Shown here: positions 1 to 64,000 of the stretch, one piece after another
How positions within the stretch are numbered: the stretch's first letter is position 1
Layout of the letters: each line of letters opens with the position of its first letter
The notes under the pieces: model-generated
The model's database searches: none
What the model was told of the DNA's origin: nothing
What the model saw: the letters and a program-made list of their open reading frames with translations, nothing else
Made by a program: the position numbers and the translations under genes
Source of the DNA: Ignavibacteriae bacterium HGW-Ignavibacteriae-2
Lineage (GTDB): Bacteria > Bacteroidota > Ignavibacteria > Ignavibacteriales > Melioribacteraceae
Assembly (NCBI GenBank): GCA_002839805.1
Contig: PGYT01000004.1
Coordinates: forward strand, 62,876 to 126,875
DNA length: 64,000 bases
Direction of reading: 5' to 3'

Positions 1-43
1 TACTTATGCCAAAAATTTTGGGTTAAAATGACATTTTAATAAA

Positions 44-72
44 ATTCCCGGAATTATTAGAATCCCGGGAAT
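44..72 (-). terminator. Rho-independent terminator of the pnt operon
   Basis: An 8-bp inverted repeat (ATTCCCGG at 44-51, CCGGGAAT at 65-72) lies just past the pntB stop. Read on the minus strand the hairpin is followed by a T-rich stretch (TTTTATT). The loop is 13 nt, a little long, so strength is uncertain, but position and orientation fit the end of the transhydrogenase transcript. Confidence 0.6.
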
Positions 73-89
73 TAGTCTACTTTTATTAA

Positions 90-1484
90 TTACAAGTTTT
101 TTACTTCGTGTACAAGTTTTGTGATGGCGTCTTTAGCATCACCGAAATACATAAGCGTGTTATCTCCGTAAAACAACTCGTTATCAATTCCAGCATAGCC
201 GACATTCAAAGAACGTTTATTTACTATTACTGTTTTAGCATAGTCCACATTAAGAATCGGCATGCCGTATATTGGAGAGTTTTGATCGTGACGAGCGGCC
301 GGATTAACCACGTCGTTAGCCCCTACAATAAAAGCAACGTCAACATTGTTAAAGTCATCATTTATATCCTCGAGGGCGTATAATTTGTCGTAGGAAACCT
401 GTGCCTCGGCCAGTAGTACATTCATATGTCCGGGCATACGTCCCGCCACAGGATGAATAGCAAATCTAACATTGATTCCAATTTTCTCCAAAACATTGGC
501 CAAATCTCGAACAGCGTGCTGCGCTTGAGCAACCGCCATACCATAACCCGGAACAATTACGACATTCTGAGCGGACTCAAATAGCATCGCGGCTTCTTCT
601 GCGTCAACTGATTTAACAGGTTTATTCTGTACACCACTTGAGGCCGCTGGTCCGCCTGATCCTGCCGATGCCCAACCTCCGAGAACTACATTCATCAGAG
701 AGCGATTCATCCCCCTGCACATTATAAGAGTTAGTATTATACCTGAGGCTCCTACTAAAGCACCGGCTATAATTAACATATTATTCTGTAAGACGAAGCC
801 CGTCATTGAAGCGGCTATGCCTGAATAAGAATTCAATAATGAAATTGCAACAGGCATATCGGCGCCACCAATAGGAAGAACAAGCAGAACACCAAGAACC
901 AAAGAAATTATCGCTATAATTAATAGTAAATTTATCTGTGTTGGATCTAAAACAACAAGAACACCAGTAACAAGTACGGCAAGAAAAAGCACTACATTCA
1001 GCGGATGCTGCAATGGATATTTTACAACTTTCCCCGTTACAATCTCCTGCAATTTTCCGAAGGCTATCAGTGATCCGGTAAAAGTTACTGAACCAATCAG
1101 TATTGATAGAACAATAGTGATGGATGTTGAAAGATCGACGTGAATGTCCGGAGTAATCATTATATGAGAGTATTCGGCAAACGCCACCAATGCGGAGGCT
1201 CCACCACCGAACCCGTTTAACAAACCCACCATTTGCGGCATTCCTGTCATCGGCACTTTTAGTGCCATAATAGCACCTAATGCCGAACCGATAAGGACAC
1301 CAATAATTATATATTCAAACGTTAAAACGCGTTGATCGAACAATGTGACTACGACAGCCAAAAACATTCCTAAAGAAGAAAGCATGTTCCCCTGTCGTGC
1401 AGTCTTCGGCGAACCTAATCTTTTAATACCGAAGATGAATAGTACAGACGCGAAAAGATAAACCAGGTATATTAGAACTTGCAT
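90..1484 (-). CDS. pntB: NAD(P) transhydrogenase subunit beta (PntB)
   Basis: Membrane and NADP(H)-binding subunit of proton-translocating transhydrogenase, which uses the proton-motive force to reduce NADP+ with NADH. At 464 residues it matches full-length PntB. Residues 1-260 are strongly hydrophobic with many membrane helices; a Gly/Ala/Ser-rich linker follows near 270-285. The C-terminal domain III (about 305-464) has the NADP-binding PGYGMAVAQAQ motif (312-322), an HPVAGRMPGH loop and VGANDVVNPAA. It is the last gene of pntAA-pntAB-pntB, 9 bp after pntAB, and a hairpin terminator follows. ATG start. Nothing looks broken. Confidence 0.96.
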   Translation of the reverse strand: MQVLIYLVYLFASVLFIFGIKRLGSPKTARQGNMLSSLGMFLAVVVTLFDQRVLTFEYIIIGVLIGSALGAIMALKVPMTGMPQMVGLLNGFGGGASALVAFAEYSHIMITPDIHVDLSTSITIVLSILIGSVTFTGSLIAFGKLQEIVTGKVVKYPLQHPLNVVLFLAVLVTGVLVVLDPTQINLLLIIAIISLVLGVLLVLPIGGADMPVAISLLNSYSGIAASMTGFVLQNNMLIIAGALVGASGIILTLIMCRGMNRSLMNVVLGGWASAGSGGPAASSGVQNKPVKSVDAEEAAMLFESAQNVVIVPGYGMAVAQAQHAVRDLANVLEKIGINVRFAIHPVAGRMPGHMNVLLAEAQVSYDKLYALEDINDDFNNVDVAFIVGANDVVNPAARHDQNSPIYGMPILNVDYAKTVIVNKRSLNVGYAGIDNELFYGDNTLMYFGDAKDAITKLVHEVKNL

Positions 1485-1493
1485 TTTTTACTC

Positions 1494-1778
1494 TCACTTC
1501 TTTTTGAACATTTTTAACATTCTGTCGGTTACAAGATATCCACCGACTACATTTATTGTAGCAAATATAAGAGCGATTAATCCCAGGATAGTGCTAAGCG
1601 TAAACTCCTCAGCGCCTGCACTAAGTAATGCCCCCACAATTGTTATTCCCGATATGGCATTCGAACCTGACATTAATGGTGTATGCAGTGTGGGCGGAAC
1701 TTTCGTTATCAATTCGAACCCTACAAATATTGCCAGTACAAAAACATAAATAAGTAATAATAGATCTAGTAATGTCAT
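1494..1778 (-). CDS. pntAB: NAD(P) transhydrogenase subunit alpha part 2 (PntAB)
   Basis: Small membrane subunit of the three-polypeptide transhydrogenase, equivalent to the membrane tail of the fused E. coli PntA. It is 94 residues, nearly all hydrophobic, with about three membrane helices and a basic C-terminus (MLKMFKKK). The conserved FVGFELITKVPPTLHTPLMS stretch (18-37) and the SGSNAISG loop are typical of the family. It lies between pntAA (83 bp upstream) and pntB (9 bp downstream), so the three are probably co-transcribed. Having alpha split in two resembles the Rhodospirillum arrangement rather than the enterobacterial one. Confidence 0.93.
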   Translation of the reverse strand: MTLLDLLLLIYVFVLAIFVGFELITKVPPTLHTPLMSGSNAISGITIVGALLSAGAEEFTLSTILGLIALIFATINVVGGYLVTDRMLKMFKKK

Positions 1779-1861
1779 AATTAAGATTCCGTGTTAATTT
1801 TAAAATTCATTTGCACAGTGGCTTTCCTTATACTAATAACTGAAAGTACATTTTGTCTCAA

Positions 1862-3004
1862 TTATATAAGAGCCTTCACTCTTTCATTAATTATTTCTCC
1901 ATTGAAGCACATTACGCTGCCTTTTACAATTTCATCCTCAAAATTATATTCAACTTTGCCTTCTTTGCTTATGTGATCCAATAAAGCGAAAATGTTCTTA
2001 GCATAAACTTCGGATGCGTTTGTGGCTACGCAGCTAGGCAAATTTGGTTCACCTATAATTGTAACGCCATGTTTAACTACTGTTTTGCCGTTTTCACTTA
2101 TTTCACAATTGCCGCCGAATTCAACTGCCATATCCAATACAACTGATCCTGGACGCATCTTTGAAATCATTTCTTCTGTAACAAGCACCGGCGCTTTCCT
2201 ACCAGGGACAAGAGCCGTAGTAATTACAATATCAGCTTCGGAAACATGTTTAAAAATAAGCTCTTTCTGCTTCTTTAAAAATTCGGGTGATGCTTCCTTG
2301 GCATAACCACCAGCGTCCTGCATGCTTTCATCTGTATCAACTTCAATAAACCTTCCGCCAAGACTTTGAACTTCCTCTTTAACTTGCGGACGAATGTCTG
2401 ATACTTCAACTATTGCTCCTAATCGTCGTGCGGTTCCTAATGCTTGTAAACCCGCAACACCCGCTCCCATAATAACAACTCGCGCTGGTTGAATAGTCCC
2501 GGCGGCTGTCATCATTAGGGGAAATATTTTACCTAAAGCGTTGGCACACATTATTACGGATTTATATCCGGCTATATTTGCCTGAGAACTTAACGCGTCC
2601 ATTTTTTGTGCTAAAGTTGTTCTGGGTATCATATCCATAGAAATACAAACAGCTTTTTTTTGTGCCACTTGTTTTATGATTTCGGGATAATGAAGCGCAT
2701 AAATAAAAGCCACCAGTAATTGACCTTCTTTTAAAAGATCAATCTCATTTCGACCTAAAGTCGGGTGATCAATAGGTTTTTGGACTTTTAATATTATATC
2801 TGCTGAAGAATAAAGTTCCTCAACGTTTGTAATGATTTTTGCTCCGGCAGCAGTGTACTGATCATCGGTAAAGCCTGCGTTTAGCCCGGCATTTGCTTCA
2901 ACATTAAGTTGAAATCCTTTTTTGATCAGTTTAGAGGCTACATCTGGTGTAACAGATACTCTATTCTCGCCCGGCACTATTTCTTTTGGAACGGCAATAA
3001 GCAA
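1862..3004 (-). CDS. pntAA: NAD(P) transhydrogenase subunit alpha part 1 (PntAA)
   Basis: Soluble NAD(H)-binding domain I of proton-translocating transhydrogenase, related to alanine dehydrogenase. At 380 residues it matches the split form of the subunit and lacks the membrane tail. Visible motifs: N-terminal PKEIVPGENRV, a Rossmann fingerprint GAGVAGLQALG (180-190), the ribose-binding acidic residue in VSDIRP (Asp203), and TTALVPGRKAPVL. The start codon is TTG at 3004, chosen because a strong Shine-Dalgarno (AAAGGAGAAG) precedes it and the family N-terminus begins there. First gene of the pnt operon; a 660-bp region separates it from the divergent TonB receptor gene. Confidence 0.95.
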   Translation of the reverse strand: MLIAVPKEIVPGENRVSVTPDVASKLIKKGFQLNVEANAGLNAGFTDDQYTAAGAKIITNVEELYSSADIILKVQKPIDHPTLGRNEIDLLKEGQLLVAFIYALHYPEIIKQVAQKKAVCISMDMIPRTTLAQKMDALSSQANIAGYKSVIMCANALGKIFPLMMTAAGTIQPARVVIMGAGVAGLQALGTARRLGAIVEVSDIRPQVKEEVQSLGGRFIEVDTDESMQDAGGYAKEASPEFLKKQKELIFKHVSEADIVITTALVPGRKAPVLVTEEMISKMRPGSVVLDMAVEFGGNCEISENGKTVVKHGVTIIGEPNLPSCVATNASEVYAKNIFALLDHISKEGKVEYNFEDEIVKGSVMCFNGEIINERVKALI

Positions 3005-3664
3005 ATTTCTTCTCCTTTATTTAAAGACGATGAAATGTATTTGTTAATTGAACTTAAATTAAGTGTCTTTGTCTTAAAACAAAAGTAAAAAAGTACGAGT
3101 TACTTAAAATTTTATTTAAGAATATTAATAGTTTCTTCGATTTTTTCTTCAAGATCTAAAAAAACTGATTTACTTATTGATTCCTTTATAAATAATTATT
3201 TTAATGGCTTTCCTAATATATATAGTAAAACAGTTGTATTCTTAAAAAGGGTTACAGGCAAAATAATCAGTATGAAAAAATTAATTTAATAATTTCAGTT
3301 TTTTGATTCTTAATAAATAAGTTTTCATTTTATAAATATTCTTTTATACCAATATACCCCGCAATAAATAGAATATGGATCATAAATCCTATTTTACAGT
3401 CCTTATTGCCACATTATATTAAGTTGTAGAAATTTCATCTAAATATCTCGTCTATAAGTCCACCGAGGAATTCGTATAAATCCTTAAAAAAATATATTTC
3501 TTATCTTATTTTTTTTATTTACTTTATCTCCGTCCACTCTACAGATCGTATTACAGTCCTCCGGGAACAGGGAAAATTTAAATTAATTAGAAAAGTCATG
3601 ACAATTACGTGTCAAGGTTGCACTATCTTAATTAATTAATTTACAACAAACTCAAGGGATTAGT
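3005..3664. other. Long AT-rich divergent intergenic region
   Basis: A 660-bp stretch with no credible gene between divergent pntAA and the TonB receptor gene. It is extremely AT-rich with A/T runs. Near pntAA is a 13-bp palindrome (ACTTAA-A-TTAAGT, 3052-3064). About 50 bp before the receptor gene lies a TGACA-N6-TGTCA inverted repeat (3599-3614). No tRNA, no RNA fold with GC-rich stems and no convincing -35/-10 pair was recognised. It presumably holds promoters for both directions. Confidence 0.5.
3599..3614. promoter_or_regulatory. Possible operator, TGACA-N6-TGTCA
   Basis: A perfect 5-bp inverted repeat with a 6-bp spacer lies 50 bp upstream of the TonB receptor start codon. The geometry is that of a helix-turn-helix dimer site and matches the spacing, but not the half-site, of the CRP-type site at 39696. 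No regulator can be assigned. In AT-rich DNA such a short repeat may be chance. Confidence 0.25.
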
Positions 3665-6600
3665 ATGATGAAAAAAATTACAATTTTAATCTTTCTTTTA
3701 TCCCTCCCTATTTATTTATTGGCTGGAACTGTTGGAAAAGTAAAAGGGAAGGTAATTGACAAAGCAACTGGAGAAGCGCTTATCGGCGCTAATGTTTTTG
3801 TAGTTGGAACTTCATTTGGCGCGGCTACAGATATAAATGGCGCCTATGAAATTTCTAACTTGGAAGCTGGCATTTATGAGTTCCGTGCTTCTTATGTTGG
3901 CTATTCTTCCTTAACAATTACAAATGTTCGTGTTAACGCCGATCTGACAACTCAGTTAAATTTTGACCTTGCGAGTGAAGACATTTCCGTTCAGGAAATA
4001 AGGGTAATTGCTGCTCGCCCTCTCGTAAATAAAAACGCAACTAACGCAAACAGAATAACAACTGGCGAAGATATTCAAGCTTTACCTGTTCGCGGCATAG
4101 ACAATATATTGGCGCTCACACCGGGTGTAACTTTGCAGGATGATCAAATTTTTGTTAGAGGCGGACGTCTTGATGAAGTTGGTTATTACCTCGAAGGTGC
4201 CTCAATTACTGATCCTGTGGTCGGAGGAAGAGCAGTTACAATTGTACAGGACGCTGTAGAAGAAATTCAAGTACAAGCCGGCGGGTATAATGCCGAGTAT
4301 GGCGGAGCTAATGCAGGAATTATTTATACACAAATAAAATCGGGAACATCAAATTATAAAGCCAGTGCTGAATATATTACCGATAACATTTCATTCAAAG
4401 GCAATGCGGATAAATTTGATGGGGAAAAAAGGTTGGGCACTCACTGGTACGGTTACGATGAATTTACCGCTACGCTGAGCGGGCCCGTATTTGATAATAG
4501 AATTAAATTATTCACTCTTTTTAACTTCAACAACCAGACTGATAATAATCCTCAGCCATATCCCGGATTCGATTTAGGACGAATAGGCGACAAAACAACT
4601 GGGGATACATTAAATTTCTTTTATCCATCCGGCGCATTGATGCAGAATCCTATCGAAATTATTACTGGAACAGCGACACTTTCTTTCGATTTTAATCCGT
4701 TAATTTTCAGATTAGTCGGTACATATACAGGAACTCAAGATCGTTATCCCTGGTACGGAAGAGTTGGCGGCAATATTGCAAGTTTTCAGAATTTGGACAG
4801 AGTTGCAGAACGTGATTTTTATGACGGTGCATTCAGTATAAAAACCACCTATATAATAAATTCAAATTCTTTCGTTGAATTGAGCGCCGGATATTCTTTT
4901 AACGACGGAAATGTTTTTGATCCTTATCTTAAAGATAACTGGATTGGCTATGGAGACAGCATTGCCAACGCAGGGGCAGGCTTTGTTTGGACAAGAGACC
5001 AGAATGATAATACAGGTCGTTTTCAACGACCGGCGCGCTATAACATTTATGGATTTTCTTTCAACGGCGCTGGTGACGTAATGTCAAATTACCAAAAATT
5101 CAAGAGAGAAAAACTTAACTTTTCAACAGCATATTCTTTACAACTTGGTGATGTTCATTCATTTAAAGTTGGTGGTGAACTGCAGATGTACACAATCCGA
5201 AATTATGGTTGGAGTAACGAAGCAGTTATGGCCATCGGTGGTCTGTTAAATTCCAATAATTTACTGGCGGAAAATGACCCAGTAAAAAGAACGAGAATGC
5301 AAGTGCTAATAGAAAGAGGCCCGGATACTTATGGTTATGACCTCGATGGAAATGAATATACTGGCGATGACGATTTTGCAGCCGGTAAATTGGCGGCAAA
5401 AGAACCTGTGTTTCTCGGAGCTTATGTCCAGGATAAAATAGAATGGAACGATTTAATTGTTAACGTTGGTCTGCGTTATGATTATATAGACATTAATAAC
5501 TGGATGTTCGTAGATCCTACACGTCCCGAACTTGCCTTTGATAAGTCTACTAATGAAATAAAAGTGGACGCAAACGGCAACCCCGCAGGTCTAAAAGAAG
5601 TGCCTACATTTAATGCTGTTAGTCCAAGAATAGGTGTTTCTTTTGCTGTAACAGATCAGACAATATTCCACGTTCAGTATGGAAAATTTGTTCAGCAAAC
5701 CAGGCTCAGGGATGCATATCAGGGATTATTTGCTACTGCCGATAATCTAGGCGGCGGTTTTGAAATAACTGCCCCAGTAGGATTTTCAATTAGACCGACA
5801 AGAACAACTCAATATGAAATAGGATTTACACAACAAGTTGGAGACTTCGCTTCTTTCGATATTACAGGATATTATAAAGATATTCAGGATCAGGTGGTTT
5901 TTGATAAAATTAAGGTCGCATCCGATTCTCCTTATCAGGATTATAATATTTTAAGAAATGGTGACTTTGCTACTACAAAGGGAGTTGAAATTTCGTTTAA
6001 TATGAGACGCCTAGCAAGATTTCAGGCCAACGCAACATTATCTTTTCAGGATGCACGCGGTACCGGCTCTTTCCCTAACTCCAACCGTGGAATTGTTGGC
6101 GCTCCATTAGACGGTGTAACTATTTTTTCTCCTCAATATGTTTCTCCTTTAGATTTTAATAATTCTTTCAGCGGTAATCTTAATCTGGATTACAGATTCG
6201 GTAAAAACGACGGCCCGTCTTGGCTGGAAAGATTTGGTGTTTCAGCATTGTTAACCTTTACCAGTGGACATCCATTTACTATTGGAAAAGGCGGCGCTGA
6301 TTTAGAAGGTGACGCTCGTGACAGACAGCCTCTTGAGCCATTAAATTCATCCACAACACCGGCTACTTTCCAAGTTGATTTACGAGTGGATAAAACTTTT
6401 AACATTGCCGATCTGTTCGATCTTAATGTTTACGTTTATGTAATAAATCTTTTCGATCGTAAAAATATTCAAAACGTTTTTCTTAGAACAGGTTCAACTG
6501 ACGATGACGGATATTTAAGCGATCCTTCTTTAGGCGGTAAACTGATCGAAACTAATGGTCAAGAGTATGCGGATTTATATAATGCCATAAATATTGGTTA

Positions 6601-6706
6601 CCATGAACAATGGCAGTACGCTATGACTGGAGCGCCAATATTAACAAGTCCAAATTTCTTTGGACCTCCAAGACAAATTAGAGTTGGTATCAGATTAGAA
6701 TACTAA
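3665..6706 (+). CDS. TonB-dependent outer-membrane receptor
   Basis: Predicted outer-membrane transporter or receptor of 1013 residues. A signal peptide covers about 1-20. A carboxypeptidase-regulatory-like beta-sandwich follows (about 24-105, with TGEALIGANVFVVGT and the A-T-D-x-N-G-x-Y motif). The plug domain (about 128-232) contains IFVRGGRLDEVGYYLEGA and VEEIQVQAGGYNAEYGGANAG. The rest is a beta-barrel of alternating strands ending IRVGIRLEY with a terminal aromatic residue. It resembles SusC-type receptors in domain order, but no SusD homologue is adjacent. Instead the next genes, 43 and then 18 bp downstream, encode a T9SS cargo and a PorV-like barrel, suggesting a joint surface system. 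Substrate unknown. Start could be either of two tandem ATGs. Confidence 0.9.
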   Translation: MMKKITILIFLLSLPIYLLAGTVGKVKGKVIDKATGEALIGANVFVVGTSFGAATDINGAYEISNLEAGIYEFRASYVGYSSLTITNVRVNADLTTQLNFDLASEDISVQEIRVIAARPLVNKNATNANRITTGEDIQALPVRGIDNILALTPGVTLQDDQIFVRGGRLDEVGYYLEGASITDPVVGGRAVTIVQDAVEEIQVQAGGYNAEYGGANAGIIYTQIKSGTSNYKASAEYITDNISFKGNADKFDGEKRLGTHWYGYDEFTATLSGPVFDNRIKLFTLFNFNNQTDNNPQPYPGFDLGRIGDKTTGDTLNFFYPSGALMQNPIEIITGTATLSFDFNPLIFRLVGTYTGTQDRYPWYGRVGGNIASFQNLDRVAERDFYDGAFSIKTTYIINSNSFVELSAGYSFNDGNVFDPYLKDNWIGYGDSIANAGAGFVWTRDQNDNTGRFQRPARYNIYGFSFNGAGDVMSNYQKFKREKLNFSTAYSLQLGDVHSFKVGGELQMYTIRNYGWSNEAVMAIGGLLNSNNLLAENDPVKRTRMQVLIERGPDTYGYDLDGNEYTGDDDFAAGKLAAKEPVFLGAYVQDKIEWNDLIVNVGLRYDYIDINNWMFVDPTRPELAFDKSTNEIKVDANGNPAGLKEVPTFNAVSPRIGVSFAVTDQTIFHVQYGKFVQQTRLRDAYQGLFATADNLGGGFEITAPVGFSIRPTRTTQYEIGFTQQVGDFASFDITGYYKDIQDQVVFDKIKVASDSPYQDYNILRNGDFATTKGVEISFNMRRLARFQANATLSFQDARGTGSFPNSNRGIVGAPLDGVTIFSPQYVSPLDFNNSFSGNLNLDYRFGKNDGPSWLERFGVSALLTFTSGHPFTIGKGGADLEGDARDRQPLEPLNSSTTPATFQVDLRVDKTFNIADLFDLNVYVYVINLFDRKNIQNVFLRTGSTDDDGYLSDPSLGGKLIETNGQEYADLYNAINIGYHEQWQYAMTGAPILTSPNFFGPPRQIRVGIRLEY

Positions 6707-6749
6707 TTGATTTATTACTATTTGTGAAATAATAGGAGAAAAAAAGTTT

Positions 6750-9700
6750 ATGAATACTAAAATATATAGGTTATTCTTTCTTGTTTTTCTCAGCCTTATG
6801 ATGATATCTACACAGATATTTTCTGAGGATACGAAGAAAGATTCCAAGCTCAATAAAATAAAAGGTTCACCCTCACGCACTTATCTGAATATTAACAATA
6901 TCTCAACACAGATTTATAACAACGGGAACTCAGATATTGATCCTTCGGGAAATTCAGGATTAATTTTCCCCAAAGGCAGTGGCAAAGGTGCAGTTTTCGA
7001 ATCAGGTTTGTTATGGGGCGCCAAAATTGACGGTGATCCCCAGGTTCGTGTCGGCGGTTCAGCTTACCGACAAGGTTTACAGCCGGGTAAAATTCTTTCT
7101 GGAGGTATTCCCGAAAGTCCCGAATTACCTAAAAACAGAATTTATCGAGTTAGACCCGATGTTTTCCCTAATGGTCCTAATGTAGACTTAACAAGCGATG
7201 CGGTAGACGAAAAAAGTTCCGTCTCAGCGATAAGAGCCCAGTATGAACTCGATTGGTTAGAATGGCCGGCAGCCGATGGCGCTCCATATGATGACGTTGA
7301 TGGAAATGGGACTTACAATCCTGATACCGATATCCCTGGAGTTCCCGGCGCAGATCAGACTATATGGTTTGTGGCAAATGACCTTGATGCAGGTCTAACA
7401 ACAAATCTTTATGGCGCTAATCCTTTAGGAATTGAGATGCAGGCAACTTTTTGGGCTTACTCTCAAACAGGCGCTTTAGGAAATATGTTTTTCAGGAAAT
7501 ATAAATTGATAAATAAATCAAACACCAATTTCAAAGATATGTACATTTCTATGTGGTCGGATGTTGATTTAGGCAATTCTTCTGATGACTTTGCGGGTTG
7601 CGATACAGTTCTAAGCTTGGGTTATTGTTATAACGCTATAGCGAATGACCCGACTTACAACCCTCTGCCACCCCCCGCTGTGGGATTCGATTTTTTCCAG
7701 GGTCCTATATTAAATGGCATTGCAGGACAGGATAGGAATAAGAATGGAATTGATGACGCGGAAGATTATGGAATTTTTGGGGGCAAAGTTGTAGGACCGG
7801 GAAAAATTAACTTACCGATGACATCATTTTATTATTTTGCCCGTGGTGATGCTTCTGTTGTTGACCCGACACAAGGTGATGCGCAAGGATCAACACAATT
7901 TTATAATTTTTTCCAGGGAAAAATTGGTTTAACAGGTGCTTCTTTCGTTGATCCAAATACTAATCAGCCTACCACTTTTGCTCTATCGGGAGATCCGCAA
8001 ACCCGAACTGGCTGGATCGACGGTCAATTATTGCCAGGCGGCGATAGAAGGATAGGATCTGCATCCGGACCTTTTGTTATGGCCGTTGGCGATACACAAG
8101 AAGTTGTAGTTGCTGAAATTGCTGCAGGCGCAATTCCGGGTGTAGATAGACTGTCGGCGATTGGTTTGTTGAAATTTTACGATAAGCAGGCGCAGCAAGC
8201 TTATGATAATTTTTTCGATCTTCCAGTTCCGCCTTCGGCTCCGGAAGTTAATGTTGTTGAACTCGATAAACAGATAATTCTAGATTGGGGTGAAAATCAG
8301 AATAAAGTTAGAGCTACTGAATCCAATGATGCCAAAGGATTTACATTCCAGGGTTATAATGTTTATCAACTTCCTTCCCCTTCTGCGGATAAATCTCTGG
8401 CTAAAAGGATTGCAACTTATGATATAAACGACGGAATCATAAAAATAAAAGATGATGTTTTCGACGCTGCCACAGGTGAAGTTATTAACGTACCTGTGCA
8501 ATTTGGAAACGATACTGGTATTAAAAGATTTTTATCTATAAAGAACGATGAGTTAAAAGGTGGAACACCTTTAATTAATGGGGTTAAATATTATTTCGCG
8601 GTAACATCTTATAGCTATAGCCCCAACCCTCTGGCAAAACCGAATAATCTTGAAAATCCATTGAGTGTTTTTACAGTTGTACCTCACAGCAAAAATCCGG
8701 GTGTTGTTTCAAATAATTTTGCGGACACTCTTTTTACTACTCATAACTTAACACCCGCGGAAGGTGCCAGTGATGGAAATGTATTCCCGATTGTTATTGA
8801 CCCGTCAAAATTAACAGGTTTGGATTACAAGGTAACATTTGAAAAATTAGGTGATAATGTTGTTTGGCATTTGGACAGGTCGGACGGTGTTCGTGTGCTT
8901 GCTAATCAGCCCAATCAAAAAGCTGATCAGGAATCCCCTATAGTAGACGGTTTACAAATTAGAGTCCAAGGAGCACCTCTGGATGTTAAAGCAATTGATT
9001 TGCTCTCGAATGCCGCAGGTCCAATAACTGGTGGATTGGCATCATACGAAATGACCATAGCTCCAATTGATGTTACTGGAGCCATTTCTGCAGACTGGTA
9101 CAGGGATGTGCTTTTATCTCCTCATGGAGGAGCGTTGGGTATCGATGATCCTATGCAAGTTGCGGGCGGATACTATTTTGTAGTTGCTGGCGGACCTGCC
9201 ATTGCCGATCATACCGCAGCAATTGGACGCTGGAGCCGAGATGGTGACAGGTGGCCAAGATTAATACCGAATAACTATGAAATTAGATTTACTGAAAGAG
9301 GCGGGAAAGGATGGATGGCATTTTCATCCGGAGCTTTAGTTGATGTTCCATTTGAACTTTGGTATTTGGGCTCCACTTTGGACGATACCAGTGATGATAT
9401 TAGAATGATGCCATGGGTTTTTGATGATAATGAAAATGATATTTTTGACTTTAAACTCGATCACGAAGCCTCAGGCGGTAATAACGATCCTTACAGCGAT
9501 TGGATTTATTTTATGATGCCGGAAGAAAATGCCGCCCCTGGCGAAGCGGCATACGAAGCGGCCGTTATAAGATCGAGTGACCCAGCTTACTCTGGCGATA
9601 TTGAGATTGAGCATTTGGCCCGAGTAGTTCTAATGAATTGGAATCAGAATCAGGGCGATGGAGGCATAACAGAATTGCCCGAACTTGGTACCACATTCAG

Positions 9701-10112
9701 AATAAGAATGACAATACCTAATGCCGCGGGAGTTGACGAATTTACATTCAGCGCTCCTTCAGCAAAATTAGACAATAACCTAGCCAAAGAAGAAGTATAT
9801 AAAATTAATGTATTCCCTAACCCTTATTATGCGGTTAATACCGAAGAAATAAATAAATACAATAGATTTGTAACATTTACTCATCTACCCCAAAAAGCAA
9901 AAATTAGAATCTTTAATCTGGCGGGAGTTTTGGTTCAAACAATCGACAAAGACAACAACGATCAGTTTATGCGTTGGAATCTGGCAAACGATTCAGGTTT
10001 ACCTGTATCAAGCGGAATTTATCTGGCTTATATAGATATGCCCGACTTGGGAAAAACCAAAATTCTTAAATTGGCTATAATTCAAGAACAACAAATATTA
10101 GATAGATTCTAA
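6750..10112 (+). CDS. Large secreted protein with T9SS type A sorting domain
   Basis: Predicted surface or secreted protein of 1120 residues, function unknown. Signal peptide about 1-25. The middle has several Asp/Asn-rich loops that look like Ca-binding thrombospondin-3 or dockerin-like turns (DVDGNGTYNPDTD, DRNKNGIDDAED, DDNENDIFD). A fibronectin-III-like stretch starts near 543 (PSAPEVNVVELDKQIILDW). The C-terminal 105 residues are a T9SS sorting domain: VFPNPYY (from 1021), the IRIFNLAGVLVQTI strand, the W-N-x-x-N-D-S-G-L-P-V-S-S-G-I-Y turn, and a basic/hydrophobic end. It sits between the TonB receptor and a PorV-like gene, so it may be a lipoprotein-like partner of the receptor exported by T9SS. 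No catalytic motif was recognised. Confidence 0.85.
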   Translation: MNTKIYRLFFLVFLSLMMISTQIFSEDTKKDSKLNKIKGSPSRTYLNINNISTQIYNNGNSDIDPSGNSGLIFPKGSGKGAVFESGLLWGAKIDGDPQVRVGGSAYRQGLQPGKILSGGIPESPELPKNRIYRVRPDVFPNGPNVDLTSDAVDEKSSVSAIRAQYELDWLEWPAADGAPYDDVDGNGTYNPDTDIPGVPGADQTIWFVANDLDAGLTTNLYGANPLGIEMQATFWAYSQTGALGNMFFRKYKLINKSNTNFKDMYISMWSDVDLGNSSDDFAGCDTVLSLGYCYNAIANDPTYNPLPPPAVGFDFFQGPILNGIAGQDRNKNGIDDAEDYGIFGGKVVGPGKINLPMTSFYYFARGDASVVDPTQGDAQGSTQFYNFFQGKIGLTGASFVDPNTNQPTTFALSGDPQTRTGWIDGQLLPGGDRRIGSASGPFVMAVGDTQEVVVAEIAAGAIPGVDRLSAIGLLKFYDKQAQQAYDNFFDLPVPPSAPEVNVVELDKQIILDWGENQNKVRATESNDAKGFTFQGYNVYQLPSPSADKSLAKRIATYDINDGIIKIKDDVFDAATGEVINVPVQFGNDTGIKRFLSIKNDELKGGTPLINGVKYYFAVTSYSYSPNPLAKPNNLENPLSVFTVVPHSKNPGVVSNNFADTLFTTHNLTPAEGASDGNVFPIVIDPSKLTGLDYKVTFEKLGDNVVWHLDRSDGVRVLANQPNQKADQESPIVDGLQIRVQGAPLDVKAIDLLSNAAGPITGGLASYEMTIAPIDVTGAISADWYRDVLLSPHGGALGIDDPMQVAGGYYFVVAGGPAIADHTAAIGRWSRDGDRWPRLIPNNYEIRFTERGGKGWMAFSSGALVDVPFELWYLGSTLDDTSDDIRMMPWVFDDNENDIFDFKLDHEASGGNNDPYSDWIYFMMPEENAAPGEAAYEAAVIRSSDPAYSGDIEIEHLARVVLMNWNQNQGDGGITELPELGTTFRIRMTIPNAAGVDEFTFSAPSAKLDNNLAKEEVYKINVFPNPYYAVNTEEINKYNRFVTFTHLPQKAKIRIFNLAGVLVQTIDKDNNDQFMRWNLANDSGLPVSSGIYLAYIDMPDLGKTKILKLAIIQEQQILDRF

Positions 10113-10130
10113 AATTTTAGAGGAGTAAAA

Positions 10131-11162
10131 ATGAAACAGATAAATAAACTTTTAATATTAGTCCTCTCGCTGCTATTGCTTTCGCACGCAAGTTTTGCAT
10201 CAGGAGGAAAAAGAACCGGCACTGGTGGTGCCACTCAATTGCTTATTCCGGTGGGTGCCCGTACTATGGCTATGGGCGGTGCTAACATTTCATCAGTTCA
10301 TGGTATTGAAGCGTTATTCTGGAATCCTGCGGGAATTGCAATCACTGACCATAGCGTTGATGTTACATTCTCACATATGACATACTTAGCTGATATAGGC
10401 GTGGAATACGGCGCTGTCAGCGCAAAAATCGAAGATTTTGGAGTTTTATCATTTAACGTGAAAACCTTAGCCATTGGTGATATACCCATAACAACAACTC
10501 GCGATCCGGATGGGACAGGAAGTACTTTCAGACCACAAATGCTTACTTTCGGTATTGGATATTCACGCGCCTTAACAGATAATATTGCCGTTGGAGTTAT
10601 TGGAACTTTTATTTCTGAAACCATTGGAGATGTGGACGCAACAGGAATGGCCTTTTCAATTGGAATAATGTACGAGAATTTAGGCGCAATTAATGGTTTG
10701 AATTTTGGAGTTACTGTTAAGAACCTTGGACCCGAAATGAGATATGACGGACCAGGTCTTTTATATGAAAGCTCCGTCACAGATTTCAATAGGCCTCCTC
10801 AACTTGCAAAATATGAGTCAGCTGCATTTGAATTACCTTCACAATTCGAATTAGGATTCTCTTACCAACCGAAATTTGATGCTGTGAATAATGTAATATT
10901 CACTAGTTCTTTTCAAAATAATAATTTTTCGGGAGATGAATATCGTTTTGGTGCCGAATATAATTATACTCATCAATTCTTTGTTAGAGGCGGTTATCAG
11001 TTTGCACCAAACGTTAATAGTGAAGATTATATATTCGGATTATCGGCCGGTGTAGGAGTAAAATATAATACCGGAGGCATTGACATAATGGTTGATTACG
11101 CATTTAAACAAGTTGAATATTTTGATAATAATCATGTATTCAGTGTAACTTTAGGTTTTTAA
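10131..11162 (+). CDS. PorV/PorQ family outer-membrane protein
   Basis: Beta-barrel outer-membrane protein of 343 residues, related to PorV (LptO) and PorQ of the type IX secretion system and to FadL-type barrels. Signal peptide about 1-23, cleaving after SFA. The family's N-terminal signature is clear: GGATQLLIPVGARTMAMGG, followed by IEALFWNPAGIA. Repeated amphipathic strands run to a terminal Phe (FSVTLGF). PorV is known to shuttle or anchor cargo with type A sorting domains; its position 18 bp after such a cargo suggests a dedicated cargo-specific copy. It could equally be the general PorV, since no other T9SS component is in the window. A hairpin terminator follows. Confidence 0.85.
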   Translation: MKQINKLLILVLSLLLLSHASFASGGKRTGTGGATQLLIPVGARTMAMGGANISSVHGIEALFWNPAGIAITDHSVDVTFSHMTYLADIGVEYGAVSAKIEDFGVLSFNVKTLAIGDIPITTTRDPDGTGSTFRPQMLTFGIGYSRALTDNIAVGVIGTFISETIGDVDATGMAFSIGIMYENLGAINGLNFGVTVKNLGPEMRYDGPGLLYESSVTDFNRPPQLAKYESAAFELPSQFELGFSYQPKFDAVNNVIFTSSFQNNNFSGDEYRFGAEYNYTHQFFVRGGYQFAPNVNSEDYIFGLSAGVGVKYNTGGIDIMVDYAFKQVEYFDNNHVFSVTLGF

Positions 11163-11195
11163 ATTTAAATGGGAATCAACTATACCTTAATTCAG

Positions 11196-11218
11196 ACTGC
11201 CCTGTTAATCGGGGCAGT
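11196..11218 (+). terminator. Rho-independent terminator after the PorV-like gene
   Basis: A 7-bp stem ACTGCCC/GGGCAGT with a 9-nt loop lies 34 bp after the stop codon of the PorV-like gene and is followed by TTTGT. The T-tract is short, so termination may be partial. Confidence 0.6.
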
Positions 11219-11420
11219 TTGTAAATAACTGTTAAATATATTTACTTTGAGTTCATTTTTTATTTTATATTCCACTAAATATTACCGATTGTCAAAAGCG
11301 TTTTTAATTAAGTCCCTCCATTTTATCAATTAAAATTGCTCCTTAGCAGAACAAACTTTTATAAGACCAGAAAATCTTTTGATTGTGTTTTTAGATTTAA
11401 TAATTTACAACACATGATCT

Positions 11421-11446
11421 AAGGTTTTATTCTTGATTAAAACCTT
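11421..11446. promoter_or_regulatory. Inverted repeat upstream of nfnAB promoter
   Basis: Perfect 9-bp arms AAGGTTTTA (11421-11429) and TAAAACCTT (11438-11446) with an 8-bp spacer. It ends 34 bp before the TATAAT that probably serves nfnA, so it would lie upstream of the -35 region, a typical activator position. No T-tract follows on either strand, which argues against a terminator. Regulator unknown. Confidence 0.35.
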
Positions 11447-11479
11447 CTGATGATTTTCTTTAATAAGTCTAATAATAAC

Positions 11480-11485
11480 TATAAT
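11480..11485 (+). promoter_or_regulatory. Probable -10 box of the nfnAB promoter
   Basis: A consensus TATAAT lies 23 bp before the nfnA ATG, giving a short leader that includes the ribosome binding site ACGGAGA. No good -35 hexamer is found at 16-18 bp, which fits an activator-dependent promoter served by the inverted repeat just upstream. Confidence 0.35.
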
Positions 11486-11507
11486 AAATGGTTACGGAGA
11501 AGCTTTT

Positions 11508-12362
11508 ATGTCCAAAATACTCCATAAGAAACAACTTTCGAAAGATGTATTTTTAATGAGACTCTACGCCCCGCTTATAGCAGAAGAACGCAGCGCAGGT
11601 CAGTTTATAATTCTTCAACTCGATGATGATTACGGCGAAAGGATTCCTTTAACGATAGCTGACGCAGATATGAAAGAGGGATCAATCACAATTATTTTTC
11701 AAGTAGTAGGCAAATCCACTCAAGTACTTTCAAAACTTAAGGAAGGTGAAAACATACCCACTTTGGTTGGTCCTTTAGGCAGACCCACACATATTGAAAA
11801 TTTTGGTACTGTTGTATGTGTTGGTGGTGGAATAGGCGTAGCTCCGCTTCACCCTATTGCTCAGGCCCTTAAAAATGCAGGTAATAAAGTTATTACAATT
11901 ATTGGCGCCCGTACAAAAGATCTTATAATACTTGAAGAGGAGATGCGAGAAATTGCGGACGAATTTATAATATGTACCGATGACGGGTCATACGGGAGGA
12001 AAGCATTAGTTACTGAACCTTTAAAAGAAATTTGTGAAAGAGAGATTAAACCTGACATGGCTATAGCCATAGGTCCGCCAATAATGATGAAGTTTTGCTC
12101 ACTAACCACAAAACCTTATGATGTTCATACATTAGTTTCATTAAATACAATTATGGTAGATGGAACGGGTATGTGCGGCGGATGCCGAGTAAATATAGGA
12201 AATGAAGTTAAATTCGTTTGCGTAGATGGTCCCGAGTTTGATGGGCATCTTGTCGATTTTGATAATATGATGTCGCGTTTAAATTCTTATAAAGATATTG
12301 AAAAATCTCACATGTGTAATCTTGATAAACAATTTGATGCTAAAATTTTGGAGGTTTCTTAA
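11508..12362 (+). CDS. nfnA: NfnA-type ferredoxin-NADP reductase, small FAD/[2Fe-2S] subunit
   Basis: FAD- and NAD(H)-binding subunit of the NfnAB family (sulfide dehydrogenase/dihydroorotate dehydrogenase electron-transfer-like), 284 residues. In characterised anaerobes NfnAB couples reduced ferredoxin and NADH to NADP+ reduction by electron bifurcation. Visible: FAD-binding RIPLTI (45-50), nucleotide-binding VGGGIGVAPLHP (105-116), and the cluster site MVDGTGMCGGCRV with a later Cys238. Asp218 with Cys223, Cys226 and Cys238 reproduces the unusual Asp-plus-three-Cys [2Fe-2S] ligation known for NfnA. Good ribosome binding site ACGGAGA. It overlaps nfnB by one base, so the two are translationally coupled. 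Confidence 0.9.
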   Translation: MSKILHKKQLSKDVFLMRLYAPLIAEERSAGQFIILQLDDDYGERIPLTIADADMKEGSITIIFQVVGKSTQVLSKLKEGENIPTLVGPLGRPTHIENFGTVVCVGGGIGVAPLHPIAQALKNAGNKVITIIGARTKDLIILEEEMREIADEFIICTDDGSYGRKALVTEPLKEICEREIKPDMAIAIGPPIMMKFCSLTTKPYDVHTLVSLNTIMVDGTGMCGGCRVNIGNEVKFVCVDGPEFDGHLVDFDNMMSRLNSYKDIEKSHMCNLDKQFDAKILEVS

Positions 12363-13873
12363 TGGGTCATCTATCAGCGGAAGAATTACAGGATAAAGCA
12401 AAATTAATTTTGGAAGATATATTAGCAAAAGAAGAACCGCTTAAAGTAAAAGACAGAATGAAAATTCCATCTCAAATTATGCCTCAGCAGGACGAATTTG
12501 CAAGAAGGCATAATTTGGACGAGGTAACATTAGGTTTAACTCTGGAGCAGGCCAGACTTGAAGCAATGAGATGTCTTCAATGTGTAAAAAAAACATGCGT
12601 AAATGATTGTCCTGTATTTATTGAAATTCCAGGATTTATTAAATATATAGCCGATGGCGACATGCAAGGCGCTGTTGACGAAATAAAAAAAGTTAGTCTT
12701 CTTCCATCAATTTGTGGCAGAGTATGTCCACAGGAATCACAGTGTCAATTAAACTGCACGGTAGGCAAAGCTCTAAAGGATGTGGACAAAGGAGTTGCTA
12801 TAGGCAGACTTGAAAGATTTGTTGCCGATTGGGAGAGAGCTACGGGAAATATTAGAATTCCCGAAGTTAAACCGGAAACGGGGAAAAAAGTCGCTGTCGT
12901 TGGTTCAGGCCCTGCAGGTCTGGTAGTTGCCGCAGATGTAAGACGCGAAGGTCACCACGTAACAATTTTCGAGGCGTTTCATAAATTGGGTGGAGTAATG
13001 CGTTACGGTATTCCGGAATTTCGACTGCCAAATGATATAATTGATCAGGAAATAAATACACTTTCAAAAATGGGAGTCGAATTTAAAACTAATTTTGTTG
13101 TTGGAAGAACAAGAAAATTGATGGATCTAATAAATAAAGACGGCTACGACGCTGTATTTGTTGGAACAGGTGCAGGACTCCCTATGTTTATGGGTATTGA
13201 AGGAGAAAATCTTGTCGGTGTGTTTTCTGCAAACGAATATTTAACACGTGCCAATTTGATGCGCGCATTCGACCGTGAAAATTCAGATACACCAATTTAT
13301 AAATCAAAAAATGTTGCTGTTCTGGGAGGCGGAAACGTTGCAATGGATTCAGCCCGAATGGCTGTGCGTCTTGGTGCGGAAAAAGTATATATAGTTTACA
13401 GAAGAACCGAAAAAGAAATGCCGGCGAGAATTGAAGAAGTCGCTCACGCTAAAGAAGAAGGAATTGATTTTTTATTTTTACAAAACGCAAAAAAAATAAT
13501 CGGTGACGAAAATGGTAGAGTAAAAGCTATAGAATGCCTTCGTTACGAACTTGGAGAACCCGATAGTTCGGGTAGAAGAAGACCTGTTGTAATTCCTGAT
13601 TCCGAATTTACACTTACTGTAGATACAGTAATAGTTGCTATTGGAAACGGAAGTAATCCATTAATTAGTCAAACTACACCCGAGTTGAATGTAAACAAAT
13701 GGGGGAACTTAATAGTTGACGAAAAACAGAAAACTTCGGTGGACAAAATATTCGCCGGCGGAGATATTGTACTTGGTGCCGCTACAGTTATTCTTGCAAT
13801 GGGTGAAGGAAGAAAAGCAGCTACGGCTATTAATGAAATGCTTGTTAAATCGGACACCGCAGTTAAAAACTAA
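12362..13873 (+). CDS. nfnB: NfnB-type large subunit (glutamate synthase small-subunit-like)
   Basis: Large subunit of the NfnAB complex, also annotated gltA or NADPH-dependent glutamate synthase, 503 residues. The N-terminal region has two rows of four cysteines (71, 74, 79, 83 and 118, 122, 128, 132) for two [4Fe-4S] clusters. An FAD-binding GSGPAG lies at 181-186 with E205 in the FEAFHKLGG stretch, and a second dinucleotide fold contains LGGGNVAMDSARM with RRTEKEMPAR for NADPH. The C-terminal IFAGGDIVLGAATVILAMGEG closes the FAD site. Pairing with nfnA makes a bifurcating transhydrogenase the best reading; a true glutamate synthase would need a large GltB-like subunit, absent here. A 9-bp hairpin terminator follows. 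Confidence 0.9.
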   Translation: MGHLSAEELQDKAKLILEDILAKEEPLKVKDRMKIPSQIMPQQDEFARRHNLDEVTLGLTLEQARLEAMRCLQCVKKTCVNDCPVFIEIPGFIKYIADGDMQGAVDEIKKVSLLPSICGRVCPQESQCQLNCTVGKALKDVDKGVAIGRLERFVADWERATGNIRIPEVKPETGKKVAVVGSGPAGLVVAADVRREGHHVTIFEAFHKLGGVMRYGIPEFRLPNDIIDQEINTLSKMGVEFKTNFVVGRTRKLMDLINKDGYDAVFVGTGAGLPMFMGIEGENLVGVFSANEYLTRANLMRAFDRENSDTPIYKSKNVAVLGGGNVAMDSARMAVRLGAEKVYIVYRRTEKEMPARIEEVAHAKEEGIDFLFLQNAKKIIGDENGRVKAIECLRYELGEPDSSGRRRPVVIPDSEFTLTVDTVIVAIGNGSNPLISQTTPELNVNKWGNLIVDEKQKTSVDKIFAGGDIVLGAATVILAMGEGRKAATAINEMLVKSDTAVKN

Positions 13874-13887
13874 ACTTTATTATCTTC

Positions 13888-13911
13888 AGCGGCATTAAAT
13901 TGAATGCCGCT
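13888..13911 (+). terminator. Terminator of nfnAB
   Basis: A perfect 9-bp stem AGCGGCATT/AATGCCGCT with a 6-nt loop starts 15 bp after the nfnB stop codon. It is followed by a T-rich but interrupted tail (TGAACATTTTCTT). Confidence 0.7.
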
Positions 13912-14063
13912 TGAACATTTTCTTGATAACAAGTGGAAAATAGTTCTCAATCAATGACTTGCATTATATTTTCCATATATTGATTTTTTAACAATGTAAA
14001 TATGGGAATGCTTATTAGACTTAGATTTACGGTTTTGTTTACTAATATCAAATTGGAGATTAT

Positions 14064-14663
14064 ATGTTTGATTACAAAAAACCGCTATTTATATTTTTAA
14101 TGCTCTTCTCTTTTACAACTTATTCGCAAAGCCATAATAATGTTTCTGTATTGTTGGGAATTAATCAAATCAATTCTACAAGTTTCGGCGGTGAAATATA
14201 TTATCTAACAAATTTGCATGAAAAATTGTTCATGCGTTTTTCTTTGGCTTATTATGATTTCCCGGGAAGAAAAAAATTGAACGAAGAAGATTTATTTTCT
14301 GATATTTCTTCAATCATAGAAGCTGACAGGGATGTTTCAGTTTCCCTTGGCGGGAGATATTATTTGAGTGAAAATAATTTTAAGCCGTTTTTTGATTTGC
14401 TTTATGAACTTAATTATTTCACCAATACACTTGAATATGACCGAATTAAAGTAAGTCCTGAAAATTTAGGCGATGACTTCAGATATGAGACATCCATTGT
14501 ACGGACATCCGATCCTATAATTAAAAGTTCAATTGGATGGGCAATAGGAATAGAACAGGAAATAAATAAAGATTTTTCATTGAGTGTATTAGCAGGTCAA
14601 AGATTTATTTCAGGCAATTATCAATCGTTTAAGCTACTGGCCGGATTGGTATATAATATTTAG
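14064..14663 (+). CDS. Small outer-membrane beta-barrel protein, function unknown
   Basis: Secreted protein of 199 residues with an N-terminal signal peptide (about 1-21, ending TTYSQ, a typical Bacteroidota cleavage region). The mature part alternates hydrophobic and polar residues in strand-length blocks (SVLLGINQI, FMRFSLAYYDF, VSVSLGGRYYL, FSLSVLAGQRF, FKLLAGLVYNI), which suggests an eight-stranded porin-like or OmpA-type barrel. A predicted charged loop lies near 70-95. It stands alone between the nfnAB terminator and a convergent GH13 gene. ATG start with a weak GGAGAT ribosome binding site. No specific family recognised. Confidence 0.7.
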   Translation: MFDYKKPLFIFLMLFSFTTYSQSHNNVSVLLGINQINSTSFGGEIYYLTNLHEKLFMRFSLAYYDFPGRKKLNEEDLFSDISSIIEADRDVSVSLGGRYYLSENNFKPFFDLLYELNYFTNTLEYDRIKVSPENLGDDFRYETSIVRTSDPIIKSSIGWAIGIEQEINKDFSLSVLAGQRFISGNYQSFKLLAGLVYNI

Positions 14664-14907
14664 CCAGATCGATCTATCGCTATTTTATAAAATTTAATCG
14701 ATTATACTTTTTGATTATATCATAGACTGTTAATCATTATCTCTTATTAATTTTTTTGGTCAAGAGTAAGTTTTTAAAAATGACAATTAGAATATTTTAA
14801 AGAGATTCGGATTTTGTTTTTCACTCTTCCTGAATAAAATTAAAGTTTAATTCTTATTTCAGTTTTTAACTCCATTACTTTCAAAAACTATTTCTCCAAC
14901 TTTAATT

Positions 14908-17900
14908 TCATTTATTTAACAAAAACTCTTTCAGAATTTCCAATCTGTATCCAGCCCGGTCACTTGTCTCTATTATATAATTACCAACTTTATAGATCTG
15001 TGATATAAATTCCTTGACTTTTTCCTGAATATAGGTCTCAGTAGATTCTTCAGATCCAACCGGAAGTCTGCTGGGACTGTCCAATACAAATAAATATTTT
15101 AAGAGTGCAATTGTAAAAAGCCAGTTCACTAATTCTTCAAATCTTTCCTTACTATAATACCAAACCCCTTTATATTCGTTAGTAAGTAAAAATTCGTTTA
15201 CATCTTCGTCATTCAGAAGTTCTTTAATTAAGTTACCTTTAATTTCGGACACAAAACTTTTAATTTTTATTCCTGTTTTAATGTCAAAAATATTTTTCGG
15301 CCCTTTTTCCATATCAAAAAGTTTATCGCTGAAATTTATAAGAATTTTCAACAGAACCATTTGCCGGCGAACACCCTCCTCGCCTCTTCCAATACGTTTA
15401 ATAATTTTCGTTACAGGAGTAATTAACCTCATCTCATCAATAATACTCGATTTTGAACCAACTAATTTAATGTCGAATATTTTTTGTAATTCTGTGACAA
15501 TAACAAATAATAATAGTATTAAAAAATTCTCCTTATAGTTCGCCTCTTCACTTATAAGAATTGATTTGTTCAAATCGAGGTATTCAGTATGAGTAGCCGG
15601 AGAATAGTTTAGCATCAGGGCTAAATTAATATTTTTAATTTGTTTGAGTGTATTAACGAAATTATCACTTGTAAAATCGAAGTGTTCATTACCCAACTTG
15701 GAAATAATTTCATTTACTAGCTGATAAAATTTATCGCCCAAAACTTTTAATTCATCGCTACTGTCTTTTTCTTCATCTACATGCGTAATTAGATGATCAA
15801 TTAGGAAACTCACTTCATTATCGCGAAATATTTTTTCAAACGACTCATGTACGGGTTGAAGCACTAAATCCTCGTAAGCCCTTCGAATACTCGGCACACT
15901 TTGGTTGTGAAGCTTTTTATAGAGTTCATTGTACTTGCCCGTATTATCATTTACTTCTTCAAATCCTCCGAGCACTTTAAAATTGAAGCCATTAATATGA
16001 AGATAATAACCGCCGAGAACCATATCTGAGCCTTTAAGCAGGAATTCCTGATTTAATATAAAATCTCGGCAGATATAGAAATATTTATCCTCTCCTTTTA
16101 TTCCAAGAGCCTCAATGAGTGTAATAGATTTTGTGAATTTATTTCCTTTACCGTCGCTTACAAGTTTGGGTGTAGACACGTTTATTTTGCCGTATGCGGC
16201 TTCATATTTATTGTTGTACAAAACAAGTACTTTTTCGTTCTTATATGAATTAGTGAAGGCGAAAACATTTTCATTTATATTTCCATATTCATCTACACAA
16301 TCGAAAAACCAGAAATTTTCAACTTCTGCAAAGAGATAACGTTTCCTCATAAGAGGAAATATTTCTCTTTCATGTCTTTCCACCAGGGATTGTTTTGGTT
16401 CCTCATTATAATAAGCGCGCTGATACTCCATTCCATATTTTTCAGTGTATCCTTCTATTTGTCCATGTGCAAACATTGGAAGTCCAGGCAGAGTTACCAT
16501 AAGCATTAAGACACCGAAATATTTGTCGTCCGTACCAAACTGACGTATCGCAGTTTCTTCATCCGGATTACTCATAAAGTTCACGTAACGTTTAAGTATT
16601 TCGGGTTCAAATTCGAGTGTGTTGGTAATAAGATCCCGGTATTTTTCATTTTCTTCTTTCATCATCATATGCATAAATGCCGAATTATAAACTCTATGCA
16701 TTCCAAGACTACGAACAAAGTAGCCTTCCATAAGCCAAAAAGCCTCTGCTAACAGAAGAGTTTCAGGCATTTCATAATTTATTCTGTCAACTACTTCTCT
16801 CCAAAATTCCTCAGGAAATACTTCGTCGAATTCTTGTTTGGTGAGCGCATAATCCGCGCGCGAAGGAATATCCCCGCCGGTGCCTGGCTGAGGATACCAA
16901 AGTCTTGAAAAGTGCCGTTTTGTAAGAGTCATAGCCGCATCGAAACGAATAATAGAAAACCTGCGAGCAACCTCAAATATCTTTTGAATTACGGCTTCTC
17001 TAACCTCTTTTTTAATCAGGTCTAATTGCGCTGTATCGTTCCATGGCATATTGGTTCCATCGTTACCATGGTAGATATATCTTACATCATTATTACGTTT
17101 GTCGAAACGTCTGAATACAACCGCCGCATCATCTTTTGTGTAATATCCGTCTTCAATTCTAATTTCTACATTAGAATCCTCGGATAAATCCTCCCCTGTA
17201 AATTTATATCCGGCAAAGGGCAATGATTTAGTTTGTATAAAATATTCGGGATGACGAACAATCCAATCTGAGTAAATACCTGTATGATTTGGGACCATAT
17301 CGCTGGCTAAACGAAGTCCGCGTGCTTTGGCTCTTTCATTTAAATTATCAAACGCAATTTCACCCCCAAGATCATGAGCAATCTGATAATCGTATAAAGA
17401 ATAAGCTGAAGCAACTGCATCGATATTGCCCATGATGTGCTTTATTCTTTTTGACGCACTGCTGCGTTCCCACAATCCGATTAGCCACAATCCTGTAAAA
17501 TTACGCTGCACGAGTAAATCAAGTTCTTCGTTTGGAACCTGATTTAATCTTTTAATTTCGCGTTGATATTTTTTAGACAACTGATCCAGCCATACATATA
17601 CATTTTTGGCCATCAGCACAACACTTGGCATCCAATGTATATCTTTTGTAAACTGCTCCGGTTCATGAAAATCATGTTCTGCATCATGAGCGTACTTATA
17701 ATGTGATTTACCAAGTGTTAAATGCTCACTCCCCAACACCTTTCCTTTATATACTGGAACCACAGTAGGCGGAGCGCCGATACCGCCGGAAAAGTCATCA
17801 AATCTAGTATCCTCTCTCATTAAATCTTTACTTGATAATATGCGCTCGGTAAAATAATCTTTGAGTATAACGCCCCATTTCATTCTGATGAATTCAAGTT

Positions 17901-18597
17901 GATCCCATAAGTTATCAGGATTTGAAATTATGGGTGTCTTAAGCATTTTAAAAAGATCCTGATTATCAGGGCCGAAACGCGGTTGAGTTGTAAAAAAGGA
18001 ATTTAAAGCCGAAATAACTTTTTGATAGGTTTCATAATTCTTGAAGTATTTTTCATCAAATAACTCTATCATTTTTTTATTAGCAGGATTATAATTAGCG
18101 AAGTATAACAACATTAATTCTTCGAGTGTTATTTCGTAATTGCTTTTGCTGCCTGTTAACGAATTAAGATAATCAAAAACACTAATTTTACCTTTGTAAA
18201 CTTCAGATGGCGGATAGAGTTCTATAAATTCAAATACGAGCTTACGTATTTCGTCTTCCCCAATTTTTTTGTTTAGATCTATTATTGCATTTTTAAAAAC
18301 ACCCGGATTCATTGTTTCTTCATACAGGCGAATAATAAAATGATAAATTTCGTCCATCAAGCCAACAGCGTTAACTTCACCATAACGAAGATATTGAGAA
18401 ATTTCTCTTTTAGAATTTATTGTATCAACAAATTTACGAACAGATTTAAAATCCGCGAGTACCACATTTCCATTTATCGAAAAGAGTTCGTTATAAAAGT
18501 CATATTTTTTTCTAGCAGTTCTGGAAATATGAAATTCGAATGTAAAGTCTGAATACAATTTTACATCAGATAAATTAGATTGAAGTTTAATTAACAC
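14908..18597 (-). CDS. Very large GH13 alpha-amylase-family protein
   Basis: A 1229-residue GH13 family protein. The TIM barrel spans about 360-760. Conserved regions: I, DMVPNH (433-438); II, RFDAA with nucleophile Asp553; III, LLAEAF with acid/base Glu618; IV, SNPDEE with Asp679. All three catalytic carboxylates are present, but region IV has Asn-Pro-Asp in place of the usual Asn-His-Asp. About 360 residues precede the barrel and about 400 helical residues follow the beta-sandwich-like stretch near 780-860; neither is recognised. No signal peptide, so it is probably cytoplasmic and may act on glycogen or maltodextrin, possibly as a transferase. GTG start at 18597 with GAGGCAAC upstream. Monocistronic. 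Confidence 0.8.
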   Translation of the reverse strand: MLIKLQSNLSDVKLYSDFTFEFHISRTARKKYDFYNELFSINGNVVLADFKSVRKFVDTINSKREISQYLRYGEVNAVGLMDEIYHFIIRLYEETMNPGVFKNAIIDLNKKIGEDEIRKLVFEFIELYPPSEVYKGKISVFDYLNSLTGSKSNYEITLEELMLLYFANYNPANKKMIELFDEKYFKNYETYQKVISALNSFFTTQPRFGPDNQDLFKMLKTPIISNPDNLWDQLEFIRMKWGVILKDYFTERILSSKDLMREDTRFDDFSGGIGAPPTVVPVYKGKVLGSEHLTLGKSHYKYAHDAEHDFHEPEQFTKDIHWMPSVVLMAKNVYVWLDQLSKKYQREIKRLNQVPNEELDLLVQRNFTGLWLIGLWERSSASKRIKHIMGNIDAVASAYSLYDYQIAHDLGGEIAFDNLNERAKARGLRLASDMVPNHTGIYSDWIVRHPEYFIQTKSLPFAGYKFTGEDLSEDSNVEIRIEDGYYTKDDAAVVFRRFDKRNNDVRYIYHGNDGTNMPWNDTAQLDLIKKEVREAVIQKIFEVARRFSIIRFDAAMTLTKRHFSRLWYPQPGTGGDIPSRADYALTKQEFDEVFPEEFWREVVDRINYEMPETLLLAEAFWLMEGYFVRSLGMHRVYNSAFMHMMMKEENEKYRDLITNTLEFEPEILKRYVNFMSNPDEETAIRQFGTDDKYFGVLMLMVTLPGLPMFAHGQIEGYTEKYGMEYQRAYYNEEPKQSLVERHEREIFPLMRKRYLFAEVENFWFFDCVDEYGNINENVFAFTNSYKNEKVLVLYNNKYEAAYGKINVSTPKLVSDGKGNKFTKSITLIEALGIKGEDKYFYICRDFILNQEFLLKGSDMVLGGYYLHINGFNFKVLGGFEEVNDNTGKYNELYKKLHNQSVPSIRRAYEDLVLQPVHESFEKIFRDNEVSFLIDHLITHVDEEKDSSDELKVLGDKFYQLVNEIISKLGNEHFDFTSDNFVNTLKQIKNINLALMLNYSPATHTEYLDLNKSILISEEANYKENFLILLLFVIVTELQKIFDIKLVGSKSSIIDEMRLITPVTKIIKRIGRGEEGVRRQMVLLKILINFSDKLFDMEKGPKNIFDIKTGIKIKSFVSEIKGNLIKELLNDEDVNEFLLTNEYKGVWYYSKERFEELVNWLFTIALLKYLFVLDSPSRLPVGSEESTETYIQEKVKEFISQIYKVGNYIIETSDRAGYRLEILKEFLLNK

Positions 18598-18913
18598 AGT
18601 TGCCTCTATATATTTAAGATCTGTAAAATGTAGTTATTAATATACTATTTTATTTATAATCGAACACAAATTCATCTAAACTTCTGAGTTTGTGAGACCC
18701 AATATATTTCTTCAAATCAACAATTTTATTACCATTATTTAGGCGGTAAATGTTTCACTTGGCATATAGTATCATGTCTAATTCAAAATTTAATACTACC
18801 TTATGATATTTATAAAATATATGAACCAATTTTCCTCATTTAGATGTTCCTGCAAATTGAAATTAGAGCAGTATAGAGGTATATTTTTAGTTTAAATTAG
18901 AGAATGTAATTTT
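18598..18913. other. Divergent intergenic region, GH13 gene / mutS
   Basis: A 316-bp AT-rich region between divergent genes. The mutS promoter is at its right end (18857-18885). The rest holds no recognisable gene, RNA or strong palindrome; the promoter for the GH13 gene must lie at the left end but could not be pinned down. Confidence 0.5.
18857..18885 (+). promoter_or_regulatory. Sigma-70-type promoter of mutS
   Basis: TTGAAA (18857-18862), a 17-bp spacer and TATATT (18880-18885). The predicted transcription start is about 18892, giving a leader of about 22 nt before the mutS ATG. This matches the classical sigma-70 pattern rather than the TAnnTTTG motif of Bacteroidetes. Confidence 0.5.
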
Positions 18914-21523
18914 ATGTCAGAAACACCATTAATGGCGCAGTACAATAAGATTAAAGAACAAAACCCCGATATGCTTCTTCTTTTCCGGGTTGGTGATTTT
19001 TTTGAAACATTCGACGAAGATGCGAAAACTGCGTCTAAAGTATTGGGCATCACTTTAACAAAAAGATCCAATGGAAAAGCCGGAAACGTACCTCTTGCTG
19101 GCTTTCCACACCATGCTATAGATACTTATTTGCCTAAACTTGTACGTGCCGGATACAGGGTTGCCGTCTGCGAACAGATGGAAAATCCTAAATTTGCGAA
19201 AGGAATTGTGAAACGAGAGATTGTTGAAGTTGTTACGCCTGGCGTTGCAATGTCCGACAAATTATTGGATCACAAAAAAAATAATTATGTTTTAGCTGTG
19301 TACCTACATGATGAAATTGCAGGCATTTCTTTCGCTGATATCTCTACGGGAGAATTTTATTGTTACGAATTGCCCGAAACAAAATTCAGTCAGCAGATTG
19401 AACATATCAATCCAACAGAAATATTAATTGCAAAAAGGCAAAAAAATGTAATTGAGCCGATTATTGCTTCTCTGAATACAAATGCGCGTTTAACTAAAGT
19501 TGATGATTGGCATTTTGATTTTAGTTTTGCAACCGACATTCTGTTGGAACATTTCAACACCAAAACTCTTAAGGGTTATGGAATTGAAAATTTGTCCGAT
19601 GGTGTTGTAGCAGCAGGCATAGTGCTTCACTATCTAAAAGAGACTCAGAGAGCAAATCTAACTCACATGAATAAAATTGCGCTCTACAATCCATCCGATT
19701 ATATGATGCTCGATTTTTCTACGAAACGAAATTTAGAAATTACCTTTACAATACAAGAAGGCACTAGAGAAGGTTCATTAATTTCCATACTCGATAAAAC
19801 AGAAACTGCCATGGGCGGTAGACTACTTAAGAAATGGATATCCGCCCCATTAAGGAGAAAAGAACCGATTCTTAATCGGCAAGAATGTGTAGAAGATTTA
19901 TATATGAACAAAACTCTAAGAAAAAATTTACAAAACGAATTTAAAGAAATTGGAGATTTAGAAAGAATGATTTCGCGTGTATGCACTGGTAAAGCAAATC
20001 CACGTGAGATGATAAATATTAAAACTTCTCTAAAAAAAATTCCTCTTATAAAACAATTGCTCGATCAATCGAAAAGCAAAAGTATTGGATTAATAAATGA
20101 CAATCTCAACGAGTTGGGACAAATTGTTGAAAAATTGGAACTAGCCTTAAATGACGATCCTCCCCTTAATATTAACGATGGCGGAATTATTCGTAAAGGA
20201 TATTCTCCGGAACTTGATGAACTTAGAGACCTTTCCAAGAATGCTAAAAACTGGATTGCCAATCTTCAGAAAACAGAAAGAGAACGAACGGGTATAGCTT
20301 CATTAAAAATTGGTTTTAACAAAGTTTTTGGATATTTTATTGAAGTTAGTAACGCTCAAAAAAATAAAGTGCCCGAAAATTATATTCGAAAGCAAACCCT
20401 TGTAAACAATGAGAGGTTTATAACTCCTGAGCTAAAAGAATATGAAGACAAGATCTTAAATGCTCAGGAAAATATTGGGAATCTTGAGTTTGAGTTGTTC
20501 AATCAAATCCGTTTTGAAGTGGCTGCCCAAACTGTTAAAATTCAAGAGAATGCAAGATTAATTGCAATGCTGGACTGCTATCTTTCTTTTGCCGAATCAG
20601 CTGAATCTTACAAATACGTGAAGCCCGTAATTAATGATTCGGATGAAATAATAATTAAAAAAGGGCGTCATCCTGTAGTAGAACAAATTCTGCCTCCAGG
20701 CGAAAAATTTACCCCTAACGATTGTATTCTGTCCAACAACGACAATCAAATAATTTTATTAACCGGTCCAAATATGGCTGGAAAATCGGTTTACCTGCGT
20801 CAAATAGGACTAATAGTTCTGCTGGCTCAAATTGGTTCTTTTGTTCCTGCTGAATCTGCAGTTATTGGTTTAGTAGACCGTATTTATACTCGTGTTGGGG
20901 CAAGTGATAATATTTCGGCCGGTGAAAGTACTTTCCTAGTAGAAATGCAGGAAGCAGCAAATATTTTAAATAACGCCAGCAGTAAAAGTTTAATACTACT
21001 CGATGAAATTGGGCGTGGTACAAGTACGTTTGATGGAATCTCTATTGCGTGGGCAATAACCGAATATCTGCATGAAAATCCAGATATGCCAGCGAAAACA
21101 TTATTCGCTACCCATTATCACGAGTTAAATGAAATGGCTTCGATTTTTCCAAGAATAAAAAATTTTAAGGTTGAGGTTCGTGAATATGAAGATAAAGTAA
21201 TTTTCCTTCACAAAGTAACACCGGGCGGTGCCGACCATAGTTATGGTATTCAAGTTGCCCAAATGGCCGGTCTGCCTTTATTTGTAACCAACAGGGCGAA
21301 AGAAGTTCTTCAAAATCTGGAAGGCAAAGAGTTAACACCTTATGAGGTAAAAAAAGCAAAACTCGCCAAATTGAAACACCAGGATGAGTTACAAATAAAT
21401 ATGTTTGAAATTAAGGATGATAAACTAAGAAAAGAGCTTTCCGATATGGAAATTGATCACTTAACTCCGATTGAAGCTCTAAATAGACTCAATGAATTAA
21501 AGAAAAAGGCTAAAGAAGAGTGA
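18914..21523 (+). CDS. mutS: DNA mismatch repair protein MutS
   Basis: Mismatch-recognition ATPase, 869 residues, full length for bacterial MutS1. Near the N-terminus GDFFETF supplies the Phe-x-Glu pair (Phe29, Glu31) that stacks on mispaired bases. The connector, lever and clamp domains follow. The ATPase has Walker A GPNMAGKS (about 617-624), the ILLDEIGRGTSTFDG Walker B/signature segment and the FATHYHEL histidine switch. The C-terminal helical dimerisation segment ends in a Lys/Glu-rich tail. A lipoprotein gene and two aromatic-pathway genes follow closely on the same strand, so the operon may mix repair and biosynthesis. MutL is not in the window. Confidence 0.97.
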   Translation: MSETPLMAQYNKIKEQNPDMLLLFRVGDFFETFDEDAKTASKVLGITLTKRSNGKAGNVPLAGFPHHAIDTYLPKLVRAGYRVAVCEQMENPKFAKGIVKREIVEVVTPGVAMSDKLLDHKKNNYVLAVYLHDEIAGISFADISTGEFYCYELPETKFSQQIEHINPTEILIAKRQKNVIEPIIASLNTNARLTKVDDWHFDFSFATDILLEHFNTKTLKGYGIENLSDGVVAAGIVLHYLKETQRANLTHMNKIALYNPSDYMMLDFSTKRNLEITFTIQEGTREGSLISILDKTETAMGGRLLKKWISAPLRRKEPILNRQECVEDLYMNKTLRKNLQNEFKEIGDLERMISRVCTGKANPREMINIKTSLKKIPLIKQLLDQSKSKSIGLINDNLNELGQIVEKLELALNDDPPLNINDGGIIRKGYSPELDELRDLSKNAKNWIANLQKTERERTGIASLKIGFNKVFGYFIEVSNAQKNKVPENYIRKQTLVNNERFITPELKEYEDKILNAQENIGNLEFELFNQIRFEVAAQTVKIQENARLIAMLDCYLSFAESAESYKYVKPVINDSDEIIIKKGRHPVVEQILPPGEKFTPNDCILSNNDNQIILLTGPNMAGKSVYLRQIGLIVLLAQIGSFVPAESAVIGLVDRIYTRVGASDNISAGESTFLVEMQEAANILNNASSKSLILLDEIGRGTSTFDGISIAWAITEYLHENPDMPAKTLFATHYHELNEMASIFPRIKNFKVEVREYEDKVIFLHKVTPGGADHSYGIQVAQMAGLPLFVTNRAKEVLQNLEGKELTPYEVKKAKLAKLKHQDELQINMFEIKDDKLRKELSDMEIDHLTPIEALNRLNELKKKAKEE

Positions 21524-21563
21524 TTTTTTTATTATTCTTGCATTTCAAAATATGGAATACTTA

Positions 21564-22175
21564 ATGAAGAGAATCCTTTCAGGTCTGGTTTTGTTATTTT
21601 TTATATTCGCGTGTAAACCTGATTACACTCCCGAACAAATGGAGTATATTTCTACCATTAAAAAACATCGTTCGGCAACTGATGAGTATATGGAAAATAA
21701 TTCTAACTCCCCCTTTAATTTTAAAGGCAAAGTTGAATTTCATCCCTTAAATTATTTTGATGTTGATCCGGAATTCAAATTTAGTAGTAAGTTATACGTC
21801 CATAATAAAAAAGATACCATTGCAATTTACGGAACGAAAGGCGAAAAACGTACATCTGTAAGATATGGCTATGTGCAGTTTAGTTTTAGAAATCAGGATT
21901 ATAAATTAAATGTATACCAAAGCAACTCGCGAAACGGAAATATCTATTACAGTATATGGTTTACAGATAAAACAACAAATGAATTAACTTATGGAGTTGG
22001 ACGATATCTTGATTTCGATATTTCTGACAATCCAGATTATATTTATGATATTGATTTTAATATGGCATATAATCCATATTGCGCTTACAGCAAAGAATAT
22101 TCATGCGCAATTCCAACAAAAGATGATTATCTCGATCTGGCAGTTACAGCCGGTGAAAAAAAGTTTCATGATTAA
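21564..22175 (+). CDS. DUF1684 family lipoprotein
   Basis: Predicted lipoprotein of 203 residues from the second ATG; an ATG at 21552 would add four residues. The N-terminus is basic then hydrophobic and ends FFIFAC, a lipobox-like site. The body carries the DUF1684 signature: TKGEKRTSVRYGYVQF, then FTDKTTNELTYGVGRYLD, then DFNMAYNPYCAYSKEYSC and a final AGEKKF. The family is widespread in Bacteroidota; its function is unknown to me. It sits 28-40 bp after mutS and 12 bp before DAHP synthase, probably in one transcript, with no clear functional tie to either. Confidence 0.85.
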   Translation: MKRILSGLVLLFFIFACKPDYTPEQMEYISTIKKHRSATDEYMENNSNSPFNFKGKVEFHPLNYFDVDPEFKFSSKLYVHNKKDTIAIYGTKGEKRTSVRYGYVQFSFRNQDYKLNVYQSNSRNGNIYYSIWFTDKTTNELTYGVGRYLDFDISDNPDYIYDIDFNMAYNPYCAYSKEYSCAIPTKDDYLDLAVTAGEKKFHD

Positions 22176-22187
22176 AAAGGAGTTAAA

Positions 22188-23201
22188 GTGGTAGTAATTC
22201 TAAAGAACAACGCAACCGATGATCAAATCGATAATGTTAAAAAACATTTGGAGGATTACGGTTTTCAGATACACGAGTCCCGTGGAGTTCAAAAAACTAT
22301 TTTGGGTGCAATTGGAGTTCAGCCTGATTTTGATACGCGCAAAATTAGGATTCTTGATGGAGTTGCAGAAGTATACAGAGTAACTGCGCCATATAAGTTA
22401 GCTGGACGTGATTTTAAAAGCGATAATTCCATAATTAAAATTAAAGACGTTGAAATTGGCGGAAATGAAATTGTTTTAATGTCTGGACCCTGTTCTATTG
22501 AAAGCGAAGAACAGATTTTTAAATTGGCCGAAATTGTTTCTAGATCAGGTTCAAAAATATTAAGAGGCGGAGCTTTTAAACCAAGAACTTCTCCATACTC
22601 TTTCCAGGGAATGGGCGAAGAAGGTTTAAAATTAATGCGAGCCGCAGCAGATCAATACGGACTATTAGTTATTACAGAAGTGATGCAGATAAGCGAACTT
22701 GATGTTATAGGCAAATATGCCGATATATATCAGTTGGGTGCACGTAATATGCAGAACTTTGCACTCTTAAAAGAGTTGGGAAACGTTAAAATTCCAGTTA
22801 TGATAAAACGCGGACTTGCCGCGACAATTGAAGAACTTTTAATGTCTGCCGAATATGTTCTTGCAAATGGAAATTCGGATGTAATTTTATGCGAACGCGG
22901 CATAAGAACTTTTGAAAAGTATACGAGAAATACTTTCGATCTTTCCGCAATTCCTGTTATTCATAAACGAAGTCATCTGCCAATAATAGCCGATCCTTCA
23001 CATGCTACTGGAATAAGAGATCAGGTACCTCCAATGGCTCGCGCAGCTGTAGCAGCTGGTGCCGATGGACTAATGATAGAGATTCATCACGATCCCGAAC
23101 ACGCTATGTCCGATGGACCGCAAGCTTTGCTGCCAGAGGTATTTATTGAATTAGTTAAAGAATTACGAACTATCGCACAAGCCATTCACAGGAATCTTTA
23201 A
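22188..23201 (+). CDS. aroF: 3-deoxy-7-phosphoheptulonate synthase (DAHP synthase)
   Basis: First step of the shikimate pathway: phosphoenolpyruvate plus erythrose-4-phosphate to DAHP. At 337 residues it is the Thermotoga/Bacillus-like form with an N-terminal ferredoxin-like regulatory domain (1-72) before the TIM barrel. Motifs: MSGPCSIES (98-106) with metal ligand Cys102, LRGGAFKPRTSPYSFQG substrate loop, and DPSHATG. The start is GTG at 22188, supported by AAAGGAG upstream and by the family N-terminus. Its stop codon directly abuts the tyrA start, so DAHP synthase and prephenate dehydrogenase are probably translated together. The N-terminal domain is the likely place for feedback control by aromatic amino acids. 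Confidence 0.95.
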   Translation: MVVILKNNATDDQIDNVKKHLEDYGFQIHESRGVQKTILGAIGVQPDFDTRKIRILDGVAEVYRVTAPYKLAGRDFKSDNSIIKIKDVEIGGNEIVLMSGPCSIESEEQIFKLAEIVSRSGSKILRGGAFKPRTSPYSFQGMGEEGLKLMRAAADQYGLLVITEVMQISELDVIGKYADIYQLGARNMQNFALLKELGNVKIPVMIKRGLAATIEELLMSAEYVLANGNSDVILCERGIRTFEKYTRNTFDLSAIPVIHKRSHLPIIADPSHATGIRDQVPPMARAAVAAGADGLMIEIHHDPEHAMSDGPQALLPEVFIELVKELRTIAQAIHRNL

Positions 23202-24278
23202 TTGAAGGAAAAAATTGCAATAATAGGTTTAGGACTTATTGGTGGTTCAATTGCAAAAGCTTTAAAGGGCGCTGATAATAATATTGTTATCAGCGCTTAT
23301 GATAAACCTGAGATTTTAAATACCGCACTTAAGGAAAAAATAATTAACGACGCTTTACAAAATTTTGAACAAGCATTGGATTCGGACATTATTTTTATTT
23401 GTTTACCTATTGATACGGCAATTAATATTTTCAAAAATCTGGCTCCAAACCTTAGATCAAATCAAATATTGACCGATGTTTGCAGTGTAAAAACAGCATT
23501 TGCAGATATCTGGTCTCAAATTAAAAGTTCCGGAATTTATATTGGCGGACACCCAATGACAGGCAAAGAAAAGGGCGGTTACGAGAATTCCGATGCACTT
23601 CTTTTTGAAAATTCAATTTATATTCTTACCGAGGATTTGAGAAATAATAATAATCTTGAAAATTTCAGGATCATCATAGAATCGTTAGGCGCAAATATTT
23701 TGCATGTTCCTCCAAAACAGCATGACGTGATTGCTGCGAGCATAAGTCATCTGCCGCAATTGATTTCAGTAGTGCTTGTAAATACAGCTTCTTTAAAAAC
23801 AGATAATTATAATTTTCTCGACCTGGCCGCTGGCGGTTTTAGAGATATGACCCGTATCGCCTCAAGTGATTTTGGAATTTGGAAATCCATTATTTCGGAA
23901 AACAGGGGTGAAATAATTTCTGCAATAGAAAAGTTTATTTTTGAGGTGAACAAAATTAAAGGATTTGTTTATAATTTAGATTATAACGAACTTAATGATT
24001 ATTTTGAGACAGCTCGAAAAAGCCGTGACGAAATTCCGCAAAAGACCAAAGGATTCCTCACTCCACTTCACGATATTTTTATCTTTGTTAAAGACGAACC
24101 AGGTGTTATAAGCAAGGTTTCTGGCGCCCTATTTGAAAATGGAATAAATATTAAAGATATTGAATTGTTAAAAATTCGCGAAGGTGAAGGAGGTACATTC
24201 AGAATTGCCTTCGAATCCGCTGATGACGCCTCAAGAGCAAAAAATATACTTCAATCTACGGGTTTCAGAACGAACTAG
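23202..24278 (+). CDS. tyrA: Prephenate dehydrogenase with C-terminal ACT domain
   Basis: Converts prephenate to 4-hydroxyphenylpyruvate in tyrosine synthesis; 358 residues. The N-terminal Rossmann fold starts with GLGLIGGS (9-16). GGHPMTGKEKGG supplies the conserved active-site His. The all-helical prephenate dehydrogenase domain contains ISHLPQL and AAGGFRDMTRIASSD. From about 290 an ACT domain (DEPGVISKVSGALFENGINI) probably binds tyrosine. The start is TTG immediately after the TAA of aroF with no gap; no in-frame ATG fits the Rossmann N-terminus, and an upstream GGAATC within aroF could serve as ribosome binding site. It converges on the next gene with only 10 bp between stops and no visible terminator. 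Confidence 0.93.
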   Translation: MKEKIAIIGLGLIGGSIAKALKGADNNIVISAYDKPEILNTALKEKIINDALQNFEQALDSDIIFICLPIDTAINIFKNLAPNLRSNQILTDVCSVKTAFADIWSQIKSSGIYIGGHPMTGKEKGGYENSDALLFENSIYILTEDLRNNNNLENFRIIIESLGANILHVPPKQHDVIAASISHLPQLISVVLVNTASLKTDNYNFLDLAAGGFRDMTRIASSDFGIWKSIISENRGEIISAIEKFIFEVNKIKGFVYNLDYNELNDYFETARKSRDEIPQKTKGFLTPLHDIFIFVKDEPGVISKVSGALFENGINIKDIELLKIREGEGGTFRIAFESADDASRAKNILQSTGFRTN

Positions 24279-24288
24279 TTTCCATTTA

Positions 24289-25854
24289 TCACGAAAGGTT
24301 TACATTTAAATATTTAGCCACAGCTTCCGCACTTCTTTGACCATCGATAGCAGCTGATACTATTCCACCCGCGTATCCAGCCCCTTCCCCCGCAGGAAAC
24401 AATCCATTGGTATGAATATGCATTAAAGTCCCGTTATCCCGAGGAATACGGATGGGTGAACTTGTACGAGTTTCACCTGCTAATATCTGAGCTTCGTCGG
24501 TAAGGTATCCGTGCATTGTTTTTCCGAATATTTTAAGACTTTGTCCCAAAGCTTTTGCAATTGCTTTGGGCAGTAATTCGTGCAGTGGTGATGTAACGGT
24601 ACCCGGGATATAAGAAGTTGAAGGAAGTGATTGGGATGATTTTCGTTGAACAAAATCGGTTACTCTTTGAGCAGGCGCAGTTTGGCTTTTGCCGCCGGCA
24701 ATAAAAGAAATATTCTCAACATGTTTCTGATATTCCAAGCCGGCGAAAATACCATACCTTTTAAATTTATTCCAGTCATTTTCACCAACAGAAACAACTA
24801 ATCCAGAATTTGCATATGGGGAATCCCTTCTGGAAACTGACATACCATTTAGCACCAATTCATCAGGAGCTGTGGAGGCAGGTACAATAATACCGCCTGG
24901 ACACATACAGAATGAGTAAACACCACGATCCTCAAGCTGACAGGATAAACTATAAGAAGAAGCCGGCAGTTTAGAGTTATGTTTAGTTGAATGATATTGT
25001 ATTTTATCTATCAATGGCTGAGGATGCTCAATACGCACTCCCATCGCGAATGATTTGGATTCAATTGTAATTTCTTTGCTGTGTAAAAGATAATAGATAT
25101 CACGAGCAGAGTGCCCTGTTGCCAATATTACCGAGTCGGCAATAATCTCCTCATTTCCGTTCACAATAACTCCTCGGATGGAATTATTTCTCAGAATCAA
25201 ATCCGTTAATTTCGAATTGAAGTGGTATTCTCCGCCATTGTTTAATATTGTTTCTCTAATTGCCAAAATAATTTTGGGTAAGTTGTTCGATCCAATATGT
25301 GGATGCGCATCTATAAGAATATCGGAAACTGCTCCATGCTGGTGTAACAAGTTTAGAATACTTTTTACATCACCCCGTTTTGTCGAACGTGTGTATAGTT
25401 TACCATCGCTGTAAGTACCCGCACCTCCTTCTCCAAAACAATAATTGGATTCCGGGTTTACAATATGATCCTGCATTATCGCGCGAAGATCTCTACGTCG
25501 CGCCTGTACATCTTTGCCACGCTCTACAATTACTGGTTTAATGTTTAGTTCAATTAATTTTAGGGCGGCAAACATTCCTGCAGGCCCTCCACCAACTATC
25601 ACAACTTTTTTGTCTGAACTGACAGGTTGAAATTTGGTGGGTTGAATAATTTCCTTAATATTTTCATTTATATAAGCGATTACTTTTAACCTATAAACAG
25701 GATTTTTTTTTCTGGCGTCTAAAGATCTTCTTATAACTTGCAAAGTGTTAATCTCAGCGACATTAACATTAAGGTTTTTGGCCGCAATTTTCTTTTGATA
25801 CTCAACATTATCAATAAATTCGGGTGGTATACTTAATTCTATTTCTTTTTTCAA
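24289..25854 (-). CDS. NAD(P)/FAD-dependent oxidoreductase, COG2509-like
   Basis: Uncharacterised FAD-dependent dehydrogenase of 521 residues. A small N-terminal region (1-80) with an IRRSLDARKK stretch precedes the dinucleotide-binding GGGPAG (88-93) and the ribose-binding VIVERG. GEGGAGTYSDGKL and the C-terminal PAGEGAGYAGGIVSAAIDG (FAD-contacting) are hallmarks of this family, whose substrate is not known. Several conserved cysteines occur in CFGEGG and SFCMCPGGI. Start TTG at 25854, supported by AAGGGGAC eight bases upstream and by alignment of the family N-terminus; no earlier ATG exists. It follows the SDR gene by 82 bp on the same strand. Confidence 0.88.
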   Translation of the reverse strand: MKKEIELSIPPEFIDNVEYQKKIAAKNLNVNVAEINTLQVIRRSLDARKKNPVYRLKVIAYINENIKEIIQPTKFQPVSSDKKVVIVGGGPAGMFAALKLIELNIKPVIVERGKDVQARRRDLRAIMQDHIVNPESNYCFGEGGAGTYSDGKLYTRSTKRGDVKSILNLLHQHGAVSDILIDAHPHIGSNNLPKIILAIRETILNNGGEYHFNSKLTDLILRNNSIRGVIVNGNEEIIADSVILATGHSARDIYYLLHSKEITIESKSFAMGVRIEHPQPLIDKIQYHSTKHNSKLPASSYSLSCQLEDRGVYSFCMCPGGIIVPASTAPDELVLNGMSVSRRDSPYANSGLVVSVGENDWNKFKRYGIFAGLEYQKHVENISFIAGGKSQTAPAQRVTDFVQRKSSQSLPSTSYIPGTVTSPLHELLPKAIAKALGQSLKIFGKTMHGYLTDEAQILAGETRTSSPIRIPRDNGTLMHIHTNGLFPAGEGAGYAGGIVSAAIDGQRSAEAVAKYLNVNLS

Positions 25855-25936
25855 TTGATTGTCCCCTTCTTATGGAGAAATATTTTTAGATAAATAGAAA
25901 TCTATTCATCTAATAATTTTAGTTATTTGTTAAATT

Positions 25937-26728
25937 TTAATATGTGGATTTAATTAATCCGCCGTCCACAGCAATTGTTTGACCAGTGATATAACTTGCT
26001 TGAACGGATGCCAGATAAACAATAAGTGCTCCGATTTCATCAGGGCGGGCCAGTCGTTTTAACGGAACATCGTTGGTCATTGATGACAAAACATGCTCAT
26101 GGGATTCACCCCTTTCTTTAGCACGGGTTACGGCAAGTTCATAAAGCCTTCCTGTAAGAGTAAATCCTGGAGCGATATTATTTACAGTAATGTTATACTG
26201 CCCTACATCGTTACTCAATGTTTTAGCCCAAGCTATTAACGCGCTTCGGAAAGAATTGGAAAGCATCAAATTGTCTATTGGCTGCTTCACGCTGATTGAG
26301 GTGATATTTATAATTCTTCCCCAGTTTTTTGCTTTCATAGCCGGAAGCACCTCGCGGGTAAATCTTAATGCACTGAATAAAACTTGATCTGCCGCTTGTT
26401 CCCAATCTTTGAATTCCAGTTCATCGAATTTACCTGGAACTGGTCCACCGCAATTATTCACAAGAATATCAATTTCACCAAGTGTACGGTTAACTTCATG
26501 AACAGCTGTTTCAATATCTTCGGCTTTGTTTAAATCACAAACAACCCACTCCGGTTCAACGCCAAGCGTTTTTTTTATATCGGCGGCAGCACTAATAAGA
26601 TTGCCTTGATTGCGGGAAGCGATTGCAACTTTACATCCTTCTTTAATAAATAACTCTGCTGTAGCTCGTCCAATTCCTTTACTGGCAGCGGAAATAAAAA
26701 CGACTTTATCTTTTAATTCGAAATTCAT
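25937..26728 (-). CDS. SDR-like protein lacking the canonical catalytic Tyr-x3-Lys
   Basis: Short-chain dehydrogenase/reductase fold, 263 residues from the ATG at 26728; a TTG six bases upstream is possible, but GAGG is well spaced for the ATG. The nucleotide-binding turn is AASKGIG (14-20) instead of TGxxxGIG; NNCGG (91-95) and the C-terminal ITGQTIAVDGG are standard. The segment that should hold the Tyr-x3-Lys dyad reads NLMLSNSFRSALIAW, so Tyr aligns to Ser/Asn and Lys to Arg161; Ser144 is kept. This matches the SDR subgroup described as BKR-like but without a perfect catalytic tetrad. Substrate unknown. Confidence 0.85.
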   Translation of the reverse strand: MNFELKDKVVFISAASKGIGRATAELFIKEGCKVAIASRNQGNLISAAADIKKTLGVEPEWVVCDLNKAEDIETAVHEVNRTLGEIDILVNNCGGPVPGKFDELEFKDWEQAADQVLFSALRFTREVLPAMKAKNWGRIINITSISVKQPIDNLMLSNSFRSALIAWAKTLSNDVGQYNITVNNIAPGFTLTGRLYELAVTRAKERGESHEHVLSSMTNDVPLKRLARPDEIGALIVYLASVQASYITGQTIAVDGGLIKSTY

Positions 26729-26803
26729 TTTCAACCTCGAAAATCTGTAGACTAATATTTAGAAAATAACTAAATAAATGACAACAATTAAACGAAACAA
26801 AAA

Positions 26804-26822
26804 AGCCCCGCTTTGCGGGGCT
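26804..26822 (-). terminator. Strong terminator of the hbd-ackA operon
   Basis: An 8-bp GC-rich stem (AGCCCCGC / GCGGGGCT) with a 3-nt loop, 29 bp past the ackA stop. On the minus strand it is followed by TTTTTTGTTT, a classical intrinsic terminator. It separates ackA from the SDR gene downstream, which therefore needs its own promoter. Confidence 0.9.
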
Positions 26823-26850
26823 AATTTAAAGAAAAAAATTAAAAGTAAAA

Positions 26851-28068
26851 CTAGTTTTCCAGAACAGAAACCCTGTCTTTTACTATTATTTCAGTATCCA
26901 GAGCAATAACTAACTCCTCGTTTGTAGGAATTCTTAATATTTTTGCTTTCGAATCTGCTTTCGAAATTATAACTTCGCCCTTAACATTTTCATTCAATTC
27001 TTCATCCAATTCAAGTCCTAAATATTCCATATTTGCACAAACTTCTTTACGGGTAAACGAAGAATTCTCCCCAATTCCACCAGTAAAAACCAAAGCGTCC
27101 AATCCACCCAATGCAGCTATGTAGGAACCGATATATTTTTTTATACGATAGTTATAAGCTTTCAAAGCAATTTTTGCTCTTTTATTGCCTTCTTCCTGTG
27201 CTTCTTCTATTTCACGCATATCACTGCTTACGCCACTTAATCCAATCATCCCGCTGTGTTTGTTCAACAAAGTGTTCATTTCGGAAAGCGTAAGACCTTC
27301 TTTACCCATTACATAGGTTATTAAAGCAGGGTCCAAATCACCACATCTCGTACCCATTAATAATCCCTCTAGAGGAGTGAATCCCATGGATGTATCAATG
27401 GATTTACCATGATTAATGGCTGCAACACTGGCACCATTACCCAGATGGCAGGTAATAATTTTTAATTCCTCATACGGCCTGCCTAATAATTCGGCGGCTC
27501 GTTGTGCCACAAATCTGTGTGAAGTACCGTGGAAGCCATATCTTCTTAATTTATATCTTTTGTATAATTCATACGGCAATCCATATAAATAAGCGTGTTC
27601 AGGCATTTTAGCATGAAAAGCGGTATCGAAAACACCGCACTGGGGTGTTGAAGGCAAATGTGATTTGGCCGCCTCAATACCTTTTATATTTGGCGGATTA
27701 TGTAACGGAGCCAATTCGATATTATCCCTTAATACCCGCATAACTTCGTCAGTAATCAGAACCGAACCTGAGAATTCTTCACCACCATGAACTACCCTGT
27801 GACCGACAGCATCAATCTCACTTTTATCTTTAATAACGCCATGATTTGGACTTAACAATACCGCAACAACATATTCAATAGCAATTGTATGGTCCAATAT
27901 TTCACCAACAATAGAAATTTTTTCCCTGTCCATCGGTTTATGTGTTAAAACAGCGCTGCTCATTCCAATACGTTCTACCTGACCTTTAGCCAAAGCTATC
28001 CCTAATTCGGTATCTATAAATTGATATTTTATCGATGAACTTCCACAATTAAGTACTAAAACTTTCAT
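26851..28068 (-). CDS. ackA: Acetate kinase
   Basis: Interconverts acetyl phosphate + ADP and acetate + ATP; 405 residues, full length. Motifs: N-terminal LNCGSSSIKYQ (phosphate-binding Asn/Ser), GHRVVHGGE, the substrate pocket FDTAFHAKMP with its Asp, YGFHGTSHRFV with two conserved His, CHLGNGASVAAI, and FTGGIGENS near the C-terminus. A clear ribosome binding site AAAGGAAA precedes the ATG. It follows the 3-hydroxyacyl-CoA dehydrogenase gene by 15 bp and ends at a strong terminator. Phosphotransacetylase is not in the window. With acyl-CoA genes nearby, a role in acetate production with ATP gain is likely. Confidence 0.97.
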   Translation of the reverse strand: MKVLVLNCGSSSIKYQFIDTELGIALAKGQVERIGMSSAVLTHKPMDREKISIVGEILDHTIAIEYVVAVLLSPNHGVIKDKSEIDAVGHRVVHGGEEFSGSVLITDEVMRVLRDNIELAPLHNPPNIKGIEAAKSHLPSTPQCGVFDTAFHAKMPEHAYLYGLPYELYKRYKLRRYGFHGTSHRFVAQRAAELLGRPYEELKIITCHLGNGASVAAINHGKSIDTSMGFTPLEGLLMGTRCGDLDPALITYVMGKEGLTLSEMNTLLNKHSGMIGLSGVSSDMREIEEAQEEGNKRAKIALKAYNYRIKKYIGSYIAALGGLDALVFTGGIGENSSFTRKEVCANMEYLGLELDEELNENVKGEVIISKADSKAKILRIPTNEELVIALDTEIIVKDRVSVLEN

Positions 28069-28083
28069 TTCATTTCCTTTTAT

Positions 28084-29025
28084 TTAAGATATTATTTTAT
28101 CGTTCTCGTCATATTTGAAGAAACCTTCACCAGTTTTTTTGCCAAGTTTTCTGTCCCGTACTAATTTTCTAAGAATCGGACATGGTCTGTATCTTGGTTC
28201 ACCAAGGTCTCTATATAAGTGGATCATCCAGCTGAGAACTTCATCCAACCCCATTGAGTCTGCCAATTCTAATGGACCAATATTCATGCTGTAACCTAAT
28301 TTCATGGCAGTATCAATATCTTTTGCGGAAGCGACACCTTCTAGTAAAATATGCATGGCTTCATTTAAGTATGGTACAATAACGCGCGTTGTAACAAATC
28401 CAGGGTATTCATAAACTTCAACTGCAGTTTTACCAATACGCGAAGCAAATTTTTTTATTTTTTCAACAGTATCATCGGAAGTTTCCAATGCTCTTACCAA
28501 CTCTACAAGTGGAATTTTTGGAACTGGATTTAAGAAGTGAACGCCTATAATTTTGTCTTTTCTGTGCGTTATTTCAGCTATTTGAGTTAAACTTAATGTG
28601 GATGTGTTAGAGATAATAATGGCGTCAGATTTTGCAATTTCATCGAGTTTTTTGAAAATCATTCTTTTTAATTGAAAACTTTCATCCACTGCTTCAATAA
28701 TTATATCAGCATGTTTTAACATTGTGAAATCGAGCGTCCAACTTATTCTACTCAAGATTGCCTTCATTTCGCTTTCGGTCATTGCCCATCGACCGATTTC
28801 AATTTCCATATTTTTTTTTAGTTGTTCCAGTGATGCGTTTAGATAATCTTGACTTTTCTCCAATATTACAACTTCAATTCCAGCGCTTGCGATGGTTTGT
28901 GCGATACCTCTACCCATTACACCAGCTCCTATAATAGCAACCTGATCTATTTTATCATTATCTTCACGTCGCGCAAAATCACCCAATAAATCTTCAAGTT
29001 TTGTTACTTTAGCTTCATCCGCCAT
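28084..29025 (-). CDS. 3-hydroxyacyl-CoA (3-hydroxybutyryl-CoA) dehydrogenase
   Basis: NAD-dependent oxidation of 3-hydroxyacyl-CoA, or reduction of acetoacetyl-CoA; 313 residues. After a charged 27-residue N-terminal extension comes the Rossmann motif IGAGVMGRGIAQ (32-43). The catalytic His lies in GVHFLNPVPKIPLVELV, and NTSTLSLTQIA is the conserved coenzyme-binding loop. The C-terminal helical domain has GYSMNIGPLELADSMGLD and the ending GKKTGEGFFKYDE. It is the stand-alone single-domain form (hbd/fadB2-like), not fused to enoyl-CoA hydratase. First gene of an operon with ackA. It could serve fatty-acid or amino-acid breakdown or a butyryl-CoA-type pathway; the sequence alone does not decide. 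Confidence 0.93.
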   Translation of the reverse strand: MADEAKVTKLEDLLGDFARREDNDKIDQVAIIGAGVMGRGIAQTIASAGIEVVILEKSQDYLNASLEQLKKNMEIEIGRWAMTESEMKAILSRISWTLDFTMLKHADIIIEAVDESFQLKRMIFKKLDEIAKSDAIIISNTSTLSLTQIAEITHRKDKIIGVHFLNPVPKIPLVELVRALETSDDTVEKIKKFASRIGKTAVEVYEYPGFVTTRVIVPYLNEAMHILLEGVASAKDIDTAMKLGYSMNIGPLELADSMGLDEVLSWMIHLYRDLGEPRYRPCPILRKLVRDRKLGKKTGEGFFKYDENDKIIS

Positions 29026-29158
29026 TTTTGTTCCTGTATTTTAAAATAGAAAAATCATACCAGTCTTTGAAAATATTAAAATTAATATTTCAATTCCGGC
29101 TTAATATCACAAATTTTGTACCACTAAAATGACACATTATTCAATAAAAAACGACTCT

Positions 29159-29983
29159 TTAGTAATCTTTTTTACTAAAAATAATAATGCTTAAACTTAG
29201 ATTGAGAATTAAAAAAAGGAAGGATGTAATTAAGGGCTGATATTCACTAATTCCTATCCCCAGAGCTAATTCGGAAGTAATTTTGCCAATTTCCGATGTT
29301 TTGGGCAAAAAATAATAAAGACTATCTAATAAATATTCAACAAATTTATTGTTGAAAAGCATATAAATATTTTCGCGTGAAGCTAACAATGGAGAAAATA
29401 TAAAAAATATAATATAAGTTAACATCATTGCCAGAACTGAACTGCGCGTTAAAATACCAACCAATATTATAAGCGAATATAGAACCATAAAAGCGAAAGT
29501 TATCGTAATGATTGTAGCAAGAATATCGATATTCCAAATACCGAATTTAATTCCAATTAGAAACCAAATCCCTATAACAAGGTAGGCAACATTAACAAAT
29601 ACCATCGCTGTACCGCCAATAAATTTTCCCCAGATAATCTGACTGCGTGAAATAGGTTTTGAAAGTATAAGATCGATACTTCCCTTCTCAAGCATGTTTG
29701 GGATAAAACTGGAGACCGAAAAAATGGAAAGAAAAAGGCCTCCTCCAAACAAGGGGACAACAATAAGCATTTTAAAAAACTTAACTAACTCGGCATTTAC
29801 GTTGTCTAACGTATTAATTCCATTCATACTAACAACAGGGACTAATTCGGAAATCCCCACAGTTGCAAAAATTAAACCGAATATTATCAGTGTAAATGTG
29901 GAAACCACAAAAAATGTTAAAAATATTTTACGCGACAGCGCTTCACGAAATGTATAGTCGGATATTGTTAATATATTTTTCAT
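29159..29983 (-). CDS. ABC-2 type transporter permease (NosY-like)
   Basis: Membrane subunit of an ABC-2 exporter, 274 residues, about six membrane helices. The N-terminus (ILTISDYTFREALSRKIFLT) is the amphipathic lead-in typical of NosY-like permeases, and SIDLILSKPISRSQIIWGKFIGG is the conserved cytoplasmic coupling segment. The long loop between the first two helices (about 36-75) lies outside. Its ATG overlaps the stop of the ATPase gene upstream by four bases, so the pair is coupled. Substrate unknown. No NosD or NosL gene lies nearby, so a role in nitrous oxide reductase assembly is unsupported. Confidence 0.85.
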   Translation of the reverse strand: MKNILTISDYTFREALSRKIFLTFFVVSTFTLIIFGLIFATVGISELVPVVSMNGINTLDNVNAELVKFFKMLIVVPLFGGGLFLSIFSVSSFIPNMLEKGSIDLILSKPISRSQIIWGKFIGGTAMVFVNVAYLVIGIWFLIGIKFGIWNIDILATIITITFAFMVLYSLIILVGILTRSSVLAMMLTYIIFFIFSPLLASRENIYMLFNNKFVEYLLDSLYYFLPKTSEIGKITSELALGIGISEYQPLITSFLFLILNLSLSIIIFSKKDY

Positions 29984-30915
29984 AGGTTTTGTTTTTCGTT
30001 ATCATTAATTAGGTTAATAAACATTTCTTCGAGTGAATGTTTTTTAGGAATTACGGAAAGTAAATTTAATTTTTTCGCACGTATCTCATCAATAAGTGTA
30101 TTCAGAGATTCAGATGAATCAAATTTAAAAGTATATTTATTGCCGTTACTTTCAATTAGAGAATAGTTAGTGTTGTTAAACAGTTCAGTGTTTTTAGGCG
30201 TTTCTTCAATTTCTATTTGATAGACCTGTTTTGTCGTTGTCAATTCTTCAACGCTGCCTTCCCTAATAAGTTTGCCTTTATTAAGTATAGCGACTTTATC
30301 CGAGATGAGTTCTACTTCCGAAAGAAGATGGCTATTTACAAAAATGGTTTTACCCTCAGATTTTAAGTTTAGCAATATATCCCTAATCTCTTTTCGACCA
30401 ATAGGGTCAACTCCATCGGTGGGTTCATCTAAAAAAATAATTTCAGGTTCGTTAACCATTGAAAGCGCAAGACCCAATCGCTGCATCATACCTTTGGAAT
30501 ATTTTTTAATTTTTACTTTTTTCCATTTTTCCATATTCACTATTTTTAACAAATGGTCTATTCTGCCCGTCAAATCATTTGATTTGTATCCACCTAATCT
30601 TGCAAAATATTTAAGTATCTGCTCTGCATTTAAATAATGGGGATATTTATGGTTTTCCGGAAGATATCCTACCCGGGATTTATTTTTATAATTTTTTATT
30701 GTTTCACCCAGCATAGAACCAGTACCCAGAGTAGGGTGAGTTATGCCGAGAAGAATTTTAATAAAAGTTGTTTTCCCGGCTCCATTAGGGCCCAATAAAC
30801 CAAATATTTGGCCTTTTTGAACACTAAGACTCAAGTTGCTTAGTGCCATAATATCATTCCGGCGACTACGCGATTTATAAATTTTTGTCAGATTTTCTAC
30901 TTCAATAGCTTTCAT
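29980..30915 (-). CDS. ABC transporter ATP-binding protein (ABC-2 exporter)
   Basis: ATPase subunit paired with the permease at 29159-29983; 311 residues. Walker A is GPNGAGKTTFIKILLG (about 41-56), the Q-loop is in VGYLPENHKYP, the signature is YSKGMMQRLGLA (a variant of LSGGQ with Lys-Gly-Met), Walker B is IIFLDEPTDGVDP, and the switch His is in NSHLL. A C-terminal domain of about 85 residues follows, as in ATPases that drive ABC-2 permeases. ATG start; it begins 8 bp after the preceding permease gene, so four transporter genes form one operon. Confidence 0.92.
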   Translation of the reverse strand: MKAIEVENLTKIYKSRSRRNDIMALSNLSLSVQKGQIFGLLGPNGAGKTTFIKILLGITHPTLGTGSMLGETIKNYKNKSRVGYLPENHKYPHYLNAEQILKYFARLGGYKSNDLTGRIDHLLKIVNMEKWKKVKIKKYSKGMMQRLGLALSMVNEPEIIFLDEPTDGVDPIGRKEIRDILLNLKSEGKTIFVNSHLLSEVELISDKVAILNKGKLIREGSVEELTTTKQVYQIEIEETPKNTELFNNTNYSLIESNGNKYTFKFDSSESLNTLIDEIRAKKLNLLSVIPKKHSLEEMFINLINDNEKQNL

Positions 30916-30923
30916 AAATTCTC

Positions 30924-32228
30924 TTAGAATATTTTTCCTTTTCTGAATAAAAATATGGCATAAGTGTTTACGATAACCGCTACTGAAACGAGAATAATGA
31001 GATTAAAAGAAATACTTGTCAAATCTCCTCCCCGCCAAAGTACTTGAAGAAATGCTTCAACCGACCAATATGTAATAGTTAGTTTTGAAATTGTCTGCAT
31101 CCAGTCAGGTAAAATACTTACAGGGAACCATGCCCCGCCAATAGCCGACATAATCATAATAAGGAGCGTTGCAATTCCGTTTGCCTGAGCGATACTTGAG
31201 GAAAGCGCGGTTATCAACATACCGAACGACACAGCGGCTGCAGCCGAAGCTAAAATAACAATAATCAAATTAAAAAAGTTCGAGAATATTTCCACGTCGA
31301 ATAAAAAATATGCAAAAAGGAACAAAACGAACAGTTGGATTATACCAATAAGAACTGAATAAATATATTTACTCCAAAGAATATTTCCCCTGGATATTGG
31401 CATACAAAGCAGTCTTTTTAACGATCCTTCCTGTTTTTCTTCGAACAAAGAAGTAGCGGCACCTGTTAAAGAAAACAATAAAAACATCATCGCCCAGCCG
31501 CCCACTATCCTAGTTACACCTGGATTTTTCACTTCCGCGCCAACAACTTGACTGTTTTCAATATTTATAAGTTTACTGAAAAAATTATTTGTATTAGCGC
31601 CAGCAGTTGAAAAAAGTTTAAGCGAGTCTTCTTTTTTATAAATAGAATCAACCGGAACATTAAAATATTCCGAAACTACACCGGACATTTCTTCTTTAAA
31701 TTTTTTTACTTTTTTGTAACCGATCGATGATTCTATTTTACGCTGCATCAATACAGGTAATACATCGGGCATGCTGCTCATTATCGCTTGCTGGACACTT
31801 CCCTGGACAATACTTGATTCTATTTGATCTTTTGGATCGTAGAAAAACTTTATTTTTACAGATTTTGAAGTGTCCGAAAAAAAATCATCCGGGAAAATTA
31901 TAGCAGCAGAAATTTTGCCTTTTTTAATTTCTTCCACCGCCCGCCCAACGGTAATGTTTATTATTTTTCCCGATTCCATATCCGTAATATTTTTGACTAG
32001 AATGATAGCTTCCGAAGAATCTAATTTTGTTTCTAATGTTTTTGCCAACTCGCTTTTACTATTGTTCACAAAGATTACATGAACCCCGGGGAATCCGCCG
32101 TTGCCGCTGAAAATATTTCCAAAAATAATTATTAGAATTGCCGGGACTAAAAAAGTTAGTAGTAAAGCGGTTTTATCGTTTACGAATCGAACAATATCTT
32201 TAACAAGAAGTTTATAAATTATTCTCAA
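30924..32228 (-). CDS. ABC-2 type transporter permease with large extracytoplasmic domain
   Basis: Permease of 434 residues of the ABC2_membrane_3/YhgE-YbhR type. One N-terminal helix (22-38, LLLTFLVPAILIIIFGN) precedes an extracytoplasmic domain of about 200 residues, then five helices follow. QEGSLKRLLCMPISRGNILWSKY is the coupling region. Start TTG at 32228, overlapping the TGA of the upstream ATPase gene (TTGA), the expected coupled arrangement. Related systems export drugs, antibiotics or lipids; the substrate here is unknown. Functional partner is most likely the ATPase at 32225-33145. Confidence 0.88.
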   Translation of the reverse strand: MRIIYKLLVKDIVRFVNDKTALLLTFLVPAILIIIFGNIFSGNGGFPGVHVIFVNNSKSELAKTLETKLDSSEAIILVKNITDMESGKIINITVGRAVEEIKKGKISAAIIFPDDFFSDTSKSVKIKFFYDPKDQIESSIVQGSVQQAIMSSMPDVLPVLMQRKIESSIGYKKVKKFKEEMSGVVSEYFNVPVDSIYKKEDSLKLFSTAGANTNNFFSKLINIENSQVVGAEVKNPGVTRIVGGWAMMFLLFSLTGAATSLFEEKQEGSLKRLLCMPISRGNILWSKYIYSVLIGIIQLFVLFLFAYFLFDVEIFSNFFNLIIVILASAAAAVSFGMLITALSSSIAQANGIATLLIMIMSAIGGAWFPVSILPDWMQTISKLTITYWSVEAFLQVLWRGGDLTSISFNLIILVSVAVIVNTYAIFLFRKGKIF

Positions 32229-33145
32229 TCTCTTAAACTCCTGCCGGTTAAATTTAAGAAAACGTCCTCTAGTGTTGAACGGCTTAATTCAATAAATTCC
32301 TGAGGTATATTTAATTCTTCCAGTGAATAAAATAATTGAGACATTTTATTAAACTTAACATCCGGAATTAGTTCATATTCCAGGTCAAACTCAATTAACC
32401 TGCCCATTGATTCAAGCGTCTTAATCTTTGATTTTAACTCGGAATGTTTTTTAATTTTAATTGTTTCTTTTTTATCAAGCATGTTTACCATTTCTGACAG
32501 AGAACCTTCGGCTATAATTTTTCCATAATCTATAATTACAAGTCTTGAGCAAAGCCGCTCAGCTTCTTCCATGTGGTGAGTAGTATAAATTATTGTAATG
32601 TTTTGTTCAGCTAAATACTGAAGCATTTCAAAAATTGCATTCCGGGACTGTGGATCGATACCAACAGTAGGCTCGTCGCATAGCAATAATTTGGGTTTAT
32701 GAAGAATACTTGCCGCGAGATTTAAACGTCTTTTCATACCTCCGGAAAAATTTTTTACAGCGTCTTTTTTTCTGTCATTAAGTTTTACAAGTTCCAGAAC
32801 TTCATCGATGCTTTTTAACATTACATTCTTTTTAAGTCCGTATAATGATCCGAAAATTTTCAAGTTCTGTAATGCTGAGAGTTCCGGATATAAAGAAATT
32901 TCCTGAGGCACGTAACCGAAATTTAATCTGGTTCCATTTTCGGCGGTTGACAATAATTTGTCTTCGAAACTAACGGAACCGGAATCAGCTTTTACATATC
33001 CCACAATTATATTCATTAAAGTAGTTTTACCGGCACCGTTTGGTCCCAACATACCGAAGAACTCGCCTCTGTCAATTCTGATTGAAACGTCATCCAGTGC
33101 TTTAACTTTACCAAATTGTTTCACGATGTGTTCAATTTTAAGCAT
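32225..33145 (-). CDS. ABC transporter ATP-binding protein (drug/lipid exporter type)
   Basis: First gene of a four-gene ABC-2 operon; 306 residues. Walker A is GPNGAGKTTLMNIIVG, the Q-loop is in FGYVPQEISLYPELSA, the signature is FSGGMKRRLNLAA, Walker B is LLLCDEPTVGIDP, and the switch His is in TTHHMEEAE, a form frequent in NatA/DrrA-type exporters. About 90 C-terminal residues end LEDVFLNLTGRSLRD, also typical. Divergent from recQ with 80 bp between; a possible minus-strand promoter TTGCTA-N16-TATAAC lies there at 33192-33165. Confidence 0.92.
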   Translation of the reverse strand: MLKIEHIVKQFGKVKALDDVSIRIDRGEFFGMLGPNGAGKTTLMNIIVGYVKADSGSVSFEDKLLSTAENGTRLNFGYVPQEISLYPELSALQNLKIFGSLYGLKKNVMLKSIDEVLELVKLNDRKKDAVKNFSGGMKRRLNLAASILHKPKLLLCDEPTVGIDPQSRNAIFEMLQYLAEQNITIIYTTHHMEEAERLCSRLVIIDYGKIIAEGSLSEMVNMLDKKETIKIKKHSELKSKIKTLESMGRLIEFDLEYELIPDVKFNKMSQLFYSLEELNIPQEFIELSRSTLEDVFLNLTGRSLRD

Positions 33146-33225
33146 CTATTTCAGTATTTTACTTGTTATAATTTATAATTAGATGATAGCAACATAATCA
33201 AAAATAAAGACTAGTTAAAAATAGC

Positions 33226-35805
33226 ATGACTCCAATAGAAGTATTAAATCAATATTTCGGACATAAAAAATTCCGTGAAAGTCAGGAACAAATAATCAAC
33301 GCGATTTTAGACGCATCACAGGTACTGGCTGTTCTACCGACCGGAGCTGGAAAATCAATTTGTTACCAGATTCCAGCAATTTTGGGAAATTCATTCTCAA
33401 TAGTAATTTCCCCCCTTATAGCTCTAATGCAAGATCAGGTGAATTCCCTCAATAAACAAAATAAATTCGCGGCATATTTGAACAGCTCACTTGATTATAA
33501 TCAATCGCGAAAGGTACTTAATGAATTAAGTAATGGTAAAATAAAACTGTTATTTGTTGCTCCGGAGAAATTAGATAACCCTGAGTTCGGTACATTAGTA
33601 AAAAATTTAAAGCCGGATTATTTATTCGTTGATGAAGCTCATTGCATAAGCGAATGGGGACATAATTTCAGACCAAGTTACAGGAATATTAAAGAATTCT
33701 GCGAAAAAACCGGTATAACAAAAATTTCGGCGTTTACTGCTACAGCAAATCCATCTGTGCAAAAGGATATAATAAATCAATTAAAATTAATTTCACCAAA
33801 AATTTTCATTAGCGGTTTTGAAAGAAAAAACATACGATTGACAGTTTTAATAGAGACCGAAAAAAAACACAAAACATTTTCACTTCTAAGTAAAAATAAA
33901 CTGCCGGCTATAATATATGTAGCTACTAGAAAACTATCTGAAGAAGTGGCTGAATTTCTGAAATTCAAAAAAATTGAAAGTGCGGCTTATCACGCAGGAA
34001 TGTCAACAGATTTGCGCAGAGTTATTCAGGATGATTTTCTTAATGACAGGTTAAATGTAATTGTCGCAACAAATGCGTTTGGAATGGGAATTGACAAACC
34101 GAATATCAGGACTGTCATTCACTACAATATGCCCTTTTCAATTGAGAATTATTATCAGGAATTTGGAAGAGCCGGTAGAGATGGACTTATATCGAACGCA
34201 ATTATGCTTTATTCACCACAGGATAAAGCTATCCAGAAATATCTCGTCGAGAGCAGTTACCCAACAGAAACAGATATTAGAATGATTTACAATATTATTT
34301 GTGATTACGGTAAAATTGCAATTGGTTCAGTTAAACCGCAAGCAATTAAACTTGACAAAGGATTTTACGACCTCATAAAACTGAATAAACTTAGTGTCGT
34401 TAAGTTGCGACACTGCATTAATATTCTTGTTACTTCCTGTTACATAAAAAAAAATCCGGGTCGGCATAACAAATACATGGTTAAAGTGTTATTGGGAAAT
34501 GATAGGATTAAAAGATTCGTAACGGCTGAAAGCAACAATTTGTTAAAAGATTTTATCCTTTTGCTGCTCAAAGAATTCGGCCATTTTATCTTTACAAACC
34601 ACGCGACTATACAAATCGAATCGTTCGGTAAAATTTTGGAGATATCGGATGAGCAGGTTATAAAAATTTTGCAATGGCTGAATGAGGCGGGAATAATAGA
34701 CTACATTGAGCCTAATGACGATGAAGAAATATTTTTAGTTAATACACGCATACAAGCTAAATATCTTGAGTTGAATACCGAATCTTTAACAAGTTTAATT
34801 TTGAACTCGAAAGAAAAATTAAATTCTATAGTAAACTATGCAAACACAACCGACTGCAGATTTAAATCAATAATCAATTATTTCGGAGAAAATGCTGATG
34901 ATTACTCCTGTGGTATATGCGATAATTGTCGGGGTGAGGTGGAAGAAAATGAGGATACATTAAACTTCTTGAAAGAAATTATAATTGAAACATTGAAGGA
35001 GGCGAAATCTCCATTTAAATCCAAAGATTTAATAAAACTATTGCTTGGTACTTCTAATCATCCCGGCATTAAAAATTACAGTAGTTTCGGCAGATTAAAA
35101 CATTATAGTAAAAATGAATTACAAAATGTTATTGACCAATTGATTATAAGCGATTATCTGCAAGCATTTGACGGCACAATCAAGTTGTCAAATGAGAGAC
35201 AAACTGAAGTTCACCAAATTGATTCCCCTGCGGATAAAAGTTTGAAATACGATGATTATCTAGATCTCTATAATAATTTGAAAGATATTAGAAAGCAGAC
35301 TGCAAATAAATTTTCACAACCTGAAGAATTGATTTGTTTGGATACAGTACTTCAGGAAATAGCAAGACAAAATCCTACAACTCCCTCTCAATTGTTATCT
35401 ATTAACGGTTTTTCACAAAGAAATTTTAATAAAATTGGGGAAGAATTTTTAGAATTAATAAAAAGGCACAAAGCTGCAATTGCCACGAGAATAAATATTA
35501 GCGGTAAATTACCAGAAAATTCTCTAAAAATTGTCGAATTGATAAAAAAAAGATATTCTTTGCAGGATATTGTTGCAATTACAAAATTGCCCGAAGCTGT
35601 TGTATCTATGCAGATAGAATCTATAATTGAAATTGAGAATGGTATAGATATTTATGCATTGATTGATAAAAAAGAATTAGTGCAAATAGAAGAGGAAATA
35701 AACAAAGGAGATTATGATATTAAGTCGTTAAAGAAAAAATTATCCACACAAATCAGTTACGGTAAAATACGTATCGTACTGGCAAATCATAAAAAATTTA
35801 ATTAG
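33226..35805 (+). CDS. recQ: ATP-dependent DNA helicase RecQ
   Basis: 3'-5' DNA helicase, 859 residues, longer than the roughly 600 of E. coli RecQ. Superfamily 2 motifs: GAGKSICYQIP (Walker A), DEAHCISEWGH, SAFTATA, ATNAFGMGIDKPNIR, and QEFGRAGRDG. The zinc site of the RQC region is at DCRFKSIINYF followed by SCGICDNCRG (four Cys). A winged-helix RQC domain follows, then an HRDC domain (about 695-745, TPSQLLSINGFSQRNFNKIG), then an additional C-terminal helix-turn-helix of about 100 residues, known from Bacteroidota RecQ proteins. The stop codon interlocks by four bases with the convergent lipoprotein gene. Confidence 0.95.
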   Translation: MTPIEVLNQYFGHKKFRESQEQIINAILDASQVLAVLPTGAGKSICYQIPAILGNSFSIVISPLIALMQDQVNSLNKQNKFAAYLNSSLDYNQSRKVLNELSNGKIKLLFVAPEKLDNPEFGTLVKNLKPDYLFVDEAHCISEWGHNFRPSYRNIKEFCEKTGITKISAFTATANPSVQKDIINQLKLISPKIFISGFERKNIRLTVLIETEKKHKTFSLLSKNKLPAIIYVATRKLSEEVAEFLKFKKIESAAYHAGMSTDLRRVIQDDFLNDRLNVIVATNAFGMGIDKPNIRTVIHYNMPFSIENYYQEFGRAGRDGLISNAIMLYSPQDKAIQKYLVESSYPTETDIRMIYNIICDYGKIAIGSVKPQAIKLDKGFYDLIKLNKLSVVKLRHCINILVTSCYIKKNPGRHNKYMVKVLLGNDRIKRFVTAESNNLLKDFILLLLKEFGHFIFTNHATIQIESFGKILEISDEQVIKILQWLNEAGIIDYIEPNDDEEIFLVNTRIQAKYLELNTESLTSLILNSKEKLNSIVNYANTTDCRFKSIINYFGENADDYSCGICDNCRGEVEENEDTLNFLKEIIIETLKEAKSPFKSKDLIKLLLGTSNHPGIKNYSSFGRLKHYSKNELQNVIDQLIISDYLQAFDGTIKLSNERQTEVHQIDSPADKSLKYDDYLDLYNNLKDIRKQTANKFSQPEELICLDTVLQEIARQNPTTPSQLLSINGFSQRNFNKIGEEFLELIKRHKAAIATRINISGKLPENSLKIVELIKKRYSLQDIVAITKLPEAVVSMQIESIIEIENGIDIYALIDKKELVQIEEEINKGDYDIKSLKKKLSTQISYGKIRIVLANHKKFN

Positions 35806-36104
35806 GGATTACTTTTTCTCAACGAATCCAAATATTTTTCAGCAGCATCAAAAAATACATTCCATTCTTCTTCGTTGTTTTCTAACTTAGCTAGAGCCGC
35901 CTCATATTCTTTGCGAGAAGTAGCATATTTTTCGAATACTTTTTTCTGATGAGTTAAAAGGGAGTCTTTCTCGAAATAATATTTCTCTTTTAAAACAAGA
36001 AGATCCACAAAGACCCTGGCCGCTTTGTCTTTGGATACAGAAGGTTCGTTTTTACACGTACTAATTAATAAAACCAAAAGTAATAAGAGAAAATGTTTTC
36101 CCAC
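35802..36104 (-). CDS. Small DUF4296-like lipoprotein
   Basis: Predicted lipoprotein of 100 residues. N-terminal LLLLLVLLISTC is a lipobox-bearing signal with the lipidated Cys at 17. The mature part is helical and charged: a segment on conserved-looking aliphatic residues (AARVFVDLLVLKEKYYFEK), then VFEKYATSRKEYEAALAKLE, the pattern of the DUF4296 family found next to unrelated genes in Bacteroidota. GTG start overlapping the stop of the rhomboid gene, so the two are probably translated in series. Function unknown. It converges on recQ with interlocked stops. Confidence 0.72.
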   Translation of the reverse strand: MGKHFLLLLLVLLISTCKNEPSVSKDKAARVFVDLLVLKEKYYFEKDSLLTHQKKVFEKYATSRKEYEAALAKLENNEEEWNVFFDAAEKYLDSLRKSNP

Positions 36105-37051
36105 TAATTTTTTTTACTCGCTTCAAATAAAATGCGTTTTTCTTTATCGGTTAGATTTTGGTAGCCTGATTGACTGATTTTATCAAGTATTTTATCTATT
36201 TGTTCCTGAGTCACTTCCTCTTTTTTATTCTCGGGATTATTTATTTCGTAAAAATCGGCATCAACAACTGACTTATCTTTTGCTGAAAATGGTTTTCGGA
36301 ATGTATTGCCAAATTTAAATGAATCTTTTTGTTGGAAAGTGTTTTTAGGTTTTAAACCTGAGAACAATTTATCAATGTTAAAATTATATCGTCTATCCAA
36401 AAGCACAAAAATAGCAGCTGCAATGGCTCCGCCTATATGAACTAAATGAGCAACAAAACTCATATCGCCTACTGCCATAAATTCGAATAAGATAAAAATT
36501 GTAATTAAATATTTTGCTTTTACCGGAATAAAAAAGTAAAACATTATATAACGATCGGGAAAGAACATTGCGAAGGCAACCATAACACCGTACACGGCTC
36601 CGGAGGCTCCGATTGTAGGCAGCAAACTGCCGCCTAAAAATGGTGAAATAATCAGTTGGAGTATTCCACCTACAATACCGGACAACAGGTAGAAAAACAA
36701 AAACTTACGACCGCCCCAAAAGTTTTCTATCTCCATTCCGAACATCCACAGCATCAGCATATTAAAAAAGATATGACTGAAACCGCCGTGCAGGAATTGA
36801 TAAGTAACCAATTGCCAGATCTGAAAGTTGTTGGATGCTCCAAGAATATCGGCACCTACGATAGGATTAAGCGCAAAATATCTGTTGAGATAATAATGTC
36901 CGGGAATACCGTTGAACATCATAGACTCAAGCAGAAATTGTATAAAATAAACCGCCGCATTGATTATAAGAAGGTTTTTAATTACAGGCGGGAAAAGGCT
37001 AAATCCACCAAATCCGCCGGGTCTATAATAATCTCTATCGTTTAATCCCAT
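36104..37051 (-). CDS. Rhomboid family intramembrane serine protease
   Basis: Membrane protease of 315 residues. Six membrane helices fill residues 25-218; a soluble tail of about 95 residues rich in Lys/Asn/Glu follows. The catalytic Ser150 is in GASGAVYG and the partner His205 in AHLVHIGG; HGGFSHIFFNML supplies the oxyanion-stabilising His/Asn of helix 2, and W-R-like EIENFWGGRKF marks loop L1 end. Substrates are unknown. ATG start; the first gene of a pair with the DUF4296-like lipoprotein, about 110 bp after the pgk terminator region. Confidence 0.92.
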   Translation of the reverse strand: MGLNDRDYYRPGGFGGFSLFPPVIKNLLIINAAVYFIQFLLESMMFNGIPGHYYLNRYFALNPIVGADILGASNNFQIWQLVTYQFLHGGFSHIFFNMLMLWMFGMEIENFWGGRKFLFFYLLSGIVGGILQLIISPFLGGSLLPTIGASGAVYGVMVAFAMFFPDRYIMFYFFIPVKAKYLITIFILFEFMAVGDMSFVAHLVHIGGAIAAAIFVLLDRRYNFNIDKLFSGLKPKNTFQQKDSFKFGNTFRKPFSAKDKSVVDADFYEINNPENKKEEVTQEQIDKILDKISQSGYQNLTDKEKRILFEASKKN

Positions 37052-37110
37052 TATATGCCTAATTTTTTTGCATTATTCGAATCAAATTAATTCTTTTTGC
37101 TTTAAATAAA

Positions 37111-37143
37111 AAGAAGCAATCTAAAAGGATTAGACTGCTTCTT
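37111..37143 (-). terminator. Terminator of pgk
   Basis: Arms AAGAAGCAATCTAA (37111-37124) and TTAGACTGCTTCTT (37130-37143) with a 5-nt loop. The single mismatch is an A-C on the plus strand but a G-U wobble on the minus strand, so the hairpin is most stable in the pgk transcript. It lies 21 bp after the pgk stop and a T-rich stretch follows. Confidence 0.8.
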
Positions 37144-37164
37144 TAAATAAAAGTTTCTTAAAAG

Positions 37165-38364
37165 TTACTCCGCATCGTTAAGTGCTTCCACTCCTGGAAG
37201 AATTTTTCCTTCTAAAAATTCTAGTGAGGCTCCTCCGCCTGTAGAAACATGTGTAACTTTGTCGCTTAATTTTGCTTTTTTTATAGCAGAAGCAGAATCC
37301 CCGCCTCCAACAACAGTTACTGCTCCGTTTTCGGTTGCTTTAGCCAAAGCTTGTGCAATTGCATTTGTACCTACAGCAAAATTCGGGAATTCAAAAACCC
37401 CCATAGGACCGTTCCAAATAACTGTTTTACTTTTCAATACCGCTTCTTCAAACAACTCAATTGTTTTAGGTCCAATATCTAATCCCTGCTGATCCGAAGG
37501 AATTGAGCTAATATCTACTATAGTTCTTGAAGCTTCGTTATCAAATGTGGGAGCCACAACAACATCAACCGGCATCAGAACATTTACTTTAGAACTTTCA
37601 AATTTGTCCAACAATTCTTTTGCAAGCTCAATTTTATCTTCTTCTAGTAAAGAATGTCCAATCTCTAAACCTTGAGCTTTATAAAATGTATATGCCATTC
37701 CCCCGCCGATAATAAGTGTATCAACTTTACCAAGCAGATTTTGGATAACATCTATTTTGCCAGATATTTTTGCTCCGCCTAATATCGCGGTAAATGGTCT
37801 TTTAGGATCAGCGATAGCCTTGCCTAAATAATCCAACTCTTTTTGCATTAAATAACCTGAAGCGCAGATGTTTATATATTTAGTTACACCTTCCGTTGAG
37901 GCATGTGCCCGATGTGCGCTTCCAAAAGCGTCGTTGATATACACATCACCTAATTCGGCTAATTTTTTTGAAAATTCAGGATCATTTTTTTCTTCTTCCT
38001 TGTGATAACGCAAATTTTCTAATATTACCACGTCTCCTTCTTTCATATTATCAACAATTGCTTTTACATCCTCACCAATACAATCATCTGCAAACTTAAC
38101 TTCAACACCTAAACGTTCACTCAATTTAGCAGCAGTAGGTTTCATACTAAATTCGGGTTTCCTTTCGCCTTTCGGCCTTCCTAAGTGACTCATCAATATT
38201 GCTTTGCCGCCGTCACCCATAATTTTTTTAATTGTTGGTATTGCGGCAACTATTCTTCTGTCATCTGTTATGTTCTGATTTTCATCCAGAGGAACATTAA
38301 AATCAACACGAACGAGTACTCGTTTTCCTTTTAAATCAACTTTATCAATTGAAAGCTTGTTCAT
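37165..38364 (-). CDS. pgk: Phosphoglycerate kinase
   Basis: Transfers phosphate from 1,3-bisphosphoglycerate to ADP in glycolysis; 399 residues, full length. N-terminal substrate-binding RVDFNVPLDENQ, SHLGRPKG and ENLRYHKEEE, the hinge region GGAKISGKIDVIQNLL, nucleotide-binding GGGMAYTFYKAQG, WNGPMGVFE, and C-terminal GGGDSASAIKKA and STGGGASLEFLEG. It follows gapA by about 100 bp on the same strand, but a strong terminator lies between them, so pgk probably has its own promoter. TTGGAG before the ATG serves as ribosome binding site. Confidence 0.97.
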   Translation of the reverse strand: MNKLSIDKVDLKGKRVLVRVDFNVPLDENQNITDDRRIVAAIPTIKKIMGDGGKAILMSHLGRPKGERKPEFSMKPTAAKLSERLGVEVKFADDCIGEDVKAIVDNMKEGDVVILENLRYHKEEEKNDPEFSKKLAELGDVYINDAFGSAHRAHASTEGVTKYINICASGYLMQKELDYLGKAIADPKRPFTAILGGAKISGKIDVIQNLLGKVDTLIIGGGMAYTFYKAQGLEIGHSLLEEDKIELAKELLDKFESSKVNVLMPVDVVVAPTFDNEASRTIVDISSIPSDQQGLDIGPKTIELFEEAVLKSKTVIWNGPMGVFEFPNFAVGTNAIAQALAKATENGAVTVVGGGDSASAIKKAKLSDKVTHVSTGGGASLEFLEGKILPGVEALNDAE

Positions 38365-38420
38365 ATTGAAACTCCAATTTTTAATTTTTTCATGACTTGC
38401 AAATGTAATTTATAAAAAAA

Positions 38421-38443
38421 AGACGCAGTAAAATTCTGCGTCT
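38421..38443 (-). terminator. Strong terminator between gapA and pgk
   Basis: An 8-bp stem AGACGCAG/CTGCGTCT with a 7-nt loop, 24 bp past the gapA stop, followed on the minus strand by a run of seven T. A-rich DNA on the other side extends the stem. It makes gapA and pgk separate units despite their order. Confidence 0.9.
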
Positions 38444-38466
38444 TTTTAATAAAGCGTGTTATACAA

Positions 38467-39528
<1,062 letters not shown>

Positions 39529-39573
39529 TTATTCCTCCATAAATCGGTTTATAAGTCGAAAATTTTAATCTAA

Positions 39574-39602
39574 AATATACCTATATAACCGACATTATTC
39601 AA
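39574..39602 (-). promoter_or_regulatory. Sigma-70-type promoter of gapA
   Basis: On the minus strand TTGAAT (39602-39597), a 17-bp spacer and TATATT (39579-39574). The start would fall near 39567, about 40 nt before the gapA ATG. Confidence 0.45.
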
Positions 39603-39666
39603 TTTAAATAATTGTTAATATTGTTAGTATGTACGTTTTTGGTAATAATCGAGTAGATTAAAAACC

Positions 39667-39695
39667 TTGCTTAATGACGAATTTTTTAGTATAAA
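39667..39695 (+). promoter_or_regulatory. Sigma-70-type promoter of the CRP-family gene
   Basis: TTGCTT (39667-39672), a 17-bp spacer and TATAAA (39690-39695). The predicted start near 39702 lies inside the CRP-type site that directly follows the -10 box, leaving a leader of about 34 nt with the ribosome binding site CGGAGA. Confidence 0.6.
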
Positions 39696-39711
39696 TGTGA
39701 TGCTAATCACA
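39696..39711. promoter_or_regulatory. CRP-type operator TGTGA-N6-TCACA
   Basis: TGTGATGCTAATCACA is a perfect match to the CRP dimer consensus TGTGA-N6-TCACA. It starts one base after the -10 hexamer and covers the predicted transcription start, a position from which a bound dimer represses. The gene 25 bp downstream encodes a CRP-family protein whose recognition helix has the residues that read TGTGA, so negative autoregulation is likely. Control of divergent gapA is possible but the site is far (about 130 bp) from its start. Confidence 0.75.
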
Positions 39712-39735
39712 AATTTTTCTCAACGGAGATTACAA

Positions 39736-40419
39736 ATGACATCTTCATTGGAATCACTAATGTATGTTCCAATTTTTTCTGATTTACCTGAGGAAACGAT
39801 ACAAAAAATTTCTTCTGTCGGAATGAAAAAGAAATATGAAAAAGACAGTGTAATTTTGATGGAAGAAGATTCCGGTTCCGCAATGTTTGTTATTGCCAGC
39901 GGCAAAGTAAAAGTTGCCAGAATAAGTAATGATGGAAGAGAAGTAATTCTATCGATTTTGGGAGAATCTGATTTTTTTGGTGAGATGGCAATTTTAGACG
40001 GTTTATCACGTTCGGCCTCTGTGATTGCGATGGAAGATTCGGAATTATTTATAATTCAGCGCGATGAATTTTTAAATTTGCTTAAGTTGTATCCCGAAAT
40101 ATCTATTAACCTGCTACAAGAACTTACACAACGCCTCCGGTCGGCCGATATGAAGATTAAAGCGCTTTCACTTAAAGATGCAGAAGGTAAAGTTGCCACT
40201 GTAATTCTTCAACTTGCGGAAGATATGGGCAAAATTAGACAAGGTGTGGTTGAAATTGATAAACTGCCATTGCAACAGGATTTAGCTAATATGGCTGGCA
40301 CATCGCGTGAAACTATTTCAAGAACGTTACATTCATTTGCTAAAAAGGGATTGGTTGAGTTGGAAGGTTCCAAATTGCGAATACTGAATTTCGATAAATT
40401 TAGGGAGACATACATTTAG
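39736..40419 (+). CDS. CRP/FNR-family transcriptional regulator (CRP-like)
   Basis: Cyclic-nucleotide-binding-domain regulator, 227 residues from the ATG at 39736, chosen for its CGGAGA ribosome binding site; a TTG at 39667 is part of the promoter. The N-terminal beta-roll ends in FFGEMAILDGLSRSASVIA, where Gly82, Glu83, Arg92 and Ser93 correspond to cAMP-contacting residues of E. coli CRP. There is no cysteine at all, so it is not an FNR oxygen sensor. The C-terminal helix-turn-helix has TSRETISRTL; Arg191, Glu192 and Arg196 match the CRP residues that read TGTGA. A perfect TGTGA-N6-TCACA site covers its promoter. The PHP gene follows with no gap. Confidence 0.93.
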   Translation: MTSSLESLMYVPIFSDLPEETIQKISSVGMKKKYEKDSVILMEEDSGSAMFVIASGKVKVARISNDGREVILSILGESDFFGEMAILDGLSRSASVIAMEDSELFIIQRDEFLNLLKLYPEISINLLQELTQRLRSADMKIKALSLKDAEGKVATVILQLAEDMGKIRQGVVEIDKLPLQQDLANMAGTSRETISRTLHSFAKKGLVELEGSKLRILNFDKFRETYI

Positions 40420-41256
40420 ATGGCCTTTGCACCCAAAATTGATTTACACATGCATACTTCTTATTCAGACGGTGCCTTTAATACTGAAGAACTCTTGCTA
40501 TTAGCAAAACGAAACAACTTAGATGTAATAAGTATAACAGACCACGATACCGTATACGCAATTAAAGAAGCAATTGAAATTGGAAAAGACTTAGGTATTG
40601 AAGTTATCCCCGGTGTGGAGCTCAGTACCGACATTGAGGATAAAGAGGTTCATTTACTCGGATATTTTATAGATATAGAACATGAGGAATTACAGAAGTA
40701 CCTTCAATTTTTTCGTGAAGAAAGACTTTATCGCGCAAAAAGAATTGTTAAAAAACTGATTAATCTTGGGATCAATATTTCGATTGACGATGTAATGGAC
40801 GTGGCTCAGAATTCCGCAGTCGGCAGACCTCATATCGCATTAACTTTATATAAGCTTGGTATTGTTGCGGACTACTACGAAGCTTTTCATAAATATCTAC
40901 GGGATAATGGTCCGGCTTATGAGCGCAAAATTCATGTATCGCCGCAAAGTGCTCTTAAACTTATAAGTGACGCGGGCGGATTGTCATTTATTGCTCATCC
41001 CGGACATTTGAAAGAATCCATACTTATGAATTTGATTAATGCAGGAATTGATGGTATTGAAGTTAATCACCCCTCGCACAATGATTATCAAATAAAATTT
41101 TACAGAGGAATTGTCAATCATTACTGTTTATTAGAATCGGGCGGTTCAGATTTCCACGGTGGTGCGAAAGATGATGAGGACAATTTCGGGAAATATTTAT
41201 TAGTTCCGCAAAGGCTGGAAGCTATGAAACAAATGCTTCATCAGAACACACTCTAA
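40420..41256 (+). CDS. PHP-domain metal-dependent phosphoesterase
   Basis: TrpH/YciV-type PHP protein, 278 residues. Metal-binding motifs in order: DLHMHTSYSDG (His-x-His), ITDHDT, PGVELST, FIAHPGH and GGSDFHGG, all complete, so a trinuclear metal site is expected. Characterised members of this family hydrolyse 3',5'-bisphosphonucleotides or degrade short RNA or DNA 5' ends; which one applies is not visible. Its ATG is directly after the stop of the CRP-family gene, so the two are co-expressed; a nucleotide phosphatase next to a CRP-like regulator is suggestive, but the link is inference. Confidence 0.88.
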   Translation: MAFAPKIDLHMHTSYSDGAFNTEELLLLAKRNNLDVISITDHDTVYAIKEAIEIGKDLGIEVIPGVELSTDIEDKEVHLLGYFIDIEHEELQKYLQFFREERLYRAKRIVKKLINLGINISIDDVMDVAQNSAVGRPHIALTLYKLGIVADYYEAFHKYLRDNGPAYERKIHVSPQSALKLISDAGGLSFIAHPGHLKESILMNLINAGIDGIEVNHPSHNDYQIKFYRGIVNHYCLLESGGSDFHGGAKDDEDNFGKYLLVPQRLEAMKQMLHQNTL

Positions 41257-41415
41257 AATTCCTTTCATTTTCAATAAAACCTAAGATAAATTTTGGACTT
41301 TTTCATTTTTGGAAAAATGGTAAATTTGTTTTTGTTATACTATGGATTAATAAAATTAAGGAATAACTTAGAGTACCTCTTTACCACCCAATAAATTTAA
41401 TAATAAGGTATTTAA

Positions 41416-43629
41416 ATGATATTCAGGATTTGGTTTTTATTGTTATGTTCTTACACTATTATTCATACCCAGCAATTTGGTATTTGGAAAAATTTTTCGG
41501 ATATGAAAGAAGTTAAAAAAATTTCCATTGATGGAGATAAAGTCTGGGCGGCAACTTCAGGAGGAGTTTTTTCTTATTCAAAATCTGTGTTCGAAAATTT
41601 CCTCACTAAATCTGAGGGACTTAGCAGTCAGAGTATAACCGCAATAGCTCTTGATGATCAAAACAGAGTTTGGCTGGGTACTGACGATGGTATAATAAAT
41701 ATATACAGCATTAAAAATGGTCTCATAAAAAAAATTCTTGATATCAATAGAACTGAAAATACACAGAAAGCCATAAACGACATAATAATTAAAGACGGAC
41801 GCGCTTATATCTCCATAGATTTCGGTTTATCAATTATCGATGTTAACTCCCTGCAGTTTATTGAATCTGTCTTAAAATTTGGAAATATGCCTTCATCCTC
41901 AAAAATTTTCAGTGTAACAATAGAAGATAAACTGTATGTGTCCACTGAGAATGGATTAGCGGTTCAAAAATCGAACATTACAAACCTTTCGAATCCGGAT
42001 TCCTGGAATACTTTCCTGGTTGGTCAGAATGAGGGATTAATCGCGGCTTCAGATATTTATAAAAGCGATATATATAAAGGTAATTTGATCGTTGCCACTG
42101 ATCAGGGATTGTTCGAATATTCAAATTTAAAATGGAATAAACTCCTGGCAAGGAATGAAGCAATTTTAGATTTTGAGATCCAGGATGAAATTCTTTACGT
42201 ATTATTTCCGTCCAGCTTGATTAAATACAACGGAGTTATTGCGGAAACTATTTACGAAAATTCTCAAATTTTTATGAATGATATAGTTATTGGGGATCAA
42301 ACAGATATTTATATCGCTAGCAGTAATGGAATTATTGCTATCAATTCGGGATCGGTAAACACGTTACTTCCTAATGGACCCATTACAAATTCTTTTTTAA
42401 GTATATCTGTGGATGAAAATGATAACATCTGGGCGGCTACTGGGAAGGATGTATTTGGCAAAGGATTTATGAGATTTGACGGCTCTACCTGGACCAACTT
42501 TAACAAATCAGCTTATCCTTCGCTCCCAACAGATGACTTTCATAAGGTGTTCGCTTATAATAATAGAATATTTGCCTGCAGCTGGGGTTTTGGATTTATT
42601 CTATTCGAAGATGATTCCATGAAACTCTATAATGCAACTACGGAAGGTCTTAGCGGTGTTCCCTGGTCCCCAAATTTTGTCGTAATTCAGGATATAAAAT
42701 TGGACAACAATAATAACATTTGGGTCTTTGATCATTTAGCCGCAGACAGCAGACCACTAGTTGTTTTTACGGAATCCGGGAAAAAACATACCTATCAATT
42801 TCCTTTTTTTTCTATGAACCAGGATAACTACATAGACAACGGAGCTATAGATGATTATGGAACGAAATGGTTCAGTATTCAAAATAGAGGATTGTTTTAT
42901 TTTAGCGAAAACGGTACACTTGAAAATGAAACGGATGATGTTTGGGGATACTTAAGCCAAAACGAATATTTTGAGAACAGAGATATTACTTCCATCGCCG
43001 TCGATAACAGAAACGAAATTTGGATTGGGACTTCATTAGGAATAAAAATTATACCTGATCCGGCACGTCCGACAGGATTAATGTTATCCGCATTTCCGTT
43101 GCGTCAACAATCTATAAACTGTATAGCTGTGGACCCGTTAAACCAAAAGTGGGTTGGTACTAGTCAGGGGTTGTTTCATGTATCGTCCGATGGATCTTAT
43201 CTATTAGAGCAATTTGATAGTAAAAACAGTCCGTTGCCATCAGATGATATTAAAAGCATAGCGATAAATGAAAACACAGGCACCGTTTATATCGGTACAA
43301 CGCTTGGTCTTTCATCTCTTACTACAACATCGGTTAAACCGAATGCTGATTTCAGCAAATTATTCTGCTATCCGAATCCCTTGATTATTAACGAGGGGCA
43401 AAATACAAATCTTAATATCGACGGACTTGTACAAAACTCCTCCATTAAAATTATTTCCGTTGATGGAAAACTTGTAAAAGAGTTTAGTAGTATTGGCGGT
43501 AGAATTGATTCCTGGGATGGCAGAAATGATAGAGGCGAATATGTTAACAGCGGTATATATATAATTGTGGCATACGATGTTGATGGAACTAAAGTGGAGT
43601 CAGCAAAAGTGGCAGTGATCAGAAAATAA
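41416..43629 (+). CDS. Secreted beta-propeller protein with T9SS sorting domain
   Basis: Predicted surface protein of 737 residues. Signal peptide about 1-18. It is built of about a dozen repeats of the two-component-regulator-propeller type, e.g. DKVWAATSGGVFSYS, NRVWLGTDDGIINI, GNLIVATDQGLFEYS, NEIWIGTSLGIKII, QKWVGTSQGLFHVSS and GTVYIGTTLGLSSL, enough for one large or two propellers. From about 655 the C-terminus is a T9SS type A sorting domain: FCYPNPLIIN, SIKIISVDGKLVKEF, W-D-G-R-N-D-R-G-E-Y-V-N-S-G-I-Y and a basic end. There is no kinase or PorZ-type context, so its role is unknown; PorZ has a similar build and is an alternative. Followed by an ABC-F gene 20 bp later. Confidence 0.85.
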   Translation: MIFRIWFLLLCSYTIIHTQQFGIWKNFSDMKEVKKISIDGDKVWAATSGGVFSYSKSVFENFLTKSEGLSSQSITAIALDDQNRVWLGTDDGIINIYSIKNGLIKKILDINRTENTQKAINDIIIKDGRAYISIDFGLSIIDVNSLQFIESVLKFGNMPSSSKIFSVTIEDKLYVSTENGLAVQKSNITNLSNPDSWNTFLVGQNEGLIAASDIYKSDIYKGNLIVATDQGLFEYSNLKWNKLLARNEAILDFEIQDEILYVLFPSSLIKYNGVIAETIYENSQIFMNDIVIGDQTDIYIASSNGIIAINSGSVNTLLPNGPITNSFLSISVDENDNIWAATGKDVFGKGFMRFDGSTWTNFNKSAYPSLPTDDFHKVFAYNNRIFACSWGFGFILFEDDSMKLYNATTEGLSGVPWSPNFVVIQDIKLDNNNNIWVFDHLAADSRPLVVFTESGKKHTYQFPFFSMNQDNYIDNGAIDDYGTKWFSIQNRGLFYFSENGTLENETDDVWGYLSQNEYFENRDITSIAVDNRNEIWIGTSLGIKIIPDPARPTGLMLSAFPLRQQSINCIAVDPLNQKWVGTSQGLFHVSSDGSYLLEQFDSKNSPLPSDDIKSIAINENTGTVYIGTTLGLSSLTTTSVKPNADFSKLFCYPNPLIINEGQNTNLNIDGLVQNSSIKIISVDGKLVKEFSSIGGRIDSWDGRNDRGEYVNSGIYIIVAYDVDGTKVESAKVAVIRK

Positions 43630-43649
43630 ATTAGAGAACAAAGGAAACG

Positions 43650-45596
43650 ATGATAGATTTTTTTAATGTAGGTATTCAATTTACCGGCGAAGATCTTTTT
43701 ACACAAGCTTCATTCAAAATTAATCAACAAGACAAGATAGCATTAGTTGGGGCAAACGGTTCCGGCAAATCCACTATTCTTAAAATGCTTACTGGGAAAA
43801 TTGTACCATCCGATGGTAAAATTGTAGCTCAAAAAAATCTGAAAACTGGTTTTTTGCCTCAGGAATTTATTAATACTTCAAGCCGCATGTTATTTGATGA
43901 AATTAAACAATCTATGAGTTTTGTTACCGAAATTGAATCGAAAGAGAAATTACTGCATGATAAAATTTCGAACTCAGCCGATGAAGAAGAAAAAATTAAA
44001 GCTGTTGCAATGCTTGGCGAGTTAGATCATCAAAAACATTTTGTAGATTATTACACCGTGGATTCTCAAATTGAAAAAGTAATTATGGGATTAGGTTTTA
44101 ACGAGGATGAATTTACAAAACCGGTAAATCAATTTTCAGGCGGCTGGCAAATGCGTATTGAGCTTGCAAAAATTCTTTTAGGGAAAAATGACATCCTTCT
44201 TATGGACGAACCAACAAACCATTTGGATATAGAATCTTTACAATGGTTAATCTCCTATCTTCAGGGCTATAAAGGCGCTTTGCTTCTTGTTTCGCATGAC
44301 AAATATTTTCTTAATAAACTTACCAACAGAACAATAGAAATCTACAACAGAAACGTGACTTTCTATAACGGCAATTACGAAAAATATTTAGACTATAAGG
44401 TTCAACGCGATATACAAATTCGAGCGGCATATGAAAATCAGGAGCGTGTAAGAAAACAGACAGAGAAATTCATTGAGAGATTTCGTTACAAAAGTACAAA
44501 AGCAAAACAAGTTCAGAGCAGAATTAAACAATTGGAAAAGCTCGAAACTATAAATCTTCCGGATTATGAAAGTAAAATTGAAATTAAATTTCCACCAGCT
44601 CCAAGCAGCGGATCAGTGCCAATTGAGATTCAGGAGCTCGCAAAAAATTTCCCGGGGAAGAAAGTTTTTGAAAAAGTAAATCTGCAGCTTGAGCGAGGTG
44701 ATAAAATTGCATTTGTGGGCCCAAATGGAGCCGGAAAAACAACACTTGCAAAAATCATTGCTCGTGAGTTGGATAGTTCCGAAGGAACCTTAAAGTATGG
44801 ACACAATACGCAAATTTCATATTACGCTCAGGAAGTTGCAGACTCACTTAATATGGATTTTGATATGCTTGATGTAATTTCTAATGCTTCTCCCGATCTT
44901 ACTCCAGGAGAAATTCGAAATTTATTAGGTTCATTTTTATTCAGTGAAGATGATGTTTTTAAAAAAATTAAAGTTCTTTCGGGAGGCGAAAAAAGCAGGG
45001 TCGCTCTAGCTAAAATATTAGTTACAAATTCCAATTTGATTGTTTTGGACGAACCTACAAACCATTTGGATATTAACTCGAAAGAAATTTTACAGAAAGC
45101 GCTTATAGATTTTACAGGTACGTTAATAATTGTTTCACACGATGTAGATTTCCTTAGACCAATTGCAAATAAAGTTTTCGAAATTAAAGAAGGACACTCT
45201 AAACTTTACTATGGCAATATTGATTATTATCTATTCAAAATAAGTGAAGAAAATCGGAGTACAGCAGTTTCTGTTAGTGTAAATAATTCTATTGGCAACG
45301 CGGTAAGAAAGGATCAGAAGAGACTGGAAGCTGAGAAACGCCAGCAAAAATATGGTCTTACAAAGGATCTTCGCAAAAAGATTGAAGTGCTCGAAATCAA
45401 AATTGAAGAATTAGAAAGGAACAAACGAGTTATCGAATCAGAATTGGCAAAAGAAGAAATTTACAGCAATCCTCTCCTGGCTAAGGAGAAGAATGCTGAG
45501 TATGATAAAATAAAAAAGACTCTTGAAATGGTTTTTAGCGATTGGTCGGAATTAAGCGAACAATTGGAAACCATAGAACAAACATTCGAAAATTAA
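43650..45596 (+). CDS. ABC-F family ATPase
   Basis: Soluble duplicated ATPase acting on ribosomes, 648 residues. First cassette: Walker A GANGSGKST, signature FSGGWQMRIELA, Walker B ILLMDEPTNHLD. The linker (about 230-300) contains RVRKQTEKFIERFRYKSTKA, the basic helix pair of the P-site tRNA-interaction motif. Second cassette: GPNGAGKTT, LSGGEKSRVALA, IVLDEPTNHLD. A C-terminal coiled coil of about 90 residues (DLRKKIEVLEIKIEELERN) resembles that of Uup. Likely a translation factor or DNA-binding Uup-like protein; the subtype is uncertain. AAGGAAAC ribosome binding site. The stop interlocks with the convergent ROK gene by four bases. Confidence 0.92.
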   Translation: MIDFFNVGIQFTGEDLFTQASFKINQQDKIALVGANGSGKSTILKMLTGKIVPSDGKIVAQKNLKTGFLPQEFINTSSRMLFDEIKQSMSFVTEIESKEKLLHDKISNSADEEEKIKAVAMLGELDHQKHFVDYYTVDSQIEKVIMGLGFNEDEFTKPVNQFSGGWQMRIELAKILLGKNDILLMDEPTNHLDIESLQWLISYLQGYKGALLLVSHDKYFLNKLTNRTIEIYNRNVTFYNGNYEKYLDYKVQRDIQIRAAYENQERVRKQTEKFIERFRYKSTKAKQVQSRIKQLEKLETINLPDYESKIEIKFPPAPSSGSVPIEIQELAKNFPGKKVFEKVNLQLERGDKIAFVGPNGAGKTTLAKIIARELDSSEGTLKYGHNTQISYYAQEVADSLNMDFDMLDVISNASPDLTPGEIRNLLGSFLFSEDDVFKKIKVLSGGEKSRVALAKILVTNSNLIVLDEPTNHLDINSKEILQKALIDFTGTLIIVSHDVDFLRPIANKVFEIKEGHSKLYYGNIDYYLFKISEENRSTAVSVSVNNSIGNAVRKDQKRLEAEKRQQKYGLTKDLRKKIEVLEIKIEELERNKRVIESELAKEEIYSNPLLAKEKNAEYDKIKKTLEMVFSDWSELSEQLETIEQTFEN

Positions 45597-46552
45597 TTTA
45601 GAAACTCAGCTGCCAATTCAACTCCACCATAAAGCGGAGCATCGTCACCCAATTTGGTGGGCACAATAACTACATTTTTGCCCGCTTCCGGCAATACTGA
45701 ATGTTCGAAAATATTTATAATTTTGGGCATCATATACTCATCCATAGCCTCAATAACTCCTCCTCCCAGCACAATAGTATCAATGTTTAATAAAGTTGTA
45801 ACGCTGCCTAAGACTGTCCCAATAACATTACAAGCTTTATCTACGTGCTTAGTCGCAATTTTATCTCCATCGAATACAGCTTTTGCCAGCACTTTACTTT
45901 TTATTTTTGATTTACCCGCTTTAATTAATTTTGTATTCTTTCCCTTTTTAATATCATTTAATATGGATCTTACGATAGCTGTTCTACTTGCAAGATTTTC
46001 GAAAGTGGATTCACCGGCGGAGGAATCCAGTTCTCCGTTTGAGCTCACTTTCATGTGACCGATTTCGCCTGCGTAGAATGAAGAACCTCTGTACATTTTT
46101 CCATTAAATACTAAGGCAGCTCCTATACCCGTTCCTATAAATACTATTAGCATATTATTTACTTTATTGTTGAATTCGAACCTTTTTATACCCAATGCGG
46201 CAAGATTCACATCATTTTCTATAAGAACAGGCACCTTAAAATTATTCTGAAGAGCTTCTTTTATATTGAAATTTTTTATTCCCAGATTAGGAGCGTTGCC
46301 AATAAAACCGGACTGCGGATCAACTGTACCAGGCACACCCAGGCAGATCGCTTTTATATCGGTTTCTATCATAGAATTTTTTGTTAGAATTTCTTTTATG
46401 GAATCTAAAATACACTCAACTATAAAGTGCGGACCTTTAGTGATGTCTGTAGCCATTTTTACTCGATCTACAATTTCATTTTTTTGGCTAAGCAGAGCGC
46501 TTAAAATTTTTGTGCCTCCTAAATCTACCGAGATTATAAATTTTTCTTTCAC
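45593..46552 (-). CDS. ROK family sugar kinase without the zinc motif
   Basis: ROK (repressor, ORF, kinase) family protein of 319 residues, probably a glucokinase or other hexose kinase because no DNA-binding domain is present. ATP phosphate loop VDLGGTKI near the N-terminus; catalytic Asp in VLIENDVNLAALG; GTGIGAALVFNGKMYRG; EIGHMKV with the conserved substrate His. The zinc-binding C-x-C-x4-C segment that normally follows is replaced by LDSSAGESTFENLAS with no cysteine. C-terminal VLGGGVIEA and GDDAPLYGGVELA are standard. GTG start supported by AAAGGCGG. Divergent from rsmA. Confidence 0.88.
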   Translation of the reverse strand: MKEKFIISVDLGGTKILSALLSQKNEIVDRVKMATDITKGPHFIVECILDSIKEILTKNSMIETDIKAICLGVPGTVDPQSGFIGNAPNLGIKNFNIKEALQNNFKVPVLIENDVNLAALGIKRFEFNNKVNNMLIVFIGTGIGAALVFNGKMYRGSSFYAGEIGHMKVSSNGELDSSAGESTFENLASRTAIVRSILNDIKKGKNTKLIKAGKSKIKSKVLAKAVFDGDKIATKHVDKACNVIGTVLGSVTTLLNIDTIVLGGGVIEAMDEYMMPKIINIFEHSVLPEAGKNVVIVPTKLGDDAPLYGGVELAAEFLN

Positions 46553-46664
46553 AAAGCCGCCTTTCTATTTTTATTATTAATTATAATTAATTCTGACTGT
46601 GTAAAATACAAAAGTGTTAAATTACAAACCAAAATCTTATTTCCTAATTATTTATTGAGAATCC

Positions 46665-47459
46665 GTGAAAATTATTCCGATAAAAAGTCTTGGACAAAAT
46701 TATTTAAAAGATCAGAATATTATACGCAAAATAATAGATGAAATTGATATAATGCCAGATGACAGAATTATTGAAATTGGTCCTGGATTGGGCGCGTTAA
46801 CCAAAGAGATTTACAAAAAAACCGAATACTTTACCGCGATAGATATTGACACACGAGTGTCCGGTTATTTAAAAGAGCATATGCCTTCCCTTAATATTAT
46901 TATAACTGATTTTCTAAAAGTTGATTTAAACGAAATAATAAAATTTTCCCCGGTAAAAATTGCGGGTAATATTCCATACAATATTACTTCTCCTATTCTT
47001 TTTAAATTAATAGAAAACAGAGAATTGATCTCAGATGCAGTATTAATGGTACAGCACGAAGTAGCTAAAAGAATTTGTGGTAAACAAGGCACAAAGGATT
47101 ATGGTATATTAAGTGTTATTCTTTCTTATGTTGCGGATGTTAATTATTGTTTTAAAGTTTCGGCGAATGTATTTCATCCAAAGCCGAATGTTGATTCCGC
47201 CGTGATACATCTGAGATTCAAAAAAGAGTTGGAAGGAAACCTGCAGCTTGAAACATTTAAACAAGTGGTAAAAGCATCTTTTGGCAACAGAAGAAAAACT
47301 TTAAAAAATTCACTTAGTAATAGTATATTTCATAATTATGAATTAAATAAATTATCTGTTGATTTAACCAAAAGGGCGGAACAACTAAGTCTAAGTGATT
47401 TTATTATATTAACCGCACAAATTCAGAAACTTATCGATGATAGAAAAAACCGAAAATAG
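46665..47459 (+). CDS. rsmA: 16S rRNA dimethyladenosine methyltransferase RsmA (KsgA)
   Basis: Dimethylates two adjacent adenines near the 3' end of 16S rRNA during small-subunit assembly; 264 residues. N-terminal SLGQNYLKD, SAM-binding EIGPGLGALT, the acidic AIDIDTR, and the catalytic NIPYNITSPI motif are all present; the C-terminal domain has FHPKPNVDSAV and ASFGNRRKTLKNSL. Start GTG at 46665, chosen because the family N-terminus begins just there; the ribosome binding site is weak (TTGAGAAT). Its last 23 bases overlap mgtE in another frame. Confidence 0.95.
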   Translation: MKIIPIKSLGQNYLKDQNIIRKIIDEIDIMPDDRIIEIGPGLGALTKEIYKKTEYFTAIDIDTRVSGYLKEHMPSLNIIITDFLKVDLNEIIKFSPVKIAGNIPYNITSPILFKLIENRELISDAVLMVQHEVAKRICGKQGTKDYGILSVILSYVADVNYCFKVSANVFHPKPNVDSAVIHLRFKKELEGNLQLETFKQVVKASFGNRRKTLKNSLSNSIFHNYELNKLSVDLTKRAEQLSLSDFIILTAQIQKLIDDRKNRK

Positions 47460-48819
47460 AACTGTAAGAGATGTTATCCAAATTGACTCCGAGCTGTTGG
47501 AAAACATCTCTCAACTTATAGAAGACCAAGCCTCACAAAGTATTTTAACTATTCTGGCGGACCTGCATTCGGCCGATATTGCCGAAATTATCAATCACCT
47601 CAATTTTGATGACGCTATTTTTATATTTGAATTACTGAATACGGAAATAGCCAGCGAAGTTGTTGTTGAATTAGACGAGAACCTGCGCGAGAAATTATTA
47701 AAAGAAATCGGCACTGAAAAAATAACCAATATTATCGATGAACTCGAAACAGATGACGCTACTGATATTCTTAGTGATTTGCCTTCGGGTGTTGCAGAAC
47801 ATGTGCTCGACAATATTGATATTGAAGATTCCGAAGAAGTAAAAGAATTGCTCAAATACCCTGAAGATTCGGCCGGCGGTATAATGAGCGGAGATTTTGT
47901 TTTTGTATACGATTACGAAACTGTAAAAACTGCTATTAAAACAGTTCGATTTCACGCCGAAGAATATGAACATATTTATTTTATATATGTTTTGGATTCC
48001 GAAGAAAGACTTAAGGGAATTGTATCTCTAAAATCGTTGCTCGTAAACTCATTGCGTAAAAGAATCTCATCAGTAATGGAAGAAGAGTTGATTTATGTAA
48101 ATCCCGAAATGGATCAGGAAGCAGTGGCAAATATAATGAAGAAGTACGATCTTGTTTCCGTTCCGGTGGTAGATGAAAAGAAAGTAATGCTCGGGCGAAT
48201 TACTATTGATGATATTGTTGATGTAATTCAGGAAGAAGCTGATGAAGATATGCAAAAGTTTGCAGGACTTTCGGAGGATCAGGAGTCAAGCGATTCTGTT
48301 TTTAGAATATCACGCATTCGATTACCCTGGCTTTTAATTGGGCTGGTAGGTGAATTATTTAATGTGCTACTTTTATCAACATATGAAACAACGATTCAGA
48401 ATATCGCAATAGCCGCTTTTTTTTTCCCTCTTGTAATGGCAATGGGCGGAAGCTCCGGTACTCAGGCCTCAATTGTAATGGTACGAAGTATCAATCAAAG
48501 CAATATTTGGTTTCAACAGGCCTTTATTAAAATTGGCAAAGAATTTCTAGTTTCAGTGTTAAACGGATTAACAATAAGCAGTATTTTATTCGTTATCACA
48601 ATGATATTCTTCGATAACATTGTTTTCACAATAATACTTTCCCTTTCTCTGTTATGTATAATTATTTTTGCCACAATCCTTGGAGCTACAATACCACTTT
48701 TATTAAAAAAATTTAATGTAGACCCAGCCGTTGCGACTGGACCATTTGTAACAACAATGAATGATATTTTCGGTTTATTCATTTATATGGCATTCTTAAC
48801 AATATTCCTTTTGCATTGA
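47437..48819 (+). CDS. mgtE: Magnesium transporter MgtE
   Basis: Mg2+ channel/transporter of 460 residues. The N-terminal superhelical domain has repeated LHSADIAEIINHL, DATDILSDLPSGVAEHVLD modules. Two CBS domains (about 135-265) include SAGGIMSG and MKKYDLVSVPVVDEKKVMLGRI; in homologues these domains and the N-domain sense cytosolic Mg2+ and close the pore. The C-terminal membrane domain (about 290-460, five helices) begins at RLPWLLIGLVGELFN and includes MAMGGSSGTQASIVMVRS, the pore signature. It overlaps rsmA by 23 bases and ends within the start of the PAP2 gene. Confidence 0.95.
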   Translation: MIEKTENRTVRDVIQIDSELLENISQLIEDQASQSILTILADLHSADIAEIINHLNFDDAIFIFELLNTEIASEVVVELDENLREKLLKEIGTEKITNIIDELETDDATDILSDLPSGVAEHVLDNIDIEDSEEVKELLKYPEDSAGGIMSGDFVFVYDYETVKTAIKTVRFHAEEYEHIYFIYVLDSEERLKGIVSLKSLLVNSLRKRISSVMEEELIYVNPEMDQEAVANIMKKYDLVSVPVVDEKKVMLGRITIDDIVDVIQEEADEDMQKFAGLSEDQESSDSVFRISRIRLPWLLIGLVGELFNVLLLSTYETTIQNIAIAAFFFPLVMAMGGSSGTQASIVMVRSINQSNIWFQQAFIKIGKEFLVSVLNGLTISSILFVITMIFFDNIVFTIILSLSLLCIIIFATILGATIPLLLKKFNVDPAVATGPFVTTMNDIFGLFIYMAFLTIFLLH

Positions 48820-49769
48820 TGAATAGAATTAAAACTCATCTAATTAATCTGCGCGCGGTCGATCTATCCGTTATTATATTCGCCACTTTTCTAAGTGTTC
48901 TTAATATTATATTTATCGACAGGATTAGCAATTGGGCAGTTCATTTACTAATGAACACAACTGTTTCCATTGGAGTCTTTTTTGTTGCCTATCTTTACAA
49001 ACAGAAAAAAAATCTCTTGATAGAGCAGTTTTATTTCTGGTATCCGGTACCTCTTATTTTTTTGTCCTTTAAAGAATTGTATTTTATGGTTAAGCCGATT
49101 CATGGTGTGGATTATGACAACGTATTAATAAACATCGACAGATTTCTCTTCGGCGGCGATCCCACACATTATCTGTATTCAATATCAAATCCTGTTTTAA
49201 CAGAATTGCTGCAGATAGTTTACGCAACATTTTTTTTCCTGCCGATCATACTAGGAATAAATTTGTTGTTTTGCGGAAAAGAAAAGGAATTCCATTTTTC
49301 AACTTTCGCTGTAGTGTTTGGTTTTTTCCTTTCCTACATTGGTTATCTATTGGTTCCTGCAATAGGACCTAGATTCACATTACACGAGTTTGCAAATACT
49401 AATATCGAGTTACCGGGGTTGTTTTTAACTAACTATTTAAGAGAAATTGTAAATGCCGGGGAATCGATTCCAGCCGGTACTTTAAATCCCGCCGCCGTAG
49501 TTCAGAGAGATGTATTCCCGAGTGGGCATACACAAATGACGTTAATTGTAATGTACCTTTCGGTAAAATTTAAATCTCCCACACGTTATTTCTTTTTAAT
49601 CAATGGTACTCTTTTAGTATTTTCCACTGTATATCTCAGATATCACTATGTGGCTGATTTAATAGGCGGATTGATTTTTATGATTATAACAATGACTCTC
49701 GGCAAATGGCTTTATAACAAATGGCGCAATTATAAAGGCGAAGATATAATTGTTTATTCTACTGACTAA
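48819..49769 (+). CDS. PAP2-family membrane phosphatase/phosphotransferase
   Basis: Integral membrane protein of 316 residues with about six helices. The PAP2 active-site motifs are FPSGHTQMT (catalytic His) and YLRYHYVADLIGG (nucleophile His and Asp). The classical first motif (Lys-x6-Arg-Pro) is replaced by a PAIGPRFTLHEF segment, as in the inositol-phosphorylceramide-synthase-like PAP2_3 group, so a lipid phosphotransferase is as likely as a phosphatase. The ATG at 48819 shares one base with the mgtE TGA; a TTG three bases earlier is an alternative. Its stop interlocks with the convergent eight-cysteine gene. Confidence 0.87.
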   Translation: MNRIKTHLINLRAVDLSVIIFATFLSVLNIIFIDRISNWAVHLLMNTTVSIGVFFVAYLYKQKKNLLIEQFYFWYPVPLIFLSFKELYFMVKPIHGVDYDNVLINIDRFLFGGDPTHYLYSISNPVLTELLQIVYATFFFLPIILGINLLFCGKEKEFHFSTFAVVFGFFLSYIGYLLVPAIGPRFTLHEFANTNIELPGLFLTNYLREIVNAGESIPAGTLNPAAVVQRDVFPSGHTQMTLIVMYLSVKFKSPTRYFFLINGTLLVFSTVYLRYHYVADLIGGLIFMIITMTLGKWLYNKWRNYKGEDIIVYSTD

Positions 49770-50098
49770 TTCACTTGTAAATCAACTTTTTGTATAGTAT
49801 CAACAATTATTGAAAAATATCTGTCCAAAGCACAATTGCTATCATCCCGAAGATGGCAATGTTCTTTATTTTTTGATGTTTTGCAATCCGAGCAGATTTT
49901 ATCACGAAGCTCAAGATGAAGGTCAAAAATGTTATCGGTTTGCGATCCATGTATCAGTTCAACAATTTTTGGTAAGTAAATTTCGACAGCACAAATTTCC
50001 TTTTCCGTAAGTATACATTCACCTTCTTCACTTGAATCCACACAAATGGAGCAAATGTTTTCTTTTATGGCTTTCAAATATTTATCTGAATTTTTCAT
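49766..50098 (-). CDS. Duplicated eight-cysteine small protein, function unknown
   Basis: A 110-residue soluble protein without signal peptide. It consists of two tandem repeats: Cys16, 19, 28, 36 and Cys69, 72, 81, 89. Every cysteine of the second repeat lies exactly 53 residues after its partner, so both are C-x2-C-x8-C-x7-C, followed by an Ala and a helix containing an aromatic pair (AVEIYLPKIVELI and ALDRYFSIIVDTI). Each repeat could bind a metal ion or an Fe-S cluster. I do not recognise a named family. It is divergent from menG (61 bp apart) and converges on the PAP2 gene with interlocked stops, so it is transcribed alone. Confidence 0.75.
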   Translation of the reverse strand: MKNSDKYLKAIKENICSICVDSSEEGECILTEKEICAVEIYLPKIVELIHGSQTDNIFDLHLELRDKICSDCKTSKNKEHCHLRDDSNCALDRYFSIIVDTIQKVDLQVN

Positions 50099-50159
50099 AG
50101 TTTTAACTTTGTTATTAATTCTAAAATGAAATCATCTTTAATCACAAATTACTTTTTAA

Positions 50160-50840
50160 ATGGATAAGAAAAAACAAGTAAAAAGAATATTTGACAGTAT
50201 AGCATATCGATACGACTTTCTCAATCATTTTCTTAGCGTTGGTATTGATATTTATTGGCGTAAAAAATCCTTAAAACTTAGTGAAATAAACCGGCACAGC
50301 GTTTTGTTGGATGTAGCATGCGGCACCGGCGACTTTGCCATTGAAGCCAGAAAACTTGGCGTAAAAAATATTACAGGTGCGGATTTGTCATATAATATGC
50401 TGAAATTTTTTAATGCAAAATCCGAATGGAGCCGTGGTAATATTATTCAATGTGTGGCGGAAAACCTCCCTTTTAATTCAGGGACATTCACACATATAAC
50501 CGTTGCGTTTGGTGTAAGAAATTTTTTTGATATAGCTGAAGCTTTCAAAAACTTTAATACAGTTTTGAAAGATGGAGGCAAAGCCATTGTTTTGGAATTT
50601 CAACTGCCGAAAAATATTATTATTAGAAAAGGATATTTATTTTATTTCAACAAAGTGCTTCCCGCGATTGGAAAATTGATTTCCAAAGATAAAGAAGCGT
50701 ATACCTATCTTCCTGAATCAGTAAACCAGTTCGATTCAAATGTTAATCTTGTGAAACTTTTTAAGGAGGCTGGATTCGACAAAGTTTCAGTCAAATCATT
50801 AACATTCGGGATTGCACAAATTACGATTGCAGAAAAATAG
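50160..50840 (+). CDS. menG: Demethylmenaquinone methyltransferase
   Basis: UbiE/MenG-family SAM-dependent methyltransferase, 226 residues, for the last step of menaquinone synthesis. The N-terminal family signature VKRIFDSIAYRYDFLNHFLS, SAM-binding LDVACGTGDFAIEA, acidic GADLSYNMLKF, VAFGVRNF and the PESVNQF motif are present. The quinone product would feed complex I encoded downstream in the window. It is transcribed alone; a convergent rdgB gene ends one base after its stop. The bacterium probably uses menaquinone rather than ubiquinone, which is inferred from lineage. Confidence 0.93.
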   Translation: MDKKKQVKRIFDSIAYRYDFLNHFLSVGIDIYWRKKSLKLSEINRHSVLLDVACGTGDFAIEARKLGVKNITGADLSYNMLKFFNAKSEWSRGNIIQCVAENLPFNSGTFTHITVAFGVRNFFDIAEAFKNFNTVLKDGGKAIVLEFQLPKNIIIRKGYLFYFNKVLPAIGKLISKDKEAYTYLPESVNQFDSNVNLVKLFKEAGFDKVSVKSLTFGIAQITIAEK

Positions 50841-50841
50841 A

Positions 50842-51426
50842 TTATATTTTAAGGAGCATAGTTTTTAATTCATTAAATGCTTTATAACGGTGACTAATAC
50901 TATTTTTTTCATCCAATGTCATCTCTGCCAAGGTTTTATCTGAATCTTTAGGAACAAAAATTGGGTCATATCCGAATCCGTTGGTTCCCCGTTTTTCAGA
51001 AATTATTTTACCTTCCAGTTTACCTAATGCAGATAATCGAGCGGCGCCGTCATAATAAACCGCACAGCTAATGAACCGAGCTGTGTAAGGTTTTGCAAGG
51101 GGTTCGAGCTCTTTAATTACCTTATCATTATTATCATCGTATGTGCAGTTTTCACCTGCGTATCTAGCGCTTAAAACACCCGGGCGTCCTTGCAGCTGAT
51201 CTATTTCCAAACCGGAGTCATCCGCCATGACAGGAAGTTTAAATTGATTATAGACTGCTTCGGCTTTAAGAAATGCATTTCCTTCGAATGTATTTTCGGT
51301 TTCTTCTACTTCAACTACATTACCCAAATCGGTGGGTGAAATAATTTCATATTCAGAATTCTCAAATATTTTTTTTACTTCTTGTAATTTACCGGCGTTA
51401 CCAGTTGCAAAAATTATTTTTGTCAA
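50842..51426 (-). CDS. rdgB: XTP/dITP diphosphatase (RdgB/HAM1)
   Basis: House-cleaning enzyme that hydrolyses ITP, dITP and XTP to monophosphates; 194 residues. IFATGNAGKLQEV at the N-terminus binds the phosphate, MADDSGLEID carries the catalytic acidic pair, GVLSARYAG and GYDPIFVPKDSDKT are substrate loops, and EKNSISHRYKA closes the site. The start is probably TTG at 51426, four bases after AAGGGAA and with the usual short N-terminus; a TTG at 51444 would add six residues and overlap the amidohydrolase gene by eight bases. Last gene of the uvrA operon. Confidence 0.95.
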   Translation of the reverse strand: MTKIIFATGNAGKLQEVKKIFENSEYEIISPTDLGNVVEVEETENTFEGNAFLKAEAVYNQFKLPVMADDSGLEIDQLQGRPGVLSARYAGENCTYDDNNDKVIKELEPLAKPYTARFISCAVYYDGAARLSALGKLEGKIISEKRGTNGFGYDPIFVPKDSDKTLAEMTLDEKNSISHRYKAFNELKTMLLKI

Positions 51427-51436
51427 GTTATTCCCT

Positions 51437-52774
51437 TTAATCAACTCTATTTAATAAACTTTTTAATTCTTTTTTTCCCAAACTGAGCAATTCATTTTCA
51501 TCATAATGTAATGATTTGCCGTTGCGAGCAACCCATTGCCCTCCTATCATAACATGCTTAACATCAATACGCTCAGATGAATAAACAATGGAAGAGTAAA
51601 TTTTTTCTTCACTATCATTCAATGGATTCGAAGGACGTTCCAAATCAATTAATACAAGATCCGCCTGCTTTCCAACCTCTATGCTTCCGATTTCATTTTC
51701 TAAGTTGAGCGCCTTAGCTCCTTCTATGTTGGAGAGACGGAAAGTAGTTTTTGCATCCATAGATGTGGGACCATGCAAAGGTTTTTGAATTAGTGAAGCG
51801 AGGCGCATTTCGTGAAATATGCTAAGATTATTATTACATGGAGCGCCGTCAGCCCCTAGTGAAACCGAGATTCCGTTTTGTATATATTGTGGAATATTCG
51901 CTATTCCACTTCCCAGTTTTAGATTGGAGGATACACAGTGTGAAACTCTGCTTCCTGTACTTTTTAAAGTACCAATCTCCAATTCGTTTAAATGAATACA
52001 ATGCGCTAAAACGGTAGAATTTCCTAAAATTCCAATTTGGTTAAAATATTCAATGTTTTCTTTGCCTGTCATTTTACGCACTTCTTCTATCTCGCTTCTG
52101 TTCTCTGACGAATGGGTGTGGTATAAAGATCCATTAAATTCTTGAAGCATATCGTGCGTATCTCTAAGTAATCTTTCGGAACAGGAAAGCACGAAACGAG
52201 GCGCAAAGCCATATTTTATTTTTTTAGTTTTGTTATGATAATGTTTCGCTAATTCATAACTTGAATTAAGTGATTCATCAGTTGATTCCTTAAATTGAGG
52301 CATTAGTCCATTTTTATCAACCATACATTTACCGGCGAAAGCACGCATACCCGAATTAATAAGTTCTTCAAAAATCACTTCCTGATGCCGAATGGTTCCC
52401 ATATCCAAAATTGTTGTTGTCCCGCCGAGCTGCAGTTCGTTAATACCAAGTTGAGCCGAAATTTTTAATGACGCCTGATTATGAGCGTTTTCATAAGGAA
52501 AAATTTTTAATTGAAGCCAATCCAAAAGTTCAAGATCATCGGCTAATCCTCTGAATAAAGTTTGGCACAAATGAATATGAGTTTGAATAAAACCCGGTAT
52601 CAGAGTCAATTCGGGATACTCGTAAATCTCACCTTCAAAAGCTGATAGCTCAATTTCATTTTTTCCCAGAATCCCTGATATTTTATCATCCTCTATTAAT
52701 AAAGCATGATTCTTTAAAATGGCATCCAGTTTATTTACAGTTACAATCTGTTTAGGAATTATTAGTTTTTTCAT
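51437..52774 (-). CDS. Amidohydrolase, MTA/SAH-deaminase-like
   Basis: Metal-dependent deaminase of the ATZ/TRZ or MtaD group, 445 residues. PGFIQTHIHL provides the first metal His pair; LFRGLADDLELLDWLQLKIFP is typical of 5'-methylthioadenosine/S-adenosylhomocysteine deaminases; HTHSSENRSE, LAHCIHLNE and SLGADGAPCNNN complete the metal and catalytic set. KQADLVLIDL closes the beta-sandwich. The exact substrate (SAH, MTA, guanine or another amino-heterocycle) cannot be read from sequence. It overlaps the AhpD-like gene by 23 bases, so the two are coupled. Confidence 0.88.
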   Translation of the reverse strand: MKKLIIPKQIVTVNKLDAILKNHALLIEDDKISGILGKNEIELSAFEGEIYEYPELTLIPGFIQTHIHLCQTLFRGLADDLELLDWLQLKIFPYENAHNQASLKISAQLGINELQLGGTTTILDMGTIRHQEVIFEELINSGMRAFAGKCMVDKNGLMPQFKESTDESLNSSYELAKHYHNKTKKIKYGFAPRFVLSCSERLLRDTHDMLQEFNGSLYHTHSSENRSEIEEVRKMTGKENIEYFNQIGILGNSTVLAHCIHLNELEIGTLKSTGSRVSHCVSSNLKLGSGIANIPQYIQNGISVSLGADGAPCNNNLSIFHEMRLASLIQKPLHGPTSMDAKTTFRLSNIEGAKALNLENEIGSIEVGKQADLVLIDLERPSNPLNDSEEKIYSSIVYSSERIDVKHVMIGGQWVARNGKSLHYDENELLSLGKKELKSLLNRVD

Positions 52775-53120
52775 TTTCCTCTTTTAATAAATCATCCAAT
52801 TGTTCCATAGCAAATCTGAGGTGGGGTATTACAATTGACCCACCTACAATAAGAGCTATATTAAAGCTTTCATATAATTCCTGGCGGTTTGCGCCTTCAA
52901 CAACGGCTCTATCTATATGATAAAGAATACAGTCATTGCATCGCAGTACCATTGAAGCCACGAGACCCATAAGTTCCTTTGTTTTGGCGTTCAACGCTCC
53001 ATCTATATAAGCCTTATTATCTAAAGCAAAAAATTTATTAAAATCCCTGAAACCTGAATTAAGTATTTTGTCATTCATTTCAGAACGGTACTTATTAAAT
53101 TCATTTATGTTTGTCTTCAT
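52752..53120 (-). CDS. Carboxymuconolactone decarboxylase/AhpD-family protein
   Basis: Small all-helical protein of 122 residues of the CMD/AhpD-like family. The redox motif is RCNDCILYHIDRAV (Cys-x2-Cys with a His three residues on), matching AhpD-like peroxidase or disulfide-reductase members rather than true lactone decarboxylases. KELMGLVASMVLRC precedes it as expected. It begins 9 bp after uvrA and overlaps the amidohydrolase by 23 bases. A thiol role is inferred from the motif only. Confidence 0.9.
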   Translation of the reverse strand: MKTNINEFNKYRSEMNDKILNSGFRDFNKFFALDNKAYIDGALNAKTKELMGLVASMVLRCNDCILYHIDRAVVEGANRQELYESFNIALIVGGSIVIPHLRFAMEQLDDLLKEENEKTNNS

Positions 53121-53129
53121 ATCAGATAT

Positions 53130-55973
53130 TTACCCTTTTATAGAATTTCGTTTAAGCTCTTTAGCTAAATAATGTCCTGTAATACTTTTGGGAATTAGCG
53201 CAACTTCTTCCGGTGTTCCTTCGGCAATTATATCTCCACCGTATTCACCTCCACCAGGACCAAGGTCAATAATATAATCCGCAACTTTAATTACATCAAG
53301 ATTATGTTCAACTACAATTACAGTATTACCTTTATCTACAAGCTTATTCAACACATTTAATAAAATTCGAACATCCTCAAAATGCAAACCTGTAGTAGGT
53401 TCGTCCAAAATATAAATAGTTTTACCAGTGCTCACCTTACTCAACTCAGTTGCCAATTTTACACGTTGCGCCTCGCCGCCGGACAAAGTTGTAGCTTGTT
53501 GCCCGAGTTTAACATAACCAAGCCCGACATCGTTTAAGGATTTTATTTTTCTTTTGATCCTTGGAAGATCTTTAAAAAATAATAGCGCGTCTTCAATAGT
53601 CATTTCAAGTACATCGTTAATCGACTTGGTTTTATAAAGTATTTCAAGAGTTTCTCTGTTATAACGTTTTCCATTGCAAGTTTCGCAATGAACATAAACA
53701 TCTGGTAAAAAATTCATCTCTATCTTCTGAAGTCCTGCTCCCTGGCATTCTTCACATCTACCGCCTTTAACATTAAAACTGAATCTTCCTGCTTTGTAAC
53801 CCCGCATTTTGGATTCAGGCAATTCGGTGAACAGATCGCGGATAAATGTAAACAAACCGGTATAAGTTGCCGGGTTTGATCTGGGCGTCCTTCCTATGGG
53901 AGATTGATCAATCTCTATTACTTTATCCAAATTTTCCATTCCGCTTATTTCTTTATGGGGCAATGGAACCACTTTAGAATTATAAAACTTCCTCATTAAT
54001 GCACTTACAAGAGTTTCATTAATAAGAGTAGATTTACCCGAACCACTTACACCTGTAACTGCCGTAAAGACTCCAAGTGGAATTTTTACATCAATATCTT
54101 TTAAATTATTACCGGAAGCCGATTTAATATTTATCCATTTACCGTTGCTTTTCCTTCTTTCCTTTCCCCAGCCTATTATTTTTATATCATTTAAATAATC
54201 CAATGTAATTGATGAATGACCATTTGAGGTATCGAGCACATCTTTAGCAGAACCTGCCAGGCATATTTCACCGCCATGTTCCCCCGCGCCGGGACCAAGA
54301 TCTATAATATAATCCGCGTGTTCAATTGTCTCACGGTCGTGCTCAACAACAATTACTGTATTACCCAAATCACGTAGATTTTTTAATGATTCAATCAATT
54401 TTATATTATCACTCTGATGCAGTCCAATACTAGGTTCATCCAAAACATATAACACACCTGATAACTGTGTACCTATCTGAGTGGCCAGTCTAATTCTTTG
54501 GGATTCACCACCGGAGAGAGTTCTTGCGGATCTACCAAGTGTAAGATAATCCAAACCTACATTTAAGAGGAAACTTAATCTTTCGGTTATCTCTTTTAGT
54601 ATCTGTCGGGATATAATTTCTTCTCTTTCAGTCAAGTTAAGATTTTCGAAAAACCTTTGAGTTTTTTCAATAGATAAAGCTGTTACTTCACTTATATTCT
54701 TTTCGTTAAAAGTTACAGCTAAGGATTCAGGTTTCAATCGCCCGCCCTTGCATGTGCTGCAGGTGTTTGTCGTCATAAAAGATTCAGCCCAGTCTCTTAT
54801 ATGATTCGATGAAGTGTTATCATAATAATGCTGAACGTAATTTAACACACCGGAAAACTTGTGCTTGTAATTAACAGTTTTACCTCCGCCATATTTATAT
54901 GCAAAGGCAATTTTTTCTTTGCTTCCATGAAATAAAATTTCATACTGCTGCTCGGTCAGGTCTTTAAGCTTGGTATCGAAGTTAAAACCTAATACGTCAG
55001 CTACTCCTTCTAATTGATTAAAAAACCAAATATTACGTGGTTTACCAAGAGCATCTATAGCACTTTCGTTGATCGATTTATTCCAGTCGGGTACTATTAA
55101 ACTAATATCCAATTCTTTTTTCTCACCTAAACCGTCACAATCAGGACACGAACCATAAGGCGAATTAAAAGAAAAAGAGTTTGGAGCCAATTCCTGATAG
55201 CTAATTCCACAATGATGGCAGGCAAGGTTACGGCTATAAATTATATCTTCTTTACCATCGGAAATTATCAAACTTCCATTCCCATAATTCAGCGCGACCT
55301 CTATCGATTCATTTAATCGGGAAAAACTTTTTCCCGAAACTTTTATCCTGTCAATTACAATTTCAATATTATGGATTTTATATCTGTCCAGTTTTAAGCC
55401 GCTTGCCGCCTCGAATGTCTCTCCATCTACCCTAACTCTTAAAAATCCATCCTTTAAGATATCTTCAAACAATTCTCTATAGTGCCCTTTTCTACCCCTG
55501 ACTACAGGGGCCAGGATTTGTATACGTTGTTCGGAATATTTTTTTTGTATTGAATCAATTATTTGTTCGGCTGTCTGCTTCTCTACAACTCTGCCGCAAT
55601 TATAACAGTGTGGTTTACCAACGCGGGCGTATAACAATCTTAGGTAGTCGTAAATTTCTGTTACTGTTCCAACTGTAGAACGCGGGTTTCCAGTAGTAGA
55701 TTTCTGTTCAATAGAAATAGCCGGACTTAATCCTTCAATAAGATCAACGTCAGGTTTTTCCAACATATTCAAAAACTGACGAGCGTATGCAGATAACGAC
55801 TCTATATAGCGACGCTGTCCCTCAGCATAAATTGTATCGAATGCCAATGATGACTTTCCGGAACCTGAGAGTCCTGTAATAACTACAAAAGAATCCCTTG
55901 GGATTTTTAGTGATATATCTTTGAGGTTATGTTCGCGCGCTCCGCGTATAATTATTTGGTTTTCAAAATCCAT
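53130..55973 (-). CDS. uvrA: Excinuclease ABC subunit A (UvrA)
   Basis: DNA damage-recognition ATPase of nucleotide excision repair, 947 residues from the ATG at 55973; a TTG at 55997 would add eight. Neither has a good ribosome binding site, but the ATG gives the common N-terminus leading to [14 protein letters not shown]. Two ABC cassettes: [15 protein letters not shown] with [14 protein letters not shown], and [14 protein letters not shown] with [14 protein letters not shown]. Zinc modules: CYNCGRV, CHHCG with [10 protein letters not shown], and CEECQGAG with [11 protein letters not shown]. First gene of an operon with an AhpD-like protein, an amidohydrolase and rdgB. Confidence 0.97.
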
Positions 55974-56058
55974 TTGGGTAGTTTTACTAAAGTTCAAACC
56001 TGAATTCTACTTATTGATTAATAGAAAATCAATTTTATTTTGATAATAAAATTTTATT

Positions 56059-56682
56059 ATGTCTTCAATTACATTATTTACAACACTACAAAACCGAAAC
56101 GAATTCAAATTCAAGGAAAAAGGATCTTTATTTATCGGGAATGCAATTCCTGTAAATACAGTTGAACTCGCTGAATTTTCTTTAGAGGAAATACGAAAGA
56201 AGTATTACGATGCCACACATAATTGTTTCGCGTATAATCTTTTCGGCAACCAATCGCGTTATTCGGATGACGGTGAACCGAACGGAACGGCGGGACTAAG
56301 AATTTTAAATGCAATTGAACATTTTAGCCTAATCAATACTCTTGTAGTAGTTACACGATACTATGGAGGTGTTAAACTTGGTGTAGGTCCGTTAGGTAAA
56401 GCGTATTATTATGCCGCATATAATGTTCTTGAAACCTCTGATAAACAACAGAAAGAACTATATAATAGAATTTTAATTGATTTTGACTATGACATGACTA
56501 GTAATGTACATCATTTTATAAATATTAATAGTGTTAAGGGTATAGAGAATATTTTTGAGTTAAAACCAAGAATTATCTGTTATATAAAACCCGAGAATAT
56601 GGAGCCTTTGATCAACCAATTACGTGAGGTTTCCCGCGATACAATTTCAGTAGAAATAATTGGGGAAAATTTCCTATTATAA
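56059..56682 (+). CDS. YigZ/IMPACT family protein
   Basis: Protein of 207 residues with an N-terminal UPF0029 (IMPACT) domain and a C-terminal DUF1949 ferredoxin-like domain. The conserved core is KKYYDATHNCFAY, then YSDDGEPNGTAGLRIL, then TRYYGGVKLGVGPLGKAYYYA. Family members are conserved in bacteria and eukaryotes; the eukaryotic relative IMPACT acts on translation regulation, but the bacterial role is not established. Divergent from uvrA, with 85 bp between; no terminator separates it clearly from the nuo operon. Confidence 0.92.
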   Translation: MSSITLFTTLQNRNEFKFKEKGSLFIGNAIPVNTVELAEFSLEEIRKKYYDATHNCFAYNLFGNQSRYSDDGEPNGTAGLRILNAIEHFSLINTLVVVTRYYGGVKLGVGPLGKAYYYAAYNVLETSDKQQKELYNRILIDFDYDMTSNVHHFININSVKGIENIFELKPRIICYIKPENMEPLINQLREVSRDTISVEIIGENFLL

Positions 56683-56719
56683 CAGAATTAAAAAATATTT
56701 TTGAATTAAAACACTTTTC

Positions 56720-56748
56720 TTGATATTTATATCCGATTCAATTATTTT
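56720..56748 (+). promoter_or_regulatory. Possible promoter of the nuo operon
   Basis: TTGATA (56720-56725), a 17-bp spacer and TATTTT (56743-56748), with a predicted leader of about 25 nt before the nuoA ATG. An overlapping alternative, TTGAAT (56701) with a 17-bp spacer and TATTTA (56724), is similar in quality. The AT-rich background lowers confidence. Confidence 0.35.
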
Positions 56749-56779
56749 AGTCACTAAAATTTTTATAGACATAAAATAC

Positions 56780-57220
56780 ATGCTAACAGAATTCGGTAAG
56801 ATTTTCGTTTTTATAATTTTCGCATTTCTATTCGTTGCGATATCCATATTTATTGCCAAACTTATCCGTCCTTCCCGTCCCACTAAGGAAAAATTAACGA
56901 CATACGAGTGCGGCGAAGATGCAATGGGTTCGCCATGGGTAAGATTCAACATTCGTTTTTATGTTGTCGCTTTAATATTTCTGATATTCGATGTTGAGGT
57001 TGTGCTGCTATTCCCTTGGGCACTTACATATAAAGATTATGGTTTCTACGGATTTTTAGTTGGTATTATATTTCTTGTAGTACTAGCTATTGGCATGGCT
57101 TACGAATGGCGTAAAGGCGATTTGGAATGGGCACGCCCGGCTCCAAATATACCAAAACTGAATAAAATATTGAAAAATATGCCATCAGTTCAAGAAAAAA
57201 ACGAAACAACAGAAAACTAA
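56780..57220 (+). CDS. nuoA: NADH-quinone oxidoreductase subunit A
   Basis: Membrane subunit of complex I, 146 residues from the ATG at 56780; an upstream TTG at 56720 would lie in the promoter region and is unlikely. Three membrane helices. The conserved first loop is LTTYECGEDAMGSPWVRFNIRFY with the invariant Cys and Glu, and FLIFDVEVVLLFPWA is the second-helix signature. A C-terminal extension of about 45 residues (from EWRKGDLEWARPAP) is longer than in E. coli. First gene of nuoABCDHIJKL. Confidence 0.95.
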   Translation: MLTEFGKIFVFIIFAFLFVAISIFIAKLIRPSRPTKEKLTTYECGEDAMGSPWVRFNIRFYVVALIFLIFDVEVVLLFPWALTYKDYGFYGFLVGIIFLVVLAIGMAYEWRKGDLEWARPAPNIPKLNKILKNMPSVQEKNETTEN

Positions 57221-57250
57221 TTCAGATTTCTAAAAATATTTTTGATTGAT

Positions 57251-57742
57251 ATGGGATTATTAGATAAAGAATTTAGCGACGGCAATATTGTGATTGCCAA
57301 AACAGAAGATTTATTCAACTGGGCGCGTTTGTCTTCATTGTGGCAGTTGAGTTTCGGTTTGGCATGTTGCGCTATAGAAATGATGGCCACTTCAGCTTCA
57401 CATTATGATTTTGACCGATTCGGTGTTATGCCTAGACCTACCCCACGTCAGGCCGATGTAATTATAATTTCAGGAACTGTAACATTAAAAATGGCTACAA
57501 GAATTAAAAGATTATACGAACAGATGCCGGATCCTAAATATATAATATCAATGGGAAGCTGTGCAAATTGCGGAGGACCTTATTGGGAACACGGTTATCA
57601 TGTATTAAAAGGAGTAGATAGAATTATTCCTGTTGATGTTTACGTGCCCGGTTGTCCACCTCGCCCCGAAGCTTTACTCGAAGGGCTGCTTAAATTACAA
57701 GAAAAAATTAAAAATGAATCATTACGTACTAAAACAGCATGA
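57251..57742 (+). CDS. nuoB: NADH-quinone oxidoreductase subunit B
   Basis: Carries Fe-S cluster N2, the final electron carrier before quinone; 163 residues from the ATG at 57251 (a TTG three codons upstream is less likely). The N2 ligands are visible: the adjacent pair in [12 protein letters not shown], the Cys in [10 protein letters not shown], and the Cys in [25 protein letters not shown] is the conserved quinone-side loop. Its stop overlaps the nuoC start by four bases (ATGA). Confidence 0.97.
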
Positions 57743-58272
57743 AAAAAGCAGAAGAAATATTTGAATTAATTAAATCCGGTTTTCCGGGTGTAACTGTAGA
57801 ACTTTCGGCAGATATGCCGACAGAACCAATTATTTCTGTTGATCCTCTAAAAGTTCACGAAATATGCAAATTTTTGCGGGACAACGAAGATTGTAAATTC
57901 GATAGTTTGATGAATCTTTCCGGCGTTGATGACGCTAATGGTGAAAAAATTAAGGAAGAAGATGATTCCGAAATAATTAAAGGCGGAACTCTCAGCGTAT
58001 ACTATCATTTACATTCAATGTCTTTAAATCATAAAATTACTTTAAGAGCTTCGGCACCGAGAGAAAATCCGGAAGTTGAATCCGTTGATAATGTTTGGAA
58101 AGCAGCTGATTGGCATGAACGCGAAGCTTATGATATGTGTGGTATTAAATTCTTAAATCACTATGATTTAAGAAGAATATTAATGCCTTACGACTGGGAA
58201 GATGGAAGTTATCCTTTGCGTAAAGATTATAAAAACCCGGAATTTTATAATGGTATGAAGGTCCCCTACTAA
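57739..58272 (+). CDS. nuoC: NADH-quinone oxidoreductase subunit C
   Basis: Peripheral-arm subunit (30-kDa type), 177 residues, not fused to NuoD. Family features: [12 protein letters not shown], then [11 protein letters not shown], then [23 protein letters not shown], and [20 protein letters not shown], the signature of the subunit. An acidic insert ([16 protein letters not shown], about 72-87) interrupts the usual strand region. It overlaps nuoB by four bases and nuoD by one, so all are coupled. Confidence 0.95.
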
Positions 58273-59387
58273 TGGCTTTAAGAACCGAAGAACTTATACT
58301 GAACGTCGGACCACAACATCCTTCAACACATGGTGTGCTGAGGTTAGAAGTTGAACTTGAAGGTGAACTAGTTGTAAAAGTTAAACCGCATATTGGATAT
58401 CTTCATAGATGTTTTGAAAAACACGCAGAAGCAATGACCTATCCGCAAGTGATTCCATATACAGACAGAATGGACTACCTTGCCTCCATGTATAATAATT
58501 TCGGTTATGTTATTGCTGTTGAAAAACTTATGGGGATTGAAGTTCCTGAAAGAGTTGAATACATTCGAGTGATTATGGGCGAACTTCAAAGAATTGCTTC
58601 GCACATGGTTGCTCTAGGAACATACGGATTGGATTTGGGAGCTTTTACACCATTTCTCTATTTATTCCGTGACCGTGAAAAAATTCTTACTATGTTCGAA
58701 ATGACTTGCGGTGCCCGTTTGTTATATAATTATATGTGGGTCGGCGGACTTTCTCACGATTTACATCCCGATTTTGTAAGATTAGCAAGAGAATTCATTC
58801 AATATTTTAGACCAAATATTGTTGAACTGAATAACTTATTGACATATAATAAAATTTTTATTGAACGTACTGCACATATTGGAATCTTACCTGCGGATAC
58901 AGCTATTAATTATGGCATAACGGGTCCCATGTTGCGCGCAAGCGGCGTTAATTGGGATTTGCGTAAAAACGATACTTATTCAATTTACAACAGATTTGAT
59001 TTTGATATACCCGTTGGACAAGGACATATGGGTACAGTTGGAGACTGCTGGGATAGATATTACGTACGAGTTCTGGAAATGGAACAGAGCATGAGAATAT
59101 TAGAACAAGCTCTGGATCAATTGCCTGAGGGCGATATTAACTCGGCCCTCCCAAAAAGAATTAAACCTCCAGTAGGTACTGTTTATCAAAGGGTTGAAAA
59201 TCCCAAAGGTGAACTTGGTTATTTTATTATTAGCGACGGATCTCTAAATCCTTTCCGTGTTAAGGTAAGAGGTCCATCATTCGTCAACTTGTCGGTAATA
59301 AACGAATTGAGCAGGGGCCATCTGATTGCAGATTTAATCGCGATCCTTGGCAGTATAGATATAGTACTTGGAGAAATTGACAGATAG
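58272..59387 (+). CDS. nuoD: NADH-quinone oxidoreductase subunit D
   Basis: Forms the quinone-binding cavity with NuoB; 371 residues, full length for a separate Nuo[18 protein letters not shown] near the N-terminus contains the His of the quinone site; [38 protein letters not shown] and [15 protein letters not shown] are conserved. The C-terminal [18 protein letters not shown] and [12 protein letters not shown] end the protein as in homologues. A Tyr in MDYLASM (about 70) fits the quinone headgroup position. A 75-bp gap separates it from nuoH, the largest inside the operon. Confidence 0.97.
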
Positions 59388-59462
59388 TTTTACGCTCTTT
59401 TAAAAAAAACGAGCGGGGTTAAAAATAATAATTTTTTGTAAAGCATTATAAAGCATAGGCTT
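59388..59462. other. nuoD-nuoH spacer with hairpin and direct repeat
   Basis: This 75-bp spacer takes the place where nuoE, nuoF and nuoG stand in many 14-gene operons. It holds an imperfect hairpin (CGCTC at 59393-59397 with GAGCG at 59411-59415 and inner A-T pairs) and two copies of TAAAGCAT exactly 10 bp apart (59439 and 59449) just before nuoH. Neither is a classical terminator; an internal attenuator is possible. Confidence 0.25.
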
Positions 59463-60530
59463 ATGTATAATTTTCTTACAGAATTAACGGGAAATGAAAT
59501 AATTGCAGCCTTTATATCTGCAATGTTGCCGGTTGTTTTCATTGTTCCTTTTGTAATATTCGGGGTACTTGCCGAAAGAAAAGTATCAGCGCATATACAG
59601 GATAGGTTAGGGCCTATGCGCGTTGGTTATCACGGTGTATTGCAGACTGTCGCTGACTTCTTTAAACTTATTCAGAAAGAAGATATTATAGCGGAAGGTG
59701 CGGATAGAAAATTTTTCAACCTGGCGCCTTACCTTGTTTTTGTTGGCAGTTATGCGGTTTATGCCGCTCTTCCTTTTACAAGCACATATATCGGAAGTGA
59801 GACTGACATTGGTCTGTTCTATATTATTGCTGTTTCCGGCTTTGCGGTCGCAGGAATTTTGATGGGTGGTTGGGCCTCAAACAATAAATATAGTTTATAT
59901 GGTGCATTACGCTCGGCCGCTCAAATTGTTAGTTACGAAATTCCGACTGCGTTGGTAATTCTCTCCATGGTTATGCTTACAGGCACTTTAAGTCTGGCTA
60001 CAATGAGTGAAATGCAGACTGCATATTTTTGGAATTGGAACATTTTCGGCGGCGCAGAATGGGCATTTACAAAACTTCTGCTTATTCCATTTATGTTTAT
60101 TGCTTTCATAATACTTTATATTTCTACACTTGCAGAAGTAAATAGGCTCCCATTTGATATGCCTGAAGCAGAAAGTGAACTTGTTGCCGGATACAGTACC
60201 GAATACTCGGGTATGAAATTCGCGATGTTTTTCTTAGCCGAATATGGTAATATGTTTGCAGTTTCAGCTCTCGTTTCCGTGATTTTTTTCGGAGGATATC
60301 AATCACCTTTTGGATATCTCGGTAATTCTTTAGGACTCCAATGGCTAATTCCCTACGAGCAATTATTCTGGTTCGCTTTAAAAGGGATATTGTTTGTTCT
60401 AGTTCAAATGTGGCTAAGATGGACTTTGCCACGCGTTCGTGTAGACCAGCTAATGACAATCTGCTGGAAATATTTGATTCCTTATTCATTCGCAAATTTA
60501 ATAATCATCGGACTAATTACGTTACTATAG
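59463..60530 (+). CDS. nuoH: NADH-quinone oxidoreductase subunit H
   Basis: Membrane subunit joining the peripheral and membrane arms, next to the quinone entry; 355 residues, eight predicted helices. Signatures: LAERKVSAHIQDRLGPMRVG near the N-terminus, LQTVADFFKLIQKEDI, YGALRSAAQIVSYEIP, and LPFDMPEAESELVAGYSTEYSGM, whose acidic residues lie at the start of the proton path. RWTLPRVRVDQLM is the conserved C-terminal segment. It runs into nuoI with a one-base gap. Confidence 0.97.
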   Translation: MYNFLTELTGNEIIAAFISAMLPVVFIVPFVIFGVLAERKVSAHIQDRLGPMRVGYHGVLQTVADFFKLIQKEDIIAEGADRKFFNLAPYLVFVGSYAVYAALPFTSTYIGSETDIGLFYIIAVSGFAVAGILMGGWASNNKYSLYGALRSAAQIVSYEIPTALVILSMVMLTGTLSLATMSEMQTAYFWNWNIFGGAEWAFTKLLLIPFMFIAFIILYISTLAEVNRLPFDMPEAESELVAGYSTEYSGMKFAMFFLAEYGNMFAVSALVSVIFFGGYQSPFGYLGNSLGLQWLIPYEQLFWFALKGILFVLVQMWLRWTLPRVRVDQLMTICWKYLIPYSFANLIIIGLITLL

Positions 60531-60531
60531 G

Positions 60532-61155
60532 ATGAAACAATACTTTAAAAATACATGGGAAGGTCTCTGGACAGTATTTGTCGGGATGAAAATCACATTC
60601 AAACATTTGTTTGTGCCCTCCGTTACAATTCAATACCCTGATGTTAAAGTTCCGTTGCCGGAAAGAGTACGAAACAGATTGTATGTTAACATGGATGATT
60701 GCATCGGTTGTGATCAGTGCGCAAGGGCATGCCCCGTTGAATGTATTGAGATAGAAACCGTTAAATCAATGCCTGAAGAGGATTTGGGAAAAACATCAAA
60801 CGGCAAAAAGAAGGCTCTTTGGGTAACTAAATTTAACATAGACATAGCCAAATGCTGCTACTGCCAGTTGTGCGTTTTCCCCTGCCCAACTGAATGTATT
60901 TATATGACCGATGTCTATGAATTCTCTGAATTTAAGCGGGAAGATTTATTGTATAAGTTTTCTACACTTTCCGGGGAAGAAACTTTACAAAAGAAAGAAA
61001 ATTTTGAAAAATTCCAGGCAGAGAAAGAAGCTCAGAAAGCTGCCGAAATAAAAGCTAAAGCGGAAGCCGCGGCAAAGGCAAAAGCAGAATCGGAATCCAA
61101 ACCAAATTCTGATGAAACGAAACAATCTGAACCACCTAAACAAGAAAACAGCTAA
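60532..61155 (+). CDS. nuoI: NADH-quinone oxidoreductase subunit I with Ala/Lys-rich tail
   Basis: Ferredoxin-like subunit carrying two [4Fe-4S] clusters; 207 residues. Cluster motifs: CIGCDQCARACPVECI and CYCQLCVFPCPTECI. An extra insert (about 80-100) separates them. From about 155 the protein continues in a low-complexity charged tail rich in Lys, Ala and Glu, ending PPKQENS, not seen in typical 160-180-residue NuoI. In complexes without NuoEFG this subunit is close to the electron input side, so the tail could contact a donor; that is inference. ATG start one base after nuoH. Confidence 0.95.
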   Translation: MKQYFKNTWEGLWTVFVGMKITFKHLFVPSVTIQYPDVKVPLPERVRNRLYVNMDDCIGCDQCARACPVECIEIETVKSMPEEDLGKTSNGKKKALWVTKFNIDIAKCCYCQLCVFPCPTECIYMTDVYEFSEFKREDLLYKFSTLSGEETLQKKENFEKFQAEKEAQKAAEIKAKAEAAAKAKAESESKPNSDETKQSEPPKQENS

Positions 61156-61170
61156 ATAATCAGATAGATA

Positions 61171-61683
61171 ATGGAATTATACGATATTATATTTTATTTA
61201 TTCGCGGCAATAACACTGTTATCCGCCTTTATAGTTGTAACTTCTAAAAATATTGTGCATTCGGCTTTTAATTTATTGTTCACATTTTTTGGAGTTACAG
61301 GAATATATGTTTTATTAGGCGCGGATTTTATAGCAGTAGTTCAGCTATTGGTTTACATTGGCGGCATTCTTATACTTCTTTTATTCGGTGTGATGTTAAC
61401 AAACAGAATAACAAGCGTCGATATACGTACAGGCACTGTTCATATTATTCCAGCAGTTATAGGCATAGGAATTCTATGGGGTGCTTTAACCGCAATTATC
61501 GCTTTTAAAACCAATTGGATAGTCAAACCAGCGGATTCAATGGAACCAACAACTGTAGGTTTGGGAAATTTATTATTGACCGATTATGTTCTTGTTTTTG
61601 AACTTTTAGGTATACTTTTATTGATAGCCCTTATTGGAGCAGCATCAATCGCAAGAAGAGAATTTGAAGAGTTAAAGGATTAA
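61171..61683 (+). CDS. nuoJ: NADH-quinone oxidoreductase subunit J
   Basis: Membrane subunit ND6-type, 170 residues, five helices. The conserved third helix reads YVLLGADFIAVVQLLVYIGGILILLLFGVML, with the Gln and Tyr that shape the pi-bulge important in coupling. VHSAFNLLFTFFGV is the second-helix signature, and the C-terminus ends SIARREFEELKD. It is 15 bp after nuoI and 5 bp before nuoK. Confidence 0.95.
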   Translation: MELYDIIFYLFAAITLLSAFIVVTSKNIVHSAFNLLFTFFGVTGIYVLLGADFIAVVQLLVYIGGILILLLFGVMLTNRITSVDIRTGTVHIIPAVIGIGILWGALTAIIAFKTNWIVKPADSMEPTTVGLGNLLLTDYVLVFELLGILLLIALIGAASIARREFEELKD

Positions 61684-61688
61684 TAACT

Positions 61689-61997
61689 TTGGAAGTAGGA
61701 TTATCACATTTTTTAGTTGTTAGCACTGCATTGTTTTCATTGGGAATTTATGGTGTTGTTACCCGAAAAAACGCTGTAATGGTTTTAATGGGAATAGAAC
61801 TTATTCTTAACGCTGCTAACATAAACTTTATCGCTTTTTCGCGATACGGTAATTTTGGACTTAACGGACAGGCAATCGCTTTATTCGTTATTGTACTTGC
61901 AGCAGCCGAAGCCGCTATCGCATTGGCCATTGTGCTTAATATTTACAAAACTTATAACCACGTAAATGTAGATGAGATTGAGGACTTAAAAGAGTAA
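61689..61997 (+). CDS. nuoK: NADH-quinone oxidoreductase subunit K
   Basis: Small membrane subunit ND4L-type, 102 residues, three helices. MGIELILNAANINFIAFS holds the conserved Glu of helix 2, and LFVIVLAAAEAAIALAIVL the second Glu of helix 3, both in the proton path. The start is TTG at 61689; the usual family N-terminus (SHFLVVSTALFSLGIYGV) begins a few residues later and no ATG is available upstream of it. Six bases before the nuoL ATG. Confidence 0.95.
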   Translation: MEVGLSHFLVVSTALFSLGIYGVVTRKNAVMVLMGIELILNAANINFIAFSRYGNFGLNGQAIALFVIVLAAAEAAIALAIVLNIYKTYNHVNVDEIEDLKE

Positions 61998-62003
61998 AGG
62001 GCT

Positions 62004-64000
62004 ATGAGCGAATTATTTATAATAAACATATCAATTGCAATACTCTTTTTGCCATTATTAGGATTTGCTGTAGTAATTCTTTTTGGGAAAAGATTTCCTA
62101 AACTTTATTTATTTGAAGTTGGGATTATAACAATAAATCTTTTGCTCTCCATTTACGTAATGGTAGTAAAATTTTCCAGTTATATAAACGATGCTCTAGT
62201 GTATGGTTTCACCTGGATAGATTTTGGAAATGTTCCACTCCTTGGCCCTTTAAATATTGAATTAGGAGTGAAAATAGATAACGTTACAGTTATAATGTTC
62301 TTTGTAGTAAATCTAATTAGCATGCTTGTTCATGTATTTTCTTTAGAATATATGCGCGGTGATAAGCGCTTTAACCGCTACTTCGCTTACCTGGGTATAT
62401 TTACATTTTCTATGCTTGGGATAGTGATTTCCCATAATTTGTTAATGATTTATATTTTCTGGGAATTGGTTGGGCTCTCTTCTTATTTGCTTATTGGCTT
62501 CTGGTACGAAAAAAAATCCGCGTCGGATGCTGGTAAAAAAGCGTTTATAGTTAATCGTATTGGCGATATTGGTTTCTTTCTTGGGATTTTAATATTATTT
62601 ACTTCATACCATACATTAACACTGGACAGTATTTTTGCGCAGATTGCAGCGGGTAATCTTCCTTTTGATAGCGCCGCATGGTTGACTGCAACTGGAATTT
62701 TAATCTTTTTAGGAGCGGTGGGCAAATCAGCTCAGTTCCCACTGCACGTCTGGCTGCCCGACGCGATGGAAGGTCCAACACCTGTTAGCGCATTAATACA
62801 CGCTGCCACAATGGTTGCGGCTGGTGTTTATCTTGTTTCCCGTATTTTTGTAATGCTTACTGCCGATGCCATGCTTGTTATAGCAGTAGTTGGAGCTTTT
62901 ACTTCTTTTATGGCAGCAACAATCGCCTTAACTCAAAATGATATTAAAAAAGTTTTAGCTTACTCAACTGTAAGTCAATTGGGTTATATGGTTATGTCGC
63001 TTGGTGTAGGAGCTTACGCATTCGCTTTGTTCCATCTTGTAACTCACGCCTTTTTCAAAGCATGTTTATTTTTAGGTTCCGGGTCAGTAATTCACGCTAT
63101 GCACCACGAACAGGATATGCGCCAGATGGGCGGATTAAGAAAAAAAATGCCGATTACTTATGCAGCTTTTCTCATCTCCACTTTAGCAATATCTGGTGTT
63201 CCGCTTACCTCAGGATTTCTTAGCAAAGACGGTATATTGGCAGGGTCACTTGCGTTTGGCTCATTAACAGGTCACTGGCTAATTCCAATATTAGGTTTTG
63301 TTGTTGCTCTCATGACAGCATTCTACATGTTCCGTTTGGTAATTATGACATTCCACGGTGAGCCAAAAAATCAGCACAAATTCGACCATGCTCACGAATC
63401 GCCATTTGTTATGGCTATGCCTCTAGTTATACTTAGCGTTCTCTCAATTTTTATTTGGTATACTCCTCTTCCGCATAGTCCGGATGCAGGATGGTTTTTA
63501 TCTTCTTGGGTTAAAACCCCTCACACTGTTGTACCCGCGGAATTAAGCTACGATTTTATGATTTCTGAGACGCCTGTTGTTGAGGATCAATACTCAGAAC
63601 ATGCGGTTGTACACTCTGAGAAATACACCGAAGCTATGCACCATGCCCACTATCCCGCAATGTTTTTATCTGTTTTTCTTGGCGGACTAGGAATTTTGCT
63701 TGCATTCACAATGTATCAGTGGAAAAAAATTGATCCTGATAAACTTTCAAACAAACTAAGTTGGCTGTACAAATTTTCGCTTAATAAATGGTACTTGGAT
63801 GAATTGTATGACGCCACATTTGTAAATCCAACTATATATTTGAGTAAAGCCCTCGCCTGGTTCGATAACACAATAGTTGATGGAATTGTTAACGGCGCGG
63901 CTACAGTTACAAAATTTTTCTCCGCTATTAGCGGCTGGTTCGATACTTATATTGTTGACGGATTTGTTAATGCAACCGCATTCTTTAGTGGATTTGTCGG
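62004..64000 (+). CDS. nuoL: NADH-quinone oxidoreductase subunit L (partial at 3' end)
   Basis: Antiporter-like proton-pumping subunit, open from ATG 62004 to the window edge without a stop (at least 665 residues). Conserved: YIFWELVGLSSYLLIGFWYEK with the key Glu, GKSAQFPLHVWLPDAMEGPTPVSAL (split here as GKSAQFPLHVWLPDAMEG and PTPVSALIHAA) with the Lys, and LAYSTVSQLGYM. A His-rich loop follows TFHGEPKNQHKFDHAHESP. The C-terminal part has a long extension with two copies of WFD-x3-VDG-x-VN spaced 26 residues (DNA 63858 and 63936). nuoM and nuoN presumably follow outside the window. Confidence 0.95.
   Translation, partial: MSELFIINISIAILFLPLLGFAVVILFGKRFPKLYLFEVGIITINLLLSIYVMVVKFSSYINDALVYGFTWIDFGNVPLLGPLNIELGVKIDNVTVIMFFVVNLISMLVHVFSLEYMRGDKRFNRYFAYLGIFTFSMLGIVISHNLLMIYIFWELVGLSSYLLIGFWYEKKSASDAGKKAFIVNRIGDIGFFLGILILFTSYHTLTLDSIFAQIAAGNLPFDSAAWLTATGILIFLGAVGKSAQFPLHVWLPDAMEGPTPVSALIHAATMVAAGVYLVSRIFVMLTADAMLVIAVVGAFTSFMAATIALTQNDIKKVLAYSTVSQLGYMVMSLGVGAYAFALFHLVTHAFFKACLFLGSGSVIHAMHHEQDMRQMGGLRKKMPITYAAFLISTLAISGVPLTSGFLSKDGILAGSLAFGSLTGHWLIPILGFVVALMTAFYMFRLVIMTFHGEPKNQHKFDHAHESPFVMAMPLVILSVLSIFIWYTPLPHSPDAGWFLSSWVKTPHTVVPAELSYDFMISETPVVEDQYSEHAVVHSEKYTEAMHHAHYPAMFLSVFLGGLGILLAFTMYQWKKIDPDKLSNKLSWLYKFSLNKWYLDELYDATFVNPTIYLSKALAWFDNTIVDGIVNGAATVTKFFSAISGWFDTYIVDGFVNATAFFSGFV

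Follow-up and report, generated by a model that had tools for sequence, protein, structure and literature searches.

A conserved CRP-type operator over the crp-PHP promoter of an Ignavibacteriales genome and its probable part in negative autoregulation

Does a CRP-family gene of the uncultured Ignavibacteriales turn down its own promoter, and if so, which protein reads the site and which ligand drives it? The question arises from a 64,000-nucleotide stretch of DNA of Ignavibacteriae bacterium HGW-Ignavibacteriae-2 (contig PGYT01000004.1; the whole stretch is referred to here as the window), in which a perfect TGTGA-N6-TCACA palindrome lies against the promoter of a gene for a CRP-family protein. 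Negative autoregulation is found widely in regulators of the CRP type. An earlier reading of the letters without database searches (the sequence-only reading) had assigned the locus to the Ignavibacteria, rightly (order Ignavibacteriales, family Melioribacteraceae), and had predicted that the gene represses itself. In this study, we report a comparison of the promoter, the protein and the distribution of the site among related genomes, which indicates that the crp-PHP operon is probably under negative autoregulation through the operator at 39696-39711. Autoregulation by a CRP-type switch is common, and the locus represents no new kind of system; a limited literature search found no report of this operator.

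Promoter, operator and their conservation

The putative crp-PHP promoter was read directly on the + strand as a -35 element TTGCTT (39667..39672) and a -10 element TATAAA (39690..39695) separated by a spacer of 17 bp. The CRP-type operator TGTGATGCTAATCACA (39696..39711, + strand) abuts the -10 element and is followed by a 24-base leader, with the ATG of the regulator gene at 39736. The sequence-only reading had described this arrangement of hexamers, gapless operator and short leader correctly to the base. The palindrome is exact across TGTGAT/ATCACA, and its outer flanks are asymmetric. From the usual spacing downstream of a -10 element, transcription should start at about 39702-39704, within the operator, the centre of which is at 39703.5. 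The promoter was assigned by the sigma-70 consensus, and the organisms of this phylum may use other promoters. TTGCTT-N17-TATAAA is absent from the output of a generic promoter scan, since its second hexamer has no final T; the evidence for this candidate promoter is its conservation, T-T-G of the -35 element being retained in seven to eight of eight aligned relatives and T-A-T at positions -6 to -4 from the operator in seven of the eight.

Within the window, the operator is the sole match to TGTGA-N6-TCACA even at one mismatch, which bears out the earlier remark, made by eye, that no second copy was seen. Counts of the motif in the window and in the genome do not settle whether the match arose by chance, and its significance therefore rests on its place and its conservation.

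Of 97 relatives, 93 have an orthologue of crp, with about 47 to 84% identity, and the remaining four (G014, G035, G048 and G054) yielded distant matches only. The promoter search zone was defined as the 150 bp before the orthologue start codon. Exact TGTGA-N6-TCACA was found in 9 of 114 distinct orthologue promoters (0.02 expected from Markov-shuffled promoters) and a one-mismatch site in five further ones (0.4 expected from the same shuffling), so that conservation upstream of orthologues, proposed by the sequence-only reading as a check on its prediction, was indeed observed. The Melioribacteraceae subset (n=45 promoters) held nine exact and three one-mismatch sites, with 0.11 expected for both together. 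In the window's own clade (G000, G001, G002, G007 and G013) all five genomes carry the operator, directly 3' of the -10 element. When eight genomes were aligned at the operator, the half-sites were constant save for one base in one genome, the operator centre and the flanks varied, and the TTG and TAT promoter elements kept a constant distance.

On a tree built from the CRP and PHP proteins, the site pattern amounts to seven changes, and equal clustering arose in only 1-3 of 500 label shuffles. As judged from these comparisons, the distribution reads as that of an ancient operator repeatedly lost; separate gains are also possible. Most orthologues with this recognition helix (100 of 114) have no exact or one-mismatch site in the own promoter, and autoregulation through TGTGA-N6-TCACA is therefore not universal. 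Many crp promoters of Ignavibacteriaceae and of some other families have TTGACTTT-N15-TATATT in common (loci L026-L091), with a weak TTTGA-N6-TCAAA palindrome within the spacer. Four of 20 promoters match TTTGATN4ATCAAA with at most one mismatch, compared with 0.1 expected, two of the four coming from one genus. The signal is modest, and the palindrome may represent a relocated and weakened operator. The locus offers a case of an own-promoter operator that appears and disappears between genera with the recognition helix constant.

The regulator, its ligand pocket and the PHP gene

The proposed reader of the operator is a 227-residue regulator (39736..40419, + strand) with an N-terminal cNMP-binding domain and a C-terminal winged helix-turn-helix of the Crp type. 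Its Pfam scores, all above the cut-offs (PF00027, 88.8 bits; PF13545, 56.7; PF00325, 27.9), place it in the CRP/FNR superfamily. Against NF008732, the model for CRP proper as a cAMP-dependent global regulator, it reached 99.5 bits, below the equivalog cut-off of 266. The protein does not fit an FNR-type (Fe-S) regulator, having no cysteine in 227 residues and the half-sites being TGTGA rather than TTGAT.

Arg191, Glu192, Thr193 and Arg196 align with Arg180, Glu181, Thr182 and Arg185 of E. coli CRP and are constant across 108 orthologues. The pairing of recognition helix and TGTGA-N6-TCACA operator that marks CRP proper thus appears to be present. The window's genome encodes two other full-length CRP/FNR proteins (L284 and L285), the remaining carriers of these domains not having the full layout. 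The recognition helices of the two paralogues read SRQTVNF and ITETLSR, and because both differ, the protein encoded at the locus itself is the best fit to the operator in the genome. The match between site and reader inside one locus, on which the earlier prediction had been built, thus holds at the level of sequence, and the residue numbers then given (Arg191, Glu192, Thr193, Arg196, Gly82, Glu83, Arg92 and Ser93) were all right.

In the ligand pocket, Glu83, Arg92, Ser93 and Arg133 are constant in the 108 orthologues and Val96 is found in 104 of them, so that the phosphoribose contacts of E. coli CRP (Glu72, Arg82, Ser83 and Val86) and its Arg123 have their equivalents here. In E. coli CRP, adenine is held by the pair Thr127-Ser128. 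This place is taken by Ala137-Asp138 in the window's protein, a difference that the sequence-only reading had missed; the Thr-Ser pair of the adenine contact is likewise replaced in most of the orthologues, 103 of 108 having Ala137 and 95 of 108 Asp138. At the Ser62 place, 98 of the 108 have Ser or Thr.

One class III cyclase, with a CHASE2 domain, was detected by PF00211 in the window's genome. Among genomes of the taxonomic class, a class III cyclase was found in 147 of 151 with CRP and 75 of 142 without it (Fisher test, uncorrected for kinship). Three genomes of the window's family (G014, G035 and G048) have neither CRP nor cyclase, and two of these, G035 and G048, are incomplete assemblies. 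Because the phosphoribose contacts are kept, the CHASE2 cyclase is present, CRP and cyclase co-occur and the pocket is not filled as it is in DdrI (see below), cAMP is a plausible first candidate for the ligand. The sole cyclase found (G000:C56, L171:2208-4463) adjoins two permease-like genes of the LptF/LptG type.

Downstream, a gene for a PHP-domain phosphoesterase of 278 residues (PF02811; 40420..41256, + strand) has its ATG immediately behind the regulator's stop codon and is presumably part of the same operon, as had been proposed; the gene lies 3' of CRP in 42 of 43 loci from three families, which supports the pairing. The best NCBIfam match was the 3',5'-nucleoside bisphosphate phosphatase (177.8 bits, cut-off 400), and the RNase RNM model gave 155.8 bits (cut-off 375); since both scores are far below the cut-offs, no substrate is assigned from these models. 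A speculative reading, which we hold to be improbable, is that crp-PHP forms a sensor-and-eraser unit, in which a CRP with Ala-Asp would sense some nucleotide different from cAMP, such as a 3',5'-bisphosphate or a cyclic phosphate, and the PHP enzyme would destroy that ligand, the levels of ligand and regulator both being set by one self-limiting promoter.

How the operator may act

In the mechanism that accounts best for these observations, the CRP-family protein encoded just downstream would bind the operator at 39696-39711 as a ligand-activated dimer, with one recognition helix in each TGTGA half-site. The dimer would straddle the transcription start just past the -10 element and would thereby stop RNA polymerase from initiating; the active form would require a cyclic nucleotide, most likely cAMP. 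The locus has the hallmark of a negatively autoregulated operon, namely a conserved operator over the predicted start of its own promoter. Since the half-sites have been kept in the nearest relatives while the surrounding DNA has changed, self-repression of the gene is very probable. The prediction of self-repression thus gains support from comparative footprinting at a fixed position behind the -10 element, from the invariant recognition helix and from the finding that neither of the other full-length CRP/FNR proteins has that helix.

The operator might instead be read by another CRP/FNR paralogue, crp-PHP then being cross-regulated rather than self-regulated. The genome does encode two such full-length proteins, and genomes without a site at the crp promoter still carry many such sites elsewhere; even so, the helices SRQTVNF and ITETLSR depart from the RETxSR expected for TGTGA, and the site has been retained at the crp promoter throughout the whole clade, which makes this reading unlikely. 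A palindrome arising by chance and without function would not be surprising from the numbers by themselves, as 1.56 one-mismatch matches to TGTGA-N6-TCACA are expected in the 64-kb window, that is, one or two, and the motif shows no clear genome-wide excess. The conservation of the half-sites at a fixed position in promoters that have otherwise diverged makes this barely credible, and from the sequence comparison we conclude that the operator is not a chance match.

The other readings concern what a bound regulator would do. The divergent gap gene (glyceraldehyde-3-phosphate dehydrogenase; 38467..39525, - strand), identified by sequence and synteny, lies with pgk divergently upstream of crp in nearly all Melioribacteraceae checked, and CRP commonly controls carbon metabolism, so the operator could serve to activate or repress glycolysis through gap-pgk, its placement over the crp promoter being secondary. 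A promoter-like TTGAAT-N17-TATATT on the - strand (39602-39574), however, would place the expected gap start about 137 bp downstream of the operator, a distance outside the usual activator positions, and the operator is locked to the crp -10 element. Moreover, the gap copies of G001 and G007, both of which have the operator, are 58% and 86% identical, respectively, to the window's. Because of this distance and of the variation in gap type among relatives that all bear the site, gap is a poor alternative target and probably not the one served; control of gap-pgk as the operator's main role is very unlikely. Positive autoregulation, in which the operator would activate the crp-PHP promoter, could draw on the position of the motif near a class I site at the rlpA operon of relatives (described below), where the protein may act as an activator. 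Activation is not expected from a site over the start and downstream of the -10 element by the known class I and class II mechanisms, and we regard it as highly improbable here. Negative autoregulation remains the preferred reading.

The gap genes next to crp (loci L074-L113) fall into two types, which have about 82-91% and about 51-58% identity to the window's copy, and these types alternate among close relatives, even inside a genus, as if swapped in place. In another family of the class, two tandem copies of this CRP were observed (G367:C272:3510-5004).

Comparison with known systems and sites elsewhere

With E. coli CRP, the gene of which is autoregulated, the system shares the half-sites and spacing of TGTGA-N6-TCACA as well as the DNA-contacting and pocket residues listed above. 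It differs in overall sequence (28% identity), in the change of Thr127-Ser128 to Ala-Asp and of Gly184 to Ser, in the PHP gene downstream and in that no large regulon with this motif was seen in the genome. The best PDB match was the Crp-family structure 4ev0 (1.7e-35), which we take to be the cAMP-binding CRP of Thermus thermophilus. It belongs to another phylum but likewise has Ala-Asp at the Thr-Ser place, together with RSAS in the pocket and SRETVSR as its recognition helix.

The DdrI/SdrP proteins of Deinococcus-Thermus have the same CRP layout and have also lost the Thr-Ser motif. In DdrI, which is cAMP-independent, Arg for Ser62, Thr for Arg123 and Tyr for Ser128 fill the pocket (PMC11253593), whereas the corresponding places here are Ser/Thr/Ala, Arg and mostly Asp. 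CrpPg of Porphyromonas gingivalis, a CRP-type protein of the same phylum, binds its own promoter, as is proposed for the present regulator; it bound no cyclic nucleotide in the reported tests, and a blocked pocket is presumed for it (PMC12040651). For MalR/Flp-like CRP/FNR proteins predicted in metagenome-assembled genomes of Ignavibacteria, which belong to the same bacterial class, a regulon was predicted with the Bacteroides MalR matrix, the main text making no mention of autoregulation (PMC8510549). The present locus supplies a testable pair of operator and reader in the uncultured Ignavibacteriales, a group for which predictions of CRP-type control have relied on matrices from other bacteria (PMC8510549).

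A search for a regulon in the window's genome, with exact and one-mismatch sites, gave no clear excess over the reversed control: there were three exact TGTGA-N6-TCACA sites compared with one for the reversed pattern, and nine matches to the extended TGTGATN4ATCACA at one mismatch compared with ten for its reversal. A second exact TGTGATN4ATCACA (L003, G000:C121:30834-30849) is located 461 bp upstream of mraZ in an intergenic gap of 730 bp, and the third exact TGTGA-N6-TCACA of the genome (L001) is inside a reading frame. Two relatives of the genus had no exact extended site other than that at crp. Among the sites fetched (16 of the 30 with one mismatch), crp is the only gene to have such a site in common between the three species of the genus. 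In 57 Melioribacteraceae genomes, by contrast with this single genome, the exact extended motif occurred 40 times against 5 for the reversal; in 40 genomes of two other families the counts were 4 and 5. The suggestion of the sequence-only reading that the site defines a regulon, to be sought by scanning this genome and its relatives, thus gains no support from the genome at hand, although the motif does show enrichment in other Melioribacteraceae genera.

Of rlpA genes, the window's genome contains only a different paralogue, with no site within about 800 bp upstream. In several Melioribacteraceae genera, TGTGA-N6-TCACA is found upstream of an operon that encodes a small exported protein together with an rlpA-type lytic transglycosylase (L291 in G056, L293 in G026, L294 in G025, L168 in G045, L143 in G022 and, with one mismatch, L297 in G030). 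Apart from the regulator, the first likely target is this rlpA operon of sister genera, and in G056 and G026, where a TTGAAA-like -35 element follows about 23 bp downstream, the site stands near the position of a class I activator.
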